In this document: in pieces, positions 1-64,000 of the stretch
How the letters are laid out: each line of letters starts with the position of its first letter
Position numbering within the stretch: position 1 is the first letter of the stretch
DNA from: Strobilurus pachycystidiatus
Taxonomy: Eukaryota; Basidiomycota; Agaricomycetes; Agaricales; Physalacriaceae
Assembly (NCBI GenBank): GCA_019915135.1
Contig: JAHLMK010000013.1
Span: 620,001 to 684,000, forward strand
DNA: 64,000 nucleotides
Direction: 5' to 3'
Position numbers and translations under genes: made by a program
Notes under the pieces: model-generated
Database searches by the model: none
Seen by the model: only the letters and a program-made list of their open reading frames with translations
What the model was told of the DNA's origin: nothing

Positions 1-819
1 TTCTTGGTAAGCACAGCGCAAGCGGTGCTCCGAGCCTATGAAAGAATAAGCGTAGAAGTGTTCAAAAGAAAGAAAAGGTAAAAGGTTTACCTATTCTGTA
101 TTGGCACGTGTTTCCACACCTGCAGCTCTATGGATTCCCGTCAAACGGTAGTCCGGCTATCCCTCGGTTGTGGTGAGAGTTGCAGGGGGCCCGGTCTTGA
201 GGATTGTCGGTGGTCCGGAACCAGGGCTGCCTGCGATCAGCAGGTTGGTCCCTTGAGTCGAGCCTTGAATCCAGAGGTCCGCAGGAAAGAGCAAACTCGG
301 AGGAAAGAGAAGAGATGAGCTCGGAGGTCCGTAAGGACAACGCAAGTTGGAGAACATAAGTCTTGGCCAATGAGCGGAGTTCTGCAAGTTGAGTTCAGAC
401 AAGAAGAAGAGATGAAGACTAGACTGGAGTGTCTAAGTTGATATTTGAACTGAGGAAACATAGGTAAAATACAAGCGCTTAAATACTGAACTGAGTAGGT
501 AGATGCATAAGGAGATAAGTAAGATCACAAGCGGAGGTCCACATGTATTGGCCAAAGGGCTGCATGGTCTGGGACTCTGGGTCAAGGGTATGGCAAGTTT
601 GGTGATAGCGATGCTGAGTAAAGGATTACATGCGGAGGTCCGGGCGGCCCGGCTGGACTTGGCAAGACTTGGCAAGGATGGATGATTAATGGGGTTACGA
701 GGAGACACGTGACTGGCTGAGTAAGTCGGAGATCCGGTCCGATCCTGTATCATGACGCATGGATATGACAGACCCGGGCTGTACACTAAGTCTTTGTATG
801 CACTGGGATGCTTGCGCTT

Positions 820-1200
820 AGCGTATGGTTCACACTCACACTTTTGGCGCGCAATTAGATGTGAATCCGTGAATAAGAGCATGTTTAGAAGCTCCCATAG
901 TGTCGGGGCCAGCTTCTCCATCTGTTCAGCTATATTGTTGATGTTGATGGCCTCCAGCTTCTCTGCTGTAGCCTTGCTTGCCTTGAAACAAAGACCTGTA
1001 GCCTTATGCACAAGAGAAAGCACTTTGTTTGAGAACTCCTTCATTTTCTCTCCTTTGCCCACTTCATAGCATCCTTCCTGACATTTGCGTTGGCAGCAAA
1101 TGAATCAAAAACTTCTTGTACTCATTTTGTAGGATTGACGACCGCTTTGTGTGATTGGAGATCGACATTATGCAGCAGATCAATGATAAACTGAACAGCG
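820..1200 (-). pseudogene. DUF6589-like gene fragment (TE-associated, decayed)
   Basis: The minus strand from about 1200 down to 820 reads as a helical, Lys/Leu-rich segment including NINNIAEQMEKLAPTLWELL. I recall this style of sequence (membrane-independent helices ending in APxLWxLL) from the large DUF6589 family of mushroom genomes, whose genes travel with or near transposons. After about 820 the frame stays open but loses this character, and no complete gene can be built. The hAT-like element starting at 1220 sits directly upstream in the gene's direction and may have split it. Family assignment is from memory and uncertain; the remnant state is better supported. Confidence 0.4.
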
Positions 1201-1211
1201 GAGGAGTTGTG

Positions 1212-2383
1212 GTTGTGTATAGAGACCTTCACGAGTCTCGACTCGAGTAGACTCGGACTCGTGAACATGAGTACTCACGGCCCAAAGCCGTGCCCGCGAC
1301 TCGTGGAAAGACTCATGCTACAAAGACTCGAGTCCAACGAGTCGAGTACTCACGAGTCGGATGAGTACTTGTTTGTAACTCGAGTCCCGGTGAGTACTCG
1401 CAAGTACTCTAGTGAGTACTCGCACAGTTAGGTTCATGCCCGACGAATCCCCCCAAGCAAGTGCACAGGGGGCCTCAGCCGAGCATGAGGGTGTACAAGG
1501 GGGTGTGGGGAGGGTGCGAGGAGGGAAGTGAGGTGAGGTGAAGGGTAGTGGAAGGCGCCAGAGTGTAGTGGTGAGGCAGAGGGTGGTGGTGAGCAACGGG
1601 AGGGTCGTGTCAAGATGACAATTGGCGGGAGATGGTTTTGCTGAGCGGGGAGGGCGCAAGCAGCAAACAGTGCATAGTTATATCTAGATCCAAGTCAGTG
1701 AGCAGAGACGCCATCAAGATGATTGGATCTGGCACCTTAATGCGCGGTGTCGTCTGCAGACGCGCCGCGCGCCCTCATCCCGCCGCATCCGCTCTGGAGA
1801 CCAGCACATTGGCAGGGCAGAGTGCCGCCTGTCAGTTTATGGCCTATTGAGGGCTGTTGTCACTGTTGTCCGTTGCATGCTGCCCTTTTGCGGGGGGCCT
1901 ACATGTTGTCGTTATCCCGTTGCTAAGGCCGCGACGCCCTAGCAACGGTGGTCGAATGTCGTCCTGGCCCTCTTGTAGGGCATCCAGATGTTGTCCAAGC
2001 CAGCTGACAACTTGTCAGACTGGCAGGGTTGACAGATCGTCAAGCCCGGTGGTGGTGGGAGGAAGAGAGGTACAAGGTCGATCACGATCACTCGGATCAG
2101 AGTATTGATCCCGAGGGATTGTGATCTGTTTAGTTCATTAACAATGCGTGCGGAGTGTTTAGACACACTCTGAGGGCGCCGTTGAGCATTGACGCCTTTG
2201 CGAGTCCCAGTGAGTACTCGCAATGAGTACTCACATCACCAATGCGCTGCCCGTGACTCGTTATGGACTCGAGTCAGCAAGATTCACGAGTCCCACGTGT
2301 CTGAGTCTCGGGGGTTCCCGAGGCGAGTCGAGTCTCGAGTACTCGAGGGACCCTCGAGACTCGTGAAGGTCACTAGTTGTGTA
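1212..2383. mobile_element. hAT-like non-autonomous element (1220-2375) with 8-bp TSD
   Basis: The element spans 1220-2375 (1,156 bp) and is flanked by a perfect 8-bp direct repeat GTTGTGTA at 1212-1219 and 2376-2383. Its ends are inverted repeats of about 22 bp beginning TAGNGACCTTCACGAG, with one mismatch in the fourth base. An 8-bp duplication and ends starting TAG fit the hAT superfamily. No transposase frame is present, so movement would depend on a copy elsewhere. Just inside both ends are many copies of the palindrome GAGTACTC and related CTCGAG words (about 1265-1430 and 2205-2350), probably transposase-binding sites. Confidence 0.88.
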
Positions 2384-2635
2384 AAAAAGATAATATATTG
2401 GCAAATTTGGCTGTGAGGTCATTGAAACGCGAGGGACGGTGGAACGGAATGGAAGAAGGGATTTAAGCGCGACATTGTGCGCTGATGGACTGCATGTCAA
2501 AAACTGATGCTGACCGCATTGTGCCAGCCGTCCTGGCGTTTGTTTTTGTGCTTTCTTACTCTCTTCTCATTGGTTCACAGAATTTCCTTTTTCAGAATTG
2601 TGATTTTTGCAATTGTACTCAAGAAAGAACAAACA

Positions 2636-3109
2636 TGTCACGAATCGCTTCTATTCTGCTTCCTCCATCACGTCTCCACTCCCGACATCGCCACATTCTC
2701 CCATCTCTACATTCACCTCGGCCTGGGCCTAGCCCACATTCACTTGGCATCCATCGTCTTGGCATTGCCTAGACCTGTCCATCAGTGGTCTGACGACCAC
2801 CTGGGTCCACTCCGGACCGCCTATTGTCTCTACTCCGGCCCGCCTATTGTCTCGCCACATTAGGACTTCCTATTGTCTTATTGTTCTCCTCCTTACTACA
2901 CAGCCACGGACTTTGTATATATATAGTAGCTCCCTTCCCTTTAGTTTCCTCAGTCTGTTCTCTTCGTCTACTCACTGCTCGGTCGCTCCTAGTACTGGTG
3001 TAGCTTGACACACTCCTCCTTCATATCTATCTCTATCTCTATCCCTTTCTCCTTGTCTCGTTCGTGTGACTTGGGTGGTTGCCTTAGTATTCGGGCACCA
3101 GTCTTGACA
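2636..3109 (+). repeat. 5' LTR of the chromovirus
   Basis: The 474-bp repeat begins TGTCACGAATCGC and ends CAGTCTTGACA, with the TG...CA ends usual for LTRs. A TATA box (2916-2925) lies about 36 bp before the segment complementary to the primer site, so transcription probably starts near 2952. Confidence 0.97.
2916..2925 (+). promoter_or_regulatory. LTR TATA box
   Basis: The run TATATATATA lies in the pyrimidine-rich middle of the 5' LTR, with an identical copy at 9254-9263 in the 3' LTR. It is the obvious core promoter for the element's genomic RNA. Confidence 0.75.
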
Positions 3110-3111
3110 CT

Positions 3112-3121
3112 AGAACAGACT
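3112..3121 (+). other. Primer-binding site, self-priming type
   Basis: Two bases after the LTR, AGAACAGACT is the exact reverse complement of AGTCTGTTCT at 2952-2961, which should be at or very near the 5' end of the transcript. In Tf1 and related chromoviruses the folded-back mRNA 5' end primes minus-strand synthesis instead of a tRNA, and this geometry matches. The pairing is seen; the mechanism is inferred from the Tf1/sushi group. Confidence 0.7.
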
Positions 3122-3154
3122 CTTCTACACCCACCTCACACCCTCGCTCGGCGC

Positions 3155-4953
3155 ATGCCCGCCGACCGCACAACCTCAGACCCCACACCTGCCTCTCAAC
3201 CTCGTCCCACACGCCTTGTATTCAAGAAAACTGCAGCTGCCACTCCCCGTACGTTAACCCACCGCGAAGTCCTTTTTCACACTCTACCGGCTGCTATTAG
3301 GGCTCGTCATCGCGGAGATCACCGCAGTTTCTGGCGTGACACCGATACCGGTCCACGCACTCCTATCCTCCCATCATCGCCCGCTTCTCTGCAGAAGAAG
3401 CGCCTCCCACACCACCTCCCGGCGCCTACCTTCATCAGGGCAAGTACTTCCAACTCGACGAAGAGTATCACCCCCAGGAGATCTTCTACGAGCCAGAAGA
3501 CGAAGACTACCCCGAATCTTGGCATTACCTTGAACCAAACGGAGACAAGTACTACCTTGAATCAGAAGAGCATCAGGAGGCTAAAAGGCGTTTAAAAGAG
3601 CGCACTCGAGCTGAGTTACAATCATCCACACAGACCCCAGGCTCACCTGCACCTCGTACCCCAGTCCCCTCTGCTCCACCGTCTCCTGTCCGATCGGAAC
3701 CAACCTTTAACTCCGCTCCTACCTCCCCAGTTCCATCCCCAGTCCAGGACAATTCACCACCTGAATCCCAACCTCTTGCTTTAGACCCCGAACTCTCTGC
3801 ACCATCGACTCCCCCGTCTTCATCGTCATCTTCTTCTTCCTCCTCCAATCCCTCTCGGTCATCGTCTCCATCTTTTCCAGTTCACCCAGTCCCTCCTATC
3901 ATGACTACTATTCCCAGCGAGCGTGGAGCTAAGCTTGACGACTTCGTCGGCGACCGCGCCACATCCACTACATGGCTGGCCCAATACCGCAACCACATGC
4001 GGCTGAACACCGCCCGCTATTCTACTGAGATTGAGAAGGTCTCGGTCTTCCTTTCATATTTCAAGGGACCTCTCGCCGGTAAATGGGCAGAACGCCGCAT
4101 GAAAGAGTACGATGCCGATCAGGACGATAATACCATCCCAGCTGCCAGCAAACGCTGGACCACACAGGCATCTATCATCGAGAAGTTCAAAGCCGACTAT
4201 GCGGCCATCGACCCAATCACCGCTGCGCATACCGCCATCGAGACCATCCGCCAGGAAAAGGACTTATCTTCAATTGATAAGTTCATCACTGCCTTTGATG
4301 GCTACGCTGATGACTCCCAGTTTGACGAAAGCTCGTTACTCTACTTCTTCAAACGCGGCTTGAACCCCAGTCTCTTGGACCGAATCTGCATGTCCTACCC
4401 CATTCCCGATACCCTTGACAAGTTCAAGACCCGCGCTGTTGAGATGCAGCATGCCTATGAAGCCCGCAAGGCGGAAAAGGCTAACTGGACACAGCGCTCC
4501 CATTCCTCTCCCGGCATTTACGCTCCTCGTGCCCCGCCCCAGCGCGCCCCGGCTCCCGCTCAAGATATGGGAGTACCTATGGATGTAGATGCATCCCGTA
4601 GCACAGGTGCTACCTCGTCCTCTCCTTTGACTAGGCTGACCCCCGAGGAGCGCGAAATCCTTCGCAGGAAGGGCGCTTGCTTTAGATGCCGCGGCCCCAA
4701 CCACATGTCCAAGGACTGTCCTACTCGCTTTGGCACCAGCGCCTCTGCTCCGGCCGCAAACCGCACCATTCGCGCCGCTGACACGTCCGCCGCTGTCACG
4801 GCTGTTCCCACTTCCTCCGACACTACTCCCGCATCGTCTGCCGATGCAATTCAACAGATTAGCAACGCGGCCAACTTGCTCCGTGGCCTACAGGGAGATG
4901 AGAAGGCGCAGGCCTTGGCTTTCTTGAAGGATGTCGCTGGCCTGGATTTTTAG
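3155..4953 (+). CDS. gag: Gag polyprotein of the chromovirus (frameshifted near 5' end)
   Basis: The first good ATG after the primer site is at 3155, in one frame. The main Gag frame is open from 3340 to the TAG at 4951-4953 and contains another ATG at 3901. Translation of 3340-3900 in the main frame is acidic then Pro/Ser-rich and protein-like, so the 5' part probably once joined it; one base seems to be missing between about 3340 and 3375. From 3901 the protein (350 residues) has a capsid-like helical region and, near residue 260, a zinc knuckle CFRCRGPNHMSKDC (CCHC) for RNA binding. Whether translation now starts at 3901 is unknown. Pol follows in the -1 frame. Confidence 0.85.
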
Positions 4954-7900
4954 AGCGCTCCCCTACCCCGACGTTAGGAGGAGCTGTACGCAATTCTGTC
5001 ACAAATTTTACCAATCGATTCTCTGTGTTATCAACCCTTTGTGAGCGTACCCATCCCAAAGAACTTCGAATGTCAGCAGTCACCCAGAACCGACAGACAC
5101 CCTCGATCACACTGGAACTTGAATTCATTGGCAAAATCACTGGCAGAAGAATCGTCGCACAAGCTCTAATTGATAGCGGCGCTGAAGGTATTATTATCAA
5201 CGCCCGCTATGCAAACCAGCATCATTTCACCCTCATGCCCCTTTCCTCCCCTTTCCCTGTTCGCAACGTTGACGGCACCGAAAACGTTATGGGCTGGGTC
5301 CGACACTATACTACCCAGCGCATCCGGATCTATAGCCGAGACGGTCATTCCTATCACGAAGAGCTAATCGAGCTCTACGTCACTGACATTGGTGATCACG
5401 ACGTTATCCTTGGCACTGACTGGCTCGACGAACACAACCCAGAAATAGACTGGGCTGGTGTCCAGATAGATTTCACTCGCTGTCCCAACTCTTGTACCCT
5501 CAACAACCCCCCGGTGACTGACGTACGTGCTCACGCCAAACGCATTCCCATCCCCACTAAACGCTCTCCTCACGACCCTCGTCTTCACCATCGAGACTAC
5601 CAAGTTCAATGGAAGGATCGCGAAGGCAACCTCCGGCCTGTCCCAGTCCAGCGTACAGCCAGACAACGTCAAAGCATCCGACCCCGCGTTTACAATCGGG
5701 TTCAAATTCCCGTCGTCTTGTTCACCGAGGACGATGAAGAAGAAGTGGAGGTCCCAAGAGAATGGGAAGAGCAGATGTATACTCAAGTGTTTCGGGATGA
5801 TTATCCCCGCCCGGTGCGAGATCCACAAACTCCTGATGGTCCCTCTATTCAAATACGTGCTGGATTTAGCAAGGCGCAGGAACTTGCTGAAGCTAGTCAA
5901 ATGCCCAAGGACACCCGTCCTCTCGCTGAGCGTATTCCTTCTCAATATCATGCCTATCTCACTGTCTTTGACAAGCACATATCGGACCGGCTTCCCCAGC
6001 ACAGCCCCTGGGATCATGCCATTGATCTCAAACCCGGTTTCGAGCCAAAACCATGCAAAACCTACCCATTGTCTCCAACTGAACAAGCTGAACTTGACGC
6101 GTTTCTCGACGAAAACCTGGCAAAAGGATACATACGTCCTTCCAAGTCCCCCATGGCGAGTCCCTTCTTCTTTGTTAAAAAGAAAGACGGAAAACTACGC
6201 CCCGTCCAGGATTATTGCGAACTTAACAAAGGCACCATCAAGAACGAGTACCCACTCCCGCTCATTGGAGAATTGATCGATAAACTCAAGGGTGCTCGTT
6301 ACTTTTCAAAGGTAGACCTTCGTCAAGGCTACAACAACTGCCGAATCAAGGAAGGAGACGAGTGGAAAGGCGCATTCAAGACAAACCGCGGTCTGTTTGA
6401 ACCCTTGGTGATGTTCTTTGGTCTTATGAATTCTCCTGCCACGTTTCAAGCAATGATGAATACCATTCTCAAGGACCTGATCGACTCCGGCAAAGTTGTC
6501 GTATACATGGACGACATCTTGATCTTCACCAAGACCTTAGAAGAACACCGCAAGGTCGTCTTGCAGGTTCTCCAGCGCCTGAAGGAGCACGATCTCTATG
6601 CTAAGCCCGAGAAGTGCACCTTTGAAGCTGAGTCCATTGAATTCCTCGGACTCATCATCTCTCACAATGAACTTCGCATGGACCCAGTCAAGGTAGACGG
6701 TGTCGCCAAGTGGCCGTTACCTCGGAATGTCAAGGACGTCCAATCATTCCTTGGCTTTGGGAATTTCTACCGTCGTTTCATTGAAGGTTTCTCTCGGATT
6801 GCGCGCCCCCTGTTTGATCTCACCAAGAAAGACGAACCATGGGTCTGGAAACCGGAGTGTCAAGAGGCCTTCGAGGCACTTAAAGATGCGTTCACATCGT
6901 CACCCGTCCTTATCATGCCTAACCCCGACAAGCCCTATCGTGTGGAAGTAGATGCTTCAGACTATGCCACAGGCGGAATTCTATCCCAGACAGGCGACGA
7001 CGACCAATGGCATCCTGTCGCCTACATCTCTAAGTCCCTTTCTGAACCTCAACGCAATTATGACATTCATGACAAGGAACTTCTCGCTATTATCCGTGCT
7101 CTGGAAGCCTGGCGCCAGTACCTCGAAGGTTCAGCACACCGAGTTGATATTCTCACCGACCACAAGAACCTTGAATATTTTGCCAACTCGCAGAAACTCA
7201 GCCGGCGACAGGCTCGCTGGGCACTATTCCTCACTCGCTTTGATTTCACTCTCACTCATAAACCTGGTACTCAGAACCGTAGTGACCCACTCTCCCGCCG
7301 TGCGGATCACAAAGAGGGGGTCGATGACGACAACACCGACAGGATCCTCCTTGATCCAAAGTTTTTCCGAATTCGCGCTACCAGACCCGGAGAAGTTGTA
7401 GCCGTTGGAGACGCTGAGCTGCGACGACGTATTCGGGAATGTCCAAATAAGGACGCTGAGGTCCGTGGTGCGTTAGAAGTCATTCTTCGCAATGGTCCTC
7501 GTTCGCTGGTCAAAAATCTACAGGAATGGAACTACGAGGACGGACTAGTTCTCTTCCGTGGCAAGGTCTATGTTCCCGATGACCTGCAACTACGCCGAGA
7601 CATTGTCAAGATGCACCACGACTCTCTTGGTCCTGGACACCCTGGACGCTTCAAGACCTACGAACTTCTCAGTCGAGAATTCTGGTGGCCAGGCATGTCT
7701 GTCTTTGTTCGCGACTATGTCGATGGCTGTGCTACCTGTCAGATGACGAAACCTAGGAATCATCCGGCACATGTTCCCCTTATACCCAACGAGATTCCCG
7801 AGCGCCCTTTTGGGACTATCACCACCGACTTCATTACAGATCTACCCGAGTGCGAAGGGTATAACGCTATCCATTGTGTTGTTGACCGCTTCACCAAGAC

Positions 7901-9110
7901 GGTAATTGTATCTCCATGCCGCAAGACCATTGATGCGGATGGTACGGTTGATATCTTGGTGGATGGTGTTTATCGACGCTATGGTCTCTGGGACAAGATG
8001 ATCTCTGATCGTGGTCCCCAGTTTGCAAGCAAGGTCATGCAAGCCGTTCACGCTAAGCTAGGAATTACCTCTGCGCTTAGTACGGCTTACCATCCTCAAA
8101 CAGATGGCGAAACCGAGCGTTATAATCAAGAACTTGAACAATACCTCCGCGTTTTCTGTAACTACCGACAAGACGACTGGGTCAAATACCTTCCCTTTGC
8201 GGAATTCTCTCACAACAGTCGCATTCACTCCGCCACGGGCAAGTCCCCCTTTGAACTTCTTCACGGTTTCCAACCCCGCTTATACCCCTCTTTGAACCCC
8301 ACGTCCAATATTCCCACTGTCGAAGAACGGTTGACCAACCTAGAACGGCTTCGCGAGGAAGTCAAGGCTAGCCTTACCACCGCCGCAGAGATCATGAAGC
8401 GGAACAACGGAGATGTCACCAAGAAGGGCATTATGTTCAAAGTTGGTGACAAGGTGTTGCTTGACGGAAAGAATCTCAAGACAACGCGACCCAAAGCTAA
8501 GCTCTCAGACAAGCATCATGGGCCTTTTGAAGTCACTGACGTACTTGGACCAGTCAACTATCGTCTCAAACTTCCTCCCACATGGCGTATACACCCTGTC
8601 TTCCACGCTGCCCTCCTCCTTCCTTTTGTGGAGACCGAGGCTCATGGGCCTAATTTCCCATCGAATCCGCCCGACCTCATCGACGACAAGGAAGAGTTTG
8701 ATGTTGAAGCCATACTCGACTCTCGCCCAACTCGTAACAAGCGCGGCATTCAGTACTTGGTGAAGTGGTTGGACTACCCGTCATCAGAGAACACCTGGGA
8801 ACCCAGTTCCAACCTCACGAAGGCACTCCCTTTGATCAAGGAATTCCATCGTACACATCCCACGGCTTACTCCAAACCCCTTCCCCACCTTCGCACTCTC
8901 GGTGTCACCGTTAACGACATCTGGACGGGGACTACTGCGCTCCAGGCGCAAGCGCATCCTAAAGAGGGGGTATTGTCACGAATCGCTTCTATTCTGCTTC
9001 CTCCATCACGTCTCCACTCCCGACATCGCCACATTCTCCCATCTCTACATTCACCTCGGCCTGGGCCTAGCCCACATTCACTTGGCATCCATTGTCTTGG
9101 CATTGCCTAG
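4950..9110 (+). CDS. pol: Pol polyprotein: protease, RT, RNase H, integrase, chromodomain
   Basis: The frame is open from before the gag stop to the TAG at 9108-9110, about 1,385 codons, and lies -1 relative to gag. There is no ATG until about 5070, so it is probably made by frameshifting or re-initiation. Order seen: aspartic protease (DSGAEG, then the partner segment DVILGTDWL); reverse transcriptase with VYMDDILIF; RNase H with VEVDASDYATGG; integrase with an HHCC zinc module (HHDSLGPGHPGRF...CATCQMTK) and catalytic D (TTDFITD), D (ISDRGPQF), E (GETERYN); then a chromodomain near the C-terminus (YLVKWLDYPSSENTWEP), which would steer integration to marked chromatin. The last ~45 codons lie in the 3' LTR. 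No stop interrupts any domain. Confidence 0.95.
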   Translation, partial: LERSPTPTLGGAVRNSVTNFTNRFSVLSTLCERTHPKELRMSAVTQNRQTPSITLELEFIGKITGRRIVAQALIDSGAEGIIINARYANQHHFTLMPLSSPFPVRNVDGTENVMGWVRHYTTQRIRIYSRDGHSYHEELIELYVTDIGDHDVILGTDWLDEHNPEIDWAGVQIDFTRCPNSCTLNNPPVTDVRAHAKRIPIPTKRSPHDPRLHHRDYQVQWKDREGNLRPVPVQRTARQRQSIRPRVYNRVQIPVVLFTEDDEEEVEVPREWEEQMYTQVFRDDYPRPVRDPQTPDGPSIQIRAGFSKAQELAEASQMPKDTRPLAERIPSQYHAYLTVFDKHISDRLPQHSPWDHAIDLKPGFEPKPCKTYPLSPTEQAELDAFLDENLAKGYIRPSKSPMASPFFFVKKKDGKLRPVQDYCELNKGTIKNEYPLPLIGELIDKLKGARYFSKVDLRQGYNNCRIKEGDEWKGAFKTNRGLFEPLVMFFGLMNSPATFQAMMNTILKDLIDSGKVVVYMDDILIFTKTLEEHRKVVLQVLQRLKEHDLYAKPEKCTFEAESIEFLGLIISHNELRMDPVKVDGVAKWPLPRNVKDVQSFLGFGNFYRRFIEGFSRIARPLFDLTKKDEPWVWKPECQEAFEALKDAFTSSPVLIMPNPDKPYRVEVDASDYATGGILSQTGDDDQWHPVAYISKSLSEPQRNYDIHDKELLAIIRALEAWRQYLEGSAHRVDILTDHKNLEYFANSQKLSRRQARWALFLTRFDFTLTHKPGTQNRSDPLSRRADHKEGVDDDNTDRILLDPKFFRIRATRPGEVVAVGDAELRRRIRECPNKDAEVRGALEVILRNGPRSLVKNLQEWNYEDGLVLFRGKVYVPDDLQLRRDIVKMHHDSLGPGHPGRFKTYELLSREFWWPGMSVFVRDYVDGCATCQMTKPRNHPAHVPLIPNEIPERPFGTITTDFITDLPECEGYNAIHCVVDRFTKTVIVSPCRKTIDADGTVDILVDGVYRRYGLWDKMISDRGPQFASKVMQAVHAKLGITSALSTAYHPQTDGETERYNQELEQYLRVFCNYRQDDWVKYLPFAEFSHNSRIHSATGKSPFELLHGFQPRLYPSLNPTSNIPTVEERLTNLERLREEVKASLTTAAEIMKRNNGDVTKKGIMFKVGDKVLLDGKNLKTTRPKAKLSDKHHGPFEVTDVLGPVNYRLKLPPTWRIHPVFHAALLLPFVETEAHGPNFPSNPPDLIDDKEEFDVEAILDSRPTRNKRGIQYLVKWLDYPSSENTWEPSSNLTKALPLIKEFHRTHPTAYSKPLPHLRTLGVTVNDIWTGTTALQAQAHPKEGVLSRIASILLPPSRLHSRHRHILPSLHSPRPGPSPHSLGIHCLGIA
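8961..8970 (+). other. Polypurine tract
   Basis: AAAGAGGGGG lies four bases before the 3' LTR, the expected place for the primer of plus-strand DNA synthesis. It is embedded in the pol frame. Confidence 0.8.
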
Positions 9111-9447
9111 ACCTGTCCATCAGTGGTCTGACGACCACCTGGGTCCACTCCGGACCGCCTATTGTCTCTACTCCGGCCCGCCTATTGTCTCGCCACATTA
9201 GGACTTCCTATTGTCTTATTGTTCTCCTCCTTACTACACAGCCACGGACTTTGTATATATATAGTAGCTCCCTTCCCTTTAGTTTCCTCAGTCTGTTCTC
9301 TTTGTCTACTCACTGCTCGGTCGCTCCTAGTACTGGTGTAGCTTGACACACTCCTCCTTCATATCTATCTCTATCTCTATCCCTTTCTCCTTGTCTCGTT
9401 CGTGTGACTTGGGTGGTTGCCTTAGTATTCGGGCACCAGTCTTGACA
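8974..9447 (+). repeat. 3' LTR of the chromovirus
   Basis: A 474-bp copy of the 5' LTR with two substitutions. It also encodes the last residues of pol. Confidence 0.97.
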
Positions 9448-9452
9448 AAACA

Positions 9453-11516
9453 CTAGCGACGGTTGGTTTATGAGCCTGGGTATGTTTCTCTATGAACTTT
9501 GCTCGCTGACTAACTTAGAAACATGCAGCCTTTCTTTATTATAAAGCTTTTTAAATGAAGCAGCTTAATACAAGGAAATTACTGGCCACATATACAACAG
9601 ATTCTTGCTATTGCGCATGCACAATATTCTATGACAACAGTTTCCCAGACCTCCAGTTCTGCACAGGCTTGCTTGAGTCGAGAAACTCATGCTAGACATC
9701 TCCTTTTCAACAACAAACAGAGGCAGAAGACAAATGCAAACATTTAAGTCTTGTAGCCTCAAATACAAGGATATAGAAGTTGAGCAGGATTGGGTGATGT
9801 GTATAGTATCAATTCTGTGGCGCGTTCACGGTTCAGAAAACTTTGAACATGTCATCTACATCATATGGTGGTTGCACGGTTTGGCCTTAAATGTTGGCTA
9901 TGTTTGGTGTATTTCGTGCTCCCGCTAAATGAGTTGGCTCAAATCTGTGGTACACTTGTGCACTTGCCCACATTAGCTGTCAGAAACTTTGAGAGAGAGA
10001 TATTTATTTCTTCTCAATATTGACAATTCTCCAATGTTTCAAGGGGATGTGATCTCTCAACATTGAGATCTCAACACAAAGTCACATTGGTTGACATTGA
10101 ATTCAAACAAAATGTCGGAGGTTTGTAACTATAAGCGAGCTGATCCCAAAAATGGCAGCACCGACGCATGAAGATGAGCCAGTCCGCTTGTAAGTGTACC
10201 TCAAGGACTGTCTCGAGTAGCGGGCAATCATCTTAATTAGATTGTGACAATGTGTGACATGTCGCAATTTTGCGTGTTTCTGCTTGTGTCTGTCTTGCAT
10301 AGTCAACTTTCAAAAGTGAAAAGGATAGTTTGCCATTGCAAAGTGTAATTAATGCTGTCTTATGCTCAGCTAGTACCATCTGAGGTGAGAAAGTTGAGAA
10401 AGATTCCTGCCACAACAAATTACTAGTTACTTCTTTGGACCAGCTGACAAAGCAGCCTGGGACCGAGCCGAGCATTGCCCACCACCACATCATATCATAA
10501 TAAGGACGTTTTTATGTAATGTACTGCTAAAAGAGCGACTCAAAAGTGGGGCATTGAATATGATTGCAATTATTGTGTGTCATCGCAGATTATTGAATAA
10601 GGGCAGGGTAAGGGCGATGTACCAAGATTACTTTTGTCCACTGTCATGAACACTGCAGCTCAGTTGGTCAGTACCCCACAGTGATTCAATCCCTTGCAGC
10701 AGTGAATCATCTTGGTTACTTCTCACAAGTGATTAACTGTTTAGCGGTGTATCCCCTTGTCCAAACCTGTTTCCTCCAGGAATATTAAGCCTTGGTTCTA
10801 TGACACTCTACTCTGGATTCCCCCCATGTGTCCCCTGCATGTTAATAGCCTGCTAGCTATGATCAGACCATGCTGTCAACATATTGCGTGTCAAGGAGTA
10901 TGAATGATGTCACTAGGGAATGTCTCTGAGACGCGGATAAGGAATAAGATATCATGAAGGGATATGATAGATGATAAGATGTGAAGAATAAGATGAAAAG
11001 ATAGTCCATTCGTAACAGCCAGTTGCTTTCTGATCATTACAAAAAGTCAAGATAGAACTTACTCATGAGCAATCCACCCCACGTGGCATTTTGTGACTTT
11101 CATTTTGGGCCACTTTGTGCTTGCATACCTTTCATGTGCTCCCTCACACATTAAACAATGATTCTGCATACAAAGATCTATTTGATTGATCCTTTGAAAT
11201 GCTTCTGGCACTTTTTTCACAACAACAACAATGATTCTGAACTTGAATGAGCCTTACACATTGAAACTCAGTGTTGTGCTAATTATAAGCTAGGTTCTTC
11301 GTCATTCTGGTTCTGGTGCGTTCACAGTATAAATTGTAGTGTTCATAGCAGATCTTCGTATCCATTTATTCCATAAAGTCTGTGTAGCAAGATGGAAGGG
11401 TGATACAAACGCGACGAGGCCCAATTTAGAAGGTTTGTCACGCGTGACAACGTAGGTTGATTATGGGTGAGCCCTATCTTAGTACAATAAATAATCTTAT
11501 TCTGTCTGCATCCCCA
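9453..11516. other. Intergenic, no gene seen (2.1 kb)
   Basis: AT-rich sequence with no frame that looks protein-like. At about 10620-10720 there is an imperfect inverted repeat (ACCAAGAT ... ATCTTGGT) containing a short tRNA-like piece (see rejected items). The TSD at 9448-9452 marks the chromovirus end; the sequence beyond continues the pre-insertion flank. Confidence 0.6.
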
Positions 11517-13858
11517 TCACATCACAACACACTTCTCCTCCTCCGCCTTCCCTCCTTGGAAACCCATCTCCGCAAATGTCGCCGGCCCTGTCTTCTTTGG
11601 CGGCCCACTGGTCGGCTGCGGAGTGTTCGCCACACCAGCAGGAACACGCCCCGATGCGGCAGTAGCTGGTCGCGAGCCTGGTTTTGCAAAGCGTGAGCAC
11701 AAAGATCGAAGAACAACAAGGAGTAATACGTACCGGGAGCTGGACCCGCACCACCCATAGTCGGCGGACGTGACAGCGGCGGAACAGGCCCGCTTGGAAT
11801 GCGCCCTGTGGCCGGGCGCGACGGGGATTGCGAGGGCGGCCTCGACCCCGGCGCAGACCCAGACCCAGGATCCGCGAGCGAGTACCGATGACGCCCCGGC
11901 ATCTGCTGTTGTGAAGGTGGTCGTTGCTGTGGGGGCAGTGGTTGTTGCTGTGGTGGCGGTGGATGTTGCTGTACAGGCACCGACGGCGGCGGCTGGTACG
12001 GTGGCTGATATGGCTGCTGCTGGGGTATCGGCTGATGGGGCATCGGCGGCGTCGTCTCTAGAGTACTCTTCCTGACCATCCCCACGACATCGGTCCCCGG
12101 TCTCTGCTGCTGCTGCTGAGGAGGCCCATTATGGGCCTTCATCCTCGCCTTCGTCCTCGTCCTAACCAGTGTATCGCCCATAACCTTCTCGTGCTCCGCC
12201 CTCCCCATCCCTTGCCCGCCCTGCGTACTCAGCGCCTTCAACCTATCCCCTGCATCCGCATTCCCGCGCTCAAACGCCTTCTGGTACCACCCCCGCGCCT
12301 TTTCCAGATCAACCGGTGCGCCCACACCGACCTCGTCGTAGTACCCCATCGCAAACATCGCGCTAGCCAGCTCGCCCGCAGCGCGCTCCGCAAACACCCG
12401 CGCCAACCCCTCATCCCTTTCGAAAGCACCCTCGGCACCACACAAAAACCACTTGCTCAACGCCATATCCGCCTCGCGTTCGCCCGCCTGACTAGCCTTC
12501 GAATAGTACTCGACAGAGAGGAGCGCGTCATATGGGAACGGATAGGTCGCGAATTCATGCGCATGCGCGAGCTTGTACTGTGCAGGCGGGAAGTGCAGCT
12601 GGGCCGCCTTGACGAGGTACGGTTTTGCCGTCAACAATGGGTTGGCGGGGAGTGCGATATTCGGAAGGGCATACGGTTCCGGCGCGGTGAACTCGCTCAT
12701 GAGCAGTAGGGCGTAGACATACGCCGGCTCCGGGGTATACATCGTCGCGCCATCAGCCGCCCGCTTCAAGAGATCCATTGCCTTCAACGGCTCCTGACTG
12801 ATACCCAGCTGTCCGAGCAGATGCGCCATCCCCAGTCTATAAAAGCAACTCGTGACCCCAAGACGCGTACCGCGCTCGAAACACTCCTTCGCGTGCTGGT
12901 TGTCGCCAAACTGTTCGTAATCTCTGCCAAGTCTGAACCACGCCATATGACAGCCAGCGCGCGCCGAGGCTTCGAAATCACGGAAAGCTTGGCGTGGGTT
13001 TGTCGGAGCAGCGAGGCATGCGCGCAAATACACGGCCTCGGGGTTTGTAGGCGCCAGAGAAGACAGTATACTCGTAACGCGGGTTGACAGAGACTGCGCA
13101 TGAGGTGTTCCACGTTCAATCAGGAATACAGCATCTCTACTCCAGGCCATTTGTCCAGCGGGTGTCGACGGCGACGCGGCAGTGAGATCCTTGACAGTCG
13201 GCAGAGGCGGTGCGCCGTCCGACGAAGCCGGAGCTGCGGGTGGCGGCATCTGACCAGGAGGAGGGTGCGGGACATAGTTGGTCGCAGCCTGGACACTGCC
13301 TACGCGACGTATACTGGCCATGATGTCCTCTCCTGTGCTTGTGTGGTTCGATGCCACAGCAAAGCCGCCGGCAAAGCCGCCCGCGCCGCCGTACATCTGC
13401 GAGGCTGTCGATTCCTGGGCCGGAGGCTGGGCATTGAGGGTCATGTTCGCGAGCCCTTCGAGGTCGACGGCGGGATTACTGGTCCCCTGTGCACGCGGAG
13501 CAGGCATCGGCGACGTCACCCGGTAGTCAGTCGGAGGCGCGTTATAATTTGCTGGAGGGGGCGAGCTATAGGACGGCGCCGATGCAGAGTTGTAAGACGC
13601 GGGTGGCGGCGCGTTAGTCGAAGGCGGCTGCGGAGGCGGTCCAGGGTTGTACGAGTTCGGTGGCGGAGCGCCATTGTAGCCGTTGTATGAGCCATTGTAA
13701 GCCGACTGGCCGTGGTATGGAGAGGGAGGAGGTGGAGGAGCAGGAGTGCTGCTACTATAGTGAGACTGAGTTGGCGGCGCGGAGCTGTACTCGTATGGGT
13801 GATATCGAATCTCTGGGTGGGATGGGGGAGGTGGTGGTGGAGGTGGTGGAATCGACAT
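11517..13858 (-). CDS. Skt5/Chs4-type chitin synthase regulator (SEL1 repeats, CaaX)
   Basis: Built as complement(11517-11677, 11734-13858), 761 residues. The start is the ATG at 13858 (MSIPPPPPP); upstream sequence in frame lacks an ATG. The N-terminal ~240 residues are Pro/Tyr/Ser-rich and probably disordered. The middle (~260-550) is a run of SEL1-type helical repeats (for example AFRDFEASARAGCHMAWFRL and AKECFERGTRLG). A Pro/Gln-rich tail follows. A 56-bp intron near the 3' end (donor GTACGT) gives a terminus of ...EEEKCVVM, a CaaX box for farnesylation. SEL1 repeats plus CaaX are the signature of yeast Skt5/Chs4, which tethers and activates chitin synthase at the plasma membrane. Which paralogue this is cannot be said. 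Confidence 0.88.
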
Positions 13859-15650
13859 TCTACTGCAAAGATCCCAATCAGTATGGTCACCAGAGGGTAC
13901 AGAAAGGTGGCGCACTATGTTTGGAGAGACACGTCAATAATCTGATCCGTTTGCTTGCTTAGTTCGATCACAAGGACGGTCGGTTCTTCTTTCTGGTGTT
14001 GTTACTACGAACGATGGGGTTCTGCGTCCACAATCAGTGTCCATCAGAGAGCTTGGTGATGCACGTACGATGAGCTCTAGCTCGAAGGGTATCCTGTGCC
14101 GTTAGAGCGTCGTACCTATGCCTAGTGATGCTCAAGGCAAAAAATGAGTCGTCGATGGTTGTCGTTGTCGTCGTTTAAGAGTAAAGTCAATGAACACCGC
14201 CAACCGTCGCCGTGCCTCATGGCGTAATGCTGTGCTCCTGAAATAGGCGCGGCATCAGCGCGGCATTCCTCCCGCCGGCCATATTTGAGTTCTCTCGGTC
14301 TGTGTACTTCCTAGCACTACACAGCGCGCCTTTTCGGCGTCTTCTGATGAATTACCGCTGAAGCATAAGTGGGTATCGGGCACCCAGATTGCCGTAACTC
14401 TCTGTATCCAAGTACACCATCCAGGTGACCGCCCACACATACTGATCAAAACTCTGGACTGCGCAGAGCGGACTCAGTGGCTTGGGCTATGCATCCTGTG
14501 TAGGTTTCGGCCAGCGGTTGGAAAATCAGCTGTGCACGTCCAACGCCAACTCTCACTCGTGTCAACATTGGTCAACTCCTACCCATTCATCGTCTCAGTT
14601 GGGAGACTTTGACGTTCTTATATAGAGTTCTGTTCTGTCGTCCTCCTGTGGCGCTGGCACCCATCATTTCTCGCCTATCAAAATCATTACCTTGATGAAA
14701 CATTCTTTCCTTCACGCATGTCAGGACCTGGCCGGCTTCCATCCACTTGGGATATGAACAACCAGACATTTCTCAATAGAGTGTATTTGCAGCACGCTAA
14801 AATCAGACCCGGGCAATAATTAGTAGAAAAACTGACCCTGCCAAAAGGAAATTTGGAAGGCGTAGGCGGTATGCAACTGAGCGGCCCACAGCGTGCAATT
14901 CTTGCTCTTTCCACCCACAACTTTCACTTGGTGGGCAGATAACGACTCGAAGTATAGAAGTCAACTTACGAGGCGTTCTCGCCACCAGAGCCAGTCCTAT
15001 GCCCGTTTTCACTTTCCGGCAGAGTCACGGCTTGTCGTCCGCATTTGGCCCGCCAGAAATTTTGGAGCTGATAGCAGAAATCAGGACCCTGAAAATGGTC
15101 GCTGCAAATACACTCTAATCACGGTTTGTATGCTATCGTGTCTCTATAGGTATGTTCATCAGTGCAAATTATTGTCGTAAGAATGATTGTCCAGTCCTGA
15201 TAAGTATCGCGTTCGATAACAACGCTCAAAGTATCTCAGACGGCCATCAGACTAGAAGTAAAGATGACAGCTGGAGGATGCATGGAAACGCGAAGCCGCA
15301 CTATGGTTCTCATTTGCCTCGATACAGTATCCCGTGCGAGGTGACTCCAGCAACCATCCTTCCTCCGCGCATGCACCACAACTTACGAGTGGCGCCGTAT
15401 GCCACGCATCACTAAGAACACAAGATTAACAGATCTTCACTTCTATGTCACATTGCCTTTAAGGATTCCAACCACACGGTTAGACTTGGCGAGCGCCCTA
15501 ACGTCAATTTATGCAGCAAAAGAGACAAGAAAAGCTATGTGACAATAGAAGTACAAACTATATCTACGTGGTCATACAGGATACATAAGTTACTTGAGAG
15601 ATGGAGAAAGATGGATGGATGGAAAGCACAGAACAAGACATGTATGGCCG
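13859..15650. other. Intergenic (1.8 kb), includes upstream region of the Skt5-like gene
   Basis: No convincing coding frame on either strand. The first few hundred bases above 13858 should hold the promoter and leader of the Skt5-like gene. No repeat or element ends were found. Confidence 0.5.
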
Positions 15651-16614
15651 CTATTGCACCATCCCCTTACCGCGTGGAGCCCAGTCGCCACCATTATTAC
15701 CACCGTAGTAGTAGCCACGGTCAACGCCCCTCAGTGGTGCGAGGACAGGAGGCGGGCTGTCATAGCGGGCATAGTTGTCCTGGGCATACGGCTGGTACGG
15801 AGTGGGCGGCCCGCTCGAGCTGTCCGGACTGGGAGGCGATATGTGCGCTATGCTATGCCTCGACGTCGCCTCATAATGTGAGTGCGAGTGGGTAAGCGGA
15901 GGTGGCGGCGGCAGAGAGTGCTGGGAGAGGTGTTGCGACGACTGGTGTGAGAGGGAAGGCTGGTGCGAGAGCGTGTGTGGGCTCTGGATGGGACTCAGCT
16001 GCTGCTGGTGTTGCTGCTGCTGCTGCTGCTGCTGTTGATGATGCAGAGTATGCGCGGTGAATGGTGGCGACGGTGTGGGAGTGCTGTGTACATAAGGATA
16101 GCCACCGTTTCCGTTGCTCGTGTTCTCGTAGTACGAGCCGCCAGCATTGGCGGGTGGCAGGGTGGCGTGTGTCAAGGGAGGCGGCGAGTCGGGCGGTGGC
16201 GAATGGGACGCGTAGACCCGCGCAGGCTCCAAGGCAGGCGGCGGAGACTCCTCCTTCTTGGGCTGCGTCGGCTGGGTGAGCACGCGAGAGATGGCGGAAC
16301 GCGCGCTATTCCTGCGCGATCCGGGCGACAAGTGTATCCTGTAGCTGTGGCGAAAGGTCAGCGGCGCAGTCTAGACGGTGGCGAGGCTGGTGTGCTCACT
16401 GTTGCTGGAGATTGTCCTGGCGCGAGCAGCGTGTCTCGCATCCAGGGAAGGGACATTTATGGTTCCGCTCCCCGGTATGGACACGCGAATGGCGTGCTAG
16501 GTGGCCCGAGGTGGTGAAGGCCCGTTCGCAGGTCGCGCAGACATGTTTCTTTTTTGGCAGCGACGAGGAGGACATCGCAGGCGACTGGGACTTTTCAGAG
16601 GCAGCGCGGGGCAT
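15651..16614 (-). CDS. C2H2 zinc-finger transcription factor, Nrg1-like
   Basis: Built as complement(15651-16344, 16400-16614), 302 residues. The start is MPRAASEK at 16614, preceded by CAGCC. Two adjacent C2H2 fingers lie at residues ~24-78: the first CATCERAFTTSGHLARHSRVH, the second CPFPGCETRCSRQDNLQQH... completed across a 55-bp intron (donor GTGAGC) to give QQHYRIH. The exact splice is supported because it supplies the last zinc-binding histidines. The fingers resemble yeast and Candida Nrg1, a DNA-binding repressor of stress and filament genes. The remaining ~220 residues are low complexity, with a poly-Gln run coded by CTG repeats at about 16008-16034. Target genes cannot be inferred. 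Confidence 0.88.
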
Positions 16615-17861
16615 GGCTGAGATATAAAGCAAACGCGGGAAATGAGGAAAGGGAGGGATGGAGACGGGGACGAGTGGCAGGGTTCAAATAAGAGTTCCCG
16701 ACAAGAGATAACGGGTATATTATGTGTTTGTGTTCGCTTTCTGTTGGCAAATTGTTCGTAACGCCGTTTATGTTTTTTGAGATCCGGCAGCCAGATCCAC
16801 TAATTGCGAGCGCAGCGAGCAACCGGTTTTCCGTGAGGCAGAGGGCCTGGATGTCGAACAAACAAGTACAAACTCCTCGCCGCATTATGCGCATTTCGTG
16901 TATTCCGACAGCAGCTCGTTCATTTGTTACACTACCGACTCCATCTTTGAGAATTGCATCAAATAAGGCAAAATACAAGTCTGGTAAGCTTTCAACGGCG
17001 GAATTCGGTCAACAGGCTGGCCTGCTGTCTGTCGATCATCTCTCGCGCGCGTCTCAGGGCGGCATAGCCGCCTCTGTTCCGCGCCTGTAGCGCCCGTAGG
17101 GCGCGGCGCAGCCGCCCTCAGGCCGAAGGATTCAAGAGCCCGCCGCTTGCGGCGTCGCTGCGCTCGCTCACCGTGGGACATCCCACATCTTTTATAAATT
17201 CACTTAATTATTTTCCCACTTATGCACGTGTTCTCCATCATCCGGCCTAGTTCGCCTGCACCCGCGTCCACTCGCCCATCTATCTGGTCGCCGGCCGCCC
17301 ACCAACCCCCGCTCGTGGCGTCAGCCAAGCCCCATGCACGGTTCTCGTCCAGGCTGCTGGCGTAGCTCTCCGTGCACACTGGAATTTTTGCGGCATCTGC
17401 TCCCTTCGGCTCCGCCCAGCAACGTAACGTGCACCCACCATTGCAAATTAACTAAATCTGGCCTAGCTCGATCGTGTCAAGTGTTTCATCTCTCCCACAA
17501 TCTTTTGTGTCTGCTTCGTTCCTCCCGGCTACTTGCGCCTTCAGCCTTGTTTATTCTTGCTCTTTCTACCCGCCAAACCCGCGCCCGACCGCTCTGCGCG
17601 TTTTCATCACTCGTCTATCTGCGCCCTACGCGCTATCAGGCTTTCAAATTTCTCCTGCTGTTTCATCCCCATCAATCCAACATACGACCCTGAACCCTGA
17701 TCTCCCAGGGTCTCGTCCTTCTCCTGCCTATCCTAGATCTCCCATCTATTCCGCGCCAGATCGCCCTGGCCATCCCTCCCTGCCCCCCGCCCTTCTCCCA
17801 TCTTACACTGCCCTTCATCTCTCGAACGCGTCGGAGCTCGGACCTGGAACTGGAACTGGGG
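16615..17861. other. Intergenic (1.25 kb), GC-rich hairpin segment and CT-rich stretch
   Basis: Upstream region of the zinc-finger gene. At about 17050-17170 several GC-rich short hairpins occur (GCCGC...GCGGC), typical of dispersed repeats in mushroom genomes, but no ends or duplication could be fixed. From about 17220 the plus strand becomes pyrimidine-rich, as seen in fungal leaders and promoters. Confidence 0.4.
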
Positions 17862-18450
17862 ATGGAGGACCACATTCCCTCTGTACGCCCAGTCTTCTCT
17901 GCCACTAGTCCTGTCGTTAGGCACAATTCTTTCCTTCCTTCTCGAATCTCGGATGCTCCGCTTTCAGCGGCGCGGCCAGCCCCGGATAACAAACATGCAT
18001 CTTTCCTTTCCAAAAACATGTAAGTAATTTATTTTTCCTGGAAATTTTTCATCAACCCGTGCCCATGCCCGTGCACGACTGGTCTTGGACAACACTCCGC
18101 CAGAAGCATGGACGTAATAAATATTGCCTGATGCCGCCTAGCCTTGCGGGCGCGTACGTTCGGATCACGCGCCCATTGCAGGTAATCAAAACCGCCACCA
18201 CTGGGTATCAAAGGCGGTTGTGGCACCTCAATTCAGTTTTTCGCCACCGCCAGGAACGTTACATACGAGACATGGCCGCGGTCGGGAAAATGGCGGTTGG
18301 CCACACATGCGCAGCTGCGGTCGTCGCGAACTTTGCTTCCGTGAGGTGGCTGCACCCGCGGCAGAGCCCCCAGCATTTGCGTCCGCGCGCCCTACCAGGG
18401 TCCCAACTGATCGACGTCGAGAGCGGGAGAAGACAAGGGATGCTAAATGA
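17862..18450 (+). CDS. Possible small hypothetical protein, two exons
   Basis: A candidate gene join(17862-18019, 18237-18450) would give 123 residues. It starts MEDHIPSVRPVFSATSP, ends in a charged RRREREKTRDAK, and has a strong donor (GTAAGT) at 18020 exactly at the end of exon 1. The 217-bp intron is long for this genome. The pyrimidine-rich stretch just upstream could be its leader. No domain is recognised. The exon-1 composition looks like a real protein, but the second exon could be chance. Confidence 0.33.
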
Positions 18451-20975
18451 AGTCAGGGAGAGGGAGGCGTACATGCAGGTGCAGGACGAAAGCGATATGG
18501 TAGTCTGAGTGTGAGTACTGTACATGAATGCGCATAGTACTTCACTTCTCGGCGCGACGCCTAGACCGTTGAGTCGCCACGCCGCTGTCAGACGCTAGAC
18601 AGCTGGTCTAAGATCGGGATGTCACGTTCGGTCAACGCAAGCATACATGTACTTGGCTTGTCGGTCCCGACTCCCGGTCCTTGCCGGACAAGACTTTGGA
18701 CTGTGATTATCCATAATTTCACCTCTGTGTCTCGAACATGCAATCGCGACAGAACTTGTCACGTCCCTGGGCTCTGTGGTAGGGGGGACCTACAGGTATG
18801 CTCTCAACCTGGACGATGTAGACCCTGATTTGCGCATGCTTCCAAGCCTCCCTTTGCCTCTTCCAGGACCAACACTACAGCAACAGCGGCATATCCAACT
18901 ATGCGTCATCGTCACCACAAACCTACCATTCATCATCTGCACCCCCATCCATATGCATAAGTACTCCAAATGGCAAACTTGAGAGATCCCACGCTCTTCC
19001 AGTAAACTTAAACTTAAGCCTTAGAGTTCATAGTTATTAATGAAGGTCGTCCGCTGACGCAGAACATCGCATGCGGAAGCACAGGCCCTGAGAGCCAGAT
19101 CTGCTTCCGCTGGCCCTTCCCTTCCTTTAGGGTCCACATGTTCTCCTTCAGCGTTGACAAGAACAACAAGAAGTGCGGTCTTGGGGCTCGCCCATCATCA
19201 AACAAGTCCATGTCTGCACTTATCGACAGGCTACGGAAGGTGGGAGTCCCAACTCCGCCATTCAGATGTCCTGCAAGGGTCCCCGCCGGGACCTTCTTCA
19301 AAAATAGTGCTCATCCATGGACCCTGAGTACGAGCACGAGTGCGCTATGTACCTACCCAGAGAGGGCGCGCTTTGACGGTTCCCCAGGTACCCTCTGCGA
19401 TTTACACGCAGGCGGGACCGGTCACTGGCGGCTATCAAACCCGCCGCTGCCTGGACCTAGAAATTTTGATCAGAGAGAAATGTGACTGGGAAGAACCACA
19501 TGAGAATGAGTAAAACTTACACTGTCTTAGACATAAGCCGCGACATATGTGTTCTCCCTTTGGTTAGGGTTATGTCTAAAGCCACAAAAGCGTCCACGGC
19601 GACATATGGCTGACGCGGTGGTCCACCGGTGTCAGATAATAAGCACCTCGACCGTACCTGTACCTCATCCTGATCACCGAGCACGCCCGTAGTGGGGACT
19701 GTCTTGTTCTTCTGCTCTTCTTGTGAGAACGAAGCTGTACGTGATGTACCGCCGAGACTCAGTGTGGGTATCAAACTGGCTATCAGACTGACCGCAGCAC
19801 GAACTAGACCCTGAATCGCGGGGTCGATATAAGATTTTCCGTCGTGAGTATCAGCGATGGTTGCACCGGAGGTGTTCCGAGCTATCGAAGTGTGGCCATC
19901 CCACATCCATGATCTATGACTGACTCTGACATCGGCCGACGAAAGGATGCATCAGCACGCACGCTCCGACTCGGACGGGGAGATGGTCACCGTGTATTAT
20001 CCCAAGAGAGTCGGGGGCATCACAGGTGTACATCGACACGGATCGGTTTGCCGGAGACTGGCCTAGATCGATTTATGTTCAGTGGTGTTACGACAGGCCA
20101 CCACACCAGCCTTGTACATGTGTGGGAGAAGCGGAGAGTCCTATGCGATCGCATGTTCTTCATATCTGACATGCCATGAGAATATGGAAGGTAGAGACGG
20201 AAGCGAAGTGGGGAGTTATCCCCCCGCAGAACGGAGCACACACAGCAGGACGTCGGTGCTTCATGTCGACCGAGTGAGCTTTCCACAGTGCGAGTGATGA
20301 TGTGGGCAAGTCTCCACACAACATTCCGCGACCTTGACACGTCACTCGTTGATCGGCGACCTATAACATAACATCGGGTGGCGCGCGCCTTTCTTGCGAC
20401 AGGGAGATGAATCGGCCCAGCATGGTGGTGACAAAGACTCAGAGCAGTGTGGTGTGAACGTATGAGTCATTCAGTGAGTCCCATCAAACCATCTCGGTCA
20501 GTATGTCGTCGCCGCGTATTGGTATTGACCGTAATGACTTCGAATTCGTTCTTCTCAAGGCATGCCCGATGCCAGAGACCCAAGTGCAACAAAGTGCTTT
20601 GGCTGTATGGAGACTTGGTGCAGCAGATAGAGACGCGGGATCCCAGACTCAGTGCACGAGGCTTGTCGATAACAAAGAAGACGCTTTCGATATAAATGCC
20701 AGTGTGTTGTTTAGCGCCTTCGAGAAGATCACGAGCGAATGTTGCGAGAAACACGGATAGAAACGGGCAGAGATAGCATAAATATGTGAGTCGATATTTC
20801 CAGTAAAGACAAAGAGGCAGAAGTAGTTGTCAGCAGCTGTCTTGGACGACAAAAGACAAGTCATACTGTAACTTTGGAATTTCCAGCGGATTCGACATCA
20901 CGAGGATGACTAACCATCACCAACGTCATTGGACGCTGAAAGTTTTCGCAATCGATTAGACGACGACGACCAAGC
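18451..20975. other. Intergenic (2.5 kb), no convincing gene
   Basis: Short open frames exist (for example 129 codons on the minus strand at 19517-19906) but none has a recognisable domain or a clear splice pattern. The last ~200 bp should contain the ARB1 promoter. No element ends were found. Confidence 0.45.
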
Positions 20976-23303
20976 ATGGCTCCCTCCGCATCTAAGCAAA
21001 AGCGTCTCGCTGAAAAGGCCGCAAAGAAGGCCACCGGCTCGTCCACCGCCACCGCATCCACCACGCCGTCGGGCTCCGTCAATGGCGCCAGCAGCACCAA
21101 CACCCCGCTCACCAGCCTCAGCGCCGCTACCAGCCAGGAGGACCTCTTGACCATGGCGAAACTGAACCTGGCCACCGACAGGTGCGACACACAGATTCCA
21201 TCTGCTTTTTGTGCTGAAATCGATGCAGGAGCGCCGCCGGAGTGCTTGTTTCTGACGCCAAAGGTCGGGATATCAAGATTGACGCATTTACGCTTTCCTT
21301 CCACGGCCGTCTCCTCATTGAAAACGCGGAGATCGCACTCAACTATGGCCAGCGATATGGTCTGCTTGGCGAGAACGGCTCCGGAAAGGTGCGCCTCAAG
21401 TATCAAGAGTATTTACAGATCCTTATGATCTTTCCAGTCGACGTTCCTGCAATCCATTGCCGAGCGGGACATCGACATCCCACCGCACATCGACATCTAC
21501 ATCGTCCGTGGTGAAGCTGAGCCATCAGACGTCAACGCTGTCGACTTCATCGTCAAATCAGCCAGGGAAAAGGTTGCGCGCCTCGAAAAGTATATCGAGG
21601 AACTCTCGGTCGCCGACGATGTCGACGATGTTGCGCTAGATGCCGCCTATGAGGAGCTGGAGGAAATGGACCCCAACACTTTCGAGGCGAAGGCGGGCAG
21701 CATCTTGCACGGTCTCGGATTCAACCAGGCGATGATGAAGAAGCCGACAAAGGACATGTCCGGTGGTTGGCGCATGCGTGTCTCGCTCGCTCGCGCGCTG
21801 TTCATCAAGCCGCATCTGCTCCTGCTGGACGAGCCCACGAACCATCTCGATCTCGGCGCCGTCGTCTGGCTCGAGGCGTACCTCTCCACCTACAACCACA
21901 TCCTCGTCATCACCTCGCACTCTCAGGATTTCATGGACTCTGTATGTACAAACATCATGGACTTGACCAACAAGAAGAAGCTCGTCTACTACACCGGTAA
22001 CTACTCCACATACGTCCGTACCAAGGGCGAGAACGAGGTCAACCAGATGAAGGCATACCAGAAACAACAGGACGAAATTCAGCACATCAAAAAGTACGCC
22101 TGCTGCTTTTCTTGACGTCATACGCGTTACTCACATGGTTTCGACAGGTTCATCGCGTCTGCTGGTACCTACGCCAATCTCGTGCGACAGGCCAAATCGA
22201 AGCAGAAGATCCTCGACAAGATGGAGGCCGCCGGTCTCATCGAAAAGATCGAGGTTGGCAAGCCTCTGAACTTCGTCTTCGAGGACATTCGCAAACTGCC
22301 TCCTCCCATTATCGCCTTCGACGAGGTCGCCTTCTCCTACTCCGGCAAGAAGGAGGACTACCTATACGAAAAGCTTTCCTTCGGTATCGAGTACGCCCAC
22401 CAGTTTGTCTGCGCTCACCTCAGGAGGCTGATTGTTGGACAGTATGGACTCCCGTGTCGCTATCCTCGGTGCTAACGGAGCTGGTAAATCGACACTGCTT
22501 CATCTCATCACAGGTGCTCTCCAGCCCAGTGCGGGTACCGTCTCCAAACACGCTGCACTCAAGCTCGCGAAATACTCCCAGCACAGTGCAGATCAGTTGC
22601 CGTACGACCTGTGCCCCATCGAGTACTTCCAGCAGCTTTTCCACGAGAAATTCCCCGAGAAGGACATCATGGTATGAGCATTTGCTCCACTTGGTTATAG
22701 TGTTGCTAAGTATCGCTGTCCAGGCCTGGCGCGCGCAGCTCGGTCGGTTCGGTTTGTCTGGCAGCCATCAGACGTCGCCAATTAAGCAGCTATCTGATGG
22801 ATTGAGGAATCGGTGCGTTGTTCTTCCTACGCTCGCTTAATTTGACTTACTAAATGTTCAATGTAGTGTCGTCTTCGCCCAGCTGGCTATGGAGCATCCC
22901 CACATTCTTCTCCTTGATGAGCCGACTAACCATTTGGATATGGAGTCTATTGACGCTCTGGCCAAAGCCATCAAGCAGTTCGAGGGCGGCGTGGTTATTG
23001 TTTCTCACGACTTCCGTAAGTCTAAATTCACATCATATCTCCTTGTCTTCGGACTCTCACGCCCTGTCATTTAGGTCTTATCTCGCAAGTTGCTGAGGAA
23101 CTCTGGGAGGTCGCGAACAAGACGATTAAGAATTTGACGAAGCAGGATATCAGTATCGTGGATTACAAGAAGAACCTTGTGAAGCAAAGTACGTCTAGTC
23201 CTCTGATTGGGCTATCTACATTCGTGTCTTACAAATGACAGGTAACGCTGCCATCGAAAAGGCCAAGCTGTTCTCCAAGACGGCAACTAAAGGCAAGACC
23301 TAG
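20976..23303 (+). CDS. ARB1: ARB1-type ABCF ATPase (ribosome biogenesis)
   Basis: Nine exons: 20976-21181, 21229-21388, 21438-22093, 22148-22390, 22443-22671, 22724-22812, 22867-23015, 23075-23188, 23242-23303; 635 residues. All eight introns are 47-59 bp with GTRNGN donors and keep the frame. Two ABC domains: the first has GENGSGKSTFL (Walker A, across intron 2), MSGGWRMR (signature) and [12 protein letters not shown] (Walker B); the second has [18 protein letters not shown] (signature, altered) and [13 protein letters not shown]. There are no membrane segments. A Lys/Ala-rich N-terminus is followed directly by the first domain. This matches yeast Arb1/human ABCF2, a cytosolic and nuclear ATPase needed for export and maturation of both ribosomal subunits. 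Confidence 0.94.
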
Positions 23304-23818
23304 ACTGTGCATATGTTTGTACTCTTTACGATTTGTTGTAACCATCCATGATTTACCCCACCATTGCATTACACCTACATACGTACTACTATTACTAGAT
23401 AGACATGAGACGATGCATTTCATTCGGCCATACGTGAGCGAGAGAACCGGTGGTGGTGAGTCTTCTGTTCATTTTGATACCCGCCCGATCCCGATAACAA
23501 TAGCACTGTCCCATTCAAGTCGAGCATCGGCATAGTGCGAACATCGAGCTTCGAGTGGCGCAATGAGAGTTCTGCATCCGACTTGATGGGATCCTAAGCA
23601 ACTGCATTAGAAGCGTGTTCCGTCATAACCTGGCACGCCCGACCTTCAAGCGAGTTAAATGAGTACTGTTCTCGACACATAGGTACTGGTCTCAATTGTG
23701 TTGCGGGGTATGATCATGTTTTGATTTCGACTCTTCAAGGTAAAAAATCCCTGAGATCCCGAGCGGCCCCGCCCTGCCGCCTCCTTCAAATTTAAGGTCA
23801 AACGCTGAAATAAATTTC
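23304..23818. other. Intergenic flank between ARB1 and the KDZ element
   Basis: Holds the ARB1 3' end and pre-insertion flank. No gene seen. The KDZ target duplication begins at 23819. Confidence 0.5.
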
Positions 23819-23826
23819 TGGAGAGG

Positions 23827-24153
23827 CACCTGAGAGACCCTTCAACCCTACCTAATTAGGTACCATACCCCAAAGGGGGTGTTGCAGCTAATTAGACTGA
23901 TTCCACTGCAAACCGCGGTCAGGCTGTAGCAAGCCTTTAAATCGAGTGATACCGCACTTGTAATATTGAAATCTGAGAGCGCCTGGGCGGGTGCTAGCCG
24001 TCATCCCGCACCCGCCCATTCACACGCCCATTCCCAATCCGGCAAGGACGTCGCCCGGACCTTGCCACGCTTCCGTCATCACTCGGATGACGGTCCGTCA
24101 TCAACCTCCTTCCTTATTCGGGTGCCCGCCCATCACCCCGCCTCCTTGCTCAC
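23827..24153 (+). repeat. Left terminal inverted repeat of KDZ element
   Basis: 327 bp, reverse-complementary to 34532-34858. It contains a perfect 14-bp palindrome TACCTAATTAGGTA about 25 bp from the tip and a near-palindrome GATGACGGTCCGTCATC further in, both possible transposase-binding sites. Confidence 0.95.
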
Positions 24154-24246
24154 CACTGGACTCAAACATGCATATAATACACACTGGAAAGAAACAAAAA
24201 GATACTACAGCTATTCTACAGTAAGGACAGGATATTTAATGTACAT

Positions 24247-27200
24247 TTAATCATCACTGACGACCTGGAGCAGCTCAAACCTGAGAGCCAGCTCTGCATC
24301 ATCGTCCTCAGCCTGTACCTCGGCGGCATCATCCTCAACATCGTCGTCGTCTTCCTGCGTGATAGCAACGGCAGGCCCAGTCGTCTCCGCCGGCGACTCC
24401 CCGCCTGTGTCCGCACCCGCGCCCGCGCCGTCGTCAACATTGCTCCACGGCCCCTTCAAAGGAATACCGGGCAAGATCGTTCCCGTAAAGCCAGCCATCC
24501 GTGAGACGTCGGCGAGTCGCGTGAGATGGCGGGCGTTGAAGCGCGCTCTCGACCGCCGGTGGATATCGATATGGAATGCGATGCGGCTATCTCTCGCGGC
24601 CCACTCAACTCGCTTCTCCTCCAGGTACTTGTCCTCGTCTCCTATGAAGGTGACGAGGCGACGGATCTCAACGTTCAGCCGCACGATTTCCTCCTCCGCC
24701 CTTGCGATTTTGAAGTACTGATCCATGAGCAGGCGGCCCCACGGACTGGCCCATGGCTTGTCGCGAATATCGGTGCGGGACTCTCGAAGCAGGTCAAAGT
24801 CCGCTAGGAATGCGTACTCGACGACCTGATTCCAGTGGAGCTCTGGCTTGGCGGGCTTGAAGGCGGCGGCGGCAACGTTGTATTTATCCAGGGCGGTGCT
24901 GATTGCATGAGAACGCGCCTTCAACGCGTTAGCAATGTGCTTCCGAAGCTTATAACCTGTACAATTGTCAGCGCCATGCCACGGTTAACTGTTATGCCCA
25001 CCTGTTTGAGACTGGTTCATCTTGGTCAGCTCGAATAGTCGGGCGATGACCAAGCTCTCTAACACATCCAACGCCCTTCGATACTTACGCCCCTTCAACA
25101 TCTCTGCAGTAACCGCCCACTCCTCGCTGTCAATCGTCCATCGCCTCTCAATGTTCAATCGTCGCTCCAGAATCTGTATGTCCTCGATGACTCGGTCCAA
25201 CTTTTCCCCAGCATGCCGCATCGCCGTTTCAACAGACCGCGTGTCATCCCGGCGATGTATAGTTTCTGGTGTGGTGTTCTTGAAGGCATTTCGGGCGCGT
25301 TCGAGTTGGGCGTTCAACTGGGCCATCAGCTCGAGCTTCTGGATGTACTCCATCTGGAGAGTCTCCTCCGCCGGCTCCCGCTTCAAATTGAGCAGGTGCG
25401 TTCTCTCCTCAGCGAGCCACGTCTTGAATACGGCGTAGTCGGCTATGCCCTTCGACTTCATCGACGCGTCCAACGTCGTCTTCCCAGCCAAGATGTCAAG
25501 GGCCTGGGCGTAGTTGTTGACAAGGAATTTACCTTGTAAAGATCAGTATATGCTTGCAAAGAGTAAGAATTAACCCCACTCAGTTGCTCGTAGGTGTCGA
25601 TATCTTTCCTACGGAAGACCTGGGCAATAAGTCGTCGACGATGAAACCTGCTGGCATATCGCGTGACGCCGGCCATGGCGTTTGTCCTTGAAAAGAACCG
25701 TTCGCATCCTTCCAAGTCCTCTAGCCCGACGCCTTCTCGATAGGTGGCTAGGTTGGCGGTCTGGCAGAGTCTGTTGTGCGCGTGGCCGTGGAAGGAGCCG
25801 ACCAGGGAGGTGTACTGCAATTCCTTGGCCAGTGGTCCTAGTGGGCTCCGACTTAACGTGGTGCCGAACTTGCATCCGATGTCGTAGCCGCCGCCCAATC
25901 GTCCATCTAAAGTCTCCAGAAGATAGTCGACGATGGCAAGCGGGTACTTTGCTCTGCATGGCGTTGTCAATAAATGGACGGAGCGTAGGTATTTGGACTC
26001 ACAGCTCTCCACTTCTTATCATATCGGCAGCGACCAAGACGAAGCCATGGCGACACAAGGCGAGAAAGATACCGGTCTCCTCGAAGATGCCCCACATGCG
26101 TGAAACGAGGGAGTTCTTCATATTCTCCCAACGATCCTCGCAATAGTTGGGATCTTCTCCTTCCTGTGGATCCGTCAGCGCTGGAAGAGAACGCCGTCAT
26201 GAAGGACATACCGGCGGCGGCCCAACGGCCAACTCGAGCAACTCCTTCGTCCACTTATCCACCCGTTCCCGGGATAGAAAATAGTCCAACCCATCGCCGC
26301 GCATGTCGTTTCGTTCGATGCTCTTGGCCGGGCCGTCATTGAGATTGCTGGGACGAATGGAGCGCAGAACGCGCTTAAGAGAGTCGTTGCCGTCCATGCA
26401 GAAGAGGATTTGATAGAGGAGTTCGGCCTCGCCTTCAAGCTTATACATGCAGCACGGGCAGGCGTGCTTGATGCGATAATTAACGTCGTCACGCAGCAGG
26501 GCCCTCTCGACGCGCTTGTCGATGGCCAAGAGGACTTCTTCGTACAGATCGTAGGCAATGGAGAATTGTTCAGCGAGAGTGGAACGGGGCGGGACCTGAT
26601 AAACGTAGGTTAGGAAGCAGAAGGCGTTGTAAACAAATCCTTACTTGCCAGGTGCATGTCGTTGAGAGATTTGACGAACGCCTCGATGGAGAGCTGCGGA
26701 CAGCGAAGACGCGTCACTCGGAAGAGTTCCAGAGTGCGAATGCTGATCGCGTATGTGTGATATAGCGCGGCGACGGGCATTAGGCCTTGACGGATGAGAG
26801 CAGCGGCGGTGGTGGCGTCAGACTCTTCCAAGGCGATGTTCACCTCCCTTCTCCAGAAGATATTGATGACGCCGATGGTATGAAGCCTGGGCCACCCGGC
26901 ATCTGGTGGCGAAGTCCCTGGAAAAGCAGTCGTGTTCCCCAAGCCCTCCTCGCCTCTTGATGAAGACCAGTTCATGTACGCCTCCACCAACTCCGGCAGC
27001 TGGGCGCGCAGAGCCTTGGTACGCATGTCCGTTCGATCTCGACGGGTGCGTTTGTCCTTCCCCTTGCCTTTCTTTCTTTTCGCCTGCTCTGCCCTGAAAG
27101 CTCGAGGTCAGCAACGCTTGGGGAAATATAAGAGAAACGCGCCTGTATTCCTCCTCAAGCTCATCAACCAACGAAGACAAGACTTGCTGAAACTCCCCAC

Positions 27201-27564
27201 CCGCGTTTGACATCCCCGCCATGGGCGCAGTGCCATCCAAGACATGGCCCAATCTATCAACGTCGTCTTCGTCGTCGTCGTCCATCATGAAATCGTTGTC
27301 GAGGTCATTCAAGTCCACAGGCTGCAAAGGACGCGGCGGTGCAGCATTGAGCTTTCGTAGCTGCTCGCGTTCTTGTCGTGTAAGTTGATGGGCGTAATGA
27401 ATTCTCTCCTGGATGTCGTCCTCGGTCGCAACACGAGCTTGTTCGGCTGTGAGAGTACGGCGCTGGAAGATTTTACCGGAGCGCGAGGAGGACCCAATAA
27501 CCGCGGCCTTGGGGTTTCTCTTCGCTTTAGGGAAGCGGCTCTTGACCGCCTTGATGCCAGGCAT
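24247..27564 (-). CDS. KDZ-superfamily transposase, apparently intact
   Basis: Seven exons: complement(24247-24956, 25002-25532, 25580-25953, 26003-26163, 26212-26595, 26649-27093, 27143-27564); 1,008 residues. Start MPGIKAVKS at 27564. Marks of the family, in order: a zinc-like HACPCCMYKLE (~335), CMDGNDSLKR (~356, first catalytic Asp), GETGIFLALCRHG-type block, YPLAIVDYLL, GYDIGCKF (~495, second Asp), GSFHGHAHNRLCQ, LEDLEGCERFFSRTNA (~550, Glu), then NNYAQALDIL and a coiled C-terminus with an acidic tail. The enzyme should cut and join the element's ends in the nucleus. Two introns appear to use GC donors: 26596-26648 (GCAAGT, well supported by frame) and 27094-27142 (GCGCGT, an alternative GT/AG pair is possible). 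Confidence 0.93.
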
Positions 27565-27835
27565 GTGTGAGTAAAGGCAGTGTGATCAGTCACTGTCACA
27601 CAAACCAACATTGATCCCAACCACCACCACTCAGGTATGTTCAGCCTTTTTCCACCCCGAAAGGCGCTCTTGACGCGTCAATGGCGGAGGATGGGGTGCA
27701 TCCGGTACTGGAATCACTCCCTGGGGCCATACCGGATCCCATCCTCTCAAGTTGATGTGCGCAGGGGCGCGCGTAAGGGCGCTTCAGCGCATGAACAGAT
27801 GCTAATCCCCATACTTTTCTCAACAGGACGCAACG
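27565..27835. promoter_or_regulatory. Shared divergent promoter, transposase and TET/JBP gene
   Basis: Only 271 bp separate the two start codons, which face away from each other, so both genes are probably expressed from this interval. A pyrimidine-rich ...CTCAACAG just before the dioxygenase ATG could be the 3' end of a leader intron. No clear TATA box is seen. Confidence 0.55.
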
Positions 27836-29349
27836 ATGACTTGGTTTGTACGCAAGGTGCGTGTTCTTCTTATGTTCAAGTACGTTCTGACCTGTGTTCA
27901 GCTGCGCGGCGGAAAGGAGTTTTCTGGATCGACGGCGCCGACGCAGAAGAGCGCAGAACGCGTCGAACCACTCAGAGCCGCGCCCACCTTCAAGTTGAAG
28001 GAATGCCTTCGGGTGGCGGAGGACGCCACCGTCGCCTACCTTCTCAGCCCGGCCGAACGGCGACGCAGCACCTCGCCTCAACCAAACCCCCCTCCGCCAC
28101 CGCCACGGCAACCTGCCAACCCCGATTCCCCCGCCACTTTGAAGCGCGAAGCCGTGGACGACGGTGACGACGGCGCCTTCAACTACCGCCATGCCAAACG
28201 CCGCCGCCAGCGCGACGAAGGCATTCAAAAACATGGCCACCTACCTTTAGCAGGGAGCACCGCCAGTCTCCTCGACGCCGCCAGCCATCCTCCCCTTTTG
28301 AACGACCTGGACATCGCGTCGCTTCCCGCTGCTCACGGCGGCTACACGGCCAAAGCACAGCGTGAGCTAGACATCGACTACGACAAGGAATACACCTTGG
28401 AAGAGCTGAAGGCAATGGGCTTTACGTACATTGCCTGGGATGGCATGTGAGCACTAAGTCAATCTTTCATTCTTTGCGCTCATTTGAACCCAGCACTCCT
28501 ATGCCTATCTACGACGAGAACGGCGTAATATTCGCCGTTCTTGCCGGCCGCCCGCGGGACGATGCGTACGTTCGCGACGCAGACCGCGCCTTCGAGGTCA
28601 TGGCGACTAGCGGCGACGACGAGCTGTGGACCAAAGACGAGCTTGAGAGGCACCGACGCGGCCTGTTCATTGCTCACAACGTTGGGGTCACAGCTGGGAA
28701 GGGGCAGCCGGGTCCGCTGCGACTCAGCACCGGCACCCACGCCATTCTGACCGAGCGTCTTATCAACAATCGCTCTGTTATCCGCCTTGCAACGTTTGCC
28801 AGCTCCGCATTCCAGCGATGGGCCCCCAACCTCTTTGCCTACTACAAAGAACATATGGACGATTTGCACAGCCACCGACCAGACCTAGGTCGCAACTTTT
28901 CCAAGTCGGTCTTTCCATGCGCCGCATTCAACCTATCGCGTCGCTCGTGGTCTTTCAAGCATCGCGACAGCGCGAATCTTCCATTTGGATGGTGCGCCAT
29001 CTGCGCCCTCGCCAAGAAAGGATTCCGCCCTCATCTCGGCGCACAAATCGTTCTGTGGGAGGCAAAGCTCATCATTGAATTCCCCCATGCCTCCACCATC
29101 CTCATACCCTCTGCGACCGTCACCCACTCCAACATCCCTCCGGCCGAAGGCGATGAACGGCTCTCTTTCACCCAATTCGCTGCCGGGGCGCTGTTTCGCT
29201 GGGTCGACAACGGCTTCCGCCTCGACAAGCAGCTCAAGAGCCGTGACCGCGCTGAGTTCAATCGTCTTGACGCTCTGAAGAGCACGCGTTGGGAGTACGG
29301 TCTCTCCTTGTATTCGAAGTTAGAAGATTTACTTGTAAAACAAGAATAG
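27836..29349 (+). CDS. TET/JBP family dioxygenase (5-methylcytosine oxidase-like)
   Basis: Three exons: 27836-27856, 27902-28446, 28494-29349; 473 residues. The first intron (45 bp, donor GTGCGT) is a multiple of three, so retention would also keep the frame. The C-terminal two-thirds is the mushroom TET/JBP fold: FKHRDSANLPFGWCAI supplies the metal-binding His-x-Asp (~345/347), ILIPSATVTHSNIP the distal His (~400), and ERLSFTQFAAGALFRW the Arg (~411) that should bind 2-oxoglutarate. The enzyme class uses Fe(II), O2 and 2-oxoglutarate to oxidise 5-methylcytosine in DNA. All active-site residues are present. N-terminal ~180 residues are charged and Pro-rich. Divergent neighbour of the transposase, inside the same inverted repeats, so it is cargo of the element. 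Confidence 0.92.
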
Positions 29350-29639
29350 ACAATTTTTATATCAACTTGACATCTATTTACCTAGTCCTTGAAATAAATC
29401 AATTGCCTACCTTTGAATGCATCTTTTACACCAGAATTCGGAGTGATTGAGGGTGTGCAAGTGTACATGGAATAAAAGTCTGATCAACAAAACTCGTAAA
29501 GCCAGTGTATGGCCAAATGATGATCTACGATCATACTTCGTTTCTTGCCTTCATCACACCAATCCGCCATTCTCCACGTCGCCAGACATTTTCATTGCTC
29601 AAATCACGTTCTTTATATTGTTTACTCTCTGCGTCTGCT

Positions 29640-30349
29640 ATGGTGCGGCCAGTAAAATATCATACGGAGGAGGAAAGGAAGGAGGCAGCAAGGGAGCGCA
29701 AAAGACGTTGGCATCACCGGTATGTGATGATCTACTGCTCAACTGGCCTCTGAAGTGTAATTCGTCAATTCTCAGACACCGTGAGGAGCAGCTGCAACGA
29801 CTGAAGGTTAACTACGAAACTCGAGCGGCTCGAGAGGGACGAGGTCGTCGATCACCAGCAGAAACGCCCATGACATCGTATTCCTTCTCCTCATTTCACC
29901 TCCCGAGGATTTCTTAAATAACTCACAGGGAAGTGGACGACTTCTCCCTTCTACGTCTCACTCGCCATGCACGCTTCATCGACGGGGAGATGCGAGCTCT
30001 CACCAACAATTCTTTCCCTCGGTACTGCGAACATTACTTCAGCATCTACAAGGACGGCCCTGCGGATAATGAAGACACCAATCCCGCTGGATCCAGGCGT
30101 AATGAGGTGTTGAAGGACACGTTGGACCAATGGAAAGAGGAACGTCGCAAAGTCAAGGAAGTGCTGGAAGAGGTATTGGCACTCGGCGGTCAGACAGAAC
30201 ACTCGAGCGTCGTCGAGAAGATTTACGCAAGGTTGGATCGCATCGTGGGGTATGTTGAAGATATGTACAGCTGGGCCATGAAACAGCGCGACGGAGTTGC
30301 TTACGCACGCTCCAAGCGTTGCCTACTTTACCAGCATCACACCTCATAG
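29640..30349 (+). CDS. KDZ accessory protein, basic N-terminus and helical core
   Basis: Three exons: 29640-29719, 29776-29877, 29929-30349; 200 residues, introns 56 and 51 bp with GTATGT and GTATTC donors. It starts MVRPVKYHTEEERKEAA and continues as a long, strongly basic helix (RKRRWHHRHREEQLQRL), resembling the basic part of a bZIP or a coiled coil. The rest is a mixed helical region with LDQWKEERRKVKEVLEEV. I recall similar YHTxEE-basic modules in many mushroom proteins but cannot name a family. It lies between the dioxygenase (same strand) and a convergent gene ending 142 bp away. A DNA-binding or partner role in transposition is a guess. Confidence 0.7.
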
Positions 30350-30491
30350 ATTCTTACAATACCTCTTTACCATCCGTTATCTCACCTGTTACCAGGACTT
30401 GTGATTTCTTACACAGTACTAAAATTCAACTTGGCACTGATATTGCAATTGTGAGGGTTTGTTACTTTGTACATAGGTTAAATAGAACAAT

Positions 30492-30777
30492 CTACGCATC
30501 TTGAGTAGTACACCGTACATATCCACGCTGTGTAGCAATCACAAAAAGACGGTCAGCCTCTACCTGTGTCCGGGCAGCATACGGGAGGCGGGGAATGAAG
30601 CCATTGGCGGCTACAACTGCGTCTTTGCCGTGATAAACTCCCGGTGCGGCCCCGACCAGAACAACCCAGTACACCTCCTCGAGTTCGGGCCCGGCTTCGT
30701 GATAGGCGGGGTACGGAAATGAAGAGTCGGAGTCGGACGGCGAGGGAGGACGCGGACCGTCGTCGTCGCCGTCATCA

Positions 30778-30813
<36 letters not shown>

Positions 30814-31977
30814 TCGCCGTTGTCATCGCCCCCGCCTCCCCCGCCAAAGTACCTCTCAATTCCCTCTCCATCGCTGCCCCGGGTCCATGTCTGTAGGTGG
30901 GCGTTGCCCGGACACCACGCTTCCTGGGCGGATTCGTTCCAACCCGGGCCAGAGGCCCAGCCGTTGAGGGAGCCGTAGGTCGGGCGGCCGAACTGCACGC
31001 CCTCTTGACGCCAGTCTTCAACGCGTAGGCGTTGTTCATCTTGTTGGCTGGGTTGGGGTACGGCGCCGGGAGTAGACGAGTCTTCAATAGGTTCCAAGTC
31101 AGGCATGCCGGTGATGGTAGGCGACGTCTGAGAACAAACGTCTGGCGCGACGGTGAAGGCAATCGATGACTGCGAGGAGACGTCGCTGTCAAATGAGAAC
31201 TCCGTCATGGAGGCTGGCATGGAGAAGTCGGATGGTCGAGTCGATGGTTTGACGATTGCTGGGGCCTGGGATACCGATGAGACCGTCGGAAGACGTCCAT
31301 CATCTTCGCTGTCGGATAGCTGGATGACGATGGTGTTCCGACGTTTAGTCGGCGAGAGCGAGCGGTGTCGTGGGCAGGGGGGAGGGGTGACCAGCGGTTG
31401 GAGGGGGTCTTGGCGTTGTTTTGTAGCCGGAAGTCCGTATTTGCGAACGACCTCGACGTCTCGCTGAGCCACCGCGGCGCCCTTCTTTTTGGGAGAGAGA
31501 CTGCGCGATTTTCGAGAAATGGGGGTCCGTTCAGCCCGCGGTCGTGCATAACTGCCCAAAGACTCGTCCTGGTCGGAGGCGTACACATCGCTGTCGCCGT
31601 AGTATGGCCGTTCTTATATGATAACAGGTTAACGGAGAACTTGGGCAGAAAAGCACTGGCGCACATACCCTTTTTCCGAGCTGGAACGTTGATGCGGCGC
31701 AGACCCTCGGTGAGCTCTTCAAGGGATGGTGCTAGCAGAGATCAGAGCATCAGCTGTCGATGGTATCGGGCAGATAGAGAACCACCCACGGATGCTCTGC
31801 TTGGAGGCTTGGGCCAGGAGAAATGGGCTTGTATAGGACTTTCCGGCGGCTATGCGACGACTGATGTCCTTGGTCAGTGTATCTGGGGTTGGCTTTGTGA
31901 GATAGCGGAATTTTCCTGTGCGTTGAATGCTTACCATACGTCTTATGGCCACGAAGACCGGTAGAGGGCGCAGACAT
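30492..31977 (-). CDS. KDZ accessory protein with viroplasmin/RNase H1-N-like C-terminus
   Basis: Four exons: complement(30492-31612, 31669-31731, 31790-31882, 31935-31977); 439 residues, starting MSAPSTGLRGHK. The frame is maintained through introns of 56, 58 and 52 bp. The middle is disordered: Arg/Ser-rich (SRKSRSLSPKKKG), Pro-rich, then a Gly/Asp run coded by GCC-type repeats at about 30770-30845. The last ~70 residues (YWVVLVGAAPGVY ... NGFIPRLPYA ... EADRLF) have the spacing of the small domain shared by caulimovirus viroplasmin and the N-terminus of RNase H1, which binds RNA-DNA hybrids. That match is from pattern memory. The gene is divergent from the next one. Confidence 0.7.
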
Positions 31978-32449
31978 GGTGAAAAATCTGGAATAAAGTG
32001 AGTAAAAATTGTGCGTAGTATGGTTGGGCGTACAGATTGGCGTCAAGGCAGTGGGAGTCAAGCAATGCCCCGGGGATGTTGAGATACAGGGTTCACCCTC
32101 CTGAGTCCTAGACCCTGAAATCTGGCTATTCCATGGAAAAATGTATCATGCGTATGGCGCGGCATCTGGCGGCATTGACGGATGCACAGTAGGAAAGTGT
32201 ACGCGTTGAGAGACGCGAGATGTAGCTGGTGGTTGTGGGTTGGTTGTGGGAAAAGGGAGAGAGGCCGGCGCTTGGATTACCAAAAGTAGTAGTGCAGTTT
32301 TGTGCACGCTCTCATCTTCACCGTTGTTTTCTCCACCACTCCCCTCTCTTCAACCTCTGACGCGACGCGCCTCACCCTGCATTTGCAAACAATCCACGCA
32401 AGTATGTTTATTTCCAGTAGCGTGCTCACCAAGCTGACGAACTCCCACC
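31978..32449. promoter_or_regulatory. Shared divergent promoter of two KDZ accessory genes
   Basis: 472 bp between opposing start codons, repeating the head-to-head arrangement of the transposase/dioxygenase pair. No other coding frame is apparent in it. Confidence 0.5.
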
Positions 32450-34430
32450 ATGTCTAGCCCAGCAAGCAGCACGCCCTTCACCGCCTTCAGCAGCGGGCCC
32501 TTGCCTAACGGCAACCCCGAAACACCCTCGCTCCTCCATTCTGCAAGCGCGGTCGGAAATTCTGCCGCCGTCAATGTCAATGCCGCTGGAGACCTGACCG
32601 GCCTTGTGCCGTCAATTGCCCAGCATACAACTTTTGCTCAGAGGAATCCTCACAGAGATGTCCAAGATCCCCTGCCCAAGGAAGATCGCTACAAGGCGTC
32701 CACCGACAAGGAAGCCCTACTACGTCGTCAAAACAGGAAGGACAAGGCCGAGGCGCTCACTGCAGCCATCACAAAGTATCAGGCAGAGTGCGATGAGAAG
32801 ATGCAGGCCATTGCGGACGAGCACAGCGTCTCATACGACTCTGTCCGGCAGCGTTGCGTTCAGACTTCGGCCTTCAAGAAAGAGCGTGCTCCCAACCTCG
32901 CCAACGCGATCACGCATGCGCGTTCCAAGGAGCTCAATAAAGGTGTGTCTAGTCTACCATATTTGTTTCACGAGACTTCAATTGTTCTTAGATTTGCCGA
33001 AAGGAGAGCGCTTACGCCTTCAGGAGATTGTCGCCAAGATTTCGGACGAGGATACGACCGAGTTGACAAAGGAGGACAAAGAGGAGCTGCTCGACAATTT
33101 AATGCAGCATAGAGCCCTCAAGAAAACCGGCGCACGCGCCAACAACAGAGCAGCTGGGATGGACTGCGTGGCAACGGTGGGGTTCATGCAGACAGAGGTG
33201 CGTTGTTGTTATCTTGATAGTTGTGAGTCGGCAGTACTGATTTCTGACTCACAGATGCAACGATTCCATGCTCGGCATGGCACTTGGGGCTTTGCATTCT
33301 TTGCCCCCGCTAACGTTCACGACACGTTTGTCCCAACCGTCATCGAGACTCCCGGGGCGCTTGACTTTGTGCCGGCGGTCCTTGGGAAAACGGTCTACGA
33401 GATGCTGAATTGGTTCAAGAACTACGCTGTCTTGGCCAGCTCCAGTACGTCGTCATTCCTACTTCCCCGTCCCATTCTTCTCATCTCTGACGTTCAACCA
33501 TTGGCAGCATGTATTTCGCTCAAGGACACCCGTACTCGACTCAGGAAAGAGCTCACAGATACTATAACTATGGGACTTGGTGCGTCTTGATGTGATCTTG
33601 AGCGCGCCCGTACTTATGTGCCCTGTTCAGCTCGCGCAGTCAACAAACCCTCCGTCAAGATGTCCTATGAGCGCTACGAGGTGGAGGTCGTCGTCAGATA
33701 TCGCGCCGAAATCGTGGGTTGGCCGGAAGATATCAAATTTCAACCTGGCGGAACTATGACTCCGGAAGAGCTTCGTCGAATGGTCGATCTCTGGCGCGCC
33801 GGTGTTTGTCGGTGGATCATGTTGAGCAAGACCGACCTTGACAAGCGGGAGGCAGAGATTGCGAAACGTGTCAAGGACGGCGACCTGAAGAAAGGTCGGG
33901 CTACCAGGAGCGATAAGGGAGTCAAGCGGGGACCTAGGGCCACCAAGGACAAGGAGGATGATATCGACGGCGACGCTTCGGATAGGGATATCGACGCCGC
34001 CGACGCGAGGCCGAAGAAACGCGCCAAAACCTCCAAGCGGACGCCCGATGAAGTGGAGGCCGAGAAGCAGGCGAAGAGGGCAAAGAAAGACGCCGCAGAG
34101 AAGAAGAAGGCCGAGGCGGCGAAGAAGAGCAGTGGGACGAAGGCGACGAAAAAGGCGGCGGCGCGGACTGCGGCAAAGAAGGCGCCGGCGACTGCCAGCG
34201 GCCGAGCTGCAAAGGCGGCGGCGCTGAGTAAAACGCTCCCGCCCAAGAGCAAGGAGTTTGTCGATAGCGATGTTGACGAGAGCGACGACGACAACGACGA
34301 GAGCGACGACAACGGGAACATGTCCGATGCATACGCTCCCACCTCTGCCTCTGCGCCCGCCGCCGCCGCCGCCAATGAGCATGCTGATGATGATGAAGAG
34401 GAGGAAATAGATGAATTAGACGATGATTAG
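32450..34430 (+). CDS. KDZ accessory protein, HTH-like with basic then acidic tail
   Basis: Five exons: 32450-32942, 32992-33197, 33255-33444, 33508-33579, 33631-34430; 586 residues; introns 49-63 bp, all frame-preserving. Residues ~100-150 (DEKMQAIADEHSVSYDSVRQ...) look like a psq/CENP-B-type helix-turn-helix. A compact central domain follows (HGTWGFAFFAPANVHDTFVP, TVYEMLNWFKNY). The C-terminal third is Lys/Ala-rich (EKKKAEAAKKSSGTKATKKA), like linker histone tails, and the final 60 residues are Asp/Glu-rich. This suggests a chromatin- or DNA-binding protein. Similar proteins near KDZ transposases in mushroom genomes are likely but unchecked. Ends 101 bp before the right inverted repeat. Confidence 0.75.
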
Positions 34431-34531
34431 GTACTACATGGACACCATTATACACTTAGAAAACTTCTTTTCTTTGTATTATATTTTGTTTAATTTAACT
34501 ACCAAAATTCTGTTGATTTTGCAAGTGGGCA

Positions 34532-34858
34532 GTGAGCAAGGAGGCGGGGTGATGGGCGGGCACCCGAATAAGGAAGGAGGTTGATGACGGACCGTCATCC
34601 GAGTGATGACGGAAGCGTGGCAAGGTCCGGGCGACGTCCTTGCCGGATTGGGAATGGGCGTGTGAATGGGCGGGTGCGGGATGACGGCTAGCACCCGCCC
34701 AGGCGCTCTCAGATTTCAATATTACAAGTGCGGTATCACTCGATTTAAAGGCTTGCTACAGCCTGACCGCGGTTTGCAGTGGAATCAGTCTAATTAGCTG
34801 CAACACCCCCTTTGGGGTATGGTACCTAATTAGGTAGGGTTGAAGGGTCTCTCAGGTG
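34532..34858 (-). repeat. Right terminal inverted repeat of KDZ element
   Basis: 327 bp, reverse complement of 23827-24153, followed at once by the target duplication TGGAGAGG (34859-34866). Confidence 0.95.
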
Positions 34859-34866
34859 TGGAGAGG

Positions 34867-37230
34867 TTCCCTGAGATAGCGGGCAGTGAATACATAGTAA
34901 TGCGCTGACTTGTGCTCAGCCCTGCCCGGTTCTCATCCGAACTTGTTCAAAGGCACCGGCTCTCTGTCAAACCGTGATGATGAATTCCGGATGTCCTAAC
35001 CGACGACGAGAGACAGCGAGAAGCTGCAAAAACAGGGTGCGGTGCGTATGCGGTAGTCCAAACTCAACGATATGTGAAGTTCAGTCGTTCAAAGATTTGT
35101 ATCATGCCAACGTTCTCCGGTCTATCCCCGGTTTAAGACCTTTTAATCGGGATTCTGCATTAACCTCCTTCCATGGCAGCACCCGACACGCTTTGAAAAT
35201 AGACGGAAAGTTGGAAGAGATCCCGTAAGTGATGGCTTTCGAGGACTGTTCAAAGTCATCCGACCATCTCTAGGTTCAGATCTTCCTCATTCGTCACACC
35301 TCCATGAGAGCCGGGGCGCACACAGATGGGGCTATGCAGCGCAATAGTCTTCCAACTTTCCCTGCACGCCCTTCCTACACTTTGGTCAAAAACTCCATGC
35401 TCCACATAATGAGCTGTTATCTTTCGGCTACTTGTTCAACTTGTTTGACGGACCCAGCTCATGCGCGCGCGCACGCCCAGAATCTGAAACCCGACGCCAG
35501 TCTGAGTAATAGATCGTCTTGTCAGTAGATCCGACTCGTAGTGCTATCAGTAATATAATTGATGGCACCACCATACAAGACGCCGTAGGCGGCGGCGTAT
35601 TGAGTATCCACTTCACTTTCAGGAAGGTCAGATCCAAGCGTAGACTGACCGTTTATCTCCTCCGCCATCCGCTGGATCAATCACACTCGAGTTCACACGT
35701 ATCCTTCTTTGCGCTTTCCCCACTGCTGTCTGATACATATCCTGTCATATGGTCTCGACTCTCGAGTGTTCATTTCCACTGGCACGTCGGTGCGACAGTA
35801 AGTACTACTCTGGTCCTTCATCATGTAGATGAGCCCACTCGGGGCCCAGTAATTGTACCTACTTGGCTGGAAGTTATCCGAACAGTGACACCACTACAGT
35901 CATCGAGTGTCACCCGTTTCACGGTGATATTCCTGACTTCCTGGCAAAGGACGCACCCAAGCTATAGGTTTCATGGAAGTTCCTGCGGCAAGTCTACTGT
36001 CTGCTGGATATCGTGGTATGTACGTCCATTTGTGGAATTGCGGACCGTGCACCGTATACTGTCTTTACCTCGCCCCATCATCGGGGACTTTCCTCACTGA
36101 TAGCCTCCTGATGCTACGCCACGAGCGTGGTGCCTGAATAGTTTACCCTGATTCACAGGGTCCCCATGCCATGGGCTTGGGGGCGCCAGTTTAGCACAAC
36201 CCTGGGACCTGTGATGGATGCCCCACAGTCATCTCCCATGAATCTTCGCATCATGCCAGCAACGTAGGGTCCCCGCGCTCAGCTCATCACGAATTGATGG
36301 TCTTCTCGGTAGTGACGTTGACGGGAAAACGGCCTACAATCACACCAACTCACAATTGAGTCGACAAGAATTGCTCGAGATTGTCAATCAGCGACTTAAC
36401 TGACTTACGTAGGAAGACCAGTCTGAGCTCACTACGCGGGTCTAGCATAGGACATACTGTATGGCTTGCCGACTTTATCGCGCCCGTGCAGGGAAGAATG
36501 ATTGCCCATCCCACAGATCCCACCTACTTACTAAGGCAATGGTCTCGTTGTGAAAAAATAAGTTAGCAATGAGTGGTACGCGTTAGGCGATTAGACTTTG
36601 TCAGTACTACCCTAGTGCAATTATACGCCACGCGTACATACATTAAGTACCCATCCCTCGTCCACCCTTCGAGCTCTGAGCAGACCACCCCCGGCAACTA
36701 GCTCACACGGCCAGCCACCCCGAAGCACGCGAGATACATTTGACACGCATATGTGAGTAAGCAAGTACTGGTCATTTCGCGTTGAGACTCGTTTCGTACT
36801 ACATCCTGTGGTAACTTGGTTATCTCTCTCATCGCATACGTACGCAGCATCTCACCGTCTTCAACAATCCGGTCTTCTTGACAAGATAGCCGACATAGAG
36901 TCAGGCCGCCGTTCTTCCCCACACAGTGAGAATCCCGGAATATCTACTGGCATGGCGGGCGGGATCTGATAACTTGATAACGCGATCCGAGGAGGTGTCA
37001 TTACGGGAACATACATGTTGGCCTTGTGCCGCTGCACACCTTCCTCTGTCGTTGCGCTGCGCTGTGATGGATCCCCGAGCGCAGAGTTCATTCCGACGTC
37101 GTAGGAGGAAGTTGGCGACTGAACATGTTTCGTGTTCTCCGGTGTCTTTTACGTCCCCGAGTTTGTACGTATAACCGCCATTCGTGGCATAGACGCCACA
37201 CGACTCGCTTGTGAGACGAGACCTATACTG
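34867..37230. other. Intergenic, no convincing gene (2.4 kb)
   Basis: The flank of the KDZ insertion. A 194-codon frame at 35519-36100 has no recognisable domain. No element ends or direct duplications were found. Confidence 0.45.
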
Positions 37231-39110
37231 ACAGTGGTATTTGCGACAGGTCCCGAAGACAGAATAACATCCAGAACTACTCACTCTGATAGATTAGTTA
37301 CCGACCGGAGTCTGCCTAAGATGCATACAACGCATGATCTTAGACAGCGGTCGAAACATCAGGACCTAGAAATTGCCTCTCCGTTTGAGAGTAAAATCAG
37401 GAGCAAGAAAATCCTTCCTGCGGCGACAGAGATCTGGCCTGACCGTGGATACTTTCCATCTAGAAGCGGAAGAGCATATCAACAACTTCAAACATGTACC
37501 ATGCATATGGGCGCTTTGCCGTGTCTTTGGCTGACGGCTGTGGGACCGAATGTGAAATTGACGCCACACTCTATGGGCTCGCACATTGGCAGGGAGATTG
37601 AGTATCTGCGACAGGTGGATAAGAGCAATTGCCAACCGGTAGAGTTACCGACCGAAGTCTACCAGATCGTGATGATGTGGACAGCGGTTGGACCTGGCAG
37701 GACTTGGAAATCAGGGTACCACTCCTGCCTGCGGCGAAAGGGCAAGAATCCTTGGGTGGCCGAATGTTGCGTTCCTAGACAGCGGTTGGACTTGAGGAAC
37801 AAGAAAACAGGCTTTGCGGCAAAAGAACAGACCGGATCGTTGAAGTTGATAGTTGGAGCTCGCGTCAGCTTGGCAGACGGATATAGCAACAATGGCCATC
37901 TAAGACATGGAATGCAAGGGATCGATGAGAGCAGCCTCATGAGAATATCAAATGCACCCGACAACTCACCAAGAGGTCGTTGAAGTAAGTCTACTACTCA
38001 GTGTTATCCTCGGACTGAGGTGCGACAACGACTGGCCATGATAACTCTCTGCGACAGTTTCCGAAGACAAAACGCCGCGAGAATCAAGATGTCAGTTGCC
38101 GGCATATTTACTTGTGATTTTATACAGCGGTTTGGAATCGACGTGTCTTTCTGCATCTGCGGCGAAAGACCAGGGATCTATGGATAGCCGGAGTCGGTGT
38201 TGGTGTCAAATGCGTCGGATTTTCTCCTTGTCGGAAGCCGAAATCGGGAACTCGCAAGAACTCAGTGACAGGGTAATTGACGGATGACAATCATTGCCAT
38301 TTGTGAGAACGAGACAGCTTCCAGGACAAGTCAATTATCGGCCCGAATCTGCGTACTACGCGAGCGGTTGGACTTGCGCGTGAAATCAGACACTGTCTGC
38401 AGAAGATCGTGACTGAGAATGCAAAAGGGGTCCTTTGTAACATGACAGACATGTCAAGTCAACTTGTGGCTACAAAGAGGTATACGACTCACCGTTCCGA
38501 GAGGCCGGTATGAAGAGCTAGCTGTTCAGCTGAGGCTAGCTCTAATCAAGCAGGCAAGAATATCAAAGTCTTTCCGTCGACCGCCGCACCAAAGCCGGCG
38601 TATTGATCTGCTACATATGCTCGGGATTAGTAGAATGACGGCCATACATTTCGACCTTTCCAATAGCAAGGAGCAACAAAGCGTAGGTCCTTGTTGGTAG
38701 AGTCGTAAGTACAGTCAGACTCATTGTCAGACTCTGCAACAGCGGTCTAGACAAGGTCCCGCCAGACTAGTGATCCACCGGAGGCATAACCAGACGTCGG
38801 GATTGCTAGGTACTTGCGAGAAATCAGTATCTGCCAGAGTAAAGCTTGCTACTGACACTGATAATTGTCTGCGACAGGTCCCGAAGACAAGGACGACCCC
38901 CACTAAATAAGTTACCGGCGCGATTTTCGACAGCGGTTTGGAATCGACGTACAGGAAACCATACCCTGCGGCGAAAGAGTAGCGATCGTTGGATAACCGG
39001 AGCGTCGCGTAACAAGATAACCTTACCCTTACTGCGGCGAAAGAATATCTCGGGATGCTCATCAGCTTGTCGAATCTCCATTAATCATGGCCAAAGACCG
39101 TTCGAGGTGA
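37231..39110. repeat. Degenerate cassette repeated at ~0.8-kb spacing
   Basis: The same short words recur in the same order. TGCGACAG(GT)CCGAAGACA occurs near 37242, 38050 and 38870. CAGCGGTTTGGAATCGACGT occurs near 38126 and 38932, with a divergent copy near 37344. CTGCGGCGAAAG occurs near 38156 and 38972, with extra copies near 37730 and 39032 and a relic near 39660. Spacings are 805-820 bp. The sequence between the words is strongly diverged. This looks like an old tandem or nested repeat, not a gene. Confidence 0.6.
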
Positions 39111-39926
39111 AGTAGACGAGTCAAGATGAATGCCTGAACAAATGAATTACCAGGCCATGATCTAGACGCCGACGAAGAGTACCCGGCAGAAGGCCTTTTG
39201 GATGACTGGAAGGAAGAGCAACATGAAGCTTACCCCTTCCTGTGGCGGGATGACCGGAAGGTTATATTAGTTAACGACGGGACATATCGACTGCCCTGTT
39301 TATGGTCGCCAAAAGCCAATTTATGACTCACTGTCTGTCATCATTGAGTTGTTAAAAAACAAGATCCCAACCGTCGACGGTGAGCATCCTACACTAGTAC
39401 CCGAGCACCTGCACACCGAGACCAAAAACTCGAAGATGAGCCTAAGGAAGAGAAATATCGATATAAAAGTTTGAGCGTCATTCGTGGCCTGATGAGAATG
39501 TTGCCGGGAGAAGCAAGCACCAAGTCCTTGACTTGTTGGCTCCTACACTTGGACTCGCCAGCTCGAAATCCGGACGCCAAGGTTTCCACCAGATGAGTTA
39601 CCGACCGAGATGCGCTTGCAGGACTCGTATAACATAGAACCCAACGAACCTTACCCTTCGTGCAGCGAAAGAATCTTTGGTTTGGTCGATTGTCTGTGTG
39701 GACATATCAATGTCGGCCAAACTATACTTTTGGGCAAGGCGCGCTCTGTCTAGGAGAGCAGCGTCAGCATCAAGTGCACTATCGACTGGTATGTACAACT
39801 CACCAAACTCCCGAGCTAAAGTACAGGACTCACGAACGAAGATGACCTGACCAAGCTAGCACAAAGAAGGTAGAACGTCGTGGTCTATTGCAGTAGCATG
39901 CAAGTAGGTAAGTAGCCTTCTCTCCT

Positions 39927-41202
39927 CTACCCTAGTACCCTACTTAACCGGCCTGCCTGAGCTAGGACCAAGTCACCTTGCTTGATCACCACATCCACGG
40001 CCGCACCCTTCAAGTTCAGCGCCGGCGTATTCGAGTCTGGGGACGATATCAGGACACCATCCATAGGCGTAAAGAAAGAAACAAGAAACGCACCTCTGGA
40101 CGTCTCAACAACCCTATTCACCCGGTCAATACTCGCGTCCAGCCTTCCTGTCGAAATAAACCGCGCCAGCTCCCCATCCACGAAATCCGGGCGGACACCA
40201 AACGCCAGCCCCATGCTCTCCAGCGTCAGGCTCTTATAGCTCTGCAGCAACTGCTTATACGCCAGGATCCGCATCTCGCGTACGTAGAAGCGCGCATGGG
40301 GGTTGAGGAAGCGAGACGGGATGAGATGCGTCTGCTCAAGGGTCGCGAGCGCGACGAAGAATTTGTCGTAGTGGCATTCGTAGAGGGACTTGACAAGGTC
40401 GCCAAGGATAGGCAATTCGGGGAGGACGGAGATGACCTCTGGGGACGCGATGAGCTTCTTCTTGAGGTCGACGCGGGAGAGGGAGAGCGCGGAGGCAATG
40501 ACGGTTAGGGCGATGAAGTCGTTGTACGACAGGAGCTCCGTGGCGGTGAACGTGGAGATGGCGTCGAGCAGCAGGACGGACGCGCGCGCGAATTGGCGGA
40601 TCGAGAGCAGGTGCAGCCCCTTGTACACCTTGTGTCGGTTGCGGCGGTCCCAGTCGCCACCTTCTTCGATGAGTCTGACCAATATCAGTGTCATTACTGG
40701 GAATTAGAGGGAGTAAAACATACACCTCCGCCTTGTCCAGCCCCCAGACAACCAGCGCATGATCCATCCAGAACAGGCCTATGCGCACCAGCGTCAGCAC
40801 GATATCGATCCGGCTTCCCAGCCCAGGCGTCTTTTCCAGCGCCAGCTTCTGCGCCTCGATCGCCTTGTCCTTCTCGCCAATCTTCGTCAAAAAGTTCGCC
40901 CGCTCCCTTAGAATGTCCCCAATCTCCGTCTCGCCCTCCAGCTCTTCCGCCTTTTTCAGCTTCTCATCCAGCGCCTCCAGCCCCGTCTTGTTCGACGCCT
41001 GCAGCTTCTCCAGTAGGGCGGCGTCGGTCGGCAGGAGCGAGGATATCGAGGCGTAGTAGGCCGCCATTTCGTCCGAGGTTATGCTCTCGATGAGCTCACG
41101 TTTGGATTGTTCATGCAGATGCGATAGCGACGGCGACGAGAGTATGAAAATGTGTTGGGGAACAGCGAGGTTCGGGATCGGGAGGACGACTTCGTCACTC
41201 AT
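39927..41202 (-). CDS. RPN7: 26S proteasome regulatory subunit Rpn7 (PSMD6)
   Basis: Two exons: complement(39927-40674, 40724-41202); 408 residues, starting MSDEVVLPIPNLAVPQ at 41202. The 49-bp intron (donor GTATGT) falls between LDKAE and LIEEGGDWDRRNR. The N-terminal half is TPR-like helices (KIGEKDKAIEAQKLALEKTP); the C-terminal half is a PCI domain (ELLSYNDFIALTVIASALSL ... FVDGELARFISTGRL). Length and order match Rpn7, a lid subunit that helps assemble the proteasome regulatory particle. The final residues (QGDLVLAQAGRLSRVLG) replace the usual tail but fit its position. Confidence 0.95.
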
Positions 41203-43066
41203 CGTTCGTTGTGGCAAAAGGTCAAGTCGCTGGACGCGACGCGTAAGTTGCTGACCAATCGAGATCCGGATGATCCGGGCCGTTTCCGCTTTCAGTCTTG
41301 CCTTGCCTTCACCTTTGCCACCTACATAGAGAAAGCGAGCCTTGCAGGATAGTCGATGGTGAGAATATTCGTATCTCTTTCTACTGGTCTGCTGCAGGAT
41401 GGTTAATGTTCATTTGGTGGAACCAGTGTTGTCCGCATTGCTGGCGAGTCCGAGTGTTGGAACCAAAGCCTCAAGACCTTATGCTTTGCGTGTGTGTATA
41501 ATCTTCCAATCTTGGCGTAACAGATGGGGTCTTAGTCGTCGTCCTCGCTCTAATCATTTGACATCGTGGCCTGGCAGGCCACAGACAAGCGATGGGAGCG
41601 TCGTATACTTCACATCCAAGGGCTAGACGTGACTTGATCCCTTCCGCCAGTCCGAAGATCTCTCTATATTTTGCGCCGAATTCTTCTTGGTTTTGACTCC
41701 TACTCTTCGTTTATCCGAAATATATCTCATCTGGTGGCGTCTGGATTACGAGCCGGCACAATACCATTGGAGACTACGGCTGGTGCTCTAAACCCAGACA
41801 TACCAGAGCCGCACGCACGCACCTGTGGTAGGTCATTTGAAGCGTTATGTGTCTGGGTTCCGATTTGTGAGTCCAGCCGCTCGGTGAAGGCTTCTCTTTG
41901 GACTTGGCAGCAGACTTTTGGATTTGAGCTGGCGAGGTTTGGAAGCTGCGCAATTCTTTCACCGATTCTTGGCTATGAGAGACATCGAGAATTACGTTTG
42001 GTCTCCTCATCTCGGGCTCGTGTTCTGGTAAGCCGGCGTTGAACTTTGGTTGCCAGTGATCAAGTATAAGCTGGCCCGGCGGGACTCGTAAACTTGCAAG
42101 GTGGGTTCCATAGTACTTGGTTTGCGACGTCACCTTGACAGATCCCCAGCTTGGTGGGTTGTGGCTTTTGTTGTGCAGTGGGTCTATAGTTCGCCCCAAG
42201 TTGTATTAGCAACTCGACAAGACGATCCCGGTCAGGTCACTCCATTTTTATTTGCCACAGGACGGCCAGTTCTTGTTACTGACTCCCTGCAGGTACAGAG
42301 TATCCGACGCTTTTCTTCCTTAGCCGCAGGGAGGGGCATGTCTTCTTACGGTCTCTGACTCTCTGCATTCCACGGAAGGCGTATCATTCCTTTGAATGGT
42401 GAGTCGATTCCAGCCCGTTGTCTGGAATCGCGCCTACGACCCCGGCCGGTAACTCTATCTGCAGTGTTGATCTAGGGAGTCGTCCTATTACTCAGGAATG
42501 TGAGTAGCCACTCGGATGATTATCGTGTTGCTGATTTCCTGGAGATACCCATTTACGAGTGAAGTATCCCGTATCTCTCTCTCTCTCTTGCCAGAGGGAG
42601 TACGTCGCTGTTACCGATTTTCGAGTTAACCGTTCAGTGAGCGTAGCATTCAGCTGTCATTTTGGAAAATGCTATCCTGCCAGCAGTCTGACGATGAGTC
42701 CGAGATGTACGACACAGTCATTTGCCATGAGCCATTGGAGACGTCGAAAATTATGGATCTTCTACAGCAATCCAGATCCTATAACATGGCGGTCGACGGT
42801 GACCAGGCTAGGTAATACTGGGGTAGAGAAGAGCTTTGATGCCTACCTGCTCGACGAAACAGTCGTATTACGTGCTACTTTCAGCTCGTACAAGACAGGA
42901 AACGGAAGTATAGACCACAGAAGACGATATAACGAATGGTTTCTCAGTCAAACTGCGGGCGCCCGCTGCCCATTAATCAACACTTTCTCAGCGTAAGACC
43001 CACACGGTCAACCTTTCACATCGCGGCCAGTGGCGAGGAATAAGAAATTATATTATACTGCATGCT
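41203..43066. other. Intergenic (1.9 kb), no gene seen
   Basis: Promoter side of RPN7 and 3' side of NDUFV1. A short CT repeat lies near 42572-42588. No convincing frame or element end. Confidence 0.5.
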
Positions 43067-44905
43067 CTACAAGCCCGCAGGCGGCGATACAGGGATCCTC
43101 ACGCCAAGGTTATCCGGCACAGCCAGCGAATCATCCACATCCTTCGTCAACATTCCCCCAAACGCCACATTCCCCTCCGCCTGCCTGAACGCCTCGATCC
43201 GCGCCTCGACCTCGGGCCGGAAATGGCGCATCAGACCTTGGATGGGCCACGCGGCGGCATCCCCAAGGGCGCAGATGGTGCGGCCTTCAACTTGTTTGCT
43301 AAAGAGAAGGGTGAGTGGAGGTTTAGTTCGTGGTGGCAAGGACACCTACGTCAGCTCGAGCAACATGTCGATCTCCCGGACATGGCCACGTCCCTCGACC
43401 ATGCGGTCCATCATCTTCATCATCCAAGTCGTCCCCTCTCGACACGGTGTGCACTGTCCGCAGGATTCGTGCTTGTAGAACTGCAATGTCGTTAGCACGT
43501 GGTAAGAAAGTGTTGCGTAGAATTTGCATACCTGCGAAAACCGGGCAATAGCAGCGATGATGTCGGTGCTCTTGTCCATGACGATAACAGCACCTGTCCC
43601 GAGACCAGACTGAGCATCCTTCAGCGAGTCGTAGTCCATCCTGGAGGGTCAATCATAAGAAACGGATTGGCCAATGAGGGTATCAACGTCACGCACAAAA
43701 CCTCAGAGCACTTGTCAATCGGTAGGACAGGGACAGAGCATCCACCGGGAATGATACCCAACAGGTTGTCCCATCCACCAATGACACCCCCGCAGTGCTT
43801 CTCAATAAGCTCCTTCAGCGGAATACTCATCTCCTCTTCGACAACACACGGGTTGTTCACATGCCCACTGATGCAGAACAGCTTCGTGCCCTGGTTCCGC
43901 TCCCGCCCAAATCCAGCGAACCAAGAGCCGCCGCGCCGGCAAATCGTCGGCGCCACAGCCACGGTCTCCACATTCGCCACAGTAGTCGGGCTGCCGAACA
44001 GTCCCACGTCGGCGGGGAAGGGCGGCTTCAGGCGGGGTTTTCCTTGCTTGCCCTCAAGACTCTCAATCAACGCCGTCTCCTCTCCGCAAATATACGCTCC
44101 CGCGCCGCGGTGGAGGTACACGTCGAACGCATACCCAGAACCACAAGCGTTCTTGCCGAGGAGTCCAGCGGCGTACGCCTCGTTGATGGCCTGCTGGACG
44201 TGCGACGCCTCCTGGAAGAACTCGCCGCGGATGTAGATGTAGGCTGCGTTGGCGTTCATGGCGCGCCCGGCGACGAGGCAGCCCTCGATGAGCTTGTGCG
44301 GGTCGCCGCGCATGATCTCGCGGTCCTTGCACGTCCCGGGCTCGCCCTCGTCGGCGTTGACGACCAGGTAGCGTGGTCTAGCATGAGTGAGCACACTAGT
44401 CAATAGATAGAAAGCCAAGGCCAACAAACCTTGGGTCCTTCTCCCAGCCAGGCTTGTTCATGAAACTCCATTTGAGACCCGACGGGAAACCCGCACCACC
44501 ACGCCCGCGCAGCCCCGAGTCTTTGATGGTCTGGATAATCCACGAGTCGCCTTTGAGCAGGATGTCCTTCGTCCGGTGCCAGTCGCCGCGGGACTAGCAG
44601 TCATTCCATCGTCAGCATATACAGCAGAGAACACGTACAACGCACCTGGGCGCCCTTCAATCCATGATCATGCCGGCAGAACGCATTCGTGAATATCCTG
44701 TCCTGGTCCTTTAGCCCGCCGTAGCGCCTTACGGGCGGGTCGGCTACGGTCGCGAAGGCCCGCACTGGTCTCGTCTGTCTCAGCTTGGCGCGGAATGGCC
44801 GTGTCACTGTTGATTCATTCAGCGCTCATCCTCCGCACAGATGCACGCAGTACACGCACCCTGGCTGGACGCCCGTAGCATCGGCGTAGACGTCGTTTTC
44901 AACAT
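43067..44905 (-). CDS. NDUFV1: NADH:ubiquinone oxidoreductase 51-kDa flavoprotein subunit
   Basis: Seven exons: complement(43067-43298, 43350-43480, 43532-43640, 43697-44377, 44430-44593, 44646-44806, 44860-44905); 507 residues, introns 51-56 bp. A tiny first exon encodes an Arg/Ser-rich mitochondrial targeting start ([15 protein letters not shown]). Then come [13 protein letters not shown] (NADH/FMN site), [38 protein letters not shown], and the 4Fe-4S ligands [12 protein letters not shown] with a distal [12 protein letters not shown]. The subunit sits at the tip of complex I in the matrix and takes electrons from NADH through FMN to cluster N3. Complete and of usual length. Confidence 0.96.
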
Positions 44906-45256
44906 GAAAGTCAGAAAGGCGGAGTGCACTGGGCCAATCGGATCGCGCCGGTTCAAAAAGTGGACTTACTCGGGTTAGCGTTCGCGATACGTTGATGCGA
45001 CTCTCTCTGGACTCTCTCATGCTTAACTTGGGTTGCCATTCAACTTACAACTCGTACCATCATGATTCTGTCCAAGTGGCAGCCTTTACCTTTTTGTGTC
45101 TTCACAAAGCCCGGACAAGCAACATCACAGTTCAAAATACCATTTCTTGTATTGCTGTTGATCTAGGCACTGTTCCCCTAAAACAAAGTGATATGCAACT
45201 ACTGTGAGCAAGTTATTGATGGTCAGAATTGAGACTCATAACATAGCATGTACTAA

Positions 45257-47040
45257 CTAAGGGCCAATATAGCACTTCCCCCAATTCTCACCAATAAGAG
45301 CATCTGAAAAATCCACACAAAGATCACCATGGCGTGAAATGACAAGTTCACAGCGGGAGGTGTGAAGGATGGAAATCAATGTGGATGGAAGCCACATAAG
45401 TCTGTCTCCTTCAGAGGAGACCAACCATCCATCTTGAATAGTCCAGAGATCAGGATGTGTTGATGTCAGTGCCTCCTTGCCTGTCTCTGCACTCCACACA
45501 CATAGTGTCTGGTCATATGAAGCAGAGACAATGTGCTCATCATCATGTGAGAATGAGGCAGAGGTGACCCAAGTTATATGCCCCTCCAGGATCAGCTTCT
45601 TTTTGCCTAGTCTCTACATTCCACACACGCACAGTCTTGTCATTTGAGGCTGAGACAATATGCTTATCATCATGTGAAAATGAGGCCGAGTTGACATGAT
45701 TTGTATGCCCCTCCAGGATCAGCTCCTCTTTGCCTGTCTCTGCATTCCACACATACACTGTCCTATCATGAGAGGCTGACACAATATGTTTATTATCATG
45801 TGAGAATGAGGCAGAGTTGACATTATGTGTATGCCCCTGCAGGATCAGCTCCCTTTGGCCTGTCTCTGCATTTATCATGACTCAGTTGCGGATCCGTCAC
45901 GAGGTCGCGCACGAACTACAGATTGGGTGCACCACATAAGAGAGGACTCGTTCTGAAGGACATGTTGCGCCATCACGGGGATTGCAGATGAAACTCAATC
46001 AGATCACTGTGCGTCCCGCCGCGTCCCAGATAACTAGGCCAACGTCACATCCGTCGGCCGTCCTCCCCAATCCCCGCCACTCCGTACAACGACACCCCAT
46101 TTGGTTGAGAGATGACTTGACAAACCGCTATCTTCTAATCAGTCCCGCATGGCACAGGCGACGGCCCGCCCCATCCCGCCTTATCCCGCCCATTGTCCAA
46201 TCAGCGGCGCCCGATCTGGCGCGCATTTCCTGCTTTGTCAAAGGTACCATGCACGACCACAGTATATCGCTCCCGACGCGTCGGGAGCGCTCCCGACAGA
46301 ATCATCGAGAAGGGAATTACCTGTTATGAGGTTGGCGTATAAATACAGGCGCTCTTTGTAGTAGACAGGCAGACTTTGTCCTTATCAAGTTTCCATCCGC
46401 ATTCTCTTGCCGGATACTCTGACTCCCTCTGAGCAAGGGCTCCCCCCATGCCTTCCCTCGGTAACTCCAATATTGCCCCCCACTCCTCAAAGAGAGGATA
46501 CAAGTGCACCACACCTCGGACCGGGTCCAATATGCAGCGCGACGCCAAGAGACGGGGTCTCCAAGGTGTTCATTCTCCCGGCAATACGGAAGAGCAACCG
46601 TCAAGGACATCCACGGCTCCCTCCAAGCGGTCGGACGGATACGTTCCGGAGATATGTGTGTTGTGCCCGCAGGAAAGCCACGGTTGGAACGTAGAGACGC
46701 GCCACCGTGAGCAAGTCTGTGCTACGGCGGGATCAGGTCGTAACAGCATTCCACACACGCACTGTTTTATCACAAGCAGCTGAGACAATGTGCTTATCAT
46801 CATCTTAGAATGAGGCAGACCTGACCCAATCTATATGTCCCTCCAGGATCAGCTCTGGTTTGCCTGTCTCCGCATTCCATACACACATGGTCTTGTCACC
46901 TGAGGCTGACACAATATGCTTATCATCATGTGAGAATAAGGCAGAACTGACAGTACGTGTATGTCCCTCCAGAATTAACTTTGCTTTGCCTGTTTCTGCA
47001 TTCCACACACACACTGTCTTATCAAGAGAAGCTGAAAAGA
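45257..47040 (-). pseudogene. WD40-repeat gene remnant, 5'-truncated and interrupted
   Basis: Minus-strand WD40 units are read from about 47040 to 45257, with the repeated core GHTxxVxSASFSHDDKHIVS and DKTVCVWNAETGK. At least five units remain, highly alike. The last unit runs into a C-terminal cap (HPDLWTIQDGWLVSSEGDRL ... stop at 45257) typical of large mushroom NACHT-WD40 proteins. A frameshift lies near 45600. A solo LTR (45873-46745) splits the repeats, and sequence above 47040 is not WD40. No N-terminal domain or start codon is present, so it cannot be functional as it stands. Confidence 0.8.
45868..46750 (+). mobile_element. Solo LTR inserted in the WD40 remnant
   Basis: The insert 45873-46745 (873 bp) is flanked by GCATT at 45868-45872 and 46746-46750, and removing one copy restores the WD40 word CTCTGCATTCCACAC seen in the other units. 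It begins TATCATGACTC and ends GGTCGTAACA. With TG changed to TA at the start these are usual Gypsy-type LTR ends. A TATAAATA box at 46338-46345 supports plus orientation. It is unrelated to the chromovirus LTRs at 2.6 and 9 kb. Confidence 0.78.
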
Positions 47041-47231
47041 ATTTGAACGATTTGGGCATTGCTGTTGGAAGCGATGAATGTGGTTGTGCAAGGTAAGAGC
47101 AATACATGGGAACAAGACACATGTCTGCTGTCCATTGGGTGAGGTGGTTTGTTTGTTCTTCTTTGCACTACCATGACATAGCTGACTATATTGACTGTGC
47201 CGTGCCGTACAATACATGAAAGGAGACCAAG

Positions 47232-49991
47232 AAAACTTGAGTTTTCCCGGTCGTGACCGGGGTGAGTTGAGTTTTGACTCAAACTCAAAACCCTTGCACT
47301 TTGATTTTGGACTCAACCACATCTTGAGTTTGGGTTTGAGTTCTAATCCGAGTTTGCCTCGAGGCAGAGTTGAGCTGCTGACTTGAGACTCTGAGTTAGA
47401 TTCTATGTAGCCATGGACTGGTTTTAGTACAATGGAAGATAGTAATTTCTACTACTACAAATTGAGTCGTTTGGACTCAACCCTACACTAACTCCAAACA
47501 AACTCAAACAGTCACCAACTCCAACTCCCACTCGAACCAACTTGAGTTCGGACTCGGACTCAAATCAAACTCCACTCAAACTCGAACTTGGCTCGAACAA
47601 TTGCAGCTTGAGTCACGACTCCAGGGAGCACACGTTTGATTCGCAAACTTGATGCACGGGTCCGGACCACGCCCGCAAGTCTACAACAAGGGGTCAAATG
47701 GAAGGTTATGGGAAAGGTACATACATGGGATCCCACTGGGAAGGACCGAGAGATAATATTAGCACGGTTTCTGGGGTAGATAGATTGAGAACATATGGGA
47801 ATGACTCACTGGAGAAGATAGGCGGACCAAACTTGGGCATCTGCCATGCCATGCCGATGTCGTCAACGTTGGGGAGCAAACTACCTCCGCTACTGAAAAC
47901 TGTGTGCCGATGCAAGTGGCCTCATTATCGTGGGCCGTACGCCGTGGTTTTCTTTGTGGCTACCGTCGTCGTTGTTGTGGCTGCCGTGGTCGCCGTTGTG
48001 CATGCCGTTAACGCGTCTGTCCATTGGGGAACAGCTGCAGCCACATCATTGGCGTCATTGTCTGCCGCGTTGTCGTAGGATGCCACCCGTTGCCGGTGTC
48101 GGTTGTTGCCTGGTCATCGCTACTAGCGGTGGTTGGAAGAAAAGACAAAATGCTGAGTCAGCTGTCGACCATGGCAACGAGTCCAGACCTTGTTGATGTC
48201 CAAAGTGCATCGGCCCGTGCGCCAAGGCAGGCACCATCGCGCGGCTGCTCGGGCCAATGCACTTTGGACATCAAGCAGACCTGGACACGCTGCCATCGTT
48301 GCCGTATCACTAATCATTTGCCTCTTTTCTCTCAACCACGAGCACAGCGACGGCAACAACGTCAACTCACAGGCAACGACAGCAGCGACGCGCCCATCGA
48401 CTGCGGCAGGCGCTCTTCGCCGCTCGCTTACTCCACAGTGCTGGTCTTGATGACGACCACCACAGCCAGCAACAATGATCCACAACGCCGACAACCACCC
48501 ACTGCGCAACTACAGCGGCGACGCGCCATCAACCACAGCAGGCGCTCTTTGGCAACGGATGTACACTTGTTCTCAGCACTCGACGCGTCGACGACGCCGG
48601 GTGGCATGGCAGTAGGGTTTTAAAGTCCAGTCCATGTGGACCGGTAAGACCGGTGAACTGGACCGGACTGGACCGGTCACATGACCAGTCCAACATGGAC
48701 CGGTCCTACCAGTCCTACCAGTCCCGGTCCTAGGTCCAGAGCTCAACCCAGATTTATTAGGACTGGTAAAGACTGGTCTAGGACCGGTTTGGACCGGTCT
48801 ATTCAGGGTTCAGTTAGGACCAGTCAAATATCCCTCAAAAGGGTTGTTATATATGAGTTCATGGTAAACTTACCTTGACTTAACCGGTCTAATGGTAAAC
48901 TTACTCTCATTGAGGCGTTCCTATGGTAAACTTTCCATAACTTATATACTCATATGGTACATTTAGCTGCACATACTCTCTTATATTTGGAAATGTCATC
49001 TTGTTGTGGCTAAAACATATTATACAAGCTTCACTAATCATTCATTTCACTGTCATTGACTATATGATCTATCTGGTAAACTTATATGATGGTAAACTTA
49101 CTCGAAAATGTGCAGAAATATAAATTTAGGCTCGTGATCCTTTGGACCGGTCCTGGACCGGTTTAGGACCGCAGACCGGACTGATTAGGACCGGTTTTTG
49201 CGGTCCTAACCAGTCCAGTCCTAGGTCCAGCCAGATTTGGAAATTTTCTGGACCGGTCCAGTCCCCAGTCCATGACCTCAGAGGTCAAAAGACCGGACCG
49301 GACCGGACTTTTAAACCCTACATGGCAGATAGCTCGGTAAGTTGTCTTTACTAGCGACATCTCCTCCTCATTTCTCCCCAGTGTCTCCGGGCCATTATTG
49401 AGTGTGGCCAACTGTTTCCGCCCCACCGACATGCTTTTACACAACGGCCCCCCAACCCGTCGTTGGAGACTGCCACGCGCGGTCTCGACCGATGCTGTCA
49501 TACGGCTCAAATTCAACCTTGCGACTTGGATGGTCACCGTTGGTGTTTGAGTTGAGTTTGAGTTAGAGCCGACTCAAGTTGCGATTGGGATTTGAATTGC
49601 GATTGGGACTCAAGTTGCGATTGGGACTCGAGTTGCGATTGGAGTCGACTCAAGTTGGGAAGTCGACTCAAAGGTTGGGACAGATTTTGAGTTGAGTTGA
49701 ATTGGGATTGGATCTGACTCCCTCAGTCGGAGCTGGAGTTCATTGACTCAAGTCTGAACTCGAGTTGGGGATTTGGAGTTTGAGTAACTCCAGTTGGAGC
49801 TGGATTGGCTCGAGTCCGAACTCGACTTGAGAGAGTTTGATTCGAGTCGAGTTGGAGTTAACTCCAGGTTGACAGTAGTAGAGTCTTTGTTGTGAGATAG
49901 TAAATATATTCAATTTGCACTACAAACATGGTTTTCGAGTTTGAGTCAAGACTCGACTCACCCCGGTCACGACCGGGAAAACTCAAGTTTT
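47232..49991. mobile_element. 2.76-kb inverted-repeat DNA element, no transposase
   Basis: A 36-bp perfect inverted repeat at 47232-47267 and 49956-49991 begins AAAACTTGAGTTTTCCC and includes the near-palindrome CCCGGTCGTGACCGGG. Beyond it, both sides hold long arrays of TTGAGTTTGAGT-type words (to about 47640 and from about 49540). No clear target duplication was found next to the ends. The interior (47650-48610) has low-complexity frames only. A second element is nested at 48613-49320. Confidence 0.72.
48605..49328. mobile_element. hAT-like non-autonomous element (48613-49320), nested
   Basis: The 708-bp element has ends TAGGGTTTTAAAGTCC and, inverted, TAGGGTTTAAAAGTCC, flanked by the octamer CATGGCAG at 48605-48612 and 49321-49328. 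Inside both ends are dense ACCGGT / GGACCGGTCC words (48620-48830 and 49140-49310). The middle is AT-rich with repeated ATGGTAAACTTAC. No coding capacity. It inserted into the larger 47.2-50.0 kb element. Confidence 0.88.
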
Positions 49992-50275
49992 GAGTGTCAT
50001 CTTTTTGACAATACAATTACAAGGCCGAAACTTCCTCATAACGTACAGTCACCTTGCTGTAGCTTGTAATATTAGCATACTCGCTCGTAGACTTGCGTCG
50101 GCTCGAAATCAGTGCGAGAGTTGAGCGCTCAAGCGTTCAAGGGCGGAAACCATACTGACCATTAACCGCCTGAAAACCGCGAGGCCTGGAGAACAGATTC
50201 CGCATCTCGACATACGAGTCTCATTGCGGCGCCCCCGGGGTAGTGTGGCGATATACTCTAGATATACATCAACAA

Positions 50276-50340
50276 CTAAGAATACCCCCACTCCAATCCG
50301 GCACAAGCAAACTCGTCGCCGACGAATCAACATCCAACAG
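50276..50340 (-). repeat. Degenerate copy of the last exon of the Zn2Cys6 gene
   Basis: About 65 bp match 50358-50425, the last exon of the neighbouring gene, with ~85% identity by eye (shared words ATCCGGCACAA and AACTCGTCGCC). One base has been lost, so its frame ends differently. It lies just beyond the gene's stop codon. Confidence 0.7.
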
Positions 50341-50357
50341 ATAACCATCATCACCAC

Positions 50358-53271
50358 CTAAAAATACCCCTCACTCCCATCCGGCACAAAGAAACTCGTC
50401 GCCCACGAATTCACATTCAACGGATCCGCCCAACTAAACCCATGCACTCATCAGTACAGACCACCCACCCGCTGACCTCAAGCAAAAACATACCTCGCAG
50501 CGCCCGGGCCTGGATCCGCCACACTCGTGTTCGTATTCATCCACCCGCTCACATCCATACCCACCTCAAACATCGACATATCAACCTCCATCCCCATCCC
50601 CTCCATCTGCGGTGCTGCCATAACCCCCAAGGAGTCGTCGATGTCAGGCAAGGTAGGATCCGCGACGTATCCCGACCCTATAGCCTCCCCAGCGAGGACG
50701 GAATGTAGCGCGGCGCATACCATGCTCGGAGGCGTGTGCGGCGGCAGTTGCACCCCAAGGCCGTGTGCGAACGATGCGATGCTTGCCCTAGTACACCCGC
50801 GTCAGCTGCTCCAAGTAAGTTATCTTGCGAGCGAATCACATACGAGAGGAAATTGCACATCTGGAACCTGTAGTGAATCACTCACTCAGTCAGTCAGTCA
50901 ATCAACACCCCAAAGCACACCCACCTCGTCCCAGCCACCTGCAGCACATTCGCACAGTATCCCAAATCCTGCACATCCTTCGGCGGCAGCGCCTTCTTCG
51001 CCTTCAGGCACTGCCACATGCTCATGGTCAGCACACCCCCCGCCGAGAACGTCGCCAGCTACAACAAAACCCATCAGTAAGACCAACTCAGCACGTTCCC
51101 TACGCACATAAAGAACCATACTCATAACCGGCCCCACCCTCATGCGCATCCCCATGAACCGTATGCACGACCTCGCCGCACTAGTGCATATCGCCAGCGA
51201 GGGCATCGCCAGCGGCGACGACGTCTGCACGAACGGCCGATGCACGAATATCTGCAGGCTGTAATACGCCATGAGCACGTCCGTGGACAGGTCGAAGAAC
51301 GCATGCGCGCGCTCGTTGGTGTTCCACCGCACTACCCCAATGAAATAATGGAGAATGAGGATGAGGATGAGGGTGGACTCACGGTGCGCAGGGACAGAGC
51401 TAAACCACGAATTGAGCATGGAGTCGAGGAGGAGGATGTGGTTCTGGGTCCACGTCGCGTTGCTTGACGCTTCCTTGGATTTCCGGATCCCGAACACCGT
51501 CCGCAGCGCAAAGGACGCGATCTGGGTGAGCTTGATGTATGCGACGAACGCCTCCGTGCGTGAGGGCGTCCCGGCGGGTTGTGCGAAATTCCCACTCTCC
51601 CAGTACTCGTCGTCGCAGACGATGGGATAGTCCACGTCGTACCTGACTCACAGTCAGTCAATGAATGCCCACCGAAATCCAGAGTCCCAAAGTTGAGAAC
51701 GCACTCTTCATCAGCAAGAGCGACCGGCCGCCCATGATAGAGGCTGACATTCCGATCCAGCACGTAGATAGTCCAAAAAATGCGCCTCCGGAGCTCGCTC
51801 TGCACCGTCAGCTTCTCCTCCCGCCGTCGATGCAGGCCCAGCTCAACCGCATGGCGCATGGCCACCCCGATGATCGCCCACGTCGACTGTGGATTGGACG
51901 ACCCCGTCATGTACTCCGATAGCAGCTATCCCATCCAAACATCCATCAGGCCATAAAAAAAACACAAGAAGTTGGCGCGGAACGCACACAGCAATACTGG
52001 ATCTCCAAAATCGTCGCACTCTCAAAAAGCGTATTATGCAGATACATCGTCTGCTTCACCCACTTCCACCCCTGCTCCAAAAACACACGCCGATCCGCGC
52101 TCAGCCTCGACGCCAGCGCGCACACCGCCAAGACCACCCCGCCAAATTGGTGGCAGAGATGGTGCAGGCCCGAGGCGACGTCCCGGCGGAAGGTCGGCTC
52201 GTGCAGGACGCAGAGGTAGCACGGCTTGTGCTTGAAGTAGATATCGACGAGGTCCAGCAGGAGATCGTCGTCCGGGAACAGCAAGAGCGGGGGCTGTTTG
52301 ATCGACTCGGAGTCTGCTTCCCACTTTGACAGACATTAGCTAGCACATAACATGGATTGGATGGGACCCGCACGCACCGGATTCAGCTCCCCGAATTTGT
52401 GTGGTGGTGGGGTTGGTGAGGGAGCGACCTTGGGCTTCATGGCCATCATCTGGCGCATGAAGAATATATTGCTCGACGGCCCAAAGAAGCGGTCGCTCTT
52501 CTCCCCACCCTCGACGATGGAGAACTTCCTCATCTCATCGAGCATCTTGATGTAATCCAAGTCCGTCTGTTGCGTCGCCGTGTCCTCGGTGGCCGTGATT
52601 TCAGCAACAGGTTCCGTAACCTTCAGCGCCTCCTCGCGTCTTGATAACGTGGGTTGGCCTTTGTGTCACAATGAGAATTAATCAAACCACGTACTGTTCG
52701 GCCTTCCGCAACAGCTCCTCGAGCTCTTTGACCTTCTGGTGCAGCACCGTTACCTGCCTAGAGCTTAACATACGCGTCAATCCCAATAACCCACCAGCCC
52801 GCGGACTTACTAGTTCTTCATGCCCGGTTTCTAATTCCCGGACGTGAGCGTGAGCGTGCGTCGGCTGCAGTGGGTGAACACGCCACGAACCTGCACGGGC
52901 ATATCATGCGTGCACGGAACATCGTGCGCTTTGCAATTCGTGCACTGCTTGTCGGGTGCTCGTTGGCTGTCGCCTGCAGGTGCGGGATAGTTGGCATGGT
53001 GCGGTGCTATGCATGAGAGGACAAAAATAACGAACATTTCACTATGATACGCATCAGGACGTGGTACCCTCAGTCCAAAGGCCGCAGCGCACCTTTTCTC
53101 CTCCTACATGTATCGCACGACCCAGATAATCGCGCACGTCCAGGTCCAGGTCCCGCTTTGTGGGCTCGCACGCGTACAGGACTGGAAGATCATCGGCACA
53201 TATCGCGACTCGGACTTGGATGCCCACCTAGGTGGTGTTTCTGGCGTTGTGGCACTGGCAGACTCGGACAT
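50358..53271 (-). CDS. Zn2Cys6 transcription factor with fungal-specific middle domain
   Basis: Fifteen exons (minus): 53271-53228, 53181-53093, 53041-53036, 52973-52887, 52830-52811, 52753-52695, 52639-52378, 52323-51988, 51925-51705, 51642-51383, 51331-51108, 51058-50925, 50867-50844, 50787-50494, 50433-50358; 711 residues. The zinc cluster (~37-67) is CDTCRRRKVKC...CTNCKAHDVPC; its third Cys and the two residues before it depend on a 6-nt exon. A leucine-zipper-like helix (VTVLHQKVKELEELLRK) follows. The fungal_trans region includes DLVDIYFKHKPCYLCVLHEP, WAIIGVAMRHAVELGLHRR and RRRIFWTIYVLDRNVSLYHG. Such factors bind CGG triplets in the nucleus; the target pathway is unknown. Exons 4-6 are the least certain. 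Confidence 0.85.
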
Positions 53272-54333
53272 GCTCCGCGACGGGCACTGTTGATGGTGTA
53301 AAGCAAAGCGACGATCGGCCGGCAAACAAGACGGATCGCGATCGGCAACTAGAATGAATCGCACGCTCCATATATGTACCAGGTGGATGGCATTGTTGAG
53401 CAAGTTCTGCCATTCTTTGTCAAGGTGGTGATGAGTGCGACTGTTCATCTTCGCCTCCGAGTCAACAATCAAGTTACTTAGCACTCCGAGTCCGGTTTTG
53501 AATGCGCACGCTGTGGGCCCGGGATTGCAAGATGACCATCAACCACAGCGACCAGAAAAGCCATCATACAAACTCTGACGGTAGGTGTCAAAGAAGCTTC
53601 CTACTCTACTCCTGCGCCCGCTCTTAAGCGCGAGGGACACCCCTAGCCTTGCGTTCAACCGTTGCGTTGCCTGAAGCTAGTTAGATCGTCAAGCAGGTCT
53701 CTCGCAGAAGAACAACTTAGCATCCGAAGTTCAGCCAAAGGAGTCAGGATTGAAGACGGTGTGTTGTTATACACGCTCTTTCTGACTTTGCGCACCCGTC
53801 GGCCTAATTCCCACATAACGGGCTTCTGAGTCTGTCTCTTCCAACCGACGAATGGTTAGCACCACACTTCTCTTACACCTCCCCTCTCACCAGTCACTAC
53901 TATCCTTCTTCTTCCTGCCATGTATGTGTTAGCGCGACTTTGCATGACGGAACACCCGTACTGGTCCGAGCTTGTGTCCTCACTGGCCTTACCTCAAGTT
54001 TCAACTCGCACCTCCAGTAGGGCCTAGCCAATCCCATCCCTCCTTGCCTACACCACCGACAGTACTAGTCTCCCATCAATCATCAGACCCACACATCCCA
54101 GTCATGATACCACACTCATCACTTCCAAATCACAAACACCTGATTCCTCTGACACTGTGTAAGATCGGAAATCGGAATCCAAACTTATTTAAAGCCTGAG
54201 TATCCATCGTCTAAACCACAGCGGAGAAATCACACACACACAAAGCGACATACATCCACGAGTACACAATACACAATACATACATATTTAGATACACTAC
54301 ACACACACACACCCAAATCACCTCCCAGACAAG
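53272..54333. other. Intergenic (1.1 kb) with CA-rich microsatellites
   Basis: Promoter side of the Zn2Cys6 gene and 3' side of REV1. Short (CA)n tracts lie at about 54230-54243 and 54298-54312. No gene seen. Confidence 0.5.
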
Positions 54334-57300
54334 TTACAACCTCAACCTACACCCCCACCTCACCCTCGCAGCAGCGTCCACGCTCGCCTTGACGTCCCGA
54401 TACATCTTCCACCACATCCTTCCTACCCTCTTCCGCTCCCTCTCCCTCTCCTTCTCTGCTTCTTCCCCTTCCCGACCCTCTCCCTCGTCCCCCCCATGAA
54501 TCTCTATACCCGCCCCATCCCCACCACGAGGCCCGGTAACCTCCCCCACAGTCTCATTCCCCTCACCCTCCCTCACCTCGCACTCCCACTCCCCCCACCC
54601 CCTCCTCAACAACACCCTCCACCACCCCATCACCTCCCCCACCCTCTCCGTCCCCTCCCCACCCTCCTCCCGCACCCCTCCCAACAGAAACGTCTCAAAA
54701 TACCTCCCATCCCCCTCCTTCGGCGCGCCCGGGCGCGCAACCCACGCCGATACGAGCGATTGCACGTCCGCCGTCTCCGTCACCTTCCTGGTCTTTATCG
54801 TGGTGTTGGTTTTCCCCTCCCCACCTTGTTCTCCATCACGTATACGTTGGCGCAGCACGCTCCGCACAGGCCACCTTCCTTTCCCCCCTGTCCTCCTCCT
54901 TGCCCCTATCCCCACCACCTCCCTCGCCCTCGGCTTCAAAACAACCCGCACCCCACTAACCTCCGGGATCCCCCCCTCGCTCCTCTCCAGCCTCGCCCGC
55001 GTCAGCTGCTCCCTCTGCACGTTCTTAGGGAGGGCCCGAAAGACCCCCGGGTCGATGTTCAGCGCACGCAGGTCAGGCGACGTGAGCCGCTGCCGCTGGG
55101 TGACGCCGAGTGCGCGGTTTTTGGATTTGGTGAAGAAGTTGGAGGTGAGTTTTTTTGAGGGTGAACCGGAAGATTTTGGGGCCAAGGCTGCTGTTGTGCG
55201 TTTGACGTTGGGTTGTTTTCCATGGCCAAAGAGCCCCCGGGAGCGATTCCGGGGCATGTGCGGGTTGACGGGCAGCTGCCGACGGGGATGTCCGTTGGCA
55301 TAAGACGGCTCCGCGGAGATGCTCTTGTACTCCTCGTCCAGCTCCATGCGCACGTCCTCCGGCAGCGCCTGGTACACCGACTGGTCCAACTGCGAGTAGG
55401 ACGGTAAGGATCTATTCCCCGCCGCGTCGACCGTTCGTTTCTCCAGTTCAGGCGGTGGCGCTGACGGTCGTGACGAGCCATGCAGGGGAAGAGATGCGTG
55501 CCCAAACATCAACACCCCCTGCTTCCCACCCCCACCCTGCCCCCCACCCTCCCTCAACTTCGTAACCTGTATCCCCAACCCCCTCAACTCCCTCGGGTCA
55601 AACCCCCACGCCCTAATCATCCTCCACGCCTGGTCCCCAATCACCTGCTCGTCTCCCGTCGGGTGCGGCAGCGCCGCCTGCTTGGTGTGCGTGTCGCATA
55701 ACCCATGGCCCATGAACTACCCAGTCAACATCAAGTTGCACACGGGGAGAGGGAATGGGGGGATCACTCACCTTCGGCGGCTCAACCGGCGCGCCCCCCT
55801 TCCTCTTCATAACCTTCACCGTCACCACCTCACCCACCATCCCCACTTCCCCCAGCCTCCTCCCCACCTCCCCCGCCATCCTCCTCACAAACACCTCCGC
55901 CTCCCCCCACCCCCCAAACCTAATCCCATAATTGATCTCACACGAAACCGACTTCCTCCCTTTCTCACCCTCCAACCGCCTCTCGTCCACCCCCCGGAGC
56001 GCATCCCACAGCGTCTCGCCCGTCCCCCTCCCCAACGCCGCGCACAGCGCCGCCTTGCTCTTTCCCTGCAGTTCCCCAAGATTGGACGTCCCCAGCTTTT
56101 CCACCGCCTTCGCCTTCGCCTTACCCCCGAACCCATGCAAATCACTAATATCCAACTGGGCGATGAACGCCCGCGCGTCCGCCTGCGCGAGGTGGAAGTG
56201 TCCGGCGGGTTTCGCACGGCGCGTGGCGAGCCGCGCGAGGAGGATGTTCGGCCCGGACCCGATGCTCACCTCGCACCCCGTCACACGCCGGACTTCCTCG
56301 CGGATCTCTGCGGCGAGGGCGGTGGGTGTGAGAGCGAGGGGGTGGGAGGAGACGTCGATGAGCGCCTCGTCGACGGAGACGGCTTGCAGGTCGTCCGCGT
56401 ACCACATGAGGACGGTGTAGAATTGGAGCGAGAGCTCTTTGTACCTGCCAACCAACCAACCACCAGCGTTAGCGCCCAACCAATCGGAAAGAAGGAAGAC
56501 GCACAAGTCAAACTCATACGGCATCGTCACAACCCCAGGACACAACTTCCGCGCCTGCTGCAAACTCATCCCATTCCGCACCCCAAACTCGCGCGCCTCG
56601 TAACTCGCACACGCGATCTCACTTGTACTTCCTGACCCACCACTCGTGCTCGACCCACCCCCTTGCCCGTCTTGGGAATGACACACCACAACAGCCCTCC
56701 CCTGCATCTCCGGGCGCTTCAGCAACCCCGCAGACACGAAGAAGCAGTCAAAGTCGACGTGCATGATCGCCTTCCCCTTCCCTTTGTCCTTCTCCTTCTC
56801 CTTCCCCTTATCCTTAGTCGGAGACCGCAACACACCTTTCCCAACCTCAGCGCCACCCACCATCCCCCGCAACTCCGCCTTCCACGTACTCAAATGGTGC
56901 AGCCTCGAGTTCCTATAATACCCCTCGATGAAGTCCGGCGCAGCCGACGTGTGCGCCGCGCGCCACCCGGGGGCCGCCATGGCGCGTTGCGCGGAGGGGT
57001 TGGAGGGGTGCGCGGCGTAATGGGGGGTGGAAGAGGAGGATGACGAGGGAATGGGACCGGGTGTAGCAGATCTGTGAGAAGGTCCGGCATCGTTGCTGTT
57101 GCGCGATGCAGAACTTGGGAAGCTCCGCGGTATATTCGACGCCCCCTCCCGCCCCTCCCCACCCACCCACACAAAATCCCGCCACGGCAACAACACCCCG
57201 CGCTCCGCGCTCCGCACGAGCCACTCCGGCCGCACGACCTTCATGTGCTGGAACTCGCGCATCTTCGCCGGCGTGAGCGTGTTTGTGAGGATGTGTGTCC

Positions 57301-58004
57301 TGCATAGACGGGCCGGGTGTTAGTAAGAATTGATAGTAGGTGGTGGGAAGGGTAGGGTGAAGGGATATGGGGAGGGTAGGGTGAAGAGTGTATGGTGGGA
57401 AGTGGGAAGTGGGTGAAGCAAAGTGGGAACGGAAAACGCACACGATCCCCTTCCTATCCAAATACGGCCTAAACACACCCCCGTGCGAGACGATCAGCTC
57501 CCGCAGGACTTGCACCGACGGCGTCGTGTATCCGTTGATCTGCACCAAAAAAGAAACAAAACAAGTCAGCCCAGACCCACGAGAACGAAGCCCCAGCCCC
57601 AGAGTGAGACGCACATAGACCTCCAACCCCCTAAAGATCCCCTCCTTCCCACCCGCGATCTCCCCGTTCTGGATCTGCAGCTTCGCGCGCTTCCGCGCCA
57701 TGTACTCTCCAAAGGCGCCAAAGTGCGCTGCGCCGTACACGGGGTCGTCGGGGTCGTCTTGTGGGAGGGGGCGTTTCCGCGTGTCATCCGAATTTGGGAG
57801 CGCTGGTGTTGTGTCTGGCGCTGGCGCTGGTGGTCGGGCTCGGAGCGCGTCGACATCAACATCAAGCCCTGGTCCATGTTGTGTCGTCACTGAAGGTTCA
57901 CGTTGAGCCTCGCCAGGAAGCACGGCGTGCTCGAGCGCAGCGAGGAACGCGGGGTCGTCGTCGTCGTCCGAGAAGTAGTCTGTCGATTGGGATTGTTGGC
58001 TCAT
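54334..58004 (-). CDS. REV1: REV1 translesion DNA polymerase / deoxycytidyl transferase
   Basis: Five exons: complement(54334-55716, 55772-56444, 56505-57299, 57442-57539, 57615-58004); 1,112 residues, starting MSQQSQSTDYFSDDDDD. Domains: BRCT (~130-215, with VLRELIVSHGGVFRPYLDR and HMKVVRPEWLVRS); an N-digit (APDFIEGYYRNSRLHHLSTW); the Y-family catalytic core (MHVDFDCFFVS, then SVDEALIDVS carrying the second metal ligands, then HhH-type DLHGFGGKAKAKAVEKLG and the little finger with KSVSCEINYGIRF); two ubiquitin-binding motifs (SVYQALPEDVRMEL ~765 and GVFRALPKNVQREQ ~880); and a C-terminal protein-docking domain (~970 on). Rev1 inserts dCMP opposite damage and recruits polymerase zeta. Intron 2 is 142 bp, the longest of this gene. 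Confidence 0.95.
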
Positions 58005-58701
58005 GCCAATCGAGTTGATGGCCGAAAGGCAAGTCGCGTTGGGATCGGCCCTGACTCGGACTCAGGATCACGTTTTTGACAATGACTCTCTCGCTTCCGC
58101 TTCCGCAAATGCCAAATGGCTTTCCTACGTTCAACGCTGACACGCGCGCTTGTCTTTATTGCCACTCCAAGCTCCCGCTCATAGGGCAGCCTGAGTGTCA
58201 ATCCGATGGCCACATCACTCCACCCTCCCCCAAGTCCAAGTCCCTCCCCTACTAAGTAAACACCGCGTGTGTATCTTACACTGAATAAGGTTCTCAGAGA
58301 AGCAGTACAGGGAGAGAGGGTCTGAAGTGAGGTAGGGCATTCCAATTTACGCCACACACACAGTCGGAATCTCATCAGCGCTAGTCGAGAATGTACTCAA
58401 GTTATAAGCGAGTCGAGACGTGAAATTCCCAGGGCAATGGCATAGAGCTAGGGTTAGGGCTATATGGCTTGTGTTCTTTCCCACGGACAGACGACTGCCA
58501 AATTTCACTCGGCCAAGCCTTGCTCCTCCCATCACACCTTTAAAAATCCGTCAATCCGTTGAACCGGTAAGCGCTGTCCTCCTCGTTGCCGACGATGATT
58601 CTGACTCTGCTGCAGAGGTTCGTCGGGAGGTATTTACTGTAATATGTGCGTTCTTTTCTTAAGCAGACTCGAAGGATCACGACTGACTTTGGCGCCAGAA
58701 A
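58005..58701. promoter_or_regulatory. Divergent promoter region between REV1 and RPP0
   Basis: 697 bp separate the start codons. At 58449-58460 lies TAGGGTTAGGGC, two telomere-like TTAGGG/TAGGG units, about 245 bp above the RPP0 ATG. Tbf1-type factors bind TTAGGGTTA upstream of ribosomal protein genes in several fungi; use of this site here is inferred. Confidence 0.5.
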
Positions 58702-59742
58702 ATGGGAGCTACTCGCGCCGATAAAGAACTCTACTTTGAAAAGCTCAAGGAGCTGTTGGGCAAATACCGTGCGTTCCCCTGCACTCCCATCCATCCAATC
58801 CATTGCTCATCTTCCTGCAGCTTCAATCTTCCTCGTCAACGTTGACAATGTCGGCTCCAACCAGATGCACCAGATCCGTGTCGCCCTCCGCGGCACGGGT
58901 GTCGTCCTGATGGGCAAGAACACCATGGTCCGCCGCGCCCTGCGCTCCATCCTCTCAGACTACCCCCAGTTCGAGAAGCTCCTCCCGCACATCAAGGGCA
59001 ACATCGGCTTCGTCTTCACCTCCAGCGACCTCAAAGACATCCGCGACCTCATCACCGCCAACAAGGTCGCCGCGCCCGCGCGTGCCGGTGCCTACGCGCC
59101 CATGGACGTCTCCGTCCCCGCCGGCAACACCGGCATGGAGCCCGGCAAGACCTCCTTCTTCCAGGCGCTCGGCATCCCCACCAAGATCGCCCGCGGCACC
59201 ATCGAGATCGTGTCCGACGTCAAGGTCGTCGTCGCCGGCACGCGCGTCGGGACCTCCGAGGCCACCCTGCTCAACATGCTCAACATCTCCCCCTTCACCT
59301 ACGGGATGACCGTTGTGCAGATATTCGACTCTGGCAACGCGTTCCCGCCGTCGGTCCTCGATGTGGACGAGTCGGAGCTCGTGGACCGGTTCTTGTCCGG
59401 TATCAAGACCATCGCGGCGCTGTCGTTGGCGCTTAACTACCCCACCATCGTGTCCGTCGTGCACTCGTTGGTCAACGCCTACAAGAACGTCCTCGCTGTT
59501 TCCCTCGCGACCGAGTACACGTTCGAGGGCTCGGAGAAGGTCAAGGAGTATCTTGCCAACCCTGAGGCGTTCGCCGCCGCTGCTCCCGCCGCTGAGGCTG
59601 CTCCTGCTGCCGCCGAGGCTGCTGCTCCTGAGCCTGAGGAAGAGAAGGAGGAGTCTGACGACGACATGGTACGAGTCTCTACTTCAACCTCTTACCACGG
59701 ACCACTAACACCTCTCCTTAGGGCTTCGGTCTGTTCGACTAG
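58702..59742 (+). CDS. RPP0: 60S acidic ribosomal protein P0
   Basis: Three exons: 58702-58768, 58821-59668, 59722-59742; 311 residues. Start [15 protein letters not shown]. The rRNA-binding L10 domain ([33 protein letters not shown]) occupies the N-terminal part. An Ala/Glu-rich hinge leads to the conserved acidic tip ...[17 protein letters not shown], of which the last six residues come from a 21-nt final exon. P0 anchors the P1/P2 stalk on the large subunit, and the tip contacts elongation factors. The coding part uses strongly C-ending codons, as expected of a highly expressed gene. Confidence 0.97.
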
Positions 59743-61699
59743 TCTTACCGTATCTGTGCATTGCTGTATCCACTACTACGACATTCACATTTCATTGACG
59801 CGCATTCTGGTCATCTCCTTCAAGACTTAGATTGTCCTCAACACTTCACAGACGCGTTCATGTATGTAAGAGCGTGTTCATGACGAGTGGAAGGATGTCA
59901 GATCGTTGAGTATCATTATGACACAAAGATGGGGAAGATGGGGGGCATCTATTCTTCCTGTGCAATACCCCATACGCTGGACTTGCGCTGGACCATGTCG
60001 GTCTCAGGCACAGGGTCGAAGACCACCTTACTCTGGCCCACGAAAGTATTCCGTTGACGGCTGAGGGCTCGTTACCGATAGCGTGGTCCGATAGCGACCC
60101 CAATAGCGATGGAATTATGTAATATACCTTGGTCTGATCTGCATCGTACCTCAGCGAGGCCTCACCCGCCCAGCGCTAGCGTGACGTTGGAGTACATTCA
60201 AGCGGGTGATGGGCGACAGCTACTCGCATTGCTAGCACACTGTCTAGAAAAGCTTAACAAGTGCATGTGGCCATGTAAGTTGTAAGAGGGCGAGAGTGAG
60301 TGAATTGCGCCACATAGACCGGCATTGTATACAGACTACATGCCTAGGCCGAGTTCCTGTAAAGCGACGAGAGTACCGCAAGGCACACAAGTTACGCACA
60401 CTGCTGTACCGCACGGCTCGGCCAGTGTGGCACAGGCTGAGACCTCAGAGATCAGATATGCACTCAATCATTGGGACTCCCATGCTGCCATAGGCATGTT
60501 AGACTGCCGTAGCCGTGAGGTAACAAGTCAGTGGCACTCAGGTGGCACTTGAGTCACTGCGTTTTCTACTTTCCATCAGACATCCTATTGGTGGGGTGTC
60601 AGTAACGTATAGCTAGCTAGCTCAAGTATATCTGGGTGTATACTTATAACTACCCCTGATGTGATAGACTTGGCGGTCTGTTTGATGCTGCTCAGGTCAG
60701 CATGTTCATGATACTTACACCTATCTAGTTGCAAACAATCTTTACCTGTCTAAAGTGTGATACCTCAGCTATAATCTTTGAGAGCTGGGATACGTCGACT
60801 AACACACTAAGGCTACTCAGACTATATTCCGTGCCTATCACTGTCCCTGAATGAGATTCAATATATAAGACATGCCAGGCGGCTTGTACCAATTGTGGTC
60901 GCAGGTCTGAGGCCCCAGCGTCAGTCCCACTTGCCAGTTGGTGAATGATACTCTTTGTGCGCATTATTTTTTATTATTCTATGTGCTCATTCATTCCATG
61001 ACTATTTATAAAGGGTATATGCGAATCAGACTCTGATATGTTAAGTGCTATCGTCAAACTTCCCAAATCTTTGAGCTCACTGCCATTTCCCCATTAGGAA
61101 ACCGTACGAGCCTCCGTACTAACGATGAGCAGAAACCCTAACCTTAGTCTCAATCTCAAAACTGCGACAAGCTCAAATCGTTTCTTTCATGTACTTAAGT
61201 ATTAAATGTGAAATGGAGAAATAGTGTATAATAAGGGAACAAATAGCTTGTAGAGAATAGAGAAGAGTACAGTAAATATTAGAGCGAATAAAAATTTGTC
61301 TTCAACTGTTTCATATGTTTCAGGTTTCAACTAGAAGGGCAGCGCGGGGTGGCGTTGCCACAGTATAGCTTCGGGTGAACATATTTTAGGATCTATAATG
61401 TCATGACAAGTGGACTATCATGGTGCTGTACAGCTCAGGTAACAAAGATTGATCATCATGACTATAAGGTACCGATACTTTGGGTGTCAACAGTCTTTTA
61501 CCCACAGTTATCATTTTCATGTAGTCTTACGCGTTATACGGTCCAATGCCGGATAGCTTGAGCCGTTTCACTGTCTAAGGACTCTGTCTGTTACTAGTCT
61601 GTAGATCACCTATCCGACTTCTATCAGAAAGCAGAAAACGCAGTGAGTGGCACGAGACCGACGCGCTCACCCATCTCTCGTCGCTGTGAGCGGCAACTG
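59743..61699. other. Intergenic (2.0 kb), no gene seen
   Basis: AT-rich beyond about 60600, with short inverted words only. No open frame resembling a protein. Confidence 0.5.
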
Positions 61700-61837
61700 T
61701 AGGGTGGCGCAGTAAACCCTAGGTTTTGATACACCTAGGGTTTACTGCGGTTATTAACGGTATTGATACGGTATCGAAACCTCGGGGGGTAGGTTTGAAG
61801 GTTTCGATACCGGCACATGACCATTTCACGTGATTGT

Positions 61838-62548
61838 GCTGGGGCTAGAGCTCCAACCCTTTCTTTTTTAAACTGTTATAAACAGTTTGTACTCTATGTG
61901 TTTCCATTTCTTTTTGTCCGAGGTAGCACACAGTAAAAAATATAGAAACAAATGGTTTAAACTGTATGACCTCACGTGCTTGGCTGAGTTCCAATTGGGT
62001 AAGCAGCAATCGTTCGAACGGACTTTGTGTTACCACTTCCGAGACTCCGAGTCCACAATCATCAAACAATGGCGGACAATGGTCAACCACCACCATTCGG
62101 TGGCCTCCACTCGCTCCATTTATGGCCATGAATGGACTTGATTGCCTTGACTGTGCTGTGGCCCTGGCCTGCCCCGTAGTATAAGTACGGGGTCTCTTTC
62201 TCTGTCCTATTACCCCCAACATCTTATTTCTCTGCAGCTTGGAATCATGGCACCTCCGATAACTCTGCCTCTTCTCAAAGTCTCGGCAGCTTTGTGCGGA
62301 GCTTCGTTCATCTATGAAGGCGGATACCATCATGACAGCAATGCTCACAAAGGTCTGGATTCGTTACGGGCTCCTGGACTTCAATTAGATTACGCATTCA
62401 TACCGTAGTAACCGTACAGAATTATATTATATTCAAGCTCATGTGACAAAACCATTCTAAACGGTTTGTAAACGGTTTGGGTACCCTTTCCGTTTATTTT
62501 GGCTCTTGGAGCAAACGGAAACTAAACAGTTGGAGCTCTAGCTGGGGC
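61838..62548. mobile_element. hAT-like non-autonomous element (61846-62540), nested
   Basis: 695 bp with 12-bp perfect inverted ends TAGAGCTCCAAC, flanked by the octamer GCTGGGGC at 61838-61845 and 62541-62548. Near the ends are palindromic words AAACAGTTT and AAACGGTTT. The interior holds a TATA-like box and a short frame (62247-62408). Confidence 0.87.
62247..62408 (+). CDS. Short frame (53 codons) inside nested hAT-like element
   Basis: An ATG frame beginning MAPPITLPLLKVSAALCG lies 66 bp after TATAAGTA (62181-62188) and a pyrimidine-rich stretch ending CTGCAG. That layout looks like a promoter, leader and first exon, perhaps captured from a host gene. No domain is recognised, and the frame may not be translated. 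Confidence 0.25.
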   Translation: MAPPITLPLLKVSAALCGASFIYEGGYHHDSNAHKGLDSLRAPGLQLDYAFIP

Positions 62549-62859
62549 AGTGGCGCGCGCCGCCGCGCCTGCCCACTTGTCAAGCTCTCTGAGGCTTAGA
62601 TGAGGGAGGATGAGCGTGAGAGTGTGATATCAGACATGAAGCATTGAAGCACTAGCCTCTCACTGTGAGAGGCCAGAACATATTAGACAGTAACACGCGA
62701 GAAGTGGTTTGGGCGGCCAGCGGAAATTGCGCCACAAAGAATCAATCAGGTGATCAATTCACGTGCCAGTATTGATACCGTTTCAAACCTACGGAGCCTC
62801 TGGTGGGGAGGTATTGATACCGTTACTAACACCCCCCGGAGGTTTACTGCGCCACCCTA

Positions 62860-64000
62860 TGACCGCCTTATCAGGCCTGATCAGGTAAGAGGTGGGGACC
62901 TCAAAAAAAGCATTTCCCGAGGGTCTTCCCAACCTACCATTTCCCAGCACGGTTTGAGGTCTTGCTCAGTTTGTTGGCTTACTTAGTTGATTGACTGTGT
63001 TACTTTACGGTACTTGTGAACGCTGGCGTTGAGGTCTTGAAGCTTGAGGGTTGACTTATGCAGGATTTGAACTCTGAGCTTGCGGGTTTCTTACAGTTGT
63101 GCTTATCGCGGCGAGTCTTACTGTTGAGCCAGGGAAGCAATAATCGCGTGCTTTGTCATGCCGCTATATACCCGCTGCCTTTGAGCTGACATGGGCAATG
63201 TTCTTGTCAATGTATACTTGGCAAAGTACCGACAACCATCTGCGCTACTCATCGTCACCGTAAAGACCTAAATCTTCAACACCGCCATGCGCGCCGCCAT
63301 GACCGCCCGCCCTCAAGGTCATCGTTATGGCCGGATCTCTTCCCCATCCTGTCCCCCTTAACCCTCTCCACTCTCCGGGTCCTCCTCCTCCCTCAACTTC
63401 ATCGGCATGCAGAGCTGAAATAGCATCATCATCCCATGCAGCGCTGGAATCTAATGGATGTGGTACACCTTGAGGAAGCGACTGAGGCTTTAGCCTAGGC
63501 GTAGAGGTTGCTTTTCAAGTGATTGGTGACGACATTGACGCCTTGGTCTCAACGTTCGACGTTCCCCTGGACCTATTGACCCCCTTGTCGTGGGGTTGGA
63601 CTGTTTTTATTCTCAGGACACTCTCTGTACATATGAAAGACTGTATCTTTCTGGAGGGTGAGGATTGCGCCACCCTGTAGCCCAATCTGACCATACCTGA
63701 CCCGACCTTATGTTGCCTGATTTGGTCTTCCGGACCCTTGTGTGCCAACCCGCCAAGCCTAATTTGGCCTGATATGTCCTGCTAAGACCGGCAGGCGCTC
63801 ACAGGCCTGATATGGTGTTTGGTAGTTTTCCGACAAGGACGCTCTCCCACGATCATACTATTTCACGTGTCCTGAGGCTGTGGCGTCCAAAATGCAGAGG
63901 CAGGGACTTGATGGCAGAGGATCAATTCGGAGCTGCGGCGAGAATGGAGAGGCAGGGCTATACTCATTCTTGGGGCGGCTGTGGCCACAGTATGCGGGTC
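62860..64000. other. Intergenic to window end, no gene seen (1.1 kb)
   Basis: Contains a lone transposon-like end at 63669-63677 and repeated CCTGATNTGG words at about 63705-63820, suggesting further element debris. A CT-rich stretch lies at about 63340-63400. Confidence 0.45.

Follow-up and report, generated by a model that had tools for sequence, protein, structure and literature searches.

A complete five-gene KDZ transposon carrying a TET/JBP-like dioxygenase in Strobilurus pachycystidiatus

The stretch of Strobilurus pachycystidiatus DNA that we analysed (64,000 nucleotides of contig C13, hereafter the window) contains a complete KDZ element of 11,032 bp, placed to the single base at 23827-34858. 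It is bounded by an exact target-site duplication (TSD) and by terminal inverted repeats (TIRs), it carries five open genes whose order and orientation are the same in two other copies in the genome, and these genes are under purifying selection. One of them encodes a dioxygenase of the 2OG-Fe(II) type. With modest confidence we read the element as an autonomous cut-and-paste transposon whose dioxygenase would oxidise 5-methylcytosine (5mC) on the element itself and thereby ease its silencing. The name KDZ reportedly goes back to Iyer 2014, and the features that place the element in this group, a KDZ transposase domain, terminal inverted repeats and a TSD of about 8 bp, are all present. The initial annotation had likewise described a complete KDZ element with open genes; its boundaries and open frames stand, and its gene content was incomplete, with two genes rather than five.

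The TSD, TGGAGAGG, lies at 23819-23826 and recurs without change at 34859-34866, as first annotated. The left TIR, which starts CACCTGAGAG, occupies 23827-24153 on the forward strand, and the right TIR occupies 34532-34858 on the reverse strand. Alignment of the two arms confirmed the earlier description of 327-bp ends without a difference (327 of 327 positions complementary, 100%), and arms of this length and perfection are not a product of chance, because the next longest of the 27 inverted pairs in 12.6 kb measures only 39 nt at 72%. The left TIR contains the motif A(C/G)CTAATTAG twice, and this is a possible binding site for the transposase. As for the surroundings, inspection of the open frames by eye places an ABC-type gene to the left of the element and, some 5 kb away on the right, a proteasome-subunit-like gene, and the insertion visibly interrupts no gene.

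Gene models were built on splice signals and conservation rather than on RNA. The transposase (24247-27564, reverse strand; 1,008 residues) has seven exons, at 27564-27143, 27093-26649, 26595-26212, 26163-26003, 25953-25580, 25532-25002 and 24956-24247, and its frame is open once six introns, two of them GC-AG, have been spliced; in the copy on contig C2, the position of intron 2 is occupied by a GT intron. It matches the KDZ model PF18758 at E 7.5e-74 over the full model (positions 1-217 of 217), in agreement with the transposase of the same length proposed initially. Its start codon is separated from that of the divergent dioxygenase gene by 271 bp (27565-27835), which probably serve as a two-way promoter. 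The dioxygenase itself (27836-29349, forward strand; 473 residues), identified as TET/JBP-like from residue alignment and profile comparison, has three exons, at 27836-27856, 27902-28446 and 28494-29349, with the catalytic core in the third. Beyond it, the splice models give gene S (29640-30349, forward strand; three exons, 200 residues), gene U (30492-31977, reverse strand; four exons, 439 residues, with a Gly/Asp-rich tract) and gene V (32450-34430, forward strand; five exons, 586 residues, with a basic stretch and an acidic C-terminus). A Pfam scan of the transposase, dioxygenase, S and V models and of the main exon of U returned a meaningful match for the transposase only, and thus none for S, V or the main exon of U. 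Of 8000 candidates scored for gene V, only three public sequences qualified as relatives at E<=0.001.

When the 51.8-Mb assembly (61 contigs) was searched with the end sequence of the element, three elements only were found, namely that of the window, C1:165776-180952 and C2:715106-726413, the latter two with all five genes in identical order and orientation. An exact TSD of its own, TCGGCTTT, flanks the C1 copy, which contains about 3.9 kb of additional DNA within U; in the C2 copy, the left end is missing its outermost bases. We also observed that the C1 copy sits inside what looks like a Gypsy-type retroelement. Two more pairs of transposase and dioxygenase relatives stand head to head at C1:17-20 kb and C2:1216-1220 kb. 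Within this assembly gene S turned up only in the three full elements, and gene V occurs in these and in four further places. The initial annotation had proposed a search for other copies, and for empty sites in sister strains; this assembly supplied the two diverged family members, and it yielded neither a near-identical copy nor an empty insertion site, each flank being matched once.

The suggestion that the identical arms point to a recent insertion did not survive comparison among the three elements. Arm identity within an element is 100% in the window element (327 columns), 98.8% in C1 (325) and 96.3% in C2 (268), where nine of the ten differences fall in the broken tip, and the corresponding BLAST values are 98.5% for C1 and 96.0% for C2. 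Between elements, the arms are only 61-74% identical. The two ends of a cut-and-paste element are not copied from one template, and arm identity is therefore no clock; that arms are 96-100% alike within elements and so much less alike between them means that some process keeps the ends of one element alike, gene conversion for example. We consequently reject TIR identity as a measure of age, and the element warns against dating cut-and-paste elements in this way. The exact TSD and the five open genes would fit a young insertion, although they do not prove it.

Comparison of the window element with the C1 and C2 copies by the Nei-Gojobori method gave dN/dS values of 0.091 (995 codons) and 0.087 (984 codons), respectively, for the transposase and of 0.097 (462 codons) and 0.120 (460 codons) for the dioxygenase. 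The values were 0.115 and 0.093 for U and 0.172 and 0.177 for V; for S, the ratio was 0.314 against C1 and not computable against C2. Because fourfold sites are saturated, differing at 64% in the transposase and 67% in the dioxygenase, the exact ratios are rough. The constraint on the dioxygenase is nevertheless about equal to that on the transposase, and constraint of this strength (dN/dS of about 0.1) marks the dioxygenase as a maintained working part of the element. That it is an idle passenger, a reading for which we found no supporting point, is hardly credible and is rejected by ratios of 0.10-0.12 over saturated synonymous divergence, and the catalytic residues are kept as well.

A search for public relatives of the dioxygenase scored 8000 candidates, of which 122 reached E<=0.001; Hymenopellis radicata is among the closest in the matches listed. 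The named relatives in these matches belong to what we take to be Agaricomycetes genera, and no rust genus appears among those listed (120 of 122; 120 of 163). We aligned 76 rows chosen from the 122 relatives and counted, at each position, only rows with a letter there. The His of the HxD motif is kept in 72/72 rows and its Asp in 71/72, the distal His in 74/75 and the Arg in 70/71; the window enzyme has HRD, the distal His and the Arg, so that the spliced model and the alignment together bear out the 473-residue protein with these residues that the initial annotation had proposed. Around the catalytic residues, the family has Asn at H+5 (71/72), Cys at H+11 (73/73), Phe or Tyr at R+6 (71/72) and mostly Ala at R+8 (49/73). 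According to the available text of PMC11040006, the residues equivalent to H+5 are Asn1387 in hTet2, Asp234 in NgTet1, Asp350 in CMD1 and Gly331 in CcTET; in the first three this residue binds N4 of 5mC, and in CcTET Asp337 compensates for Gly331. The same source gives His at R+8 in hTet2 and NgTet1 and Arg in CcTET, and the Ala that prevails there in the present family speaks against a TET-like role. In the accessible part of Kojima 2025 (PMC12730594), the CcTET-like AG type is characterised by Gly or Ser at H+5 and Asp at H+11, and the PE type by HxE. With Asn at H+5, Cys at H+11 and HxD, the present family is therefore neither AG nor PE as these types are described there; both assignments are ruled out by the counts above.

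The TET/JBP label carried by the initial annotation has partial support as a remote, profile-based likeness and none as a direct match: the window dioxygenase is matched by no Pfam model at E<=1, searches of solved structures with the window sequence and two family profiles gave no direct match to the solved TETs, and CcTET was missed by the family profile although it is present in the PDB set. L075, a member of a CcTET-related group in the same genome, does find CcTET (3.1e-6). Aligned by hhalign, the family reached E 1e-6 and probability 91 against the CcTET-related group L075/L077, versus E 5.8e-4 and probability 29 against a control of four PF13640 proteins; with L076 in the set, the results were weaker (E 8.5e-5, probability 60; with a long alignment, E 0.0022, probability 13), and L076 by itself gave a probability of 1.2. 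PF20515 can be dismissed as the enzyme's home, with an hhalign probability of 0.3 and none of its three genome matches overlapping the family. The competing view is that the enzyme is another 2OG-Fe(II) oxygenase, prolyl-hydroxylase-like and acting on protein or RNA instead of DNA bases. Consistent with this, at least four relatives among the matches listed (P0089, P0111, P0160 and P0168) are named 'Prolyl 4-hydroxylase' in UniRef, and 2OG-FeII_Oxy_3 (PF13640) matches 3/76 family members at E<=0.01 and 14/46 at the laxer E<=1. Yet Tet_JBP is the Pfam family that most members match at E<=0.01 (11/76, best 1.3e-4), with 16/46 and thus near parity at E<=1; at least two listed relatives (P0133 and P0143) bear the name '2OGFeDO JBP1/TET oxyge...'; and H+5 is Asn. 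Tet_JBP has 13 matches in this assembly, of which 7 overlap loci of the family; none of the 13 reaches the curated cut-off, and the window dioxygenase is absent from them. Of the 5 PF13640 matches, none overlaps the family. The profile comparison favours a remotely TET/JBP-like enzyme over the prolyl-hydroxylase-like control, and we consider the latter identity quite improbable. A large mushroom dioxygenase family of this kind would probably be missed by sequence searches that start from CcTET.

The expected link between KDZ transposons and dioxygenase genes, and the expansion of both families, are evident in this genome, where 87 dioxygenase matches merge into 64 loci. KDZ matches were typed for 120 of 174, leaving aside apparent other halves of listed genes and unlisted rows, which makes the number of dioxygenase-KDZ pairs a lower bound. 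Of the 64 loci, 22 have at least one of these 120 matches within 10 kb; an even spread predicts about 3 (about 4.7% of the genome; binomial about 8e-14), although transposons cluster and the true expectation is above that figure. No typed KDZ match lies that close to the other 42 loci, which counts against a dioxygenase tied to the element, although one of them has a transposase piece found by another query. The two genes share a strand in 16 of the 22 pairs, diverge in 4 and converge in 2, and the divergent pairs make up the clade of the window element, to which a search with the full transposase adds a fifth at C1:17-20 kb. In a tree of 97 cores, the window dioxygenase falls in a group (98/91) with four copies from this genome and three sequences from elsewhere, one of the latter from Hymenopellis radicata. 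The head-to-head layout in this clade, together with the similar constraint on the two genes, would suit a role for the dioxygenase as a step of transposition, in which a base modification in the arms or target flags the DNA to the transposase or sets the moment of excision. Such a role is difficult to square with the 95 of 120 KDZ matches that lack any listed dioxygenase locus within 10 kb (25 have one) or with the mobile KDZ elements of Cryptococcus, which the available text of PMC12810828 describes by transposase domains with no mention of a dioxygenase, and we find it very doubtful.

Many of the paralogues look active. Among 30 fetched loci, of which three overlap others and one is the window gene, 28 retain all four residues (H, D, distal H, R) and a core free of stops; residues were counted by alignment, in preference to a stricter pattern count that gave 13/30. 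So many apparently intact copies over 64 loci raise the possibility that the enzyme acts in trans without choice of target and increases oxidised 5mC on repeats at large, the element profiting from a nucleus-wide loosening of silencing and not from self-demethylation. Oxidised methylcytosine has also been reported on retrotransposons in Coprinopsis and Laccaria (PMC12730594, PMC8889193, in the parts accessible), as trans action would allow. That the gene of each element is under purifying selection, on the other hand, suggests a benefit to its bearer, and we regard unselective trans action as unlikely.

We return to self-demethylation by the element as a plausible reading. The transposase would bind repeated sites in the 327-bp arms, excise the element and insert it with an 8-bp duplication. 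The dioxygenase, driven from the promoter region that it appears to share with the transposase, would oxidise methylated cytosine in the element's own DNA, perhaps also at other sites, and this oxidation may lower host silencing such that the transposase stays expressed. The observed to expected ratio of CpG is 1.07 in the window element (0.92 and 0.93 in its flanks) and 1.07 and 1.11 in the other two copies; these three copies show no CpG depletion as a footprint of methylation, though none need be expected, and the ratios neither support nor refute self-demethylation. A bounded, fully open element is well suited to testing the idea, and its two diverged relatives offer natural comparisons.

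Complete TET-carrying fungal transposons, along with the same anti-silencing proposal, have already been reported (Kojima 2025, PMC12730594), as have KDZ elements with long ends that move, and the kind of element described here is therefore known. KDZ1, KDZ2 and KDZ3 of Cryptococcus neoformans, which were shown to move, resemble the window element in size (about 11, 9.2 and 10 kb), in having TIRs (241, 139 and 169 bp) and in TSD (8 bp for KDZ1, 4-8 bp for KDZ2 and KDZ3); the window element differs from them, as described in the available text, in having a dioxygenase (PMC12810828). The TET+ Kyakuja elements share with it a KDZ transposase, a TET/JBP-type dioxygenase, occurrence in Agaricomycetes and CA..TG ends. 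However, Kyakuja-1_LB and -2_LB have a 7-bp TSD and no TIRs, and the Kyakuja enzymes are of the AG type, with Gly or Ser in place of Asn at H+5 and Asp in place of Cys at H+11; an element with an 8-bp TSD and 327-bp TIRs is not a Kyakuja as described for L. bicolor (PMC12730594, accessible text). TET+ Zisupton and Dileera, like the window element, combine an 8-bp TSD with a KDZ transposase and a dioxygenase aboard, and its TSD would fit either. The Agaricales TET+ Zisupton covered by that text is from Agaricus bisporus and of the PE type (HxE), whereas the window family has HxD; Dileera is described from rusts and is of the PU type (PMC12730594). CcTET of Coprinopsis cinerea shares the 2OG-Fe(II) core and its HxD, distal His and Arg, but it was not found with the profiles of the window family and its pocket residues differ, the Asn at H+5 of the window enzyme being instead that of human TET2 (PMC11040006, in part). 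What appears to be new, judging by the literature searched, is the combination of such an enzyme subtype and a five-gene KDZ element that has long ends and an 8-bp TSD, although Iyer 2014 may include the subtype. Tentatively, and at slightly less than even chances, the family may represent a fourth transposon-borne TET/JBP-like lineage, with a TET2-like Asn where CcTET has Gly, and this lineage may then have been carried through mushrooms by at least two KDZ architectures, head to head in the clade of the window element and on the same strand in others.

The terminal inverted repeat arms are nearly identical within each of the three KDZ elements compared (the 11,032-bp window element, the C1 copy with arms L003/L004 and the C2 copy with arms L005/L006) and only 61–74% identical between elements, a pattern which argues that the two ends of each element evolve in concert. 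Read from the outer to the inner end, all five within-element differences in the columns compared are C/T, four in the C1 arms and one in the interior of the C2 arms, but five differences are too few to conclude from. BLAST alignment of slightly longer arms gave a fifth difference in C1 and gaps in C2.

The window transposase gene, on the minus strand, contains two GC-AG introns (27142–27094 and 26648–26596), and the C2 copy has a GT-AG intron at the place of the latter. In gene U, a Gly/Asp-rich tract is encoded by a GCC-rich simple repeat (30765–30850).

Identical dioxygenase cores also occur at separate places in the genome assembly. One such pair lies at C6:1184364 and C40:2812 (L031 and L032) and another at C1:6296598 and C1:6306776 (L029 and L030). 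Such identity suggests either that the cores were copied recently or that one region was assembled twice.

Seven further dioxygenase loci (L018, L019, L020, L021, L023, L024 and L025, on contigs C9, C16, C13, C1, C28 and C6) form a tight group, within which L020 and L021 have identical cores on different contigs. None of the 120 typed KDZ matches lies within 10 kb of any of the seven, and their carrier may be another kind of element. Besides the family of the window dioxygenase, the same genome holds a second dioxygenase group, L075 and L077, which is related to CcTET, the TET enzyme of Coprinopsis cinerea, with L075 matching it at 3.1e-6.
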